From: Straminergon stramineum
Lineage: Eukaryota; Streptophyta; Bryopsida; Hypnales; Calliergonaceae
Direction: 5' to 3'
Assembly (NCBI GenBank): GCA_963920665.1
Contig: OY987264.1
Coordinates: forward strand, 32,964,906 to 33,028,905
DNA: 64,000 bases
Positions 1-64,000 of this stretch are shown piece by piece. A program made the translations under genes and the position numbers. The notes beneath the pieces were generated by a model. The model was given only the letters and a program-made list of their open reading frames with translations, searched no databases and had not been told where the DNA came from. The number at the start of each line of letters is the position of its first letter. Positions within the stretch are counted from its first letter, which is position 1.

Positions 1-815
1 GGTTTAATTCATTTACAAATTGCCTATTGGGACAATTTCAATTCAATGTCTTGCATAAGCAACACTTAATTCTTATACAATCCCAATGAATCATTCCAAA
101 TTTTAGTTTCAAAAAAGAAAAATTCCATTTTTGGTGAATTTTTAAAGTCAAATTTCATGGTTTTACAAAATGTTTTATTGAAAACAATTCATGATGAATT
201 TTTTTAATTAGATTGTAGAGATGTTTAGGGAACATCCATACACACATCTTTTGAATTAAAAAATATCACATTAAGTAACAAAAATTTGATCTTTGAAGAA
301 TTCAATGTGAGGTGTTGTATGACCAAACTTTGTGAAATAGATATCTTTATATTTTAACTAGATTTTGTTGGTTGACCACCATACAATAACTAAGTTTGTA
401 CATTTGAGCACAATGGTTAAATTACTTGGCCAAAATCTAATTACAATAAAAAGATATCTATTTCCAAAATTAGGATCGCCATTGTTACTCCAGCATTGAA
501 TTGTTGTAGAGGGAATTGTAAAACTTTTTCAGAGATGCTTGTTGAAGGAAAAATGTGTGTATGGATGTCTCCACAATCAAATTAAAAAATTCATTATCAA
601 TGTTTTTCAATGAATTATCATGCAAAACCATAAAAATGAAATGAAAAAATTCACTCCAAATGGAGTTTGGATTTTTTGAAACTTAAATTTGGTATACTCG
701 ATTGTGATTGCACAAGAATTAAATATTAATTATACAAGATAAAAAATGCCAATTCTATTCTATATTATGCAAAATTCTTTGAATGGCACAATAGGTAGTT
801 TGTAATGATTAGACC
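1..815. repeat. Long foldback (imperfect inverted repeat), left edge may lie outside the window
   Basis: Bases 1-372 are the imperfect reverse complement of about 432-815, with a short AT-rich loop. Landmarks: GCCTATTGGGAC near 22 pairs with the complement of 770-800; ATAGATATCTTTATA near 338 pairs with TAAAAAGATATCTAT near 449. The arms differ by many point changes and small indels, so this is an old hairpin. No ORF lies in it. It could be a foldback transposon or MITE, or an inverted pair of some other repeat. The pairing is visible directly; the element class is not known. Confidence 0.8.
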
Positions 816-944
816 TCATTGTATGTATTTGTGTACTTAGACTATCATCTCTAGCCTTCAATAAATAACTTTGCATGTCAATTCTTGAGGGGCTCTTTGA
901 TGGCTCAAAATTTTTCTAATGCAATCAATTTTTCTAATAATTTG

Positions 945-2100
945 TTATCAAGGTGGTTGCAAGAAACACCTATCCTATTTTGCATCACAATTTGCATGCT
1001 CATATGTTTTTTGGCCATAACTTGTGTGTTTTGATTCTAAATGACTCGAGATTTATAGATAAGGTACTCATGACTATTACATAAAATTTTGAATTTTGAA
1101 TAACAAACTCCAATGAAATTGAAAATTGAAAATTTTAAAATAATCTATTTAATAAAGTTCAGATAAAAAGAATTCCTAAAACTATGCATATAAGCAAGTA
1201 AATGAAAATTTCATGAAAATAAATGTTTTTTTGTTTATAATTTTTTTAATAATTAAAAAAATAGGAAAATAAAAATAAATTTGGTTGTTTCTTCAGCTTA
1301 AAGATGATTTTCGTCAAACAATTATATCTTGAGAAATTAAATTCAATAATCTTTTCCTACTTTGATTCAAAACAAGGGTAATTTGAGCACACATGCAAAA
1401 AGATTTGCTAATTTTGAAGACTTATATATTTGTAAATAGTATACATAATCCTAGAGAGAGTGGGTAACCTCAAATCCCAAATTGTAGATCCCAATTTGTA
1501 TTTTGGGGCTAAAAATTGTATATAACTCTACCAAACTAGTAAATGTGACATCTAATTAGGGGTTGTTTATATAAATTAAAAGACAGTAAGAAAATGTTAC
1601 TTAAGATGTAAAGTAGTGATTAATACCTTTTCTATAAATCTTGATTCTTTTGGAATTAAATCACATAAATTTATCCCCCCAAAATATAATTGACTAAATT
1701 GTGTAATAGTACAAGTTTATCTTACAATCATTTGTCATCAAAATTCTTAAAAGACATTTCTCTAATGAAATATTCATAACCTCAATTGGTACTTTAGTTA
1801 TGCTTCAATACAATCTCTTACCAATGTAAATGGTTGATTGTAAGAAACACTTTTCCTATATTTTGTCCCCTCGGCTTCCAATAGGTGGTTTTTTGTTCAT
1901 AACTTTTGCATAATATGTCTATTTTATATGAAATTAGAAATCAAGGTACGTGTGATAGTTGTTTATATAGAATAATTTTTTGAATTGAAAAAAATATATT
2001 TTACTATTTTTAAATAGGCCCCAATTGGATGTCTATTTTGGTCATTTGGGAGGGGGGGGGGGCTAGTACTATTTTTGACTTAGAAATGAGAATTTGAAGT
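945..2100 (+). repeat. Dispersed AT-rich repeat with element ends related to 9014-9734
   Basis: GGTTGCAAGAAACAC near 954 and GATTGTAAGAAACAC near 1837 match the terminal repeat of the complete element at 9014-9734. About 950-1090 resembles the reverse complement of 9600-9734. Positions 1060-1820 are a direct diverged copy of 16345-17090; shared landmarks include AACTCCAATGAAATTGAAAA and ACATCTAATTAGGGG. No coding sequence is visible. Confidence 0.6.
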
Positions 2101-2502
2101 TCAAAATTGGGATACAAGTACTTCTACTAAAGTTACTCAAGTCCATGAAGAGATTTTGAAGAAAATAGTAAATTGTCCACCTTCTATATGTGCTCAAAGT
2201 GTAGTACCTTTGCATATATATGGAGAACACAATTTTTCCTCCAAAGACAAAAATGGTTGAGAAGAAGAATCTTCAAGTTAGAAAAAAATTTGAATTTTTT
2301 CCATGTTTTTTAAAAATCAAACATTAAAGTGTCTATTTTCTAATTTTCTTAGTATTTTTCATTGTACTTTTTTGTGCATAACTTTTAGAGATAAATTTTT
2401 CTAGGTCTGAATTTTTAAAGACATGAAAATTTCAATAATTTAAAATTATCCATATTTTGTTTTATTTAGAAAAAAATTATTCCAAAAGTCACAATCTATA
2501 CC

Positions 2503-3031
2503 TTAAGTTAGGTTGTTTGTTTTGTTTGTTATTTGTTGTTTGTTTGTTTATTTGTTTGTTACATTGAGATCTCGTGGACTATGCATCTTCCGGTTGCATC
2601 TTTGGTACTGTTAGAAACCCCTCGGTGAGGAGGGGTACATGGGCTTTGTTTTGTGGTATTTGGACCTAAGGTGTGAAAGTTATTGAATTTTGAATTTTTT
2701 ATGAATAAAAAAAATTAGAAAAATATTTTTACTTTTAGTTTAACTGTGGCAATGATGCAAGACACACTAGTACTCACTAAAATACTTGAAGTTAGGATGT
2801 TTGTTTCTGATGATAAGATTTCCCGGACCATGCATCTTCCAAGTGCACTCTTCGTACCATCAAAAAGCTCTTTCTGAGGAGGGGTGCATGGGCTTTGTTT
2901 CATGGCATTTGAACCTATGGTGTAAAAGTTATTGAATTTCAAAGTTTTTTGAATCAAAAAATTAAAAAAATTACTTTTATTTTTATTTTGATTGTAGCAA
3001 TGGCACAAGGCACACTAGTACTCACCAAAAT
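2503..3031. repeat. Tandem duplication, two units of about 245-280 bp
   Basis: Unit 1 (about 2503-2783) and unit 2 (about 2787-3031) run head to tail. Both have AAGTTAGG near the start, GAGGAGGGGTRCATGGGCTTTG in the middle, and GCACACTAGTACTCACYAAAATA or a close variant at the end. Unit 1 also carries a TTTG/TTTGT microsatellite (about 2514-2560), absent from unit 2. A 97-codon minus-strand ORF across unit 2 is not a credible gene. Confidence 0.8.
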
Positions 3032-4235
3032 AGGCCGTTTTGAGCCCAAAACGTAGGTGTTTCTTAGAACGATCTAAATGTATCTAAAAATGAATCTTTT
3101 GCCAACTACCTCCACTCACATTCTCTTCTACTTCTAGAAATGCCAAAGTACTCCTACTAAGACATCAAGACATTTGCAATGGCAAACACGAAGGGAAGTA
3201 GAGGTTACCAAATGAGAGCAAAAGGTTCACTGGTATAGGATAAGATCTTTTTCTGAGAAAAATTTGTTCAAAAACCACTCAACGTTCTTGAATTCAAGGG
3301 ACTTTGGGGCTTTCTATAGTGGTGTGATTGCAAGAAACATGTGCCAATTTGGTTGCATTTTGATTTTGGAATGCTATAAATTTTGAATTATGAATCCAAT
3401 TCTAAAACCAAAAAATCTATTTCTAGATCTCTTTCTTGTTCTTATATCCCTTATTTTTCAGAATTTTTTTAAAATCATTTTATATTTAAAATTCAATTTT
3501 GTTAATTTGTCACACTTTGACATTTAGGATTTTTTCATACTATTGAGTGGTTTAAATTAGTGATTTTTAGCTGAAATTTCTATGGTATATTCCTCTACTA
3601 GGCATACACGTTTCTACCAAAGGAAATCTAAAAATTCATTATTTTATATCCACATTTGTGCAACATTATAGGAGTTTTGGGGATCTAGAGGGCCGTTTTG
3701 GGGCTTGTTCCTGGCTCTGTTCCCCCAACAGTCTAAGAATAGCCATTGTCAAATTTTTTTTAATTTTAAAATGTAAAAGAAAGTTGAAAAAAAAATTTCA
3801 AAAAAAAAGAAGTGACGTGGCAATCGTTGTGCCATGTCAGGTAGTTGCTGTGAGGCAGATCCCAAGGTCTAGGAACCCAAGGGAACACAGAGCCCTCCAG
3901 ACCCTCCAAAACTCCTCTAATGATAGGCCTCCCTTGCGTGTACAATTTCAAACATTAGAGTAAGTTTTGTACTCATTTTTTTGCTCAAATCTCATCATCT
4001 AGGAGTCCTCCCAAATGGCCAATTCTTAGTTTTATTGAAAGTTGTTTTTCATATTTTCTACAAATTAAAATGTCAAAGTATGTGTTTTCTTTGTCAAAAT
4101 TTTATGTCCCAGAAAACACATACCTTGGGACAGTGGATTTCAAGTGATTTTCTTCACATCTAACCATATTATTGATTCAAGCATCTACCAAGTCCCATTT
4201 AAGATCCATGACCTGCAAGATTGTAACCTCACGTC
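3032..4235. other. AT-rich spacer without recognised gene
   Basis: Low-complexity spacer. Near 3326 there is another GTGATTGCAAGAAACA motif like the 9014-9734 element end. A 101-codon plus ORF (3658-3963) includes a poly-Lys run from A-rich DNA and looks like chance. Nothing else supportable. Confidence 0.5.
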
Positions 4236-4239
4236 CACC

Positions 4240-4396
4240 TCGTTTTAGTCTCTCTCTTCTCTCTCCTCTCTCTCTCTCGCAGAACTTGAGGCTCGAAGCA
4301 TTCGGAGTGAACTTGTAATCGATCATCACCTGCTGCAGGTCGAGAGTGCTGATTCATCTTAGAGCCATCGATCAGCAGCAGCTGCACAGACTGAGG
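4240..4396 (+). other. Possible non-coding first exon (pyrimidine-rich leader)
   Basis: A CT-rich run (about 4247-4280) is followed by GC-richer sequence with no long ORF and a good donor, CTGAG|GTATGA, near 4396. This looks like a plant transcription start and 5' UTR exon. No convincing coding exon follows on the plus strand, so it may be a promoter or leader remnant, perhaps of a transposon. Speculative. Confidence 0.3.
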
Positions 4397-4435
4397 TATG
4401 AATTGTTAAACTTTGCTTCTGTGCTTAACTTAGAG

Positions 4436-4981
4436 TCATTGACTGTACTTACTAACTTGCACGGGTTCTAGAGTATTGTAGTTAATTACGAATATCAGAA
4501 GTTTCTTGAGTGATTTTGCACTAGGAACGGGGGAAATGAGGACAAAAATGTCTAACAGAGAAACTCCGTGACCCAAATTTTCTCTGTCAGCAGCACTGTA
4601 AACTTCATTGTGACTTGCAATTTGAGAACCAGAGATCGATATAATGTCAATTTCGTTAAAATGGTGGCATTCCATTGAAATGGCGTGGAAGGAGGTCAAA
4701 GGAAGGAAGAAAACCCATGGAAATAGGTCACCACAAGCGAAGAAATACTCGAAGAAGTGGTGATTGTGTCTTGTGAAGGACCAAATTGGCATGTCCATGT
4801 CTAGAATTGCTGCCACATATGACATAGCAGGCCCATGCATGATGTTCACATAGCATCCAGTGTCAATTTGGCATCTGTGAGAGGTCATGGTCTGAGGTGA
4901 AGGCTTGAAATTCGGATTTCTAGTGTTGGGAGTGTTGGATTTAAGCCAATGTCCACATTCACTTCCATGTCCAAGATTCAA
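4436..4981 (-). CDS. Unrecognised 181-codon ORF
   Basis: One of the two longest open frames in the window, in sequence somewhat GC-richer than its surroundings. The predicted protein has a Cys/His-bearing N-terminal half (HGSECGHW, SHRCQIDTGCYVN) and an aromatic stretch near residues 72-95. I recognise no family. There is no close homologue elsewhere in the window. It may be a fragment of an unknown gene or a chance ORF in decayed sequence. Confidence 0.25.
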   Translation of the reverse strand: MNLGHGSECGHWLKSNTPNTRNPNFKPSPQTMTSHRCQIDTGCYVNIMHGPAMSYVAAILDMDMPIWSFTRHNHHFFEYFFACGDLFPWVFFLPLTSFHAISMECHHFNEIDIISISGSQIASHNEVYSAADRENLGHGVSLLDIFVLISPVPSAKSLKKLLIFVINYNTLEPVQVSKYSQ

Positions 4982-7900
4982 AGACTACGGTAGATACACC
5001 TATAATGGGATGACACATTTCATTTTTTTTTTAAACAAGGCGGTTGTTGAGAAATGGACTTGAAGAGAAATAATGCAAATTAAACCAGAAGAATTCCAGT
5101 CTTCAAAAACTAGAGACACGAGGAAATATTTTTTTATTCAATGCAAATATGGATTTTCCAATGGGGTGCATCCATATGTACAACATAGCCTCGCTTAATT
5201 TGGATTAAAAAGAGAAGCAAACAGGAAGGTGCAAGGAATGACTTCTCAAATGAACGATACTTTTGACTGTTGTGTAGTACTGCACATCGAAAGATGTCAT
5301 TTTCATGGGTCTATTCAAGGTATGTATGTCTACCCCATTTGGCGACAACTAGCCAATCCCATGCCCAATACCAACAAATGTTGTTTAGCACATTCTAGAC
5401 CGCAACCAAATAGCAAAGTCACATTTCGCTACACCATTTTCAGACCGGGTTTTCTAAACCGCAACAGTGAAATCTAGGACATGTATAGATTTCAACCACT
5501 TGATCTTAATGAGAATGGCACCAATTTAAAGGAATCCCCGATTGAAATGATTTTGTTTCAACGTCCACTTCATATTGGACTCCACTCGTTGAGGATCAAC
5601 TTCATCTTTTTGAAAAAGACTACAGGCATTCATAGTTGTCATAGTTGTTTTGAATGTATTGTGAACAAGCAAGAGCGTCTAAACTTTTCTCCTAGTGGTC
5701 CATTGCAACAATTCTAGCAATTGCGAGCGATCCCGTTCTTGAACAATGCCACCAAGTGCATGTATTGAAATCATGTCTTGGTGAGATTGCAATACTGTGC
5801 ACCGTGGACCTATGCAAAATGTAGATTTGTTGCATTGCTATCCATTTTTGTTGTATCCGAGCTTGATTGGATATTGTTGTATTTGTCCCTAGCCCATAGC
5901 ACTAGTACGAACAATTGCAGCTCATCCCTGGCCATGCCAAGGATGTCCAGTAGTGGAAGTGAACTTCCTTTTCAAATTATGTCAAATCATGGCTTATGGA
6001 AAAGTTAAGATGCATTGGTTAGCATTTTTTGGTAAGTTGTCATTGAAAGAACTCCAATATCTTGCACAACACAATGTCAGAGACAAAGACCTTTGTAAGT
6101 CTTTTCATCATGATGACAGAATTGGAACAGTCGATCTCTATCGGAATCATGATTGGAGTCAAGAATTCTCTAGCTTAGCAATTGTTAATTGCTCACAACA
6201 TAAGCTTTGCTTTGAATGGGTGTGGGTCGTCTATATCCAATACTGCAAAGAGAATAATTATAGAATGCAAAGCACTAAAGATAGACGATGCACATCCACT
6301 TGTTAGCTTACGTGCGCGCAGCCATCAAGTGCTAAGCAAGAAGATTCTTAACCCCAACTCTCTTTCCAACAAAGGTCCACTATTCCAAGTTTTTGCCCAT
6401 GGAAGGCAGAGAGCACTGATGGGAAGATTGATAGTGGATGACTATGGCTCCTACCCTGTGTCGTTCAAGATGTTGGAGGAAGGCATGCAAGGCTAACATT
6501 GCACTTGTTGGGCATAGAAACCCCACAAGTACTGGCCGGAAAATGTTCAACAATGTGTTAGTTTTCATTAAGCCATGTTCCCACAAAATGTGGTTCAAAT
6601 TTCTATTCATTGGGACTTGCTCTCAAGTACATTGCTGGAACGAATAATGAAGGAAATATAAATTTTTGTAGAATCCAACACTCTGCTAGGATCTATAAAC
6701 TGGTGAAGTCATGTGGCCCTTCCAACATTTGGATCTCTCCTCTTTTGACTTGCTTCTTATTGTCATCCGATCTTCGGACTTGATGAACACACCAATTAGC
6801 TTGCACATCAAAGACAATGATGACTCCATTCAGGTTGTGTACCTTTCTGCCCTCATCCAATAGTTTAAGATCATTTCGAACCAGACTTTCTTTTTCCTGG
6901 AGTGGATGTCCCATCAACCCCCACCTCGTCCAAATCTTGGAGAATGTCACTCCCACGTCATTGCAGGCCCCCACCAAGACCTGAAGAAAATGCACATCAA
7001 TTGTACTGCAAACTAATCTGGACATTGTTTCTACACTTGATTTGGGTTTTCCAATACCCATCCACAATCTTGCACCAAGAGCATAGACAAGTGTGGACCA
7101 CCCGTGGTCATGTCGTGGACATCCTCATCGGAAGTATTGTCTTCAGATTATGTTGAGACAAGTCTCAAAAAGTTTTGATCAGCACTTTTCATTCAGAGAG
7201 CTCCTATGCGCAACTTGAACAAGACTTGGCATGTTCTTCTCCTAGCATCTTCAACAGCATGTGATATGAACCACCACAACCCATTTTTTTATATTCATTG
7301 TGATTGGACGCTTTAATGGGCAATTACTTGGAACTGTGTATTGCAATAAATTCTAGAAGGGTTCGCAGAATTTTTCTCCTAGCACAGGTTGTCTGAGCAC
7401 TTCAAGTATCTTGTGGATGTGCATCATCCATCTCAAAAAGAGGTGATAGTTATTTCTTTTACGATGGACCTGCCTTGTTGCATGCGAATGATCCACATCC
7501 ATGAGACCACTAATGTAGTGCACAAAACAAATGCAAGGAGAAAAATTCTTCACACCATTCTAAACCTGTCAATAGAAAACAGGTCCAAGTGATTGAACAC
7601 AAAAGCGTCAAGGAATGGCTGGGTTTTGGAATAGATCATGATCGAGAAGTTCTAGTACCATTGAAGACGTTAGGAGTTTATGCCATTGACATTGAATATC
7701 CACATTGTCGGCCATTTGAGGTCCCTAAATACTCCCCAAAGATTGCTGACAAGCGTGTGCTAAACTTTCTAAATTGTATCTCCACATAATCTAAAAGAAG
7801 CCAACTTCTATTGTCGACATTCTAGACATGACTGTGGATGGCTCCCACTCGTCCATGCTCATGCACAATACTATGGATGGATGAGTACAAAAGAACCTTC

Positions 7901-8984
7901 AATTTGGCATGGAATCAACACCAAGAACTAATTCACATTGCAATAGCCGGGCATTTTCCTTAGTTCTTTGATGGTGACTTGCAATGATCTCACAACAACT
8001 TGAATGGAAATAGGCACCCAATTGCTTTCAACTAGTGAAATGGTCATCCTTGGACCACTTGCTATTGACATGATCTCATCATGTTCTACTCAGGAATAAT
8101 GCTACAATTATGATGGCATCCGAACAATACTAGCGTGACTATGCTATGGTGTGACTAATGCTACAATGATGTTGGGGAAATTGTATTTCTATTCATTGAG
8201 AATGTATTGGGAGTATAATGAAGCAAAGAATATTAAATGGTTTAGAATATTCTCTATAGCCCCTGCCCCCTGATCTATAGTTTAGAAAGAAGTCCTATAG
8301 AAACAACCCTTATTTGCAGCAGGATGAGTGGGTTCAATTGTTCCTAATGCCAAAGTGTTGTATATTTGTTAGAAGCTACATGCCATCGCCTGTAGTAAAA
8401 TCATCACCGTGAACCAGCTGGATATGTCTTTGATTTGTATCAAATGGAACCATGGACTTGATGAGTGCACAAAAAAGCCTACACACTACAGCTAATGATG
8501 AGGACCATTCCTAGACGAAAGTAGTTTTTTGCCCAACTGTGGGAAATCAAAGACTGGGATCAAGGAAATATGTTCCTCCATCAAAAGTCTTTTGTTCATG
8601 GAGTGAAAACTAGCCAAGATTGAAAACATCTTTAATGCAGAAACAATTTTCCTACATCCCAAACTGACTATAACACTAGGTTCGTTCATCAGTCGAGCCC
8701 AATGCATGCAAACAGAAACTAATTATACCATTACATGAGATCCCCATAATGTATATTGAGAATGCAAGGTCTTCATGTGGGATAGTAAGCTATTGACAGA
8801 CACAACTCCAACAAACCCAACTAGGATCCTCCGTCAAATGGAACAGTTCAGACTGTGTAGTCTGAATTGGAGTCTTTTCCACCATCATCCAGTAGTTTAG
8901 GGTCATTTCAGACCAAGCATTACATTTTCTCAAGGACTCACAAATGTGATGTCAAAGTCCACATCGTCTGCATAGTGTAGTAGC
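4982..8984. other. Decayed, moderately GC-rich region without identifiable gene
   Basis: Many ORFs of 60-124 codons occur on both strands (for example minus 6693-7067) but none joins to a recognisable domain. I looked for copia or gypsy motifs (integrase zinc finger, YVDD, RNase H) and found none convincing. About 100 bp near 6835-6935 recurs in direct orientation near 8860-8965, sharing a GTTTARGRTCATTTC core, so the region contains an internal duplication. Probably an old element or pseudogene. Confidence 0.4.
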
Positions 8985-10870
8985 TATTCCTCCTCCCCTA
9001 ACATTCTTTAGGAGGGTGATTGCAAGGAATACCGATCAATTTTATTGCATTCTCATGATTTTTTGGGAGTACTTTAAAATTAGAAAATTATTATTTTTTA
9101 ATTAAAAAAAATATGACTAATGTATATACCTTTAAGATGAAGGTACCCAAGGAAGGAATTGCATAGAAGAATTCTCTAAGTAGGAGAACTAAAAAAGAGC
9201 TAAGTCTTAAGAAAATACATACGTTGTTGTTGTAATTAGGGAAAAATAGTAAAAATAAGTAAATACAAAAAATAAAAACTGGCCATTTGCAACAATCCTA
9301 TGGAGATGGTCATTCACCAAGAAATCCACCAAAATAATATTTTATATATTTCCAAAAGCAAGCATAAAGAAACTCACTTTGTAGACTTCCACACCACAAA
9401 AAATTAAAAATTTTAAAAATTTCTTCCATGAATAGCTATAAGTCTACTAGAAGGTCATCTCCTCCAAATTTCAGCTCAAAATTTGTTTTTTGGGATTCTA
9501 AATAGTACTAAAAACCTCCCAATTGGCAAGTGTGATATTGAGTCAGGGTCTATTTTGGAATAGTAAATTATTTTTGAAAATTAGAAAAAAATTAGGGAAA
9601 GTGTATGATAGTCATAAGTACCTTCCCTATAAACCTTGAGTCATTTGGAGTCAAAACACAAGAGTTATGGGCAAAAATCAAATCAACACACTCCATGTGA
9701 CACAAAATAGGACAAGTGTTTCTTGCAATCACCCAAGAGTCAATTGTGAGAACTCACCCCTCCCTTACTATAGATGGTTACAAAAATTAAGGACTCCAAT
9801 AAGTTTCATTGTAGAGAGCATAGTTTGTGCTTGTTGAGCGGCAATTGCTTTTGATTGCTTTTGGTGCCTTCCTTCTTCCAATGCGATGGTACACAAATGA
9901 GAACTTGGATTCTTTTTTCGAGGGTGTTGAGGCAATTCAAGATTTGTATAGCTTGCCAGCAACTCTCAACTAAGGTAGGAGATGCAAAAACTATCTCCTT
10001 AAGAGCACTTTGGCTTAGGATGTCTTCTATGCTCATCAAAGTATTTTCTAACAAATTTTTAGAGAAAGAAGAGAGGGAGACACATCCATCACAATTTGAT
10101 TTGTAATTTTTAGAGTTAAACTAAATTGAATATGATTTTCTAAAGATCACAATAGTAGGGTGCTTTTTGAGTCCATAGGTATTGCCATGAAATGTCAAAC
10201 ACTTGTCCTTTAATGGTGCAAATGGAGTCCAAAAATGAAGGTGTGCTAACCTTACACTGCAACAACATGATGCATTTAATTTTCTAGGATGACATAAAGT
10301 CTCCCACCACTCATAACTCCACATTATGTACACTGAAATTTTGTCAACTTCCTAATCAAACTCAATCCCCAACCATTCCTAAAACTGTGCAATGAGAATC
10401 CCAAATTGACACCAATACTACTTCAATGGGCCATTTTTCATTCCTACAGTGACAATTCCTGATACACTCTAGAAACAGTTCTTTGAGCATGGGCAGAGTT
10501 TGCACCTCCTACCGTATTCGTAGGTTTCATGAGCTGCGTCATCTCTGAACAGTAGAAGCAATCTGCAGGTGGAGGGGAAGAGAGGGTACCGTACACTCCT
10601 GATTGCCATTGTTATCTTTTGCCACGGGAAGCACTGTCCTGCGCTGAGTCATGTGCTGGGGCCTTTCAAGCTGACATCGGGGCACAAGAAGTAAAGTTAG
10701 CAAGGGAAGCTGCAGGTAAAGTCCTGTGGCTATGGTGAAGAATTCCCCATGCTCTATAAAAATAAGGTTTTCTAATTTTATACGAGTAGTAAGGAGGCAA
10801 CCCCTTTCCAATCACCCCCCATTTCCGCCATGTAGACTATATTTCTTTCAGATCAGGTAGTCAGGAGTGA
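8985..10870 (+). repeat. Dispersed block, copy A (interrupted)
   Basis: Pieces match copy B (48240-49578) and copy C (62575-63830) in direct orientation: CCTCCCCTAACATTCTTTAG at 8993-9011; about 9740-10030 against 48350-48600; about 10500-10760 against 48600-48840 and 62700-62900, sharing CTGCAGGTGGAGGGGAAG. The last part of the block lies at 12240-12262 and 13194-13262, split by a TTAA element. Two internal insertions are evident (9014-9734 and about 10090-10490). No protein family recognised. Confidence 0.7.
9014..9734. mobile_element. Non-autonomous terminal-inverted-repeat element, GGGTGATTGCAAG type
   Basis: It begins GGGTGATTGCAAGGAA and ends TTTCTTGCAATCACCC, a near-perfect 15-bp inverted repeat. 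It splits copy A of the dispersed block: copy B at about 48330-48360 runs from ATTCTTTAG straight into CAGTTGTGAGAACT, whereas here 721 bp intervene. No ORF of note. Related ends occur near 954, 1837 and 3326. I cannot define the target duplication, so the superfamily stays open. Confidence 0.75.
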
Positions 10871-11300
10871 TGATTAATTGTGGTACAGTTCCCAATGTTG
10901 TTGTGGCACATTATGATTGACTACAGGACTGCCAATATTGTAACCAGTCCTTGGACAATTTTGCAACTAGCCCCACGAGACATTAAATCATGCCCATGAA
11001 AGTGGGCCCATCTGATGTGGCTGGACATTGACCTGGGCCTCAACCATCGGACCCAGGTGCAGGCGCGGGTCACAAGACCACAACCCCGACGGAAGTTAGG
11101 AGGAGGAGGACGACCATCCACGTCCTTCTTAGGGCAGTAGTTTTAGAGTAGTTGTATATATTCTACATTGTTTATTTTCCTTCCTACCACCAAAAATGTA
11201 TATAAAGAGGTGTCTTCTCAAATCAAAACACAATCCATTAATGACTTTTGAAGAAAGTGAAGAAAATGTGATGCCACATTAGTGTGGGCCCATTTAAAAT
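10871..11300 (+). promoter_or_regulatory. Promoter- or LTR-like segment
   Basis: A GC-richer stretch (about 10960-11120) is followed by AT-rich sequence with TGTATATAAAGAGG near 11198-11211, a good TATA box, then a short A-rich leader. This arrangement resembles the U3/R border of a small plant LTR, but I find no second LTR, primer-binding site or clear ends. A plain pol II promoter remnant is equally possible. Confidence 0.25.
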
Positions 11301-11344
11301 GGATGATTTAACATCTTGTGAGTAAAGATAATATCCTAAGAATT

Positions 11345-11760
11345 TTTTCAAGTTTGACTAAAACATCAGTTTAGGGCACAATTCAAACAATTTTTTTATG
11401 GACAAATTTCAAAGAGGTGGTGGAAGGGAATTTTGTTTGACCTTTTCAAACATCCTCTTTAAAATTTGACCATAACTTTTGATTGGAGGATCAAAATATC
11501 AAACGGATTTTAGGACATGAAACTTGAATTGATTTCCCAACTTTTTTTAGTTCAAAGTTATTCTATTGTGCCTAAATGAGGTCTGAAATTGTAGTTTTAA
11601 TACAATTCCTATTTCAAACTTAACTATGAGTGTTTGAGCTCTTGCAACTTCTAAATGACATATCCCAAATGGGTTGTTCTACCTCCTACCACTCCATGTA
11701 TATACAAAGAGCTTGACTTCCACATACAACTCAAGCTAAGTTATCTATGACAATTGATGA
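11345..11760 (-). repeat. Fragment of the foldback family seen at 36340 and 20340 (inverted)
   Basis: CATAACTTTTGATTGGAGG near 11470, AAATGAGGTCTGAAATT near 11574 and CCCAAATGGGTTGTTCTACC near 11665 match the arm sequences at 36340-36830 and 21750-22100. This copy is mostly one arm; the opposite arm is degenerate. Confidence 0.65.
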
Positions 11761-12262
11761 AAAGATAAATGCATAAAAAACCTAATAGAATCTTTGGGAT
11801 TTGGGCAAATAGGGAGAAGAGAACCAAACATCAACTACAAATTTGACAACAACTTGACAAGTTCTCACAAATTGACAAGATGAGTTAGCAATAATATGGC
11901 TATTGTCATTTTAGACAATTCTCTATCAAAAACTTGTCATCTTGAACTGCATTTCTTTACAATACATATGGTTAATTTTTCAGTCATTTGCATCTTGTAT
12001 AATCTATGTTATATGCTTGCTAAATTTCCAAATAAGAGGAGAAGTTTGCACATGCTGCCCCAAGCAATCTAGGTTGTCAAAAAAGTTTAGGGCAACACAA
12101 CTTTTAATCTTGATAGCCAATCATGGATAAAAATTCCCACGAAAGGGCTACATGTTTACACCTTGTGAACATTTGACTTCGTATATAACTACCTGGGATC
12201 TCTTGCATACATTGAACTATCATTTGGTCCTTTAGTAGTTAAATTTCTTTTCTTCATAGAAC

Positions 12263-13193
12263 TTAACCCCTAAAGGACTAGCCTGGTGTTTTTGGCAACA
12301 TAACTTTTTTGGGCAGATACATGTGAGCAGAGATTGGACTCATTTAAGCTGAAATTTTTTGACAAGGTGTGGACGAGGAATATCTTCCATGCATGCTAAA
12401 TTTCATTTCATTTGAGTATACAAGTAAAAAGTTATGATGCAAAATGTTGTTTATTTCTCAACTTGGGCAGCTCGGACAAATCTGAAAAAATCACTTTTTT
12501 CAAAAAAAAAAATGGAAATTGATTTTCTAGATTTACTTATATGAGGAAAGCTTTGAATTAGTCCATTTTGATCAATGTGATGAAAGTTATGAGGAATTTT
12601 AGTTTGTGGGCAATTAAGGAATCTCTACTCTAAAATAAACTTTGAAGTCCTTTATTTAACTCAATTTTTCATATTTTTTGAAAAAAATAAAATCATAGGA
12701 TGTAGATTTTTTATTACAACATTACAACCATTGGGATTGTCATTTTTCAATTCCATAATTAAAATTTTGACAATTTAGTATTTTGAATTCTTCTCTACTT
12801 CTTTCTACTTACTATTTTTTTCCTATATGTTGTACAATTCCAAATGATTCGAAAATTTTCAAGAACATAGCCAACTTGCCTTGAAGAATGAATCCATAGA
12901 TGCACCACCATTTTGGACATTTTTTCATACAATTGTGACCTTCTGAAGTGTTGCTGCCCGGTTTTTAGCAGGGCAAAAAAACTGATTTTTGTCACTTCAA
13001 ATGTTAATATCTTCCAATCCACATGGTGGAAATTTCTGAAATTTTTTTCACGTCTTTTCAAAACAACTTACTACAAGATCCTATGGTTACATGTGTTCAA
13101 AAATGTTATTTTCTTAAAATTGGGTTCTGTGCTAAAAATGGCAGTTTTCGAATGTTTTTGGTGAAAACATAGTCAAGGAACTTTAGGGGTTAA
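12263..13193. mobile_element. TTAA-bounded non-autonomous element, family 1
   Basis: TTAA (12263-12266) then CCCCTAAAGGA at the left; TCCTTGACT...AACTTTAGGGG then TTAA (13190-13193) at the right. The inverted repeat proper is short (CCCCTAAAG). Interior 923 bp without credible ORF. It splits copy A of the dispersed block: copies B (about 49525) and C (about 63735) read GAAC-TCAA-CT(A/G)ATG, here GAAC-TTAA-element-TTAA-CTAATG. The uninterrupted copies therefore support a 4-bp TTAA target duplication, the piggyBac-superfamily hallmark. About 80% similar by eye to 14747-15658. Confidence 0.8.
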
Positions 13194-13262
13194 CTAATGC
13201 TGATGCCATTTATTGTTAGATTTTATCTCAAAGAACTTTCAAGAATCTTATCATACTATAAA

Positions 13263-14746
13263 AAGCTACAAGGTAAGTAAGTAGTTGTTAAATAGTGTGG
13301 AATATTGCTTGCAATAGATGGAATTATTTGTAATGTGGGCCAAGGGCATGTCTTGACCTTGTGTCAATTAAAAATGAGGTAAAAAGCCCAAAGGATTGTG
13401 CAATTTAGGTTATGTAGTATAAGACCTTTAGACAATATAGTTACTTCATTTCTTAGCTTTGAGCAAAGTTTGCCAATTTTACTTGATTTGAGATCTAAAA
13501 AATTGTACTTATCCGTTTGCTTTGAAAATGGTCCCAATGGAAAGAGTAAAGTATTTTCATGATTTTCACCAATGAAAATTTAAATAGGCAAGTGTTGATT
13601 TGAAGTTATTTGTGATTTCTACTTATAAAAGAAAATTGCATGTGAACAATTGCAAGGTGGATTGCGTTATGAGTTTGATAGCTCTTCATTTGAACTTTGG
13701 GCTCTTAGAAGTGCTTTTTAGTGTACTAATACAATTTCTAGTCGGTCATACCACTTCTAATCCCAATAAACTTTAATATGCAAATTTCTGAAACATTGTG
13801 GCCCAGAGGAATAGCATACTAAAAATAGAAAATGTACATTTTTCTTGTTATAATCTAACAACTCCTATGCAATTTCGCACCCAAAATCGGTAGGCATACT
13901 AATAAGCAAGCTCTTTAAACATCTATACAATTAGATATTGAAAAAATAATAATTTGCTTCATTTTGGGGATAGCTATAAGCCCATGCTCTTTTTTCATAG
14001 TTAAAACACACTTGGAAAGGCTTGGGCATGTAGGAATTAAAGTAAAAAAAAATGTATTTTTGCACCTTGCTTGACTAGATTATAAGACATGGGATCTCAT
14101 TCATTTAAAATTTTTGCACTACAAATTTTGAAATTCTAATTTTATGTTAAAGACTTTAATTGTTAGTATGAAAAAACAAATTCAAAAAAATTAACTTGAT
14201 TTTCATAGGGATTTTCATTCTTTTTATCAATTATTATATAGAAGTTGTGCAAGATAGAAGGAAAAATTAAATTGTTAATAGCTCTAAAAGCACACTAATC
14301 CCAATGGTGAGATTGTTCAAGCAAGAAACTTGAACCTTGTGGAATTTTGTTTTTTGGAAATTTTGTAGTTTGAATTCAACACCAAATCCAATACATTATT
14401 TTCTCAAGAAATGTAATGATTTCTTGCAAAAGAAAAAGCTCCATAACATTCATATAAGTAAACAAAATAGAATAAATCAAAGCTTTCCATGTAGACATAA
14501 ATATAATATATAAGAAAAAAAATTAAAATTTTATGTTTCAAGATTCTTTTTCTTGCTTGACAAACTATTTTTTGTGCATAACATTTGCTCGTGGGCACTA
14601 ATTGAAATAAAAATTATATTTTCATGAAGAAAATGTGTTTCTCTATCTTCAGTAAAAATTTCTAATTTTTATTTCAAAAGTTGAGGTCACACAAGCCTAC
14701 TTGAAATCCTTAGAATCAATTGAGGGGACATTGAGACTTTGGGACT
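13263..14746. other. AT-rich spacer
   Basis: The first bases after 13194 continue block A (CTCAAAGAACTTTCAAGAATCT against 63779-63800). The rest is AT-rich with no recognised gene or structure. The 64-codon minus ORF at 14404-14598 looks like chance. Confidence 0.5.
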
Positions 14747-15658
14747 TTAACCCCTCAAGTCCCAAACAACTTTTTTGGGCAACATAGATATTTTGGACAA
14801 TTCACTATGAATGGAATTTTCAATTTTTTTCTTTAAAATTTTTACACAACATGTGGTGAAGGAATAGCTTCAAGGCCCAACAATTTTCATAACTTTTGAC
14901 TACATAGTTTTAAAAAATTATTGTATGATATGTAGTTTCTTTTCCAACTCATGCACCTTGGCCAAATAAAAAAAATTACTTTTTTAAGAAATAAAAATTT
15001 GAAATTGGTTTTCCAAATTTATGCATACATGGAAAGCTTTGAATCATTCTATTTTGATTAATGAGATGAAAGTTTCAAGGACTTTTAGTTTGCAAGTATT
15101 TATGGAATCTCTACTCTAAAATAAACTTTGAAGTCCTTTATTTCACTCAATTTTCAATATTTTGGAAAAGTAGATAAAAAAAATGTAGATTGTTTATTAC
15201 AACATTACAACCATTGGATTGGCATTCTTCAATTCCATAACAAAATTCTTAACAATTTAGTATTTTGAATCATTCACTGCTGCTTTCTACTTACTCTTTT
15301 TTTCCTATATGCTATACAACTCCAAAGCATGTAGCTAACATGCCTTGAAGAATGAATCCAAAGACGCACCATCATTTTGGACATTTTTTCATAGAAATGT
15401 GACCTTGAAAAGAGCAGCAGCCTGGTTCTTTGTAGGCCCCAAAAAAAGATTTTTGTCAATTCAAACAATGATATCTTGAAATCTACATGGCAAAAATTTC
15501 TAAAAATTTTTCCATATCTTTTCAAACCAGTTTACTACAAGAATTCATAGTTACATGTGTCCAATCATGTTTTTTTCCTAAAATTTGGTACTTATACTAG
15601 AAATGGCAATTTCGGAGCGTTTTGGGTGAAAACATAGTAATAAACCTTTAGGCGTTAA
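14747..15658. mobile_element. TTAA-bounded non-autonomous element, family 1
   Basis: TTAA (14747-14750) plus CCCCTCAAGTCCC at the left; AACCTTTAGGCG plus TTAA (15655-15658) at the right. Interior of 904 bp is collinear with 12267-13189: shared ACTCTAAAATAAACTTTGAA near 15115, GAATGAATCCA near 15350, ATGGCAATTTCGGAGCGTTT near 15604. The right end has one base changed (GGCG for GGGG). No transposase. Confidence 0.75.
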
Positions 15659-15772
15659 AGGGTTAAAATGCACAATCAAGTCATTCATTGGAATTCTAAT
15701 AATGATACCAACCTCACAACACACATTTAGTGTGTACCAATACAATTTAAAATATTTGTTGATTTTGTCACA

Positions 15773-16343
15773 TTTACCCCCTAAATGCTTAGACATCCAT
15801 TTTCTAGATGATAAACAAATTGGAACTCAAGTTTCATCCTCGTGTTTACTTGGATGAAAGTTATTCTAATTTATGGAGATACTTTATCAAGTTGTTGTTC
15901 TATCTAAGGGTTGAACTTGGTGTTATTAGAGTACATATTTTTCTAAAATTACAAATGTGCAAGATGTCAAGTGGTTGACCAAGCCAAAATTACATTGACT
16001 CTAGTTCAAAATTGGATTTGCCAAAATGAGGTCATAGACTTTAAGAACACAAAAATTTCAAAAAATTACCATGTGAAGAGAACCTCCTTTTAAATTCTTC
16101 CAACAAATTTCACTCAAAAAATGATAATATTTTGCTTTTAATCGAATTTAGTTGGAATTTTAAAATTTTCCTTTCAAAATTTATAAAAAATATTGGTGAT
16201 AGCATTGGTGAATCTATTGTTTAAATGCAATCTACAAATGAAAATCTACAACTTTTGTTTATATATCAATTCCAAAATATGCTCCCAAATTGCACTTTGT
16301 AATGATTTTTTTCTAGAGATGAATATGGATGTGTAGGGGTTAA
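15773..16343. mobile_element. TTAA-bounded non-autonomous element, family 2 (left end mutated)
   Basis: Left end TTAC (15773-15776) plus CCCCTAAATGCTTAGACATCC; right end GATGTGTAGGGG plus TTAA (16340-16343). Interior about 563 bp, collinear with 24150-24721 (CCATTTTCTAGAYRATGAAC near the left end; GTGAAGAGAACCTC in the middle; ATATGCTCCCAAATTGCACTTT near the right). Left TTAA has become TTAC, so this copy is old. Confidence 0.75.
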
Positions 16344-16344
16344 G

Positions 16345-17090
16345 GATGGTACTATATGAAATTTGAGATTTTTAAAACAAACTACAATGAAATTGAAAAT
16401 AAAAAATTTCAAAATAAACTATTTAAAAAAAATTCAATTAAAAAGAAATTCCTAAAGTTATATTTATAAACAAGTAACTAAATGGAAATTTCATGAAAAT
16501 ACATATTTTCCTAATTTTTTATTTTAAAAATATTTAATAAATTCATAAAATTAAAATTAATTTGGTTGTTGTTTCCAACTTAAAGGTAATTTTAGTCAAC
16601 CAATTATAGATTGAGAAAATTAAATTTCAATAATCTTTTTCTACATTGATTCTGATAAAGGGTAATTTGAGTACTTGTGCAAGGAAAATTTGCTATTTAT
16701 GAAGACTTTTGTATTAGACTATGTCATCCTATGAGGTGACTTCATATTCCAAACTGTTGTTTTTTTGGGCTGAAAACTGTATTTGACACTACCAAACTAG
16801 CAAATGTGACATCCAATTGGGGGTATATAAATTAAAATTAAATAAGAAAATGTTACTTAAGATGTAAAGTAGTAATGAAAACCTTGTCTACAAATCTTGA
16901 TTCTTTGGAAATTTAATCACATGAATTAATGTATAATAGAAAACAATTGACTAAATTGTGTAATAGGATATAGTACAAATGCATCCTAGAATCACTCATC
17001 ATCTAAATCCATCCAAGACATCTTTCTAATAAAATCTCCACACCTCAACTAGTACTTTAGTTATGCTTCAATGAAGTCTCTCATTGATAT
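16345..17090 (+). repeat. Direct copy of 1060-1820
   Basis: Diverged but collinear with 1060-1820: CAATGAAATTGAAAATAAAA near 16388, TTTCATGAAAATACAT near 16490, AGATGTAAAGTAGTAATGA near 16860, ATGCTTCAATGAAGTCTCT near 17070. Non-coding. Confidence 0.7.
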
Positions 17091-17148
17091 AAATGTACCT
17101 AAAATTGAATCTCAGATTCAATTTGCTAACTAGTTTGCTAACTACCTC

Positions 17149-17297
17149 AACGAGGGGTGCTATTATGTGAGTATAGAAGTATGAGCCCATGAGCCTATTA
17201 TATATATATATTACAAATATCCATATTATAGGTACCTATAATGTAAGCTTAATGCCTACAAGCTCACATTCTTAGGCTCACATACTAGCACCATTGC
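17149..17297. mobile_element. MITE-like hairpin, GGTGCTA...TAGCACC
   Basis: GGTGCTATTATGTGAG near 17156 is the inverted partner of CTCACATACTAGCACC ending near 17293, with further pairing inside (GAGCCCATGAGCC and GGCTCACA). The centre is TA-rich with ATTATAGGTACCTATAATG, itself palindromic. A longer relative lies at 19782-20035. No TSD could be fixed. Confidence 0.65.
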
Positions 17298-17613
17298 CTT
17301 TGGGTCAAGATCTGTGGAAAATAATTATTTTTAAGAAAGCTAGAAAAAAATAGAATGAAAGAGAGAAATTGATGATTTCAGAAAGAATTAGCTATCCAAG
17401 TTGTCGTAGACAAAGAAAATGTCTAGTACTAGACAAAAAGGAAATTATGAAGTCCAATGACCATCTATCATCAAAAAAGTATTTGTTGACAAAATGTGGA
17501 AGACTAGTGTTTACCACTTCAAGAGACTACAGGGTGGAGAGGTCGATTTTATAATGAAATCTATTATTCATCATGAATCCTCAAAGGATATGGGACAATT
17601 TAAAGAAGAGAGT

Positions 17614-18580
17614 TTAACCCTCACCGCCGAAGGGGACCAAAAGTGTCCTTAGGTCAAATTCAAAGTATTGTAACTTTTGCATTTGATATCCGATTTCAAT
17701 AAACTTGTTGGAAAATTTGCAATCTCTCTTCTAGTTTGTGTGGTAAAATTTTCAGATCAATCCAAGATGTACTAAATTTTTGAAAGTCAATCAAAGTTCA
17801 CAAAGTTCAATTTGAGTTCACCAAATTGTATTTGATGGCTACAACTTTGGGGGTTTGTATCTCCTTCATCCAAAGTTTTTTTTCAATAAAATTTGTTGGC
17901 TTATGTTCCCCTTGACGTTTAGTTGTAGTGGTGGAATTTTCATGTCAACCTAGGTTGTTTTGAATGTTTAAAAGCAATTCAAAGTTCAAAATCTCAACAT
18001 TTTTGAACTACAATGAACTTTAGCAGCTTGTTTCTTCTTCATAAAATGTTTGTTTTCAATAAAACAAAATTTGGAAAAGTTGTGCATACTAGTCTAGTTT
18101 GTATTTATAAAATTTCATATCAATCCAAGAAGTTATGAGTGACTAAGAAGCATTTTAGTAGAAGGAGGCCCATTTTTTTATGGGTTTTTTGCAACTTTTC
18201 TTGCATTTTTTGACATTTCAAATCCATTTTGCAAGCACAACGAGTCAATTGATTGATATTTTTTTCATCAATGTGTTTTTATATTGATTTAGAATCACTT
18301 TATAGTTTAAGGTTTCTTCATTTGAAAAGATTTTGAAACCAAATTTCGCCTCCAAATGTACTTTTAGGAAAATTTCAAAATCTTTTTTCAACACTAAAAC
18401 ATTATAATCTTGCAATCGATGGAGTCAAATGACATCAAATTTGATGCACATCATCTGCAACAAGTGCACTACAAGATTGTATAGTTGAGATCTTTGTAGC
18501 TTAGTGAAAATTGTATCTATAAAACTTCAAAAGAAATGTTGTTTTTGAACCTATTTAGGCCTTGGGCGGTGAGGGGTTAA
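17614..18580. mobile_element. TTAA-bounded non-autonomous element, family 3
   Basis: TTAA (17614-17617) plus CCCTCACCGCCGAAGG; right end CCTTGGGCGGTGAGGGG plus TTAA (18577-18580). This gives about 17 bp of near-perfect inverted repeat, with one C missing at the left. Interior 959 bp AT-rich, no long ORF. Collinear with 29428-30236 (TTCAATAAACTTGTTGGAAAA near 17696; GTGACTAAGAAGCATTTTAG near 18138). Confidence 0.85.
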
Positions 18581-19781
18581 CTAGAGCTCCTACTAATCCT
18601 AATTGACATATCCCATATGGGTTGTTTCACCGCATACCACCTTACTTGTATAAAGTAGTTGTCTTTCCTTCTACTTTGAATCAAGTTAGAGGATTTTTTG
18701 AATTTAAGTGCTAAGAGAATTGGATCCTTTTTGATGTAATGTTGAATTAATAAAAATTAAATTTTAATTTGCCGAACCTACTTTGGGAACTTTAATTAAT
18801 TATTCAGCAACAATGTGCCAACCCTACCCCAAAGATACGGTACTAGGTATAGAGTAAGACGTTGTACCGTTACTCCATGAGGATTTGATGGAGGTATAAT
18901 GAAGCTCACATTATTCAAACGAATTTGCTCATGAATTGAAAAGTATGTTGAAGATTTGGAGAGAATTTGGTAGTCCTTGGAAGTTGGAATAGTTGAAATG
19001 GCCACCCGTGTCAAACCGTTGCAATTGCAAATGGGACTGCATTTGGAATGTTAACTTATGTAACCCCTTTAGGATGTGGAGACCATGCATGCGCCTCAAT
19101 TTCTAATATTTCACATTTTTGTGTTGGTTTCCTTATGTATTGGGAAAAACATGAAATGATAAACATCTTGGCAAAGTTGTGGACTTGTGGAAAAAATTAT
19201 GAGATTAAGAATAAAAAAAAAATTGAAAGGGTAGAAACTATACCTTAGTATAGAACATGTTATGCATATTCACAGTGAATAAAAGGCTTTTTTCTATACT
19301 AGGCTTTGTATCAAGGTACTCCACTTGGAAAGTATGCACACATCTTTGGCTACCGGCAAGAATTGTCAAAAATATTACCCTACGTGCTCTACTAAGTTGC
19401 ATAGTGTTTGTTCTAGTAGATAGGTTTGTTTTGGATTCTTCAATCCAATTTCTTGAGTTTTATAATGAAGATTTTCAACAAGTTAGAAATGTCCAAAATA
19501 AATACATTTCTTTGCAAAGTTTGATGGTATACTTCAGCATAAAACTAAGTGGATTTTTATAAGGTAATAGAAACTTGTAAAGGAAGAAATTTCATGGTCT
19601 CATATCTAGTCACAGACCCACTCTTAATTCGCATGCTTGGTTCACCCAATTGAAATCCAACGATACTTTTGAAGGACGTTGTGAACCACCTTAATTATTC
19701 ACTTTCTAGAAAATAGAAAATATAAACAATTTGCATAAATCCACAACTTCAAAACTATTTGTATTCCTGATTTAACCACCA
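18581..19781. other. Spacer without recognised gene
   Basis: Near 18600-18660, CATATCCCATATGGGTTGTT is a scrap of the foldback family seen at 36340. The 101-codon plus ORF at 19257-19562 has no recognisable domain, no homologue in the window and no splice context; it is probably chance. Confidence 0.45.
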
Positions 19782-20035
19782 ACAGTGCTAGTATGTGAGC
19801 CTAAGAATGCGAGCTTGTGAGAATTGAGCCTACATTATAGGTACCTATAATATACATACTATACACTATAGAAGGTGTATGTATCATAAACACCTATACT
19901 ATGGGTATTTGTTACATATATACCCTATAATCATAAACGGTTTCTATAGTATATACACCTATAATATAGGTGTGTAGTATTATAGAATCATGGGCTCACA
20001 CTCTTATACTCATATAATAGCAACCCTCGTTAAAC
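19782..20035. mobile_element. MITE-like hairpin, longer relative of 17149-17297
   Basis: GTGCTAGTATGTGAGCC near 19787 pairs with GGCTCACAC...CTCATATAATAGCAAC near 19993-20027. The interior is rich in ATAGGTACCTATAAT and ACACCTATAATATAGGTGT palindromes. The outer TAGCAACCCTCGTT matches, inverted, the AACGAGGGGTGCTA at 17149. Its orientation is opposite to the shorter copy. Confidence 0.65.
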
Positions 20036-20339
20036 CACAACTATCAATTAGGAAGTTTTCTGTTAGATTGCAACAAAGACTTCCGGAGTTTAGGGTGAAA
20101 ATCTAAAAAATGCAATGAGGAGAATACAAAGGGAAAATTCTAGGGGAAAAATAGGGGTTTTGAACTAAAATGACTTTAAGAAAGATTTGATAAAGGAACC
20201 AAATTAGGCAAATAGTAAAATGGTAGTAAAATAAAAACCAAAATAAAATCAAGTAGAAAAAATAAATTAGAATTAAATAGAAAACCAAAAAGATAACAAA
20301 TACAAAAATATAAACCAAAACCAAACACTACAAGTAGGA

Positions 20340-22135
20340 ATTGTGTTAAATGTAGAACTGTAGACCTCATTTGGCATAGTAGAATAAATTTTTACAAAAC
20401 CTTTGAACCAAGAAAATTTGGGAAATTAAGTGTCGCGGCTCTAGTAACACCTTACAGCTCCAACCAAACTTCAAAGAGACCTTCAAGCTTTCAAGGCTCA
20501 CTACACTCCAATACTGGTATCATTTAGGCCCAATTACCTAACACTATACATGCTACAAATTCACAACATTAGTTCCCATTTCCAATTCACATTGCTAAGT
20601 TGTCATGCCTGGGACTTCTAGCATGCACTCCACTCGTGACACCTGGCATGTCACTTGGTGTCATGGGGCGGAACTTCCATCTTATTGTGCTAGAAGTCAT
20701 GGAGGCACTACTTACCATAGTCCTAACCACCCTTGGTTGTCACCCCACTTCATACTAGGCCCTTTTGTGTACTTGCTACTCTTCCACCAATACTAATTGG
20801 GACTCACAACTCATGACACATTACCAAAGGCTTAGCAAGGAGTGGGACTCCAACCAACCGATGCCCCGGAACACATACACAAGTGTCCCAAAGAGCCTTG
20901 AAGCCAGTGGTAAAGTTACATCACCACCCATGAGTCATCGGGACTCACCAAAGTTCCAAAAGGGAGTGAGGAGGGAGACCAACCCCTCCTATAGTACTCT
21001 CTGTAGTCTTTGATAGACCCCCCCCTTGTGGGTCAAAGGGACTTCCCAAACCCCCTTGGGTTTTGGAAGACCACCCGTTTCCAACCGAAATCCCCAAGTT
21101 CTACCTTCATTTGGACTCCCGAACTTCCAAACGGCGTAATTTTGTTGTTAGGGCTTCAATTTACACATGCGAGCTCATTTAAGATATCTACACAACGAGT
21201 AGATGCTGATGGACTGCTCACTTGTCCTATTTGGACAAGTTTTCACAAAGTTATGAGCCTCCAAAGATTCAGGTCCACCAAGAGTGGCGTCACGCCTTCA
21301 CCACGGTCCTTCTCTTGGCCATAACTTTTGGCTCATGCCTTAGAACCTCATAATTCTTGCATTTTAGATTCCTTGTCTTTGTAGCTTTCCAATGATATGC
21401 TACATGCCATGCTTTGTTGAGGGATTCCCTACGAACCCCTCACACCTAGCCTTTGAGTGTCCCGGCGCCACTAGGACACCTCCAACTTTGAACGACCATA
21501 ACTTCTAGCCTATTAGTCCAAATCACGTGTTATTTGGACGGTTAGAAGCATATTCTCAAGAGCTTTCCAAGAATGTATGACATGACACTATGACCTTCTT
21601 AAACAAGGCGCTATTTCCCCTTGTTTGCTTGGAGGTCTCTTCTTTCTCCTTTCTTAGCCTATTGCAAGGCTTGAGAAGTCACCCCCAAGGTCCCCCTTTC
21701 TCACTAAGGCACTTTGGGCACCCCAAGGAGATAGGGGCGTGACATTAAGTTAACTTTCATCTCCAAAAATCCGTTTGAGATTTTGAGTCTTCAATCAAAA
21801 ATCATAGACAAAAAGTAGAGAGGGGTTGGAAAGGACATTTTCGAACATCCTTCATGAATTTTGTCCCTAAATTTTGATTGGAGGCTCAAAATTACAAACA
21901 GATTTTTGGAAATGAAATATATCTTGATTTCACAACTTTTCTTCTTTCAAAGTTTTTTGGAAAATTTTATTCTATTGTGCCAAAATGAGGTCTAAAGTTC
22001 TACATTGAACACAATTCCTTGGTCTTGACAAGGAGTGGTCAAGCTCTCATTTACAAATTATCCCATACCTTTGGAGGATTTAAGATCAACAATGGATTTC
22101 ATTATAAAAATTAACTCTCCACCCTACATCACACA
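20340..22135 (+). repeat. Foldback element copy, split by the solo LTR
   Basis: Left arm 20340-20430 plus 21745-21830 is the inverted partner of about 21840-22100. TAGACCTCATTTGGCATAGTAG near 20365 pairs with GTGCCAAAATGAGGTCTAAAG near 21975. It is collinear with 36430-36819 plus 41908-41965, which has no LTR at the corresponding point (36516-36535). Non-coding. Confidence 0.75.
20431..21744 (+). mobile_element. Solo LTR (gypsy-like), 1314 bp, with 5-bp target duplication
   Basis: Starts TGTCGCGG and ends GGGCGTGACA, giving TG...CA ends with a short inverted repeat (TGTC/GACA). TTAAG at 20426-20430 and again at 21745-21749 is the target duplication. GC is clearly higher than the flanks. Removing the LTR and one TTAAG restores the foldback arm found intact at 36516-36535. 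No internal domain or second LTR, so it is a solo LTR left by recombination. ORFs inside (to 104 codons) are not genes. Gypsy is an inference from length and ends. Confidence 0.85.
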
Positions 22136-23083
22136 ATTGAATTTCCTTGAATGTTGTCCCTTGCACTTTTTTTTTGAAGGGTATCGTTCTTTCCACTGGA
22201 AATAGAAACAACCATGCCATTCAAGAAAATTTGAACTAGAATATTACACTTGAATTAGTATGAAGGATTTAATTTTTTGGGAACAAGGTAGCATTTTTGA
22301 AGCAATACTAATATAGGATTTTTTGTGTGGTTTACTTTAGGTAATTTGTATTATTTTCTTAAACTAGAATTGTTTGAGACTTTTCAAAGTTCAATAGTGA
22401 TATTCAAGATTTTATTTTAATCTTACTAATAATTTTGAAGTTCATTTCAAAAGATGGTTTTCAAAACATAATATATATTTATCTTTTCCTTATTATTATC
22501 ACAATAATACTTCTTTTTTGAATCCTAGAATTTTTTTCCTCTCTTTTTATTTTGTAAAAAGTTAGGTTTCGGATTTTTTTATTAATAAACTACTGCCCTT
22601 ATAGATTATCAATTTTGAAATGAATTAGCATCAAATTTCTCATGAAGATTTTCAGATTCACACAAGTGAAGTACTTTGTTGTGTGGGCTACTATTGTTGT
22701 TGTTTGAGCCACATTTCGCTTGGCAATTGGTATTTTGGGTCCATACTTGACTTGCAACCGGTGCAAATGCATCAGACCAAGTGTGTGAGGTAGTTCAATG
22801 GAAAATCTATGTTGATTTTTCCTTCTCCGGCTTGGTACAATATAGTCTTTGTATATAGAGCACCTAACACCCATTCATAGTTACAAATTTCTTGCTAGAG
22901 CTAGTTTTCCTCAAAATCAATTGTGATTGTAGAATTGTGAAGCACACTTGCAAGTGGCCATTGTGTAAAAATCCCACCTCATAAAGACATAGTCCAAGGT
23001 TACCAAACAGTGGTTGTACATCATTTCCCTCAAATTACTTTGAAATTTGATCATATATGCCATTTCAAAACATCCTATAGGGG
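22136..23083. other. AT-rich spacer
   Basis: No gene recognised. The 91-codon minus ORF at 22599-22874 lies in slightly less AT-rich sequence but shows no known motif. CATCCTATAGGGGTTAA at 23071-23087 looks like the right end of a TTAA element, but no left partner was found to its left. Confidence 0.4.
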
Positions 23084-23525
23084 TTAACGATGTGTGAATG
23101 GATTATCACTATAGAACAATAAGCCTAGGGCACAAGGATGGTATATGATTTGATTACAAGCAAAATATTATCATTTTTTTGAGTAAAATTTGTCGAAATA
23201 GATCTGAAATGAGGTTCTCTTAACATGGTGATTTTTTGAAATTTTTGTATTCTTCAAATCTATGATCTCATTTTTGCAAATCCCGTTTTGAACTAGTAGA
23301 GTCAATGCAATTTTGGCTTGGTCAACTACTCGAACTACTTCCACATTAGTAATTATAGAAAAATATGTACTCTAATATCACTAAATCCAACCATTAAATA
23401 TGACAACAACATGTTAAACTATCTCTAGAAATTAGAATGACTCCAAGCAATAAGGAGGACAAAATTTGAGTTTCAATATGTTCATTGTCTAGAAAGTAGA
23501 TGTTGTAGCACTTCGAGGTAACACC
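23084..23525 (-). mobile_element. Degenerate TTAA family 2 copy
   Basis: About 23140-23510 matches the interior of 50835-51424 in the same orientation (ATTACAAGCAAAATATTATCAT; GAAATGAGGTTCTCTT; GAGTTTCAATATGTTCATTGTCTAGAAA). The ends are worn: TTAACGATG at 23084 and TTCGAGGTAAC near 23512-23522. Confidence 0.55.
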
Positions 23526-24145
23526 TTAAGGACCATTGTCTCTTCATGGGACAAATGGGATTTCGGCCAGGTATCTATAGTCTCAATTTTTGTCTTGATT
23601 TTTTGAAATTTTTTATGAAGATGGAAAAATTGATTAGCTTGGTGAAAATTTAATTGTTTTTATTCATTGCTTGGTAACAAAAGTTATGCCAAAATAAGCT
23701 CAAAATAGGGGAGAGGGGCATAAAAAAAAACTTCAAAAATTAAAATTTTATTATTAAAATTTTCTTTGTCATTGATTATATTTTTGTCTACATGGAAAGA
23801 TGTGATTCATTCCATTAGGATTTGTTATGAGAAAGTTATGGACAATCTTGTTTTTTGGGCAATTAGAGCATCTTCTTGGAAAAATTACTTATTAGATTCA
23901 TATTTGAATGCAATTTTTAAAATTTATCAAAGAGAAAAGGTCCACTTGGTTTGATTTTCTTGCTAGAACAATCTCACCATTGGGATCAATACATTTTAAT
24001 TCCATCTTAGAGATATAAATAATTTAGATTTTCCTTCCATCTTGTACCTACTTCTATTTCACAATTTTTTAAAGAATAAAAACTAAATTCTTTTGTGTTT
24101 TCTTTTTTTTCCTAGACTTTGAACTCAATTCTCCACCATTAAGAT
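23526..24145. other. AT-rich spacer
   Basis: No gene, terminal repeat or tandem structure that I can support. Confidence 0.5.
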
Positions 24146-24725
24146 TTAACCCCTAAACAAGTCAACGTCCATTTTCTAGACAATGAACAAATTGAAATTC
24201 TAGTTTCATCTTCCTAACTACTTGGATGAAAGTTATTTTAATTTGTGAAGATACATTATCAAGTTCTTGTCCTATCTAAGGGTTGGATTTGGTGTTACTA
24301 GAGTCAATATTTTTCTAAAATTACAAATGTGCAATTATGTCAAGTGGTCAAATTGCATTGATTTTAGTTCAAAATTGGATTAGCCAAAATGAGGTCATAG
24401 ATAGGAAGAACACTAAAACTTCAAAAAATCACTATGTGAAGAGAACCTCATTTCAGATCCATTCCAACAAATTTTACTCAAAAAAAATGATAATATTTTA
24501 CTTGCAATTGAATTTTGATGGAATTTTGAAATTTCTCTTTCAAAATTTATAAAAAAAGATTGGTGATAACATTGGTGAATCTAAACCATACAAATGGAAT
24601 CTACAAATCAAAATCTACAATTTTTATTTGCATTTCAATTCCAGAATATGCTTCCAAATAGCACTTTATAATGATTTTTCTCAAATTGTCAATTCTAGAG
24701 ATGAATTAGGACATTTAGGGGTTAA
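24146..24725. mobile_element. TTAA-bounded non-autonomous element, family 2
   Basis: TTAA (24146-24149) plus CCCCTAAACAAGTC; right end GACATTTAGGGG plus TTAA (24722-24725). Interior 572 bp, collinear with 15777-16339 and, inverted, with 50835-51424. A 71-codon ORF (24337-24552) is present but equivalent frames are not conserved in the other copies. Confidence 0.8.
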
Positions 24726-24960
24726 AGCTCAAAACTCTCTAGTGCAAAAAATGAAAGTGAAGAAGGTTCAAAGTCAAATAATCTAGTCCCACAATGTATT
24801 GAAAAACTTGTTTTCTTCACTTTAAATGCAAATATCTTGCAATTTGTGCGGTCAAAATTTCTGAATTTTTTTCCACACGTTCTATTACTAGTTAATGTAT
24901 GATCCTTTAGTAAGATGTGCAAAAAAATTCTTTTTCTCAAACATCCTAGAACAAGCACTT
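24726..24960 (+). mobile_element. Fragment of TTAA family 1 abutting family 2 copy
   Basis: Starts at the shared TTAA. TTCACTTTAAATGCAAATATCTTGCAATTTG and GGTCAAAATTTCTGAATTTTTTTCCAC-like stretches match the 12970-13050 interior of family 1. The distal end is not definable. Confidence 0.5.
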
Positions 24961-26207
24961 ATCTAAACATTTCCATTCTACATCTTTTCAAACAACAAAC
25001 TATACCATTTTTTTCAAACCATCCTAAGTACCATCAATTTTTTCATGAGCAATTGTATATATGACACAATCATAAACAAGTATCAAACCAATATCACAAA
25101 AAACGAAAAAATGCAAGCAAGTGTCCCAATAATATCTAAAGCTTTCTTCAACTTTTTTTGAAAAAAGCTAAATGTACCTAAAAAGCTATATAACAAAGTT
25201 ACTTTAGCCAAATTCCAATGGTAAATCATAGCCTATTAAGAGTCTTCAAAAAAACTTCTCATGGCACTAAATTCTTTGAATAGGGTGAAAAATGTCACAA
25301 AATTCAATTGTTCCTTGAGGTAGTAAGCCTCACTTGCACCCATAACAATCAATCAACATCAAATTACGATGTTAGATGTCGCATACGAGGTGTCTTAAGC
25401 TTACTAACAATATGGCATAGTTCTCACAAGGAAAAAAAGAATCATAAATTACACAAATCTCCTAGTACACACAAGCTTGTAAGCAACAAAATATAAACTT
25501 GACTATTGTTCATTGATTGAAAAGAAGCCATTTTTCACTTGTTGTTTTGTTTTGTCGTAATCCTAAGCCACGTAGAACTCCAAGGCTCACAACTTCTTTG
25601 GACAAGTCAGTTGTTTGAACTAGTTCAATCGTAACTACGCATGACAAGTTTGAGAAAACAAATAAAATCACTCAAGCATCATTGTAGCTGGTTTGGAGCA
25701 CCCTAAGAACTAAGGTGCTGAGATAGCTTGTCCTGAATATTTGAATGAGTGATTGGTTTATACCCTGTTCTTGCTTTGTTACCATCATGTCAACCCATTT
25801 TGAACACATGGAGGATCATTAAAAACCCAAATAAATGTTATATCAAGCTTTTAAATGCCTATTTTAATTTTTGGTGAGTCCAATGGTTGAACTCTCTCTT
25901 GTGAGTATTTGTACTCACTAGTTTAGATCTACAAAGTGGGTTAAAATCCCGTCATTGTTGATAAGTAGCTTTATAACCAATTTTTAAAAAAAAATGGAAC
26001 AGTGCGTATTAAAAGAAGAGAGGAAAAACAACCAAAAACACATCTCAATTCGGTTCACACAAACAATTCAACCTAGGAAGTAGACTAAGGAATAAGTGTC
26101 ACCCTTTACAACCAATCTTAGTTGGAAAGGGGTAATGCTAATCCATGACCATCTATTCATAATTAGAATCAAATCGTGTCATTTAAGCATCTGACATGGT
26201 AACAACA
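24961..26207. other. Spacer without recognised gene
   Basis: AT-rich; short ORFs only. I see no domain, tandem array or terminal repeat pair. Confidence 0.45.
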
Positions 26208-28659
26208 TTAACCCTATAAGGATGGGCTAGTCACTGTTGTCGCATTATGTAAAAATGTATATTTATATGTTTTTGGATGGATTTGATTACAATAATGCAG
26301 TGTGAAATATGACGTCAGTTGAGGTAGCTTCAAGATGACGCCTTCTTTTTAACAAACTGTAAAGAAAAAAGATCATTAAAGAGCTTCAGGAAAGTAATAT
26401 AGTTTTCTTTGTTTTTCTTACTTTGGATTTTAGTATGCCAAACTAGAGGGTTTTTTTTTAGTTTCAAGATGAAAAACCTCAACCGTGGTTTGAATTTGAA
26501 TTTTTCTTGTTACAACCACCGGATCAACCTCTTTTGTTGTTAAGTCTCGTACCACCACATGAGCATCCACAAAAAGAAGCTAGGCCTTCTCGACCACCAA
26601 AGCAACTTTGATTAGAGCAACTATGGCATGGGAACCTTCAGCATGATGCTCAAGTGTTGGTGATTTTGTTGCAGGTTGGATGTGTTGAGCTCGGGAGTTG
26701 AGAATTGACATTCGCAGTGTGTTTTGAGGGTCTTAATGTTGATCAATATTATTGTATAATTAGGCCTGTCAAGGGGAGTCATGGCCACCAACGTTGATTA
26801 GAAAGATCAATCAATCTTTCAACTAAGGCAGACCATGCAAAATATGTGGCAAGAGGAAAATATACAAATAGTTTGTCTTTTAGTGACTTTGGGGTGATTT
26901 ATCTTCGAGCTAAGGATATACAATGAATTTAATGGTCAAAATTGATGATTGATGGATTATAGGGGAGCCACATGGATAAGGTATGGATTGAAGTCCACTT
27001 GACTTGTATAGTTAAGGTAGAAGATAAGGTGGAGGAAAAAGAGGGCACTATACATTATCTCTCTCGTTGTGTTTGTAAGGCCCGAATGTTTGAGGAGTCA
27101 TAGTGTATTGAGTTTTATGAATTTTAAAATGAAAATTAAAGGAATTGTGTATTATGATGTTGTGATTCTAAATTGATTTTATTTGTTTGATTTGGAGCTG
27201 TCATTCAAAAGTTGTGCTAGTTTAAATGGGGGAAGGTCTGTTGCCTTCTATATAGAAAGGCAAAGACTTTGAACGACCATAGAAGATGGATAGGTCTTTT
27301 GTTTGCAATGAAAATTAGAGAGAATGAAGAAGATTTTGTTAGATTTTCATGAAGCTATCATTCATTCTATTTAGAGTTTATATGAGTGAGTTGTGAGTGT
27401 CAAAATAAAGAAGGGTCTGCTACCCTTAAATTCAATGGCCAAAATTTCGAGTGGCTATAGAAGTTGGATTGAATTTTAGATTGATTTAATATTTGGAGGA
27501 TGAGTGGAAAATTGTGTTAGTTTTCCAGAAAGCTATCACTCATATCATTTGGACTTGTAGAACTTTGGTGGCATCAAATCAAAGTTCAACCAAGGAGTTG
27601 GAGTTAAGAGGAGATTTTGAAGACTTTTGTGTTGTGTGTTGTGGCTTACAATTTCATTGTAAACTTTGTTGTTGCGAGTGACATGGATCAAACCATTGTT
27701 TAGCCCCATTTTGTATCGTGGTAACGAAGTGGGATTGATGGCCCACATGGTTGAAACTAGCTCCGTTCTCACGGTGAGGCACGATTGCTAGTCACCGAAA
27801 GTTTGAAATTTAGGAGTCAATCTTTTGGATGGTTCAACTCGTGGTCTAACCGTCCCATTTTACCCGTCCAAGGCCTGTGGTTTCTTATCACCTACCTTGA
27901 TCGTAACACCCATTTAGAACCCATAATAAGATAGGCCAACGAAAAAGTTTTCTGTGACGGTTTAGAAGATTCAATGAACGAGATTTGAAATTTTGTACAA
28001 GCACGTCCACTTGTGTTTCTTAGTCATCTCCAGTCGCAACCAAAATCCCCGTGATTTCTTGAGGCAAACTGCTTTCTACTTGACATTGTGGAAATCTTCT
28101 TTTTTGAAACAGTGTGAATCATCTATTTTAAAAAACTTGAAAGTAATCATTGGAGGTCATACTACTGTGCAAGACCTCCTCCTTTTTGCACAAAATTTCA
28201 AAGATGAATAATGGCACTTCTGTCTCACATGCAAGAGTTCTTTTTCATCCATTGGACCACTTTGGTTTGCAACATCCTTATTGGATTAAAGCCTAATATA
28301 CCATTTATATAGGATGTAACCATAGTTGTCACTGTAATTATATTTCACAACTCTTATCTATGGTTTCTCCTTTACTTTTGTTTACAAAAATAATAAAGCA
28401 AAAAAACATATAATGTGAAAAAAAAACTAATATTTGGCTTTAGAGTCAAAACATGTCTCTGTATTTCTATATTAAGGAGCTTTTCTCTTAGAAAATCCTA
28501 TCTCATAGTCATCCCAATACTAATACTTGGGGATGAAAGCTATAAAAAAGAAAAGAAGAAAAAAGAAAAAAAGAATTCAAATTTTTTTACTCTGCTACAG
28601 AAATGGCAGTTTCGAATATTTTTTCGTAGAAAGAAAGGCCTTGTTCCTTAAGGGGTTAA
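26208..28659. mobile_element. Candidate long (2.4 kb) TTAA-bounded element
   Basis: TTAA (26208-26211) plus CCCTATAAGGATGGGCTAG at the left resembles CCCCTAAAGGACTAGCC of 12267. AGAAATGGCAGTTTCGAATATTTTT...TTCCTTAAGGGG plus TTAA (28656-28659) at the right matches the 13130-13193 end. If these pair, the element is 2444 bp internally, much longer than its relatives. The interior has ORFs to 78 codons, none like a transposase. Alternatively these are two separate truncated copies. Confidence 0.45.
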
Positions 28660-29070
28660 TGTGCTCACTGTGATGAGCAAGCCAAGAGAGAGTTGAGTCC
28701 TCCAAAATTGAATAGTCAGAGTGGTTCTGGACAGAGCTGACTTGCCCATGCAAACACACAGTCAATGTCAACACATGCTCTCTGTAAGGTAGGCCTTCAC
28801 ATGCCGTTGTAAAATCAACCACACCAAGAAAGTACCATACAAGAAAAACTACAATGATTGGAAGGTGGCCACATCTGTGAAAGCAAAAAAACATGTTCGA
28901 ATGATGTACTCAAACAATTAGCAAAAGATAACAAGAGCTCATCATCTGCTCTGGACTTTAAATGTATCGATAAATATGTCACCATTCCCATGGATACAAT
29001 CTTGACAGACTAGTGTGTCTTGACACAAGGCAATCAACAATATAGAGAGATTTTAGAGTGACCTTTTCAG

Positions 29071-29184
29071 GGTGAACAATTACAAATACGTGTCAAAGAC
29101 TTCCCATTCAACACTGAAGAAAAAGAGATGGTCCATGAAATCCACATTAGCTGCCTGTCCAACCAGAAGGAGTTCTCTGCAAAG
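29071..29184 (+). pseudogene. Orphan coding exon, unrecognised protein
   Basis: CCTTTTCAG|GGTGAA is a good acceptor, GCAAAG|GTAAGG a good donor, and the 114 bp between are 38 open codons with a hydrophilic, plausible composition (begins GEQLQIRVKDFPF, ends SNQKEFSAK). Flanking exons are not obvious. A TTAA element starts 244 bp downstream and another ends 412 bp upstream, so the host gene may have been broken by insertions. Family not recognised. Confidence 0.35.
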
Positions 29185-29427
29185 GTAAGGGAAGCAGGTT
29201 CTACTCCAGAAGTTGGTACACATCCACTATAAAAGACGATCAAAGCCTTAGCAATCCAGGGAATTATCATACTCATGCCACTTACAGTGCATATTTGGAT
29301 TCAGTAGCATATTAATAAAAGTGGGTTCATTATGTTTACTAATTTTTTCTTAAAATTGTTATTAATGAGTAGGTGGGATTGTTGTGAATAAATGAAATGG
29401 CATCTCCAACTCAAAAGTTGTAACTTT

Positions 29428-30236
29428 TTAACCCCTCATCACCCAAGGGGACAAAAAATGTCCTCACATTGTCTGGCAGTCATATTCAAACTGCTGTTAC
29501 TTTTGCATCTGATGTCTTAATTCAATAAAAACTTGTTGGAAAAGTTGAGCATACTAGTTTAATTTCACTAGTAAAATTTTCAGATCGATATAAGATTAAT
29601 GATTTTTTGAGAGCCCTTTGAAGTTCACAGGATCAATTTGAGTTCACCACATTGCATTCTGATGGCTGCAACTTCAGGGGCTCGTAACTTTTTCATAAAA
29701 TGTTTTTTTTCAATAAATATTTTTGGGTTTTGTTCCTCTTAAGGTCTAGTTTGTGTGGTTAAATTTTCATATCAATACAAGAGGTAATGAGTGACTGAGA
29801 AGCATTTTAGTAGAGGGAGGTTCAACCATAGATGAGATTTTTTGCTACTTTTTTCACTGTTTTTTGACATTTCAAAACAATTTTGCAGACACAATGAGTC
29901 AATGGAATGATATTTTTTTTCACCAAAGTGTTTGTCTTTTGGATTTGAATCACTCTGTGGTTTAGAGTTTTTTCATTTGAGTAGGTTTAGAAACCAAAAT
30001 TCACCTCCAAATGTGTTTTTAGGAAAATTTCAGCATCTTTTTTTAAGACAAAAACATTATAATCTTTCAATCTATACGGTCAAATGACCCCAAATTTGTT
30101 CCACATCATCTACAACATGCACACTACAAGATTGTACGGTTGAGATTTTCATACCTTACTGAAATTTAGACTTATAGCACTTGAAAAGCAAGGATGCTTT
30201 TACACACGTTTGGACTTTGGGCGATGAGGGGTTAAA
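29428..30236. mobile_element. TTAA-bounded non-autonomous element, family 3
   Basis: TTAA (29428-29431) plus CCCCTCATCACCCAAGG; right end CTTTGGGCGATGAGGGG plus TTAA (30233-30236). The inverted repeat is about 15 bp with one mismatch. Interior 801 bp, collinear with 17614-18580. It ends 50 bp beyond the 3' end of the transposase-Ulp1 gene. Confidence 0.85.
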
Positions 30237-30285
30237 GATTTAGTTTTGAACTGTATGTGTCGATCTACAATCATCATCTAAATCA

Positions 30286-32335
30286 CTAACCATGCATCTC
30301 ACGTTTCACTAAAGGAGTAATAAACTTAGCCTGTTTTTTCACAAGAAGTGAAGAAGGCTCTAATAGTTTCTTCTTTTTGTGCTCTGAAGTTAACTTCTTT
30401 TTTTCAACTTGGAGTTGAATTTTTGCTTCCCTTTTGGATTTCACAAGCTCTGCTCTCTTCTCTTTCTTTTTTTTCTTTCTCATTGAACTTGTCTTCTTTT
30501 TTTTTGGCAACTTTCAATCTGTTTTTGGTGAATTCTTTTGACATGAGGCATTTTCCATAAGGATTTTATCTCTTAGGGTTTTTTGGTTTCCTTGAAGACT
30601 TAGGAATAGAAGGAACTTTGAGTATACTAGATAGGGCTTCAACTCCACCTTCCAAGCCATTGCCTCTGGGTTGACATATATCAAAAAAATAAAAATTAAT
30701 CAACATGAATAATGAATATAAATCATAGAAATATTTGTGAAAATCAATACAATGTTTTTAACTTACATGTCTTCAACAATTGAGGAAAAAATTGATCCCC
30801 CTTGAAGCATCAATATTGTCTACTTTATACTCATTCGCTTGGCATTTGCCTCTCTATCTTGAAATGGAGTAGTCTGGAGTTCCCAATGCTCTTTCTGTAA
30901 CTGACCAAACAAATATGTTAACACCAAAAGTTAATTCAAATTCACATACAATCATTTCAAAAAAATATAAAAAAACTCTTCACAAACATATTGGAGATTC
31001 ACTCTTTCAAGAGATCAAGTTGGTATATATACAATTCAAATTAAATTGAAACTTTTCAAATTAAGATGTACACTTACTATATATCCACTACTTTGGCCCA
31101 AAGAAAACCCTTTAGCAATGGTGTCCAAGAAAATATCCAAACTTTTGATCAAATAAATGCCACAATCTGTACTATTATTCTCAGGTTGTTGAGGGACCTA
31201 CATACATACAAAGCAGAAAGACCTTTATATCATATTTGAAAAATGACTAATCCATTGCAATATGTCAAAATAATCAAATGCATCTTCAAGCACATACAAT
31301 TGAATAGTAACTTACATCAATTACTTGAATCTTAAGGTCAAGAAGGACCTTCTTGGGAATTTTCAAACTTGCCATGTTGTTTTGCCTTTCCCATTCCAAG
31401 TTCAAAAAAGTGCAATCAACAAGTATATTAAATTGGTATTCAATGACAAACTTGCAATGGAAATATAAAATTGATCAAATTGACCAATTTAAAAATACTT
31501 ACAATTTGATATGCTTTTGTAGATCCAAATGGGTTGTTGACTTCATTGATTTCAAATGGAGTATAGAAGGTTTCACTATCAAGCTTCCCACATTACAAAT
31601 AACAAACATGCTCCAATGTCCATTGTCAATTCATAAAAGAAAACATAATTAATAACATTGTAGTAAATTCAAATTCCAAAAACAAGTTTTCTAAAGGGTA
31701 CTATGATAGTACAAAAAAACTTGGATTAGGTTACCTGAGTAGGATAGGTAGGAAAATATAATCATACTTGAAGATATTTGTATCTTTGAGCCAACATGCA
31801 ATTTCTTCAAATCTGTTTGTGGCATCCTGTTCGTAGATGATCACAAGCTTTCTGAAGAAAAAACTATTGAAGAAATGGAGTCGTTTTATGAAATGTTGCT
31901 TTTTTTCTTGGTACTTGAGGAAAAAGTCCACTATTGTGTCTGTTAGGCATTGACCCCTAGTAAGTGATTGAAAATCAGTGGCCCTAATTGTTACTGGATC
32001 AAGGTTGTTAGATGGCCAAACAAATAAATCTTGAACTTCTATTTGTGCCTCATTTGACATGTTCATGGAATCTTCTTCACATAAGATCTCATTGATACCA
32101 TCTTTGTATAGGACCTCCTTGATATTCTCTTCTTGAAGCAATTCTTCGAGAATTTGATTAATCACATCATCAACATTTTCATATAACACCTTTTCATCAA
32201 TATTGTCATCTTCATTTGAAATAGTTTGTTGCACCTCTTCATCTCTCACATGTGAAGATAGAGATAGACTGTTCAAGTGAGGTATACTTGGCCCATAGTG
32301 CTTATCCATTGCCGTTGGATCCACAAGAAAGATGC
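30286..32335 (-). pseudogene. Ulp1/C48 SUMO-protease domain, 3' exons of the same gene
   Basis: Exon 32335-31735 starts with the transposase C-terminus, then an acidic linker, then the Ulp1 N-terminal core (LTDTIVDFFLKY, LHFFNSFFFRKL, YDYIFLPIL). Exon about 31631-31503 has the catalytic His (NGHWSMFVICN) and ILHLKSM, where Lys sits at the usual Asp. Exon about 31420-31316 carries NLEWERQN. Exon 31197-31078 has VPQQPENNSTDCGIYLI with the Gln and catalytic Cys (31162-31164). Exon 30894-30767 has FQDREANAKRM, then an in-frame TAG. Exon 30665 onward ends in a Lys-rich basic tail (about 30510-30286). Splice sites are mostly canonical; the acceptors near 31632 and 31420 look damaged. C48 peptidases cleave SUMO; here the activity would travel with a transposase. 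Fusion is shown by exon 32335-31735 encoding both parts. Confidence 0.85.
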
Positions 32336-32450
32336 CTATTATCCATCAAACCCCATCTCAACCATTAATAACATCCATATACATTTTTGAAAAACATGAA
32401 TAAACATTGAAAGAAATAGCACTTATTCAAAAAATCTTTCTAATACATAC

Positions 32451-33672
32451 CTAATGCTTTAAAACCTACTATTATAGTAGATGATTTAAGAACTTGGTTC
32501 AAAGCACTTGCTGCCATTTGAGCTAGGGTTGGTTTCAACATAACACCATTACCCCAATTTGGATTTTGTGATGACATAGTTGCTTTATCCTCTTGAAGAT
32601 ATTGTTTAAAAGGCTTGAAGGAAGAGACATCCAAAGGCTACATATGATGTGATGAATGTAAAGGAATTGTAATGACGTCCAATCCCATCTATAGGCATGT
32701 ATCAAGTCCTATAGCACTAACATGGCTACAATGGCCATCTAGCACAAGGAGGTGCTTGTGATCTTTACTCACACCTCCAGGAAAATTTCGCTTAAAGTGA
32801 TTAAGCCAATCACAAAATATCTCATTTGTCACCCATCCATTCTCTTGAACATTCATTGTAGCACCTAGTCCACAAAATTTCACATAATCTTGAAGAAGAT
32901 ACATTCCTTTGAAAATGAAATAATGGGGTATGAAAGTGCCAATAGCACTAATACATACCAAAATAGTTAACCATTCTCTTCTGTCAGATGTAGGAACATT
33001 TACATTCCTTGATCCCTTTTTTGCCACAACCTTCAGTGTATTGTTTCTGCCCACCACTTGAATCCCCAATTCGTCCATGTTTCATAAATATGAAGCTATG
33101 TATCCTTGAGAAGTAATCACAAAGGTCAAATTGTTATAAAATTGTCCACAAACATTTTTGCTTAAGCCCATACACCTCTTCAACTCCAAACCTTCTCCAA
33201 TTCTTAACACCACCTCTCTATGTCTTGATTTTAAGCACTTCCACCATCTTTGCCCAGGACGATCGTTTTTGAACGGATGTTGCCTTGGATAGTGTCTCAC
33301 AATGTCTCGAACCATATTTTTTAAGATGTGCAAGGTCACAGAGAATTCCCTTTCTTGCATAGTGAAGCAACATGTTTTCAACTCACTTTCTTCAACCTTA
33401 GTCAGGTAGGGGTCAAATCCATGTCTCTTCTTCTTGGTCTTTCCATACATCTAGTCTAAAATAGATGATGTGGGGATTGAGAAAGTTTTAGATGCCTTTC
33501 TAATTGATAATTTCCTTGATTTTATGGTATCAATGGCATTTTGCATCATCTCTTCTGCCCATTGTCCTCTGCTAGGTCCACTTGCATTGGTCTTTTTTCC
33601 TACACTAGGTCTTGCATATTCAACTTTAGGCTTAGGAGCTTCCACTCATTGAGATCTTCGAGGGCCTCTCAT
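32451..33672 (-). pseudogene. Pogo/Tigger-type transposase, main exon (5' part of transposase-Ulp1 fusion)
   Basis: One frame runs from ATG at 33672 to a donor ATTAG|GTATGT at 32451/32450, broken only by stops at 33646-33648 (TGA), 33451-33453 (TAG), 33082-33084 (TGA), 32689-32691 (TAG) and 32638-32640 (TAG). Domains in order: HTH_psq-like (about 33560-33455, ending FSIPTSSILD); CENPB-type HTH (about 33400-33150, with HPFKNDRPGQRWWKCLKSRH); DDE_1/DDD catalytic domain with MDELG (33078), LVLDGHCSH (about 32730) and PLDVSSFKPFK (about 32635). These carry the three aspartates expected of pogo transposases. The GT-AG intron (32336-32450, phase 1) leads to the next exon, where ALG|IFLVDPTAMDKHYGPS continues the transposase C-terminus. 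Family assignment is firm; this copy cannot encode a full protein. Confidence 0.9.
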
Positions 33673-33924
33673 AGTAGAGAAGATTAAATTCAAACACAAA
33701 CAACAAAACTACACTCATCAAATTTTCCTTCCAGAACATGGTTGATTCCCTCTACATAGAAAAAATAAAATAAAATTAGTGAGCCTCAAAATTATGTCTC
33801 TATAATTATAAGAGTTATATTATAGTATAAACCTTGTTACATAATCAATGATAAGGAACTCTAAAGACTGCATACCCGCACTATAGAGTTCATACCCATT
33901 CTAGTGAGGTAATCATAATGGTTC

Positions 33925-34650
33925 CCACCTTTCATCATGATACCAAAAATATTGTCAATCAATATACACACATGAGGTTGGGAGCTTTCGGGAGTTTTGT
34001 TCTAAAAAGCTCATACATTTCTTTTTCCATAGATGAAAACTCTCTTGAATGGGTTGACCGCGATCAAAACAAGACTAGCTCTAATATGCAAATGCTGCAA
34101 AATTACCAAACAAATTACATTTTATAAACATGATTGTTGTACTATACAAACAAAAACAATACTTAGGAAGACATGATTCCCTACATAGACCTCTTATTCA
34201 ATACGAGTGTAGGAATTCTATGTTTTAAAATTGTGTAAAAAATAGAAACAACACATCAAGTGCTCGCATGAAGCTTGTACTTACATATATCAGATCTCTT
34301 AAATGTCAGTATGAAAGGTCATAAAGAACTTACAGAAGGCTCGTTGAGATAACTTAGTTTTGTGAGGTCATCCACTCCTTCGAGTTTATTAGGGTTTGCG
34401 GGTAGCAACTTTGACGTATGCACTGATATCTCCTGTAATAGAGAAAACAATCAATTAGGACTATAGAACTTGCCATAAGAAATTCTCAGTCTAGTCATTA
34501 GATAAACTAGAAGTTGATCTCCAGGAGCATATACGTCAGAACTCATACTTGTCGACTAGAGGTCTACACAACAGCCTCCATGTCTTCGATGGATAAAATA
34601 ACTCTAGAAATCTAGATGTTTTCTAAAGTCAAGCACCACACTCGCAAACC
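33925..34650 (-). pseudogene. Class VIII-like myosin head, N-terminal exons
   Basis: Exon 34650-34549 reads GLRVWC... through RVILSIEDMEAVV (SH3-like N-terminal domain) with two stops. Exon 34432-34334 reads HTSKLLPANPNKLEGVDDL then TKLSYLNEPS, a signature of plant myosin VIII. A remnant near 34297-34285 matches the ...DMIYT exon. Exon 34094-34018 reads ASLVLIAVNPFKRVFIYGK. About 33988-33925 reads PHVCILIDNIFGIMMKGG. The order and phases fit the myosin motor start up to just before the P-loop; GESGAGKT is not found. Acceptors and GT donors are present. The fragment ends about 250 bp upstream of the transposase ATG on the same strand. Either the fusion element inserted in a myosin gene, or it captured these exons. 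Confidence 0.8.
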
Positions 34651-36339
34651 CTACATGGTGAAAATATGATCACATGCGTAAACATAGTATTAAATGATGA
34701 ATAGCCGCTAGTTTAGGAAGAACCACAAGTGAATAGCTGCAATACTAATAGTCATGACAACAGAACAATTGCAGGAAAAATGCAGAAAAATATATGTTGG
34801 ACCATACCTTTTCAATGTGGACGTTATAGAGATCGCAAACATTGACGCTCAAATGCTATTCACTGGACTTTTAGAACGCTTTCGTAATCGTTCTCAATCC
34901 ATTAGAGTAGCGAGCTCAAGAGATTCACCCTTTTCAAAGTATAATTGCTAGTATAACTTATTCGTCTAGGAAATAAGCATCCACCAAAATGGTGCACGAA
35001 TTCAAAGCTTCAAACAAAAAACATGCTCATGAACCACTAACGTCTGAAAGTAGAAACCAATTCAGAAATTCTACGCCAGCCATGAATTTTGTTTTCAAGA
35101 TTCACTATGTATGAAACAAATACAAGAAGAAATCTAGATTCAATTAGGTTACAAGCACAATTCGTGAAGAGCATAGCACGTTTGAGAATGCACAAGAAAT
35201 GCTGAGCAATTTGTGTATGTCTGTGTTGGTGGTCTTATCATCCACTGATAGAGACAGAGACTCCATCATTGATGCGAGTTGAAAATGACAATTTAGGTCA
35301 TTTGCGTAGTCATTGAGTGTGAGAGAGATTGGAAGGTTGAGATTTCATGTGAGAGGATCTGATGGCTGAGATTAAAAGTGACTGGTAAGTGGCACTGTGG
35401 AGTGTGGTGCCATGCATAGTAAATGGAGTTGCATGTAAGTGGCATGCGTATGATAATGCTTGAGGGCTACCTAAGCTTCATTTTTCCTAAGAATACAAAT
35501 TCTTTTGAATCTGCAACTTTTTCAGTTCAAAACATAACCCTTTAAAAAAAGAGTTGACCCAATAAGTTCAAGAAAAATCTTAAAAAACACCAAAATTTCA
35601 GAAATTTTGAATTTTCACTTAGAATTTTATTGATAAGTTTTGGTTGGTGCATTAGTAGATACAACCATATAGATATTGCCTAAGAATCATGGTGTGTACA
35701 ACTATAATTTGCTTTCACATCATTACTAAATTATTCTCCAAAGTTGAGTTTTTTGATATATCTTCACAAATTTAGAGATTTGGACTACCCCTAGTCCTTC
35801 AAAGGTTGATTTTACATATTTCATGACCTCTTTACCAAAATTTGGGGTTTCTGACTCTAAATATGATTTCCAAGTTTCTAAATTTCTTCATCCCCACAAT
35901 AAATAATCAATCCTTTGATTTTCCACTTGGAATCCCCCAAGGTGTAAAGTTCGGAGTGGAATTTTTTTGTCCCCCTATCCCTCTAAGAAACACTTGGAGG
36001 GGTATTACTTGTAAGGAGATCCATTTACGGTCAACATGAATACTTGAGCATTGAGTGCAATCTAAAGAATGATTGTCATGTCTTGGCACTCATTCTTTCC
36101 ATACCTCAGAGCATTTGCAAGGCTGATACTCTAAATAGGGGGGCCAAGTGCAAGTTTGGCATGCGGTTTTGAAAAGTATTTGGTGGCCATGCCGGCCAAG
36201 AAGGAGCACCAAGTTTTCATTGCTTAAAAAAGTAATCTACAAAAAAAAACATGCAATTCTTTGAGAACTACCTCACCTTGCTTCAAAAGCATTTTCAACT
36301 TCATTTGAGTTTCTTGGTTTGAAGAGAAACTCTTTATAT
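34651..36339. other. Upstream flank of the myosin fragment and spacer
   Basis: On the minus strand about 34930-34790 ends in a donor-like AAAAG|GTATGG, and the preceding codons could read DLYNVHIEK, fitting an earlier myosin exon, but upstream stops make this uncertain. About 35200-35450 is less AT-rich and could be a promoter or leader. 35460-36339 shows nothing supportable. Confidence 0.35.
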
Positions 36340-36819
36340 ACATATGGGGTAGTAGTAGGTAGAACAACCCATATGGGATATATAAATTAGAATTATTTAT
36401 AGCTCAACCACTCATAGTTAAGTCAAGACAATAAAAATTCTATTAGACGTAGAATTTTAGACTTCATTTGGGCATAGTAGAATATTTTTTTTTTAAATCT
36501 TTGAACTAAGAAAATTTGGTAAACCAAATTAAATTTCATCTCCAAAAATCCATTGAAGATTTTGAGCCTCCAATAAAAAGTTATGGACAAATTTTAGAGA
36601 GGGGTTGAAAGGGAATTTTTTGGACATTCTCTAACATCCTCTTTGAATTTTGTCCATAATTTTTTATTGGTGGATCTAAATCTCAAAAAAAATGTGGAGA
36701 TGAAATTTATCTTGATTTACCAACTTTTTCTAATTCAAAGTTTTTTGGAAAGGTTGTTCAACTATATCCAAATGAAGTCTGAAATTTTACATCAAATACA
36801 ATTCCTAAGTTTTGATGAT
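36340..36819 (+). repeat. Foldback element, left part (resumes at 41908)
   Basis: Arm 36430-36615 (TTTTAGACTTCATTTGGG; CCAATAAAAAGTTATGGAC) pairs with 36630-36815 (GTCCATAATTTTTTATTGG; CCAAATGAAGTCTGAAATT). The outer part continues after the CACTA element: 41908-41965 (CTTCAAATTATCCCATTTTC; GGACAATGGATTTCATTAT) corresponds to 22040-22110 in the copy that has no CACTA element. Confidence 0.8.
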
Positions 36820-37914
36820 CACTAGAAGAAATCCTTTCTTTTGTGACAAGCCTATAACATGCTAGGTATGTTAGTTTGGACATTAGTCACGTCAACAAGG
36901 ATGTCCAAAAAAATGTCTCATAATAGTCATGCTCCAAAACATGTAAAATCGTAAAAAACGTGGTCCAATTTCAAGGTGATTTTGGATGACGTCTCACAAA
37001 ACATGGTGTTGCAAGGTCATGAAATGTCACCACATGGCTACCACTTCACCACCAACATTGTGGATAGTGCCATGTCATCCATTTTTTTGTTCGGGCAATT
37101 GATGAAGTGGCACTTGTATTCTTTTCTAGATCTTGTATGTTTGGACATTTGTTTTGATGCAAGCATATTTTTTTGGACGTCCATAGTGACATGAGCTTTA
37201 TTTTTTTGAAAGTTATGTCAAATTTACTAAGGTCAATCATCCTATGGTAGGCCAACTCTCTAATGCAAACACCTACAAAAACACCCATTACAATATTCCA
37301 TCAATTCATATCAGACTTTATCTTGAAAATGAAATTAGGACTTCATTAGATAGGTTAATGGCCAAAATCAGTGCTTAGGGTGATGGTGATGGAATTATTA
37401 GTGATTGCTTTAGGAACTTCCACCTTTCTAGTGTGTATTCATTACAAGAACTAAATTTATTATTTCTTTATGTCATGCCCATATTAGAAAATATTTCAGC
37501 CATATTAGAAAATAATGTTACTGCTTTAGGTGACTATGATGGGTACACTTTTTGGTGGGTTTGGACTAGTTTGTAGAATGTTTTGGTCTAATTGGGCAAC
37601 ACATTTCAAAATTCAGAAAAAATTCATATTTTGTCAAAAAATAAAATTTCAGTTGCTCTCTCCATTTCTCATGTTTGTCTTTATATGGTAAAAAAATTCA
37701 AAACTTTCAAAAATGTGAACAATGCAAACCACTCATTTTGCCTATCATAGGCTAGTTTACTTTATGTATTACAACACATTTGTAGAGACATGAGAATGTC
37801 ACAAGAGATGTCTACAATGACATGGCAAGAGGACATGTCTCAATTTTTAAGACATCAATTTAGATGTCTAGATGTTCTTCGAGATGTCCACTTAGACATA
37901 CACCATAGAAAATA

Positions 37915-38020
37915 GGCCATTTGCAAAATATCATACATTGTATACTATATGCTATACATTGAACACCATATATAGTATGCCATACATTGTACATCATATA
38001 CAATACTCCATACGTAACAT
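37915..38020. repeat. Short tandem/palindromic TATACATTG-type repeat
   Basis: Degenerate repeats of CATACATTGTA(T/C)A(C/T)(C/T)ATAT alternate with their inverted form over about 90 bp. It lies in the CACTA interior; a slippage-prone repeat without further meaning that I can see. Confidence 0.6.
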
Positions 38021-38134
38021 TTACAAAATGGGTCAATGGTTGACAATGCCACTTACTGCAAGCACTTGGTTTCTAGAAGATCAGGTATATATACAATAAG
38101 GGAGGTAGGAGGAAGACAAACCATAAGGGATTTG

Positions 38135-38400
38135 TTAACCCCTAAAGCCCAGAAGGTGTTTTGGAAGAGAAAAAGTCAAAAACTGTTACTTTTGATGCTT
38201 TGGGTCAAAATTTAAAATTGAAACTATTTTTTTGAATTTCAACCATACAAAAGTGTAATAAAAAGGTAAGGCAGTGTGTGGAAAAAATTTCAAACCAATT
38301 GACCAAATGGATTGAAAGATTATAACATTTGAAATTCCCCAAAAAGTTTTTTTTGACCCTCCCAACAGGGACAAGAGACTTTGAGCCCCCTTTGCTAAAT
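38135..38400 (-). mobile_element. TTAA family 1 fragment inside the CACTA element
   Basis: TTAA (38135-38138) plus CCCCTAAAGCCC is an intact end. The following 260 bp, read as reverse complement, resembles 12945-13190 (CAGGG...AAAAAAACT, CAAATGTTATAATCTTTCAATCC). No opposite end is visible, so the copy is truncated. Confidence 0.6.
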
Positions 38401-41400
38401 TTTTTGTTCTACACGAGAATGGGGATTTAGGGAATTCTCAATTATATGATGTTAGATTCAATTGTGCAAAATTTTAGATGCAAATGAGACGTCTAACTTA
38501 TTCTAAATGGACCTACAATAGAAAGTGGTAAAAGAAAACAACTATACACTAGCCAACTTTTAGAAATTTCTTGGATAGTCAAAATTTTATTTTTGACGAA
38601 TCTGAATGGTGAAATGATACAACCCCATGTCTTCTACATGTAGGAATTTTTGAAGGAAAAAAATACTAAAACTCATAAACTTATACTAATTCAACCTTCA
38701 CCACTATCCATTGTCTTTTAGTCTCCTTCATGAATAAAGCAAAGTAGGAAGGAAGATTGACTTCCTAAATGCCATCATGTTCAATAAAGAAAATATTCTT
38801 GCATTGGTTCCATGCTTCAACAATAAATGAACATACTTGTTTATTTTCAAGATCTAAACAAATTACTAGTTGCTAAAAAATCCACAACTCTACAAATGAC
38901 TAGTACCACCTTCTGAAAAATACTAAACATGAAAAAATAAAAAAATAAAAATCACTCACACTTTCTTCCCTTCTTGGGTGAAGATTGTGATGATATCTTT
39001 CAAAACATCCCTTACGACCACACATATATTTGCCATTGCAATTTCAGCAAAATGTGTGAGGCCATGCCACACTATTATTGCAAACCACACAATATCCTCT
39101 CAAACTTGAGGTTGAGGGGTAGCAATATCCATTACAACTTCTTGGTTCCTCACGATTTAGTCCTCTCCAATTACATAAAAGAATTTTGCATAATTCAACA
39201 CAAAATTGGAGATGTGTCATTGGCCTTCACCATTGTTGCACTCCTAGACATACATGTCAAACATATTCACCACTATCATATCTAATAGAAACCAAAAAAA
39301 CAATGCCACCATTTGTGGGACCAATTTTGAGAGCAATAGGAAGCACACAATTGGTCTACAACGTCAACACCATACATATGAGTTTTATACTCCAAATACA
39401 CAAGAGAAGTTTGGATCCTCTCCCTTGTTGCACCATTCCTTTGAGGTACAATAACTACAAGAAATTCCATAGGAAATTGAATAGGTGGAGCATGCATAGA
39501 ATGTATTAAAATTCTTAGACAATGTTGAAATGTGATGATGTGGCATGCCATATCATCCTCAATGCATGCCATGTCAACTTGCAATTTTCTTTTCTTTTTT
39601 GCAAAAACAGACTATGTGGTTGCCTGACCCCTATTTTACCTCATTCAATTAGCCTTTTACCTTAGCCCCAAGCAACTTCTAGATATTTACCCATAGTCAA
39701 AATTTGTTTCTTGTACATAGTAATATAATGGACATGGGAAGTTTCCATTGTTTCAAATTGGATTTCTTATGTGAAAGTAATGGACAAACTTCGAACTAGG
39801 ACTATCATAGCAATTTTTAGGAAAAATAACTTATATGATTCATTTCTTAACAAAGGAATGATAGTGCATGGTATTTTTTTTCATAAGATCAACATCTTTT
39901 GCTATAACAATTTCTCTATAGGCAATACTATATTCCAATTCCATCTTATAGGTCTTTATAATTTACATTTAGCTTTGATGTACAAAGTATTTGAACTAAA
40001 CAACTATAGGGAGTAAAAATTTCATTTCTTTAAATTTAAAGAAAATATACATTGATTGTTAATTCAATTTTCCTACATAAAGAATTAGAATTCAAAATAA
40101 ATAGTGTATAAAATTTGAGGTCTAATGATGAAAAAAACAAATTTATAGCAAACCAAGGACTCCAAGAAATATTTTTCGACTATCAATGCACATATTGTGT
40201 AATGTATGTGGTCATAGTTGTCCAATAAAATATTTCCCACACATTTAAGTACTAGTGAAATGCAAGATCCAATAGTAATTAGTAAAATAAGTTCAAAAAT
40301 AAAATCTCAAAGTTTTCTACATTTAGCAATTGGTATAGCAAGTAGTAGTGGCATTTCATGGGAAGAAGGCCTTGCGCACCTTCATGTATCAAAGAAAATG
40401 TTATATTAACAAAAATTCATGTCCACAAATAAATTGGAGGAAAGTACAAGGAAAGAAGTGAAGAATGCAAAAGAAACAAAAATCCATGTAATGCAGTATT
40501 ATAATTTGTACATGATAAACTTCTCACTTTTGTATAGATGTGTATTTTGTGAAGGACGTACAACAATGTAATTGTAGGAACAATATGAAGATTGTGTTCA
40601 TCCACTAGATATATACCAGACATTGTAAATTCCATCAATGACTACAAGCTTCTAGTTCTAAATACTCCTAAGCTTCCTACATTTCACCAAATTCTACAAT
40701 AATGGCATAATGTCAAGAAAAAGAAGAGAGGAGGAAACACAAGTAAAACAAAATTGAAAAAAATATAGAGGAGGATCTCCAACATTTATGAAAGTGAAAG
40801 GCCAAATTCCACTAGAAATTAGATTCAACTAAATTTGTACAATTCTTAAGGTTTTTTCAATTGAATAGTTGTTGTAGAAGTTTTGAATTGCCTTGTTGCA
40901 ATGGGTACCATGTGTACAAATTTTTTCAAGACAGGAACAAAAAGGAAAAAAGGACCCCATGTTTCCAAATCTCAAACATACTACTAATGCACTATTTTCA
41001 TATTTGAAAATAAGAAAGCATGTTGTATGCATTTTGTGCAAAGGGTATGCACTCATAGTATATGCATAATATGGATTGGTGCAATTTTCTTAGTACTTTC
41101 CTTGTACTTTATTGTGATTTTAACTAATCACCTACTATCCCAATTTTGAGTTCACAAGTAGCATTTTGAAGTCTACAATACTATTCCTATCATATTTCAC
41201 TAGTGTATTAGGAATGTTGGAATCGCGGTACAAAATTTGAATACATAGAAAAAAATGTTTGATTTTTAATATAAATAGTTCAAAGCAATATAATTTATAT
41301 AACATCTATATGTAGAAAACGTCCCAATACATCACATGAATGTGAATTGCATGATCCAAAGTGTAGCACATAACAAAGTAATGTGCTTATAAAATCTTGA

Positions 41401-41965
41401 ACATATTAACTCTCATAATGTGTGCATGAACACGTAATACTAATTTTAGAGGCCATGCCATCAAATTCCTTGTTTCATTGTATACCCTAACTAAAAAGTA
41501 CTAAAAAATTGCTTCATCATGCATCGATGGAAGTCTTTTTCGTGAAACTCCCATGGAGTTGCCCTTCCCATGTGATTTTCAAAGTGGGTCAGTGTTTTAC
41601 CTCACTATCCAATAACTTTTGAAAACTTACCTACAATGAAATCACTTGACTTTGTTGACATGGCATTGTCAGTTTGTCACATTTTTTTCCACATCACAAA
41701 AAACATGACTACATTTTTTTCAATGTCTCACATAACATACTTGTTTTCACTAGCATGGTGTTGTTTTCTATTGATATCCACATGTTTTTTTAGAAAGTCC
41801 ACTACAATTCTAGCACCCATTGCCTTTGAGTCTTTGACGTTCTGTTGTTTGGAAAAACATGGCATGTTTTTGTCTAATGTTACAAAAAATGGGGGTTTCT
41901 TCTAGTGAATGAACAATCCATCTCTCATCTTCAAATTATCCCATTTTCTTTGAGGATTCATGATG

Positions 41966-42484
41966 GACAATGGATTTCATTATTAAAAAAGCCTCTCCCC
42001 CTAGCTTTCACCAAATGCCAATGAAGCAATTCCTTCATATAGCCAACAAAAATTTTCTTGAACTAAATGAAGGAATTGCAAGGACTTACAAATTTCTTTT
42101 TGTTCATTTAACCAACAAATTTTTTTAGCCTAGGGCAATGATTGTCATGGATACTCTTGACATAATACCATCAATGTTCAACAATTTGGTTTGTACCTTG
42201 AAATGTGGGCGACAAAGACATGTCCAAACCATAGTGAGCCACACGCTAGACACTTCGTTTGGTTGGGTACTTGCCAAAATCTATAGTGGTTGGCAATGAT
42301 TTTTTTTTGGCATTTAATTGCCTGAAAGCACCAAAAATAATTGTGGAGCACCAAGTCTTAAGAACAAATTTGAGGAAAAATTGGATGATGATGTCCCCTT
42401 ATTGCCCTAGCCAAGGGTAAATGTAAAAATTGTCCCCTATTTTGAGCTGCATAAATTTTATGTTTCTTCACTTCTTTCAATGAA
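41966..42484. other. Spacer between the foldback and the gene island
   Basis: No recognised gene. Base composition starts to rise toward the gene island after about 42480. Confidence 0.5.
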
Positions 42485-42600
42485 ATTGGGGCCTCAGATT
42501 GCAAACATTGACACAGAATTTACAAATTTTATCGTACGTGGCAAATAAAAAATTCCAGTGTTTTCTCCAGGGGTAAAATACGGGGCAATAAGGGGGTCAA
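42485..42600 (-). repeat. Short repeat, inverted relative to 49085-49200
   Basis: Reverse complement reads TTTTACCCCTGGAGAAAAC, then TTTTTATTTGCCACGTACG and ATAAAATTTGTAAATT. The partner at 49085-49200 reads TTTTATCCCTGGGGAAAAC, TTTTTATTTACCACATG and ATAAAATTTGCAAATT. The copies point in opposite directions and bracket the gene island. The 49085 copy is absent from the equivalent place in block C, so it behaves like an insertion. Confidence 0.65.
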
Positions 42601-43079
42601 TCCTCCTTGGCCCTGAGCAGGCCCGAGGTGCTCCGCGACTTGGTACAAACGCAACCTTAAAGCGTGCTTCCTGACATTTCCCAGTCTTGAGTTGGCTTCG
42701 AAGGTCTCGATGGGCCTGTGATCATGTAGAAAGCAGTGCATCAGCCACTGACCGAGTGATCGTGCACGTTTCACTTCGTTGCAACGAATTTCATACAAAG
42801 TTGACGAATTTTTCCAAAAATTGTTGGTGGGGTGTGAGACGAGCAAATTGTGAACAGACAAATATCCTTGGATTGTTGTTTTCAATAGATCCACATGAAG
42901 TTTTCCAAGGAGATCCAGTAGGATATATTTGGCAAGGGGACGATACTAACTCTAGCGGTGCATTGAATCTTAGTACTTGCATGCTGTGAGCTTGTGCTGG
43001 TGTCAGATTCTTGAGCTTGGGGGGTACTTTGCTTGGTCGGCTAGCTTGTTGCCGCTTGTTGTCGCTTGCGGAGTGTAAG

Positions 43080-44851
43080 ATGTGGTGGCGGCGGAGTGGT
43101 GCGGCAGCTGCTGAAGGAGGCAGGAGCAGCTCCCAGTCGGATCCGCCATTTGGAATCATAAAGGTGGTAGATTCTTCACATCAATTAGTCAGTCATTTCT
43201 CACTTCAATTCTTCGCTTCACTTACTGATTTACTGCGAGGCGATGCTGCTGTACGCACTCTCCAACGGAAGGGCTTACCAAACTTCGATTTGGGCAACTT
43301 GCAAGGACGAGGAGCACGCCTAAGTGCTCTGTACGCGGTTCACCCTGCAGTGTAATTTACCGAGTGGTGTGCCGCTGCATCCTGCGGGCGGTCACTCAAC
43401 GTTGTACCCTGGGGCGTTCCCAGTTTTTGGATGTTGCTCCATTTTGTTTGATTGACTGATGTTCACGACATTTGCACATTTCAAGCTTGGTGCCTTGAAA
43501 CTTAACTCTATGTCCGTCCTACTTCTTAGAGCTTTGCGCAGGTGAGTGTCGCAATCTTGGCGCTCCGAAGTGCTCTAATATAATGAAATGGACTTTTAAA
43601 CCGCGTATCTGCTGTTTCGTTATGTATTGGACACAATTAGCAACTAATATAACTTCTGCCTTGAATTGGGCTTGTCCAGGTGAATGATGCGGTGTTCAAA
43701 CTTTGTGAGCCTACTATTCCACTCGAAGTGGAGATTGTGTTTTTACACGGCTTACAACTCTACGGTTTCGATGAGGCATATTGGAAAACTTGGATTGCTA
43801 AGAAGAAAGATGCAGATGGCAAGGAGTTTTGTTGGCCGATAGCGTGGTTGAGCAAAGATTTACCTGGAGCCCGGATTTGGTCCCTTTCGTACGACTCCTC
43901 TGCTTTTAAGACAAGCACGACAAGAAACTGGGATGGATTCTGACTTGGAGAGAGCTTGGTGCAAAACATGGTTGACCTTGCCGACATAGGTCAAGCAAAC
44001 CGCCCCATTGTGTTTGTTTGCCACAGCCTTGGAGGCATTGTGGTGAAGGAGATAGTAATCCAAGCACATGAGCAATTTCGAAATAACCAGAAGTATGTGA
44101 ACTTTCTCCGAAACATAAGAGGATTCCACTTTTATGCTACACCGCATGATGGGTCCAAACTTGCTGATTTGGCTGCGCACTTGCCTGAGAAGGCAAACAT
44201 GGTTGATCCTCTAAGGGTCATCAACGTCACGCTTAGCCGTCGCAATCAATTATTTGATCGCATTGGACAGGAATTCGGTGGCAAATGGAAATTTGCAGTT
44301 GTTGCTGAGACACACGAGACGAAAGCTGTGAGTGCGATTCCAGGGTCACGTTCATGTTTCTTGTCAAAAACATTAATGATTTGTGATCGATTTTCTTACA
44401 CCCAAGAAGTTTTGATCTGTGACTTTCCTTTGTAGTTGAGGAAAGCTATATTGCACAAGTGATTCTCAATACCTAGTACTTGAAGAGCATCTCCATTGAC
44501 ATTAGACACCCTTATGACCCTACGTATCAAACGGCACCGAGTTTCATAATTATCTAATTTCATTCAGCTCCAGTGTAATTGTTTTTTTAGAGCTGTGTTA
44601 ACGATCTTCGATGGGTTGTGGTATTGCAGTATGGGTTTAGTGTGAAGGTGGTTGAGGAGGCATCAGCACGTTATCGGAACGGAAGGTTTCTTTCTGTGGT
44701 AGCAGACCACTTTGGAGTATGCCAGCCAGAGTCTCAATTCAGCAGCAGCTATCAGTCATTAATCAAATTCATTACTAATATGATGGGCGAGCAGCGTCTA
44801 ACTGAGAGCACTGTGGCCGAAAGTCATGCTCAAGCTGTAGAACTGACATAG
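43080..44851 (+). pseudogene. SERAC1-like alpha/beta-hydrolase, one nonsense codon
   Basis: Exon 2 (43680-44327) follows TTGTCCAG and ends at GCT|GTGAGT; exon 3 (44630-44851) follows GGTATTGCAG and ends in TAG. A possible first exon is 43080-43163 (MWWRRSGAAAAEGG..., donor AAG|GTGGTA), which joins in phase. Motifs: VEIVFLHGLQL (oxyanion region), W-x-x-WI, SLSYDSSA, VFVCHSLGGIVVKE (nucleophile Ser), FLRNIRGFHFYATPHDGS, and VADHFGVCQPES with the catalytic-type Asp-His. This is the plant SERAC1-like family, a lipase-fold group expanded in seedless plants and sometimes linked to NB-ARC proteins; function unknown. A TGA at 43941-43943 lies between NWDGF and LGESLVQN in an otherwise continuous frame. 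Expression would give only the N-terminal third unless the stop is a sequencing error. Confidence 0.88.
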
Positions 44852-45123
44852 TTGACCAGCAAGCTGGTAAAGTAGACCTACTGTAATTGTTTATTTTGTA
44901 TTTTTTCAGTTGGTTTTCTCATCAATGCCATCTATTGTTTTCATGTATTTCAGACTCATGATTGACGGACACAGGTGTTGCTCTTGGTGGTCTCTACGAG
45001 GGGTCTGCTGATTAGGGGTCTTTCGAGTGCAGTTCCTTGCAATTGGATTGTTTAAAACCTGAAACTCCTCAAATGGTTTGATTCATTTCACACATTGAGA
45101 TCTTAGTTATAGTTTTCTACACC

Positions 45124-45348
45124 TCACAAAACTAAATCACAAAAGTCCTGATACTCAACGTTGCGGGTGATCCCGTAATGTTTGCGTGCTCTGTTGGGTT
45201 TGTGCTCTGCGCATACTATCCACGAATGGGGATTTCCAACCAGATCGCGAATGATAATGAAACGCCCTCGTGGAATTTCTGACACGCTGTTATCTTGAAT
45301 GCGTTTTAGAATTGCAATGCTGGTTCCGCTTTCATAGTTTACACCCAC
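45124..45348 (-). CDS. Unrecognised 74-codon ORF, fragment
   Basis: Balanced composition and charged, globular-looking sequence (PRGRFIIIRDLVGNPHSWIV; EHKPNRARKHYGITRN) suggest a real coding fragment rather than chance. It lies between the SERAC1-like gene and the pectin acetylesterase exons, on the opposite strand, just left of an AGGGGTTAA element end (45421-45428). It could be cargo of that element. No family recognised. Confidence 0.35.
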   Translation of the reverse strand: MGVNYESGTSIAILKRIQDNSVSEIPRGRFIIIRDLVGNPHSWIVCAEHKPNRARKHYGITRNVEYQDFCDLVL

Positions 45349-45539
45349 TGAGAGTTGCGAAATACAAAGGAGTTAAAGGATGCGGAGTGTTTCAGCCCTT
45401 GAACTCTGTGATATGTTTTAGGGGTTAACGTGGCTCGGGTTACTTGGAGGAGGGGTTTTTCTTCTACTCTTTAGTACCTTTCTTGTAGAAGCAAGAACGT
45501 CTGTCTAAATCCCAACTGGAACGTTTGTATCGTTCTTAG

Positions 45540-48037
45540 GGTAAGGCCCTTCGGTACAGAGGCGAAAGAATCTGGAATATTGTGATCGATGACCTTATGA
45601 ATGAGAAGGGCATGAAGAAAGCTGACAAGGTATATTCCTGACCTACTCGCTTTCTGTAGCAAGGATCAGCTGATAGAGGTTCTTCTATCGTTGGGACCCA
45701 TCGAAGGTTCAGCAGACTCTTTAAAGTTTTGAATGGCCTTGATCCATGCAGTAACTTTCTATTCTCTAGGTCTGTGCGCTTGAAATGAATGCTCTCTGTA
45801 CATTTGGGGTGTGCATCCCTTCATTGTCCACAATTGGCATCATCTGGGAGCACCGTTGTGTGTAAAAGCTTGACATTTCTAATCCTGCTCTAGGGCACCT
45901 TGGTAGGCTCTCCTTGGTGGCTGCTCGGCAGGCGGACTATCCTCCATTCTCCATTGTGACAAATTCAAGGCAGCTTTGCCAAGTGCCAACGTTGTCAAAT
46001 GCATGAGCGATGCAGGTTTCTTTGTTGACGTGTACATTCCTGCCTACCTCATGTTCATATCCAAGAGACTGAAGATGATACAATTTGATTTTCATACTGC
46101 TACTTTATCACTTGCAGCCTGAGACTTGAGCATACTTTCGTCATGTTGGAGCAGATGCAGATGTTTGATCAAGAAGCGACTTGATTTTGTTGTTGAATGT
46201 GTGAATTCTGCCACTCTTGTCTAACGGAATCATTGGTGTACGTTCCTATCAGGAAAACCTACAAGGGCGAGAACAAAATCCAAACCTACTTCAAGAATGT
46301 GGTTGATTTGCAGGTAACTCCCATTTCTCGAGGTTCGGTTCTTCGGTGATTTTATCTCGGCCCTAAAGGCATCAGATATTGTTGCACACAACGTGCTGTA
46401 TGGGGACAACACATGATTTATTGGTGATGCCAAATGCTTGATGGATGAGAGATGATCGTGGTTGGTTGTCAGAATGCCAGTGGCACGCCGCCCAAATACT
46501 GTACTGAGATACGAAACCCAACTGAGGGAATCGACTCCATTTCGTGGTTTAGCTTTGCTTCGAGGAAAGCTCTTGGTCCTTTGAACCAATGGCAACACCT
46601 TTGTTTGATCCGGTTAATCCAGCAGGTACTTCAATCCTTTTGTCTACCATTGCAATCTTGTTAATGGGAAACGTTCTTTCTTAATGGTGTGACAGTGTTT
46701 CTTTCCTCAATATTTATTATCGTAAATGAAGACTCCACTTTTTGTTGTCAGCGGAGCTTACGATTGGTGGCAGGTATCCTTTCTCGCTTCCCAATCCTTT
46801 TTGTCTTTGTTTTGCTTTGATTTCCTTTGTATTCCACTCTCTTGAGGGACTTGCACATTTGGATTCATGGTTCGTGTGAATGTCATTGTCTTTGGAGTTC
46901 TATTAGGCTTATGGTTTGCATCTAATTGTCACCTAGTGCGATAGTGCTTATTTGTGTCCCGACTTGTTGGTCAGATGGACAATATCGTTGCCCCAGATCT
47001 ACTAGGCGGATGGGACCACTGCAAAAATGATGCCACCAAATGCAGTGCAACCCAACTTACCATCATACAAGTTTGTGCCTGCACTTGTCTTCAGTGAAGC
47101 TTGTTGAATGCTGTACAGTTCAAAGCTCTCAGACCTGCATTTGGGATGATCTCGTGTCCTTGTATCGAGATGACAAGAGAGGATTTTGACTACGTCTTAG
47201 TTTCTGGATGTTTTTTTGGCAGGTTATAGGAAAGAGTTGCTGGACGCTTTGAAGCCTATACGGAACAGCAAGAAGCATGGAATGTTTGTCGATGGTTGCT
47301 TTCATCACTGTCAGGCCACATATGATTCGTTTTGGAGTGGCCAGCATGCCCCTCATGTAAATGGAAAGGTATTTCTAGTTCTCATCGAATCCATCATGTC
47401 AAGCCCCAAATTATCCTTTGATGTGTGACCTTTCCTTTGCTAGTAAAGGTAACTTTACCTTGTTTGGCCTTATCGCGGTCTGACTGAATCACGTTTGCAC
47501 CAAGGTAGAGGAACCAATTGGTCACTTTCAGCATTTTATCCAAAATGTAGGAATGTGAGTTTTGGGAGATATATCGAGCTGTGTAGAAATCACTTTTGTG
47601 TACAAGAGCTCCATCTGTTGAGATCAAAATGTTATCACTGTGAGTGCATTCCTTACGCTTTATCAAAGAGGGGTTGTAGACCACTGTAAGTGGCAATAGA
47701 CAACTCTGTTTCTGTTCAAAGATCAATGACCATGGACGATTAACCAAGTCATGCTTGCATCACTTGTTAATAGGTCCACCCAAGTGCCTCAATGGATGAG
47801 TTGGTGCTGGCAACGTGGGTCAGTATCGTAGATAGGATCAGGTCCCTAACGGATTTAGTGTCCTTTTCCTTACAGACAGCATCGCAAGCTTTGGGAGATT
47901 GGTATTTCGAGCGTGATGCAAAGACGAATTCAGTCTTCGACTGTGCCTATCCTTGCAACCCAACTTGTCCTCCCAAAACCAGTGGGGTCCTGAGTGTTGG
48001 GAGGCCCAGCTTCCGAAATTGGAGTAAGCGCGGGTGA
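45540..48037 (+). pseudogene. Pectin acetylesterase (PAE/Notum family), 5'-truncated
   Basis: Eight exons join in one frame without a stop: 45540-45629, 45907-46031, 46253-46313, 46473-46625, 46732-46773, 46975-47071, 47223-47368, 47876-48037 (TGA). Most borders are GT/AG; the donor after 47071 has lost a base or the GT. Motifs: [22 protein letters not shown] with nucleophile Ser (45925-45927); [25 protein letters not shown] with the catalytic Asp; GMFVDGCFHHCQ with the catalytic His; GDWYFER; CAYPCNPTC at the C-terminus. The family removes acetyl groups from pectin in the cell wall. The signal peptide and the first part of the domain (CLDG, HLEGGGWC, RYCDGASF) are not found upstream; a TTAA element end lies at 45425-45428. 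So about two thirds of the gene remains, otherwise well preserved. Confidence 0.88.
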
Positions 48038-48129
48038 CGCCAACGCTTTTGCTTCTAGTGTAATGACGATTATTGGTTGTTTCGTGTTTCTATTATCCAC
48101 TGCTATGTTGTAGTGGTGTACAAATTGAT

Positions 48130-48235
48130 TCTTTGCTAGCACCTTGATGATTTTCCGTTTGATCACTTGATTTACACGTGAGAAGAAATTAATGAACTTG
48201 TACCATTTATACAATCCCTATTGCTCTCTGATCCT
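48130..48235 (+). repeat. Short direct repeat, recurs at 51595-51690
   Basis: GATATTCCGTTTGACCACTTGATT near 51610 matches GATTTTCCGTTTGATCACTTGATT near 48149, and AGAAATTAATG(A/G)ACTT follows in both. Matching stops near CTCTCTGATC here; there the match stops near CTCTCAGTG, while TCTCTGACCTTAAG resumes at 62580. The 51690-62575 stretch can therefore be read as inserted into a copy of this sequence. Confidence 0.6.
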
Positions 48236-48239
48236 GAAT

Positions 48240-49578
48240 CTCAATCAACGCAGATGTCTCTCTAATTCTTTACCGTTTCTAGGTATATTTATTTTTCCAG
48301 GGGAAAATAGTGCAGTAGCTTTTCCCTCCTCCCCTAACATTCTTTAGCGGTCAGTTGTGAGAACTGATCCCTCCCTTCCTGTAGATGGTTACCAAAATAA
48401 AGGACTCCAACAAGTTTGACATGCATTGTGGAGAGCATGGTTTGTGCTTGTTGAGCGGCAAGTGCTTTTGGTTGCTTTTAGTGCCTCTCCTTCTCCGATA
48501 CGATTGTGCACAGATGAGAACCTAGATTCCTTTTTCGAGGGTGTTGAGGCAGTTCATGATTTTTATAGTTTGCCGGCAGCTCTCAAGTATTCTTAGGTTT
48601 CATGAGTTTTGTCATGTTTGAGTGTTATATTTGGCGTACAGGCGTAATTCAAGAGTGTCGTGTACAGCCAGCCTCCTGTTACAGTAATTTATAAGCAAAG
48701 TGCAGGTGTAGGGGAAGAGTGGGTACGCTAACTTTACTGATTGATGGTTATCTTTGGCCATGGGAAGTAGTCTCCTGTGCTCAGTCCTGCACTGAGTCCA
48801 CGCAAGCTGACATCAGGGCACGAGAAGCTAGTAGCATGGGAAGCTCCTTCGGCTACTGTATGGTGAGGAAGTCACCGTTCTCGACCATGAAGTTTTGTTA
48901 CAACTTAAGCCTACATAGGCTGTGCAAGCTGTGTTCATCGTTGAAGGGGTCAGATTCTTGGGGTTGATCTCTTTACGATAAGATGATACTCCGTAGTCCT
49001 GTTCTTAACAAATAATGCACTTGAAAAGTTGCTGTTATGCACATGATAGTGCTTAGTGTTGTGCAACGAGCTGAATGCGGGGACTTTTTTCGCCCCCACA
49101 TTTTATCCCTGGGGAAAACCCAGGAACTTTTTATTTACCACATGATAAAATTTGCAAATTTTGAGTTCATATTTACAATCACAGACCCCAAATTAGCTAG
49201 AAAAGGTGTAGAAAATAGTTTAATGAAGCTTGAGATCTCTTGTACGTCCAGGTTCGTTGAGCAGGCGAAACAAACTGCAGAATGTCAATCCATGTCCACT
49301 CACTCAGGTTCACAGGAAAACGCGACATGAATTTCCTTATGAGGCCATGAGTAGAACTCATGACACTTCGTCACAATTGTGCAGCACAAGAACAGTTGAA
49401 ATGGAGGGTTTTTTTGTTTTTGTTTTGCAGAGAAGAATTTGAATTTTACAGTTGAAATCAAGGAATGAGGAATTTTACTGTAGGCAGTTGGTTCTTCTTT
49501 CGATTGAAAATTTCTTTTCTTCATGGAACTCAACTAATGTTGATGCCATATATCGTTAAATTTTTATTTAGAAGAGCT
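48240..49578 (+). repeat. Dispersed block, copy B
   Basis: Collinear with copy C (62575-63830): AATC(T/A)CAATCAACGCAGA at the start, GGTATATTTATTTT, then CTTTACTGATTGATGGTTATCTT near 48730, CTGACATCAGGGCACGAGAAGC near 48810, GAATGTCAATCCA near 49278, and AACTCAACTAATGTTGATGCC near 49526. An insertion of about 115 bp (49085-49200) is not in C. ORFs of about 80 codons on both strands are not conserved between copies, so it is probably non-coding or promoter-like repeat. Confidence 0.8.
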
Positions 49579-50830
49579 TTAACTCCTAAAGGATGAGGGG
49601 TAGTTTAGATTTCCAAAATTGTGAAGATGTATTGTAAATTGCAACTTAGAATAACAATTTAATGATTACTATCAAAAATAGTTGTAAAATATGATCCACA
49701 GATCATATTTGTACAACTAGATCAACTACTACACAAACCAATATTTTTCAATAATATTTGAAACGAAAATTGAATATTCCTACTTAAATCAATTGTAGAT
49801 TGAAATCTACCATGCAATTCAAGAAGTTATAGATACCATTTTCTTTAGTAAAGTATTTGATGATTAATTTTTCTTTTCTCAATAATAAGAATTGCTAAAT
49901 TGCTTTGTGAAAATCTAGAGACAATGGCACTTGTTTATGGATGAATGCAAACACTTTTAAATGAATCAATAAGTTGCCATCTACAACCAACATGTTTCAT
50001 TCATATTGATGGTTGAAAACACCTTCATCACTTAAAGGAACAAGGAGCCCAATTTGGGTTTTTTGAAAACTTGGGCAGCCTCTATTGACTTCATGGTTTG
50101 GAATTTTTGCATGAATTTTTTAGGATGGATGCTATTCATCATAATCTGCATGCAAAGCTTGATTTGTTTCATGTCATTTTGATAAATATTGCAAAAGTGA
50201 GAAGTTTTTTTTTTTTCTATTTCAATGTCAAAGTGGGTAGCAAGAAAGATATTCTAAAAAAATATCAATAATTTTTTGGAATTGTATAGATTCATACCTA
50301 TTCAAAAATGCTTGAACCATTCAATTCTAAATAATGAAGTAAAAGTTATGAGGAGTTTTATTTTGTGCACAATGAAGGTAGAAAATACATATAAAGTCAT
50401 CTTTTGCTCTTGATTTTGAAAGTTTTCAAATAAAAATGAAATAAAGGATAATCATTTTTTAGTATAACACTCTAACCATCAAGATTAAAAATTTTCAATT
50501 TCTTTTACAAATTATTAGGAGATTAGTTTTTCTTTCATTCGGTATGATTGTACAACCGTACGACCTTCCACTTTAATTGTTTTTGAAAGATGAATATGAA
50601 GGTATTGTTGATTAAATATTTTTACATATATTTTCAACCCATTTTCCAATATATTGACTAAATATATTGGTTATAGGGTATATGTTTTTTTTTCTAAAAA
50701 TATTGATATACAATCATTCACCTTTTGGAAGGGAACTTAGAAAAGCCTATATTTTGCAAATTAGGCACATTGAACTTGCAATTGGTGGGGATATTCATTC
50801 TAACATTATGGGACAATTTACTTGAACTAG

Positions 50831-51428
50831 TTAACCCGCAAACATCAAGATTCATCACTAGATTTGAGGATTCTAGAAAAATCATTATAAAGTGCTATTT
50901 GGAAGCATATTTTGGAATTGATAAACAAATAAAAGTTATAGATTTTGATTTGAATATTTCATTTGTATAGTTAGATTCACCAATGCTATCACCAATTTTT
51001 TTTCATGAATTTTGAAAGAGAAATTTCAAAATTCCTTCAAAATTCAATTACAAGCAAAATATTATTATTTTTGAAGTAAAATTTGTTGGAATGGAATCAA
51101 TGGATTTGAAATGAGGTTCTCTTCACATGGTTATTTTTTGAAAGTTTTGTGTTTTTCAAATCTATGACCTCATTTTGGCAAATCTAGTTCTAAACTAAAG
51201 TCAATGCAAATATGTAATTTGACCACCTGACATATTGTCTTGCACATTTGTAATTTAAGAAAAATGTGTACTCTAGTAACACCAAATCCAACCCTTAGAT
51301 AGGACAACAACTTGATAGCATATCTCCACAAATTAGAATAACTCTCATTTGAGTAGTTAGGAAGATGAAACTCAAGTTTCAATTTGTTCATCATCCAAAA
51401 AATGGATGTCAAAGCGTTGAGGGGTTAA
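50831..51428 (-). mobile_element. TTAA-bounded non-autonomous element, family 2 (inverted)
   Basis: TTAA (50831-50834) plus CCCGCAAACATC; right end GTCAAAGCGTTGAGGGG plus TTAA (51425-51428). Interior 590 bp is collinear with the reverse complement of 24150-24721 (AAAATCATTATAAAGTGCTATTTGG near 50878; CATTTTGGCAAATC near 51171; CATCCATTTTTTGG-type end). Confidence 0.8.
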
Positions 51429-51549
51429 CCAAAGGATCCTAATGTTAGATTTTGCTAAAATATAAATATTGATGATTTTGACCTTGCTTTGGGGACAAGT
51501 ATTTTGAAGCAATTTTGGCCTCTATACATGTTGGTCCTTTAGGGGTTAA
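51425..51549. mobile_element. Very short TTAA-bounded element sharing a TTAA with its neighbour
   Basis: TTAA (51425-51428) plus CCAAAGGATCC at the left; GGTCCTTTAGGGG plus TTAA (51546-51549) at the right. 117 bp between, with worn left end. It abuts the family 2 element through the same TTAA. Confidence 0.5.
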
Positions 51550-52854
51550 GGTAAGTAAATCTAAAACTGACCCCTTAATAGTTTGTATGGTGCAAAATGC
51601 ATAATTGATGATATTCCGTTTGACCACTTGATTTGCACATGAAAAGAAATTAATGGACTTATCCCATTTTTACAATCTCTAGTGCTCTCAGTGTTCGGGG
51701 AGTTTTGTAGGAAAATCAAAGAATTTCTTAGCTTCTAGAAGGTGGCTAGGATTTTTCAAATTTTATCCAGAAGTGGGCCTAGAGGGTGTAAATTTAATCG
51801 GTTGTCAGCCCCCATTTCCTAATGCAATTCAACAATTAGCCACCATTTATGTTTTTCAATTTGCCAATTTCCTAAATGTCAAAAATGGGTCCGGTTTTGC
51901 ATTTTGGTGGTGGATTTTTATTCACTACCATTTTTTTGATTAAAAGTGTTCTTGTCTTTCACTTCCAATTTTTTTTCTTAGAGTATCCTTGGCAAGAGTT
52001 GAACCTGGCAAAGCCCCTACCATCTTAGGGTCAAGGATGTAGCCTTTGGAAAATATAAGGATCCAAAAAAGGTCCAAGTATTTTGTAGAGGCTTGTTAGT
52101 ACTACAAGTCAAGAAAATTGAGTGCCACTACCATCAGTATCACCTACACCAAATGGACAAGAAAAATAGGGAAGGAAAGTTTGAAATCAGAGGTTTAAAA
52201 AAACACACAATCGATAAAGAAAAATGATGATACAATCAGAGAAAGGGACGAGCATACGTGTCTTCCAAAGTATCACCTAAATCACAAATCACCCAAATAG
52301 CCCAGACCCAGATTAGTAGAAGTGCCTTAGAGGAGTCAGAGTGCCTTCAATTTCTAAATCAATGGCAGGTGTTAGGAATGAGGTTGGACCTCAGGAAATC
52401 AAATAAGCCTTGCACGGAGAAAGGAGAAGCTGCGTTGTTGCATCCTTGACTTAATGTAGAGTTTTGTGATTCTATTATTGTATCACTTAGTGAGTGTGAG
52501 TCCCAATGTCTTGTGGAAGCATGAGCAAGATAGCAAGGAAGAATTGAGTAGACTAGAGAGGGAAACTCCAGCAATTGAAATTTTGAAAATAAAAATCCTA
52601 AATCCACGAGGCAAGCTTGAGTGAGTGAGTGACAATGAGGTAGCAATGGCAACGACTTTACAACTCAACAAGTCTATTTTCACTTTGTTTTTCCAAGTCA
52701 CATTGTTCCAACAGCAAAACTGCAAAAGACATCTAGTCACCTTGGCGTGCCTGACACCTTGATTGCCTCCAAATTTGCACACTTAACTATTTCACTTGTT
52801 TGGGAATCCCATGTAGGCATGTATTTAAGTCTTAAGGCAACAAGGCTAATTAAG
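51550..52854. other. Spacer without recognised gene
   Basis: The first 140 bp include the short repeat shared with 48130-48235. Afterwards the sequence is mixed in composition with ORFs to 99 codons (for example minus 52359-52782) and no known motif. A tRNA-like TTCAACTCTTGCC (minus strand near 51970-51990) did not fold into a cloverleaf by eye. Confidence 0.4.
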
Positions 52855-53320
52855 ATAAACCAACCTATTAGTACCTTGATTTGCAATCTGCGTATCTTGG
52901 GGACAATTCCAACAAGAACATATTTTTCAGAGGTCTGCGCTTGTTTCCTGAATCAGACCCAAGTGAAATTATAATTCTTCAATTCAAAATTACAATTTTT
53001 GTGAATTTTAGAAGTGGTCAACCTTGAAATTACAAAACCACTTGTAGACTAGAGTCATAAACAACCCACGACTAACCCATAACCGCCTAATGAAGTACTA
53101 AATATTCTCTATTAATGGAGTGACACGTTATCCCATCTTGTCATAAAACCCTAATTCTGTCATAAAAAACTTTGATTTTATCATAGAAAACCCTAATTTT
53201 GTCAAAAAATGAAGGGAATTGGGAGGGGATTTTAGGTGGAATTGGAGCCAAGAGTGGGTGACGGAATTGGGTTGGCCTATTCATGGAATTGGGCTGCCAA
53301 ATAGTAATGGGTTGGTGTAC
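52855..53320. repeat. Left long inverted-repeat arm (partner 62130-62575)
   Basis: Landmarks shared as reverse complement: AGATTGCAAATCAAGGTACTAATAGG (here inverted near 52865-52890) with 62545-62570; CATGAAACAAGC-type with 62478-62490; CTAGAGTCATAAA near 53050 with 62370; GGAGTGACA near 53118 with 62290; GAATTGGAGCCAA near 53238 with 62193. Arms are about 450 bp and moderately diverged. Together they enclose the LINE and could be terminal repeats of one large element or an inverted duplication. Confidence 0.75.
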
Positions 53321-53687
53321 CCTTCCTTACATGTTGTGAGCAAAGTATAACACACTAGGTATACTACAAAAAAATTCTCTATACAAGTCAAAATAATTTC
53401 CTAAAAAGCATGTGCCTGGTCGGCTACCCGCCGTAAAAAAGGCATGTAAATCAGTAATTTTCCTACATATTCCTGTGATGGACGGCAAAATTGCCAAAGT
53501 TTTTTTTCCTACCTGATCCATTTCCGAAAATCTTCTTTTATCACTCAAACCCCTTCCTACACTTTTTTTTACCTTGTTCGGAAATTATCAAAATGAACCG
53601 GCTAGCCCCGCGGCGGCAATCCTTCTTTCTCTTCCTTCCCTTCCCTTGGTTTCTTTTTCTTTTTTCTTTTCGCTACACCTTCTAGTT

Positions 53688-53785
53688 CTCAACCCAGGCC
53701 ACTTGTGGCTGGGTCTTTGTATTCTCATTCTTTTGCAATAAAGGTCTACCTTTATTTGTGTCAAAAAAATAAAAATAAAAATCAA
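53688..53785 (+). mobile_element. LINE 3' end, short 5'-truncated copy, plus orientation
   Basis: GGCCACTTGTGGCTGGG, TTTGCAATAAAGGTC and TTTGTGTCAAAAAAATAAAAATAAAA match the 3' end of the large LINE (reverse complement of 53845-53960: GGCCACTTGTGGTTGG, TTGCAATGAAATT, TTTGTGTCAAAAAG). It ends in an A-rich tail, as retroposed LINE copies do. It lies tail-to-tail with the large LINE, 60 bp apart. Confidence 0.75.
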
Positions 53786-56700
53786 CCAGTTAGCTTGTAA
53801 CTAAATGCCGATACTTCCCAGACATTGGTGCTCTTTGACCTTAAGTTTTTTTGTTTTCTTTTTGACACAAATGAAACAGAATTTCATTGCAAGAGAAGAA
53901 GTTACAAACCAACCAACCACAAGTGGCCTAGCCGGGGGCACAAATACAACAACAAGACAGACCAACTAAGGGCAAGTGCACCACAACACATCACGAGAAG
54001 GGGAAGATGGACCCCAAATGGTTGACAGAAGGGGGGATGGAGCTCCGATGGCCGCCAACAGACCTTCATGGGGATTCGAGGATGAAGCCAACACACGGGC
54101 CAATAGGCGACCACTGTAGTTGTCCTGCCTCCAGACGGGAAAAAATTCCAAATCTGCATCTTCACTTGATGAATAGATCCATAAGCTTATGTTGGACCTC
54201 TTGGGACCACTTGCGCTTGGTACTCACGATATTTGCCCATTCTACTCTCCCATAGTCAAGGAGATCGTTCCAAATATTTTGCATTACCTGCTCAACGCTC
54301 TACCCAAGCCCGTTAAATACCATGTCGTTTCGTTGTCTCCAAAGCATCTACAACACCGTGGTGCGAGCTTCCAGCTAGATTCTTTTCAACTAGTTGAATT
54401 TCCATTGGATGTGGACAAAGAAAATGCCTTGCCTCCAAGTAAGGGGCCTCTAAGGGCCTTTGGCTTCAATTCCCGCCACCCAAGTGTTCAAGATGTGAAT
54501 AGCCCAATGCCACGCTTGTTGGACTGAAAGACATTCCCAAAAATGGTGAAGTACTATCTCTTCCAATCTTCTGGGGCAGATTGGGCAACGAATGTCAACT
54601 GTGCCATCAATGTGCCCTTTTGCAATGGTTGACTACTATTGCCCCATGCCAAATTAGCCACAACAACCTTGCTTCCTTCTTGGAGCACTTGGGGGTCTAG
54701 ACCATTTTCCATAAGAGTCGGAAGTCTCCAAGGAGGACTCCACTCCATTTTTTAACGACTGGGTTTGGTACTTGGTGGTGCTGTTTAAGTAGACGTCGTC
54801 CTAAACTTGCAGTGTAATTCATGAATGGCAAATTCCCTCTAGAAGCCACCCATGCTAGCTTCCCTAGGTTCTAGTCTAGAAGATCAATTCTCCCATAAAA
54901 GAAATGAACTATGGTTTTCTTTGGGCCACGTAGTAATGGGGTCACTCATACGCTGAGGAAGCACCCAAATGTGATTTGCAAGCGACCTCTGTCCATCTCC
55001 GAGGTGTTAGCCTGTAATAGACATTCCTTCTCAAGGACATTGAAGTCGGGGGTCTCGATGTCGTCAGGCCAGGGGCTAGGGACCAACCATCCGATGGGGA
55101 TTGAGCCATTAATGGGGACTTGGAAGACTGTGACTAGAATCCTAGCTTCCTTACTAGTGAACCAGCCTACCCATTCCCCTTCCTTTGCATGGAGGTATGC
55201 AACGGAAAGCAACCGACCCCACTGAGCCTATAGAGTAGAAGTTATAGCTAGCCATGCGCCTTCCTTGTCACTTCTCAATTTGAACTTCTCTTTGGCTTCC
55301 ATGAATGAAAAGAGCTGGCCCTCTTTCTGGACATCTTTGATTTGCTTGAGACCTCTCTTGTGTAGCTGGGCCGCGCGAGTTTTGGAGAAACCAGGGCCAA
55401 TTGGAGAAGCGTCTTGGGGCCACGAGAATGGTTCCCCACTAGCTTCTTCTAGGGAAAAAGGGTGAATCCTCTTGATTTCTGGTTGCAATCTATGCCACGA
55501 TGTCCCAACCCTCGTCTAGGCTATCAAACCTTTGTGTGATTGAAAGTGGGAAGCGAAAAGAACTCTAGGCTCAGGGACCAATGTCCTCCAGCGTAGGGCT
55601 GGAAATTACTGAGCCTATGACGGAGCAACAAGTGGAAGTTGGAGACACTTAGTTCGCAGGCTTTTAGAATCCATTTGACCATCAAGGTGACCAATGCGTC
55701 CTTGAGGTGAACCAAGTTAATCCCCCCTTCATTGCATGATTGGCAACATTGTATCCACGAGACTTTAACTCTAGCTCTATGCTGCAACCTCGACCACATA
55801 TAATTCTGGGTTGACAAAGTAACTTGCTTGATGCTTGCCTAGGTGCTGCCCCACATTGAGGCGAAAAAATATGTGGACCCCAGTAGCACACTGTTTACTA
55901 TAATGCCTTGCCCCTTGTAATTGATCCTTGTCATTGACCACAATTGAAGTTTCCTTGTGATTCATTCTTTAAGGAAGGCATCCATTGAGGGGGCAACAAG
56001 ATTCATATCGAAGGGCATATCGAGGAGTTTGCCAAGATTTTTGCCTTCCACCCATGTGATGCATAGATCGTTGGTCCATGCTAGTCGAATTGGATTACCT
56101 ACTATGCTCCAGTGACCGCAAGATTTTTCCCAATTGAGGATTAATCCCAAGGTTGAACAAAATTGTTCCAAGAGGGACACCATAGCCTTGATTGGTTCTT
56201 GTTCACCGAGTAAGGAAAGGGATGTGTCATCCACAAATTGAGCAATGACTTGTTGCCTTGTACCTCCTAGGAGCTGAATGCCTTTTACCACCCCACCGGA
56301 AATCCTTGCTTTCACCATCGAATTAAGGACTTCTACTACTATGAGGAATAACGATGGCACTAGTGGGCAGCCTTGACGAGCACCACGTTTGATGGGGAAG
56401 AGAGAGGATTGAGCTCCGTTGACCTTGACTGATGCTTGTGCCCCTTAAGAAAGTAGATTTGTCATGTTGATGAGGTAGTCAGGGATGCCAAATGTTGCCA
56501 TGGCTTGTGTGAGGAAGTCCCAATTCACTAATTGTGTCGAATGCTTTGGTGAAGTCCAAATTGAGGAAGATGAGTGGTTGATTAGTGTGTTGGGCCCAAG
56601 TAATTGTTTTGTGTGTCAATATGATGTTGTCAAGGATGAAACGAAGTGGTAGGAAGGCTAACTAATCTGCATCGATGATTTCCATCAAGACAGGTTGAAG

Positions 56701-57744
56701 GCATAGCTATAGGACTTTGGCAAAGATTTTGTAGGCAACATTCAATAGGGTGATGGGTCTCCAATTTGACAACCTGTTCCAAGTTCCTCCTTTATAAAGT
56801 AACGCTATTTGCCCTGTTGTGACACCAGGAGGGAATTGCTTAACTTCAACGGCATGCTTGACCATAAAAAAATAGCCTTCTTTAATTGTGTCCCAATACC
56901 TTTTGTAAAACTCCATTAGTACGCCGTTTGAGCCAGGCGCCTTACCCGATTCAAGGCCCTATAGTGCAAGATCCAAGTCTGCTAGGTTGATTGGTTTAGT
57001 AAGACAAGCTTGCATGGCTTCCGTTAACTTGGGTCTGATTCCAACTAGGGTCCCAATTGCTATTGAATCTTGCACTATTGTCCTAAGGGGGTCCGCAAAT
57101 AGTTTTTCATAGAATTTTGAGTAGATCCTTTCCAAGTTAGCTTGATCAGCACGGACCACACCTAGTCGTCCACAAGTTTGGAAATGCAGGAAGCACCTGT
57201 ATGGGGCCTAGCTACATGGAAAAACTCTTTTGTACAAGCATCGCCGACCTTTATCCACTTCACCCGGCTACAGATCCACTAGCCCTCCGTAGTGTGTTTT
57301 TCCAGCGATGCCACCTACTCATTCAAGCTTCCAACTCTTGCTTGGGCTAGTAGGCTCTGCGGATCGCCTTGGAGCACGCCACGAACTTCAGCAAGGTCTC
57401 TTTGCAAGGACTCTTCTGTTGCTTTTCTCTCTTTCGCTCATTTCACGCAGAAGGCTCTGTAATATTTGACCGTTTTCCTAAGCTTCCCTATGAACTTGAG
57501 GGCTAAGTTTTGATCCTAGATTCTAGCCACTGCGGCTTTCACCTCTGGGTCCCGTAGGTAGAAATTGCTCATCTTGTAGGTTGACTTTCTTGGGGTTGTA
57601 GAGAGGAGTTGAAGGGTGGTGTTGACCAGGAGGTGGTTAGAATGGGTGGAGTTACCTTTGATTGAGTAACGTGTGACGGAGGGCGGTGTCGAGTAGAGAG
57701 GCCTTGCCTTGGGAAAACGCGAGGCTTCTAGCTGCAACTAGATG

Positions 57745-59085
57745 TGGCCCAAATAATGGAAGATCCCATAGCCAAAGTCACAAACATAATAATAATAATA
57801 CCCACCCACCCCCGATGATGCCATATGAGCCAAAATACTATCACATTTTCATACACCCCTCCAAAGATGTCATGGAGTCTCAATATACATCATGTGTGGT
57901 AAAAAATAGTAGAAACCAAGTCATATCCTTCATAAACTCCCCTTGAAGAAGTGTCTGATAGATGAATGAGTGCCACGTCCGTTATACAACTCCAAACTAA
58001 GAGTGTGATATGTCTTTGGAAAGTTAACAAAAATTTTTACAACCTCTTCAAAATTCACTTAAAACTAAGACACTGTCTTACTTTTATGGTTGGTCAAAGT
58101 TCACCCTTCCCAACTCAAAGGCAACTCACCTATACTTCACTCTCAAGCCCATAACTTTCTCATACTAACTCCAAATTAAGAAAATAAACTTATTTTGAAA
58201 AGTTAACATAAATATCTACAATCTCTCTAAGTTTCACTCAAATATAAATTACTTTACACATTTCATAGTCTACCAAAGTTCACTCTCTTGAAAACCCGAA
58301 AGTATCTCTTCACCCTTTCACTCTCAAGCCCATAACTTTCACATACTAAGTCCAAATGAAGAAAATAAACCTATTCTGGAAAGCTAATATAAGTATCTAC
58401 AAGTTTTCCAAGTTTCACTGAAAACTAAGTTATTGTAAACCTTTTATAGTCTATCAAAGTTCACTCTCTTAAAAGTTTGAGGCAGCTCCACAACACTTCA
58501 CTTCCAAACTCATAACTTACACATACTAACTCCAAACTTAATGAGTGATAGCTTTTTGGAAACAAAAAAACAAGATACACAAGCTCTCAAAATTTCTTTA
58601 CCAAACTCCCTATGTACAATGTGCAATGCCCCCCCCCAAAGTGACAGGTCTCCTCAACAAATAAGGAGGAGGAAGAAGATGACCCTTCAGCTCATCCGCC
58701 ATCTCAACCTCCATACCATCCACCTAAGCTAGTGAATTTTGTCCACTAAGATGCCACATGGGCCATAATACATCCATGGGCCACCTCCTATCCTCGATAA
58801 GTCTATCCACATCATCTATGTGGACTTCTAATTCATTAAAAAAAACAAAGAAAAGGTAAAACAAGCTTTACCTTTTGTTTTTAGAACTTCAAATAAACAA
58901 ACTCAAATATTAAAATATTTTCTAATATAGAAATCAAAGAACTAAATGTTTGTCAAATAGAGGTAAAAAAAAAGAGTTCAAGTGGAGTATGACCCCATTT
59001 GTTTCTTGAGATTCTAGAAAAAAAAACCCTCCAATTTAACAAACAATTCTGTATTTTCACATAATGAACGCATGTACAATGCGAT
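57745..59085. mobile_element. Insertion in the LINE endonuclease-RT region
   Basis: LINE coding similarity stops near 59090 and resumes near 57740; the 1.3 kb between has a different, AT-richer composition. It contains an AAT microsatellite (about 57787-57802), a 180-bp tandem array and poly-C tracts. TGTGGCCCAAATAATGG (57747) and CATGGGCCATAATACAT (58757) are similar but not a clear terminal repeat. Class of insert unknown. Confidence 0.6.
57975..58640. repeat. Tandem array with 180-181 bp period
   Basis: CATAACTT(T/A)C(T)CATACTAA begins at 58150, 58331 and 58511, spacings of 181 and 180. Each unit also has CAAGTTTCACT-type, TAGTCTATCAAAGTTCACTCTCTT-type and CACTCTCAAGCCCATAAC-type segments. 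About three and a half units, the outer ones diverged. No coding sense. Confidence 0.85.
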
Positions 59086-59987
59086 AGCGGGCCGACACCA
59101 CGTTGGTTGAAAGAGTAGAAACAATCAAGCCTAGCCAGGGAGCGAAGGCCATCACATCTTATGTTGTCTAACGAGTATTTGATCCTCCTTCATGGAAAAT
59201 GATTTAACACGTCCAAGCCATGCTTTAGGAGGGCAAAAATTCTACTTTCCTCTTCTGAAATTATACGCCCGTTGAGGTTAGATTTGTTAGCTTGAAACTC
59301 CATAAAGTTCCGGTCGCTGCATAGGATCTATCAGTAGTCTTTGCGGAAAATGGAGAGCAGTGACTCCCTTAAAGCACACCGCATTCAAGAACTATTGGAA
59401 GTGTAGACGTTTAAGATGGATTTGTCACCACCTATTATCCCTCCTAGCCTAATCCATTGGGCCCGTCCGCATGTAAAGTGACCCTTTCTGTGATGCGATG
59501 CACGACTTGAGGGTCAATCCACATGCATATGTCGTCCTTCCCTATTCCTTCTTCCCCCACCAAGTTCCCAAAACCAGGAGCAGCTTCTAGCCCCATGAAG
59601 GTGGCATGCGGCTAGAAAGATTGTTATGATTTATTGAATTGTGTTCCCCTTAAGCGGTGCTCTTATAAGCACAGCACATCCATTTCTTTGAACTGCTGCC
59701 TAAAATAGCTTCGAATGATGTCAAATTTGCTAGGGTTGTTGAGTCCTTGCACGTTTTGTGTTACAAGTGACACCTTCATAGCAAATGTGGGGGTGGGGAG
59801 GCTCCTGGAAGAGCTATGAGGCTTGCAAGCCATTGCTTTCCACTCTTGTCCTTAGAGTTTCGCCTCTTTGGTTTAATAGAGAAGACCTTTGCCATTTAGC
59901 AACCTCAATTACCTCTATTCTCCTCGTTTGCTAGTTGGAAGTCAAGGCTCTTATTTGAGAAATGGGCTCAATGTCCTCATAAAGCCT

Positions 59988-61886
59988 CTAGAGCCACTCG
60001 AAGACTTCCTCCCTCCATTTGTCAGGGATTCCTTGCACAGTTAGAGTGTGCAAGGTGACTAGCCCTTGTTGAGCTTGTATAGGAGGGGTGAGGATTTGGC
60101 TTAATGTCGAAGGAAAGGCGTGTGAGGTGGCACATGGGCTTGCTGCAAGGGCAACTACACCGGAGGGGGTGGCTAGAGCTTTAAGATCCAACGAGCGGGC
60201 ATAAATTTGTATATCAGATCTTTGGTCACGAACCTTGTCTATGCAGGCTATTTGAGTAGCTTGGTTGGCTATTGCATGTTGCACTTGCCTTCAGTTGTCT
60301 ACCAACTCATTACTCGCCGATCTGCGCATCAAGGAAACCGTTGGACAAGATTTTGGAGCCCCTTTGGATACTTGTTGACCTTCGTGTGTCGATGTTGCCT
60401 TGGCAATAGACTCTATTGGTTGGGCCAATGTTGGGGCTTTTGGCTGTGAGTTGCGACTAATAGACAAAGGCTGGTTGCCCCTTATGATTGTGGGAACGGG
60501 GTCTTTTTCCTACCACTGAAGTTGTCTCCTAGGGTCGGTGGAGGTTTGAATAGATGCCCTGCTAGGGAAGCTTGAGGTAGCCAGCGAGCAAAGTGAGCCT
60601 TCGATAGGCCTTGTGAATCTATTGGGGCGATGGCCACTTGCTTTCTGAGTTGGCATTCCTGGGACAGGAGGCTCCATCTAAGGGCAATGGCTACTTGCAC
60701 TTATTCGAGCAGGTTTCCTTCCTTAATTGATGGTTGTCGAGTCTACATCATCGGTCACAATGCCATCCGGTACTCCACCCTACATTGGAGCATGCTCGAT
60801 ACTAACATGGGAGCTTGTGGAGCCTTTGCCCTTTCCTAAGGAGCCCTTGCTTGGAATTAGGATCGTAGGGGTTTGATTGCCGAGGGGTGAAGGAGGGGAT
60901 AAAGGGCTGGTGTTTTGGCTACCTACTTTCTTGCTGGGAGGAGCAACCTCTTTGGCATTTTGGGCTTCTACAGCTATGTTTACTCCCTGTGTTGCATTTC
61001 GAAGCGTGGGATTTCTCTTCAACTTTGGATAGTCCTTCATGAAGTGATCTATAGAGAGGCAAAGACAACAACATATTGGTAGGTTACAATAATCTATTTC
61101 CATGGTAATCCTCTTGTTGGTGTAATGGTTGTCAACGGCCACTAGTGATTTCCATTCCTTGGATGATTGTAGTGCCACACAAAAATGTTGGTCCGCAATG
61201 TGGGGGTTGTGGTAGTCGCTCCTGAGCAGCTCACCTAGTCCTCCTTCAATTTCCTTGGCTACGCCTAAAAATTCCCCAGGGATGCCTCACAACATAATCT
61301 AGGTTGGACTTTTCATGTTGGCGGGTTGGTTGGCATTAAATCTTGTGGCCTATGATTGCATAATGCATGTACCCCACCTTGAGCGATGAGGAGTTTGCAT
61401 TAGAAGCTTTTGTACTGTTGAGGATTGCTTGGTGAGTACTTGAAAAAAGCCTTTACCCATGTCACGCCCTAGCCCAACCCAGTCGCCAATTTGTCCTTGG
61501 ATTGCTGCGACCCACTAATCTAGGGCTACTTGGGATTGTTGTCCTCCCACAAAGTATGTGACTAGAACAAGCCTTTTCAATCGTTTTGTTTCCTTTCTTA
61601 TTGTTTCCAAATTAACCTTAATCTCAAGAACTGTATTGCAAATAAAAAAACCAAAGGAGCTGCAAGCATACCTGTTTGGAAGGGATTCATTGGGAGTTGC
61701 TTTCGTCAGATGCAGATTAGTGGCTCTCCCCATATTCAAGATGGTTGCAATCAACTTGAGTTCGATCTCCTGCTCTACCCATTCTGCTTCTCCCTTGTGG
61801 TTGTTGCTCGTATGGTGTGAATCCACCGGCGTGTGCACTAACCTTTCTTTCAATATATTCGCATAAGTCGTTTTTGACCCCATCAC
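59988..61886 (-). pseudogene. LINE ORF1: nucleic-acid-binding protein with degraded zinc knuckle
   Basis: Starts near ATG 61883 (MGSKTTYANILKE). Middle part (about 61310-61080) reads GIPGEFLGVAKEIEGGLGEL and then FCVALQSSKEWKSLV, the DUF4283-like region of plant LINE ORF1. The zinc knuckle at about 61065-61020 reads CCLCLSIDHFMKDYP: Cys-x2-Cys-x4-His-x4 followed by Tyr where Cys is expected, one transition away. A Pro/Ser/Lys-rich tail follows. Several stops and shifts break the frame. In active elements this protein coats the RNA and takes part in ribonucleoprotein formation. Confidence 0.8.
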
Positions 61887-62129
61887 GCCCCCTTGATAAC
61901 GGAGCTTGCACTCTTAAACCCTAATAAAACCCTAATTTTCTATCTTCTACCCCACTCCGGCTTGATTCCCGTGCCATATATAGTGAGAGGAAAGAGAATG
62001 ATTGGTGAAGAGGAATCATACAAGTGAGGATTGGATACTAGTTATGTGAGTACTGCGGATCAACCGATCACTCACAGGGCACAACATAGCCATGTTGGTG
62101 CTCTCAGAGCCTTGCAGTCCCCAGCAATC

Positions 62130-62575
62130 CAATTAAGGTGGACCTGCCCAATTCCGTCCGCATCCTAATTCCATCACTCTATAATTGGCCTCAATTCCAT
62201 CCATTTAAGCAATTATATATGTCCAAAAATTAGTCAAATCTACTCCAGATTTTGACAAAATCAGAGAATTAATGTCATTTAGGGTATCATGTCACTCCTT
62301 TATTGGTCAATTTCCAAATACTAAAAGATACATGAAATGGCGGATTTAGGTTGTTTTTAGGACATTTATGACTCTAGTCTATAAATGGTTTTGTCATTTC
62401 AGGGCAGACCACTTCAGAAATTTTATAGAAATTACAATTTTGATCAGAAAATTATAATTCTACTTGGGTTCAACTCATGAAACAAGCACACATCTATGAA
62501 AAATATTTGACCTTCTTGAAAATGGCCCCAACATAGTCAGATTGCAAATCAGGGTGGTAATAGGTTTGTCTACCT
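62130..62575. repeat. Right long inverted-repeat arm (partner 52855-53320)
   Basis: Reverse complement of the left arm with point changes and small indels. TCATGAAACAAGCACACATC near 62478, AGATTGCAAATCAGGGTGGT near 62540 and TGACTCTAGTCTATAA near 62370 have clear partners. Directly outside, block C begins with TTCTCTGACCTTAAGTTTCAAT. Confidence 0.75.
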
Positions 62576-63830
62576 TAGTTCTCTGACCTTAAGTTTCAAT
62601 CAACGCAGAAGTCTCTCTAATTCGTTACCATTTGTAGGTATATTTATTTTCTTAGGGGAGAATAATAGTGCAGTTCTCACAATAATAGTTCTTTGACGTA
62701 CTGCAGGCCGGGCTGCAGGCGCACTAGCTTCAAGATCGAGTGTCTCGCACAGCCGGCCTTCTGGTCCAGTAGAAGCATTCTGCAGGTGGAGGGGAAGACA
62801 AGGTACACTTAACTTTACTGATTAATGGTTATCTTCGGCATGCAATGGGAAGTAGTGTCCTGTGCTCGATCAGTCCTGCACTGAGTCCACCCAAGCTGAC
62901 GACATCAGAGCACGAGAAGCTAGTAGCATAGGAAGCTCCTTGGGCTACTCTATGGTGAGGAAGGCACCGTCCTCGATCATGATCGAAGTTTTGGTACAAC
63001 TGAAGCGTTCTTAGGCTGTGCAAGCCTGTGTTCATCGCTGAAGGAGTCAGATTCTTGGGGTCGATCTCTTAGTGATCAGATGATGCTTACTCCGTAGTGG
63101 AGAGAATTTATTCCAATAGGATCAGGATTGGCCCAATTAACTTTCTGGAGTGCATGTGTACCAGATGGACTCTTGCACGTTGAATGGTCGATGAAATAAA
63201 AAAGCTTTCATTGTTTCTGGTCCTGTTCTTAAGAAAGAATATATGCGGTGTTTTGCACATGATAACCTAGTGCTAGCTTTTCAACATTTGGTTGTGTCGA
63301 CATTGCTGGGTCCGTGGGGAAGAGGAAAATTAACAATGCCGAAAGACACGAAATGGACGAAATAGTGCTGAATGAATGAAGGAAGTGAATGGTGAGGACA
63401 ACTTCAGTTCTTCTGATAGAGTTTATTGAAATCTCTTGTCCAGGGTGGAGCAGACGAATGAATTGAATTGCAGACGGAGAATGTCAATCCACTTCTGCTC
63501 ACTCAGGCTCACAGGAAAAATGAGAAATGAGTTTCAGTCTCCATCTTATGAGGCCTTGTAGAACACTTGACATAATTGTGAAGCACAAGAGCAGTAAGTT
63601 GAAACAGGGAAGGTTTTTTTTTTCTTTTTTCTTTCCCGAGAAGAATTTGAATTTTTACAGTTGAAACCAAGAAATTATGAAGAATTTTACTGAAGGCAGT
63701 GGGTTGTTCTTTCAACTTAAAGTTATTTTCTTCATGGAACTCAACTGATGTTGATGCCATTTATCAATAGATTTTTATCTCGAAGAACTTTAAAGAATCT
63801 TATCATATTACAGAAATAAACAGGTTACTG
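62575..63830 (+). repeat. Dispersed block, copy C
   Basis: Collinear with copy B (48240-49578) and with parts of copy A. This copy has neither the GGGTGATTGC element nor the TTAA elements, and so gives the uninterrupted reading for those sites: GAACTCAACTGATGTTGATGCC at 63737 and CTTTAAAGAATCTTATC at 63788. No gene recognised; minus-strand ORFs of 68 and 83 codons are not shared with the other copies in frame. Confidence 0.8.
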
Positions 63831-64000
63831 TAACCCCTACTTGATCCATTGTGAAATGGTCAAACTTTCTATCTAAGTTAAATTTAGCCTTTTAAATTGT
63901 GTTTAAACAACAATCTTGTATTTTTATTACTTGAAAGTGTGAATTTTACATCACTTTGAAAATTTTCAATTTTGTTCGTGAAAAGTTGTAATTGTTATCA
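63831..64000. other. AT-rich spacer at the window end
   Basis: Nothing supportable seen. Confidence 0.5.

Follow-up and report, generated by a model that had tools for sequence, protein, structure and literature searches.

The locus raises the question whether a pogo-type transposase and the Ulp1 (C48) SUMO-protease domain behind it belong to one gene of one mobile element, and what the resulting protein could do. The window (the whole stretch of 64,000 nucleotides that was analysed) holds, on the minus strand at 29267-35453, a decayed DNA transposon of 6.2 kb that is bounded by 20-bp terminal inverted repeats (TIRs) and by TA duplications. Judging from the sequence and its relatives, we consider it probable that this is an autonomous-type pogo transposon in decay, and that its transposase gene had taken up a SUMO-protease domain of the plant ULP2 type (SENP6/7-like).

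The borders of the element (Table 1) were compared with those of sister copies at three other loci in the genome (L037, L038 and L039, which together with the window copy form lineage 1). The homology of the window element to L037 and L039 begins and stops at the TIR, and the flanks are unrelated. TIRs and TA are present at both ends in three of the four lineage-1 copies (window, L037 and L039) and were seen only at the 3' end in L038. A 24-base inverted repeat (96% complementary, with 6147 bases separating the arms) flanks the transposase gene in the window. The length of L037 and L039 is ~5.3-5.4 kb, and the nested insertion of the window copy (ends CCCCTCATC.../...GATGAGGGG), which we take to be a piggyBac-like element, is missing from both at the corresponding site and is evidently a later arrival in the pogo element. 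A stretch related to this insertion sits reversed inside L038. Outside the transposon, the window contains a reverse transcriptase fragment (55965-56444, minus strand; RVT_1, 43.8 bits) and an ORF with a DUF676 serine-esterase match (43944-44432, plus strand; 24.2 bits); Rfam gave 0 matches at the gathering threshold.

Table 1. Features of the pogo element in the window, ordered along the minus strand.
Feature	Position	Strand	Basis or state
5' target-site duplication, TA	35454..35455	.	Boundary comparison with sister copies
5' terminal inverted repeat, 20 bp	35434..35453	-	Same repeat ends L037 and L039, also the 3' end of L038
Exon 1: HTH_psq, CENPB/Tc5-type HTH (no match in the window, below the cut-off on L037) and DDD catalytic domain of pogo-type transposase	32451..33672	-	5 in-frame stops
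Intron 1, GT-AG, cuts the transposase C-end (GFKALG^IF)	32336..32450	-	Frame joins in phase
Exon 2: C-end of the transposase (DPTAMDKHYGPS), then an acidic linker and Ulp1/C48, first half, from VWP	31735..32335	-	Open in the window
Exon 3: catalytic His (GHWS) and Asp position, Lys in the window (LHLKSMK)	31503..31622	-	Alignment with sister copies
Exon 4: Ulp1 domain, continuing	31316..31409	-	Alignment with sister copies
Exon 5: part of the Ulp1 domain with its Gln and the catalytic Cys (VPQQPENNSTDCG)	31078..31197	-	Pfam, alignment with sister copies
Possible exon 6, approximate borders, frame not settled	30773..30900	-	Alignment with sister copies
Possible last exon, Lys-rich C-terminal tail	30289..30665	-	Stop and frameshift in the window, open in L037
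Nested insertion of ~800 bp, TTAA duplication, inverted ends (CCCCTCATC...)	29432..30231	.	Foreign to the original transposon
3' terminal inverted repeat, 20 bp	29267..29286	-	Inverted repeat and boundary comparison
3' target-site duplication, TA	29265..29266	.	Boundary comparison

The exon coordinates and the motifs of the DDD transposase domain in exon 1 (MDELG, LDGHCSH and PLDVSSF) that were given in the initial annotation proved right upon reading of the sequence and an ORF check. The domains that it placed in exon 1 were recovered in part: on the window piece HTH_psq (27.4 bits, cut-off 20.4; above the cut-off on L037 too) and DDE_1 (43.6 bits, cut-off 22; 75.2 on spliced L037) scored above the Pfam cut-offs, and the Pfam scan of that piece gave no match to the CENPB-type HTH (HTH_Tnp_Tc5, cut-off 22.2), for which the scores were 21.0 on spliced L037, 22.2 on P0001, 20.1 on P0002 and 24.7 on P0003, the latter three being related proteins. 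Membership of the pogo superfamily was judged by a DDE_1-type DDD catalytic domain with a spacing of DD29-56D; the spacing is DD34D in L037, P0001, P0002 and P0003, and the short TIRs and the TA duplication also agree with pogo.

Exon 2 belongs to an open frame of 204 codons that contains the transposase C-end GIFLVDPTAMDKHYGPS followed by LTDTIVDFFLKY ... DYIFLPILL of the Ulp1/C48 domain. Peptidase_C48 matched this exon at 25.1 bits (cut-off 20.7), and the exon holds, as annotated, both the transposase C-end and a Ulp1 core; the score of the Cys exon of the window is sub-threshold (13.9 bits) and that of spliced L037 is 64.1 bits. The phase of the GT-AG intron between exons 1 and 2 was likewise found as annotated, and the alignment of the sister copies confirmed that the later exons carry HWS and the Cys box. 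The order of exons 1-5 is identical in all four lineage-1 copies (window, L037, L039 and L038). The acceptor of exon 2 is AG in the window and L037 and not AG in L038 and L039; that of exon 3 is AA in the window and AG in all three sisters; and that of exon 4 is AC in the window, AA in L037 and AG in the other two of the three sisters (L038 and L039). For the Lys-rich tail we considered descent from the tail that pogo had originally, ahead of which Ulp1 would have been inserted, using a profile of four non-fused tails and 2000 shuffles; this descent is not claimed, because only one of the five fused tails (that of L038) outscored all shuffles. The anatomy predicts one gene and one protein, composed of HTHs, DDD nuclease, acidic linker, C48 domain and Lys-rich tail, the mRNA of which would be spliced as a single transcript.

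The window copy itself is dead: exon 1 has 5 in-frame stops, two splice acceptors have been lost (AA and AC at exons 3 and 4) and the tail is broken by a stop and a frameshift. This copy cannot edit SUMO marks. These decay marks, and the Lys at the Asp position, were not mentioned in the initial annotation. In L037 the lengths of the five exons are all preserved but there are 5 stops, L039 shows deletions as well as frameshifts, and the fused loci that were read in letters, including two of a second lineage (L040 and L071), are all broken (window, L037, L038, L039, L040 and L071). Substitutions among window, L037 and L039 are spread roughly evenly across codon positions, as in neutral decay. 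Between the Ulp1 parts of the window and L038, second-position changes (22/192) and third-position changes (39/192) are suggestive only; the exon-1 alignment of L038, disturbed by its insertions, was omitted from the codon-position test.

By best match, the C48 domain of lineage 1 is assigned to the ULP2/SENP6-7 class: SENP7 ranks first among 17 PDB matches (query L037) and ULP2B is the best named protein match, with 30% identity over 100 residues to ULP2B of Magnolia. L071 keeps an NWFPP..AS segment that resembles plant ULP2B in a by-eye comparison with P0022, and the row nearest to lineage 2 on the Ulp1 tree is P0048, named protease 1C/D by its source. The His-Asp-Cys triad is incomplete in lineage 1: His and Cys are kept (Cys in 4/4 copies; His, Gln and Cys in the window), and the catalytic Asp position holds Lys in the window and L038 and Asn in L037 and L039. 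For this reason lineage 1 is not claimed to be an active C48 peptidase; its peptidase activity is doubtful and may have changed or disappeared. The Asp of SENP7 (ILDSLK) aligns to Asn in L037, and P0050, from a different contig, reads LHLNSMKS; because L037, L039 and P0050 have it, the Asn is probably old in lineage 1. Lineage 2 retains His, Asp, Gln and Cys, in L040 (LHWS, IHLDSM and FDC) as well as in L071 (FHWS, YFDSF and YDC).

Because of the anatomy, a single protein would bind the element ends and bear a SUMO-directed domain. The HTHs would carry the C48 domain to the ends of the element itself, and there it would remove SUMO (in the Asn lineage perhaps bind it) from the transposase or from silencing or repair proteins, candidate SUMO-bearing targets being the transposase, host silencing proteins and repair factors; the outcome would be that the element evades silencing, or that the transposase remains active. 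We advance this mechanism tentatively, as a possible one that should not be taken for the expected one. The wider picture, of a long-lived plant pogo lineage in which the fusion protein acts on its own DNA as an anti-silencing or transposase-stabilising factor, with a sublineage that is Cys-His-Asn or SUMO-binding, we regard as doubtful. A step less probable still, and in our estimate unlikely, is that the fused domain has given up its protease function and serves as a tether for SUMO or SUMO chains, by which the transposase would reach sumoylated chromatin or repair foci. The Asn or Lys in all four genome copies and the Asn in P0050, with Cys retained in all four, would fit such a tether, but His, Gln and Cys are still present in the window, papain-like enzymes work with a Cys-His-Asn triad, and both lineage-2 loci that were read retain the complete set. 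Since the C48 domain is predicted to lie within the transposase protein, its effect should be open to testing by a simple deletion in a transposition assay.

The two halves could also represent a transposase gene and a separate downstream Ulp1 gene, with no joint protein, as is found in some Mutator-like elements (MULEs): in the accessible text of PMC13317346, the Ulp1 gene of KIU-type MULEs is one of three element genes. Three observations make this quite improbable here: exon 2 of the window is a single open frame with the transposase C-end and the Ulp1 core; intron 1 splits the transposase domain, and P0001 and P0002 (70% and 65%), which are stop-free exon-1 transposases, turn non-homologous at its donor; and at least the last transposase motif is in frame with the Ulp1 core in six of the nine public proteins that were retrieved with exon 2. 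In two of these six (P0031 and P0034) the open frame spans GIFPVD..AMD to the Ulp1 core, and in the other four (P0029, P0032, P0033 and P0037) it starts only at the last transposase motif (MDKHYGPS or MESFYGPS). A profile of exon 2 retrieved 97 proteins, including ordinary host SUMO proteases; a motif scan of P0029-P0126 gave seven with both parts, and by eye P0039 and P0046 have both too. Among nine exon-2 sequences (P0035, P0036 and P0037 being left out) the mean pairwise identity is 70.5% in the Ulp1 part and 45.4% in the linker (36 pairs each). Spliced L037 as a query retrieved 28 proteins, none of which carries both domains, as judged by reading for nine and by Pfam annotation for the rest. 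A viral or prokaryotic source of exon 2 was considered and rejected: no relative was present in the viral contigs (11 pattern stretches) or the prokaryotic contigs (36 pattern stretches).

Trees were made for both halves, with rows that are relatives without family names. In the transposase tree, the rows of both fused lineages group with P0001-P0003 in a single clade (92/83; recovered in 93% of 200 bootstrap trees) once G_L008, a long-branch fragment, has been dropped, and the same clade is found with G_L008 included (90/85). In the Ulp1 tree, lineage 1 forms one clade (100/99) and lineage 2 is not clean, lying near P0048 and P0025. A single Ulp1 capture for both lineages was rejected as a claim, as this tree has long branches and does not resolve one event.

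The fusion recurs in the genome (326 Mb), where a search with PF03184 gave 145 matches that merged into 142 DDE_1 loci. The Ulp1 matches merged into 44 loci genome-wide, a list that was built from three queries and is biased to element-type loci because two of these were element-type sequences. In 8/142 DDE_1 loci a Ulp1 match on the same strand follows downstream within 3 kb, and random placement of the 44 Ulp1 loci (2000 rounds) yielded a mean of 0.023 pairs and a maximum of 2. That the relic of an old transposase and a Ulp1 relic unrelated to it became neighbours by chance and were co-duplicated, to which the pseudogene state of the fused loci read in letters would lend itself, is so improbable as to be negligible in view of this excess, the TIR and TA boundaries with differing flanks, the better conservation of the Ulp1 half among open relatives and the existence of a diverged second lineage. 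Four of the eight pairs constitute lineage 1. The other four (L040, L071, C7:3.087 Mb and C3:9.358 Mb) are provisionally called lineage 2, since only L040 matches P0047 well (81%) and the other three match it at only 35-48%. L040 and L071, which were read in letters (C7:3.087 Mb and C3:9.358 Mb are known by search match only), have the same domain order, with identities of 36-46% in the transposase pieces and 26-35% in the Ulp1 pieces; a terminal inverted pair was sought in both and none was recognised. With TIRs and TA, fused copies of the same order at other loci and, in other contigs, relatives of exon 2 with open frames, the annotated fusion of a pogo transposase and a Ulp1 domain stands, and copies with both domains, the presence of which it had proposed to check, were found in L037, L038, L039 and the second lineage. 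The remaining 134 of the 142 transposase loci are without a detected Ulp1, the short exons limiting sensitivity.

The TIR pattern (at most 3 mismatches) gave 53 matches genome-wide versus 11 for a reversed control, among which 10 inverted pairs were recognised by eye, the pairing being uncontrolled: four long (5.1-6.2 kb; window, L037, L039 and C3:45382498-45387611) and six short (448-867 bp; C2:4634561-4635427, C6:2924506-2924978, C1:20529434-20530009, C2:19540609-19541056, C6:15229258-15229723 and C6:15268553-15269018). The short pairs are probable non-autonomous derivatives, as if the transposase mobilised these too. The copy at C3:45382498-45387611, counted as a fifth, TIR-bounded copy of lineage 1, contains transposase fragments, one of which matches P0002 at 68%, and searches with exon 2, PF02902 and P0047 gave no Ulp1 match in it. 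Among the non-fused pogo loci, L076 (C9:11682000-11685999) has an open frame of 835 codons without stops in the match and several others have open frames of 518-834 codons; because of these long frames, pogo may have been active recently in the source genome. Clusters of Ulp1 loci, none paired with a DDE_1 locus, are present in this genome (G000) at C4:7.46-9.33 Mb and C5:16.61-16.75 Mb, and could represent tandemly arranged host genes of one family or a different element.

The pogo-Ulp1 fusion combines known parts in a new way. As the initial annotation supposed, no pogo element with Ulp1 was encountered in the open-access papers that were searched; with subscription papers and Repbase entries lying outside that search, the combination is likely, not proven, to be undescribed. 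The pogo superfamily (Tigger, Lemi, Fot and pogoR), according to the available text of PMC7386202, shares an HTH_psq-type part, DD34D, short TIRs and the TA duplication with the window family; it differs in its length range (1.2-5.2 kb, against ~5.3-5.4 kb for L037 and L039) and in that no protease is mentioned, the words protease and peptidase being absent from the accessible text of this survey and of PMC7325037. The land-plant pogo elements in the available part of PMC7386202 are only Lemi, from 23 eudicots. Host genes such as plant ULP2B and human SENP7 come without a transposase, and the catalytic Asp is intact in SENP7 and P0022. Ulp1 domains in plant Mutator-like and CACTA elements, to which the annotation had referred, are indeed described in the accessible portions of PMC13317346 and PMC2528002. 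According to these, KIU/VANC Vandal and other Ulp1-MULEs are likewise plant transposons with a captured Ulp1 domain but are of the Mutator type, whereas here the element is of the pogo type, with the Ulp1 domain inside the transposase gene; Pfam (E up to 0.01) found only DDE_1, Peptidase_C48, HTH_psq and HTH_Tnp_Tc5 in L037, and no Mutator-type transposase. The CACTA-ULP elements of grapevine and rice also combine transposase (Tnp2) and Ulp1 in a single protein, with a CACTA transposase (available text of PMC2528002). Ginger1, as far as the text of PMC2836005 was available, has Ulp1 on the C-terminal side of the transposase too, but is an animal element with a Gypsy-integrase-like DDE, and there is no integrase model among the four matches of L037; in the same text, Ulp1 is proposed to act in repair after transposition. 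CryptonF and CryptonS of oomycetes share the element-borne C48 peptidase and differ in having a tyrosine recombinase (accessible part of PMC3212892). The nearest published parallel, on the text at hand, to the mechanism proposed for the pogo-C48 protein is formed by the KIU-carrying Vandals, which escape silencing and cause hypomethylation of related elements, the role of Ulp1 being described as undefined (PMC13317346). Transposons from several transposase classes that are unrelated to each other (Mutator, CACTA, Ginger1 and Crypton) have acquired Ulp1-type domains, and a further capture, within the gene of a TA-targeting pogo transposase, suggests that the removal or recognition of SUMO has been repeatedly useful to transposons.
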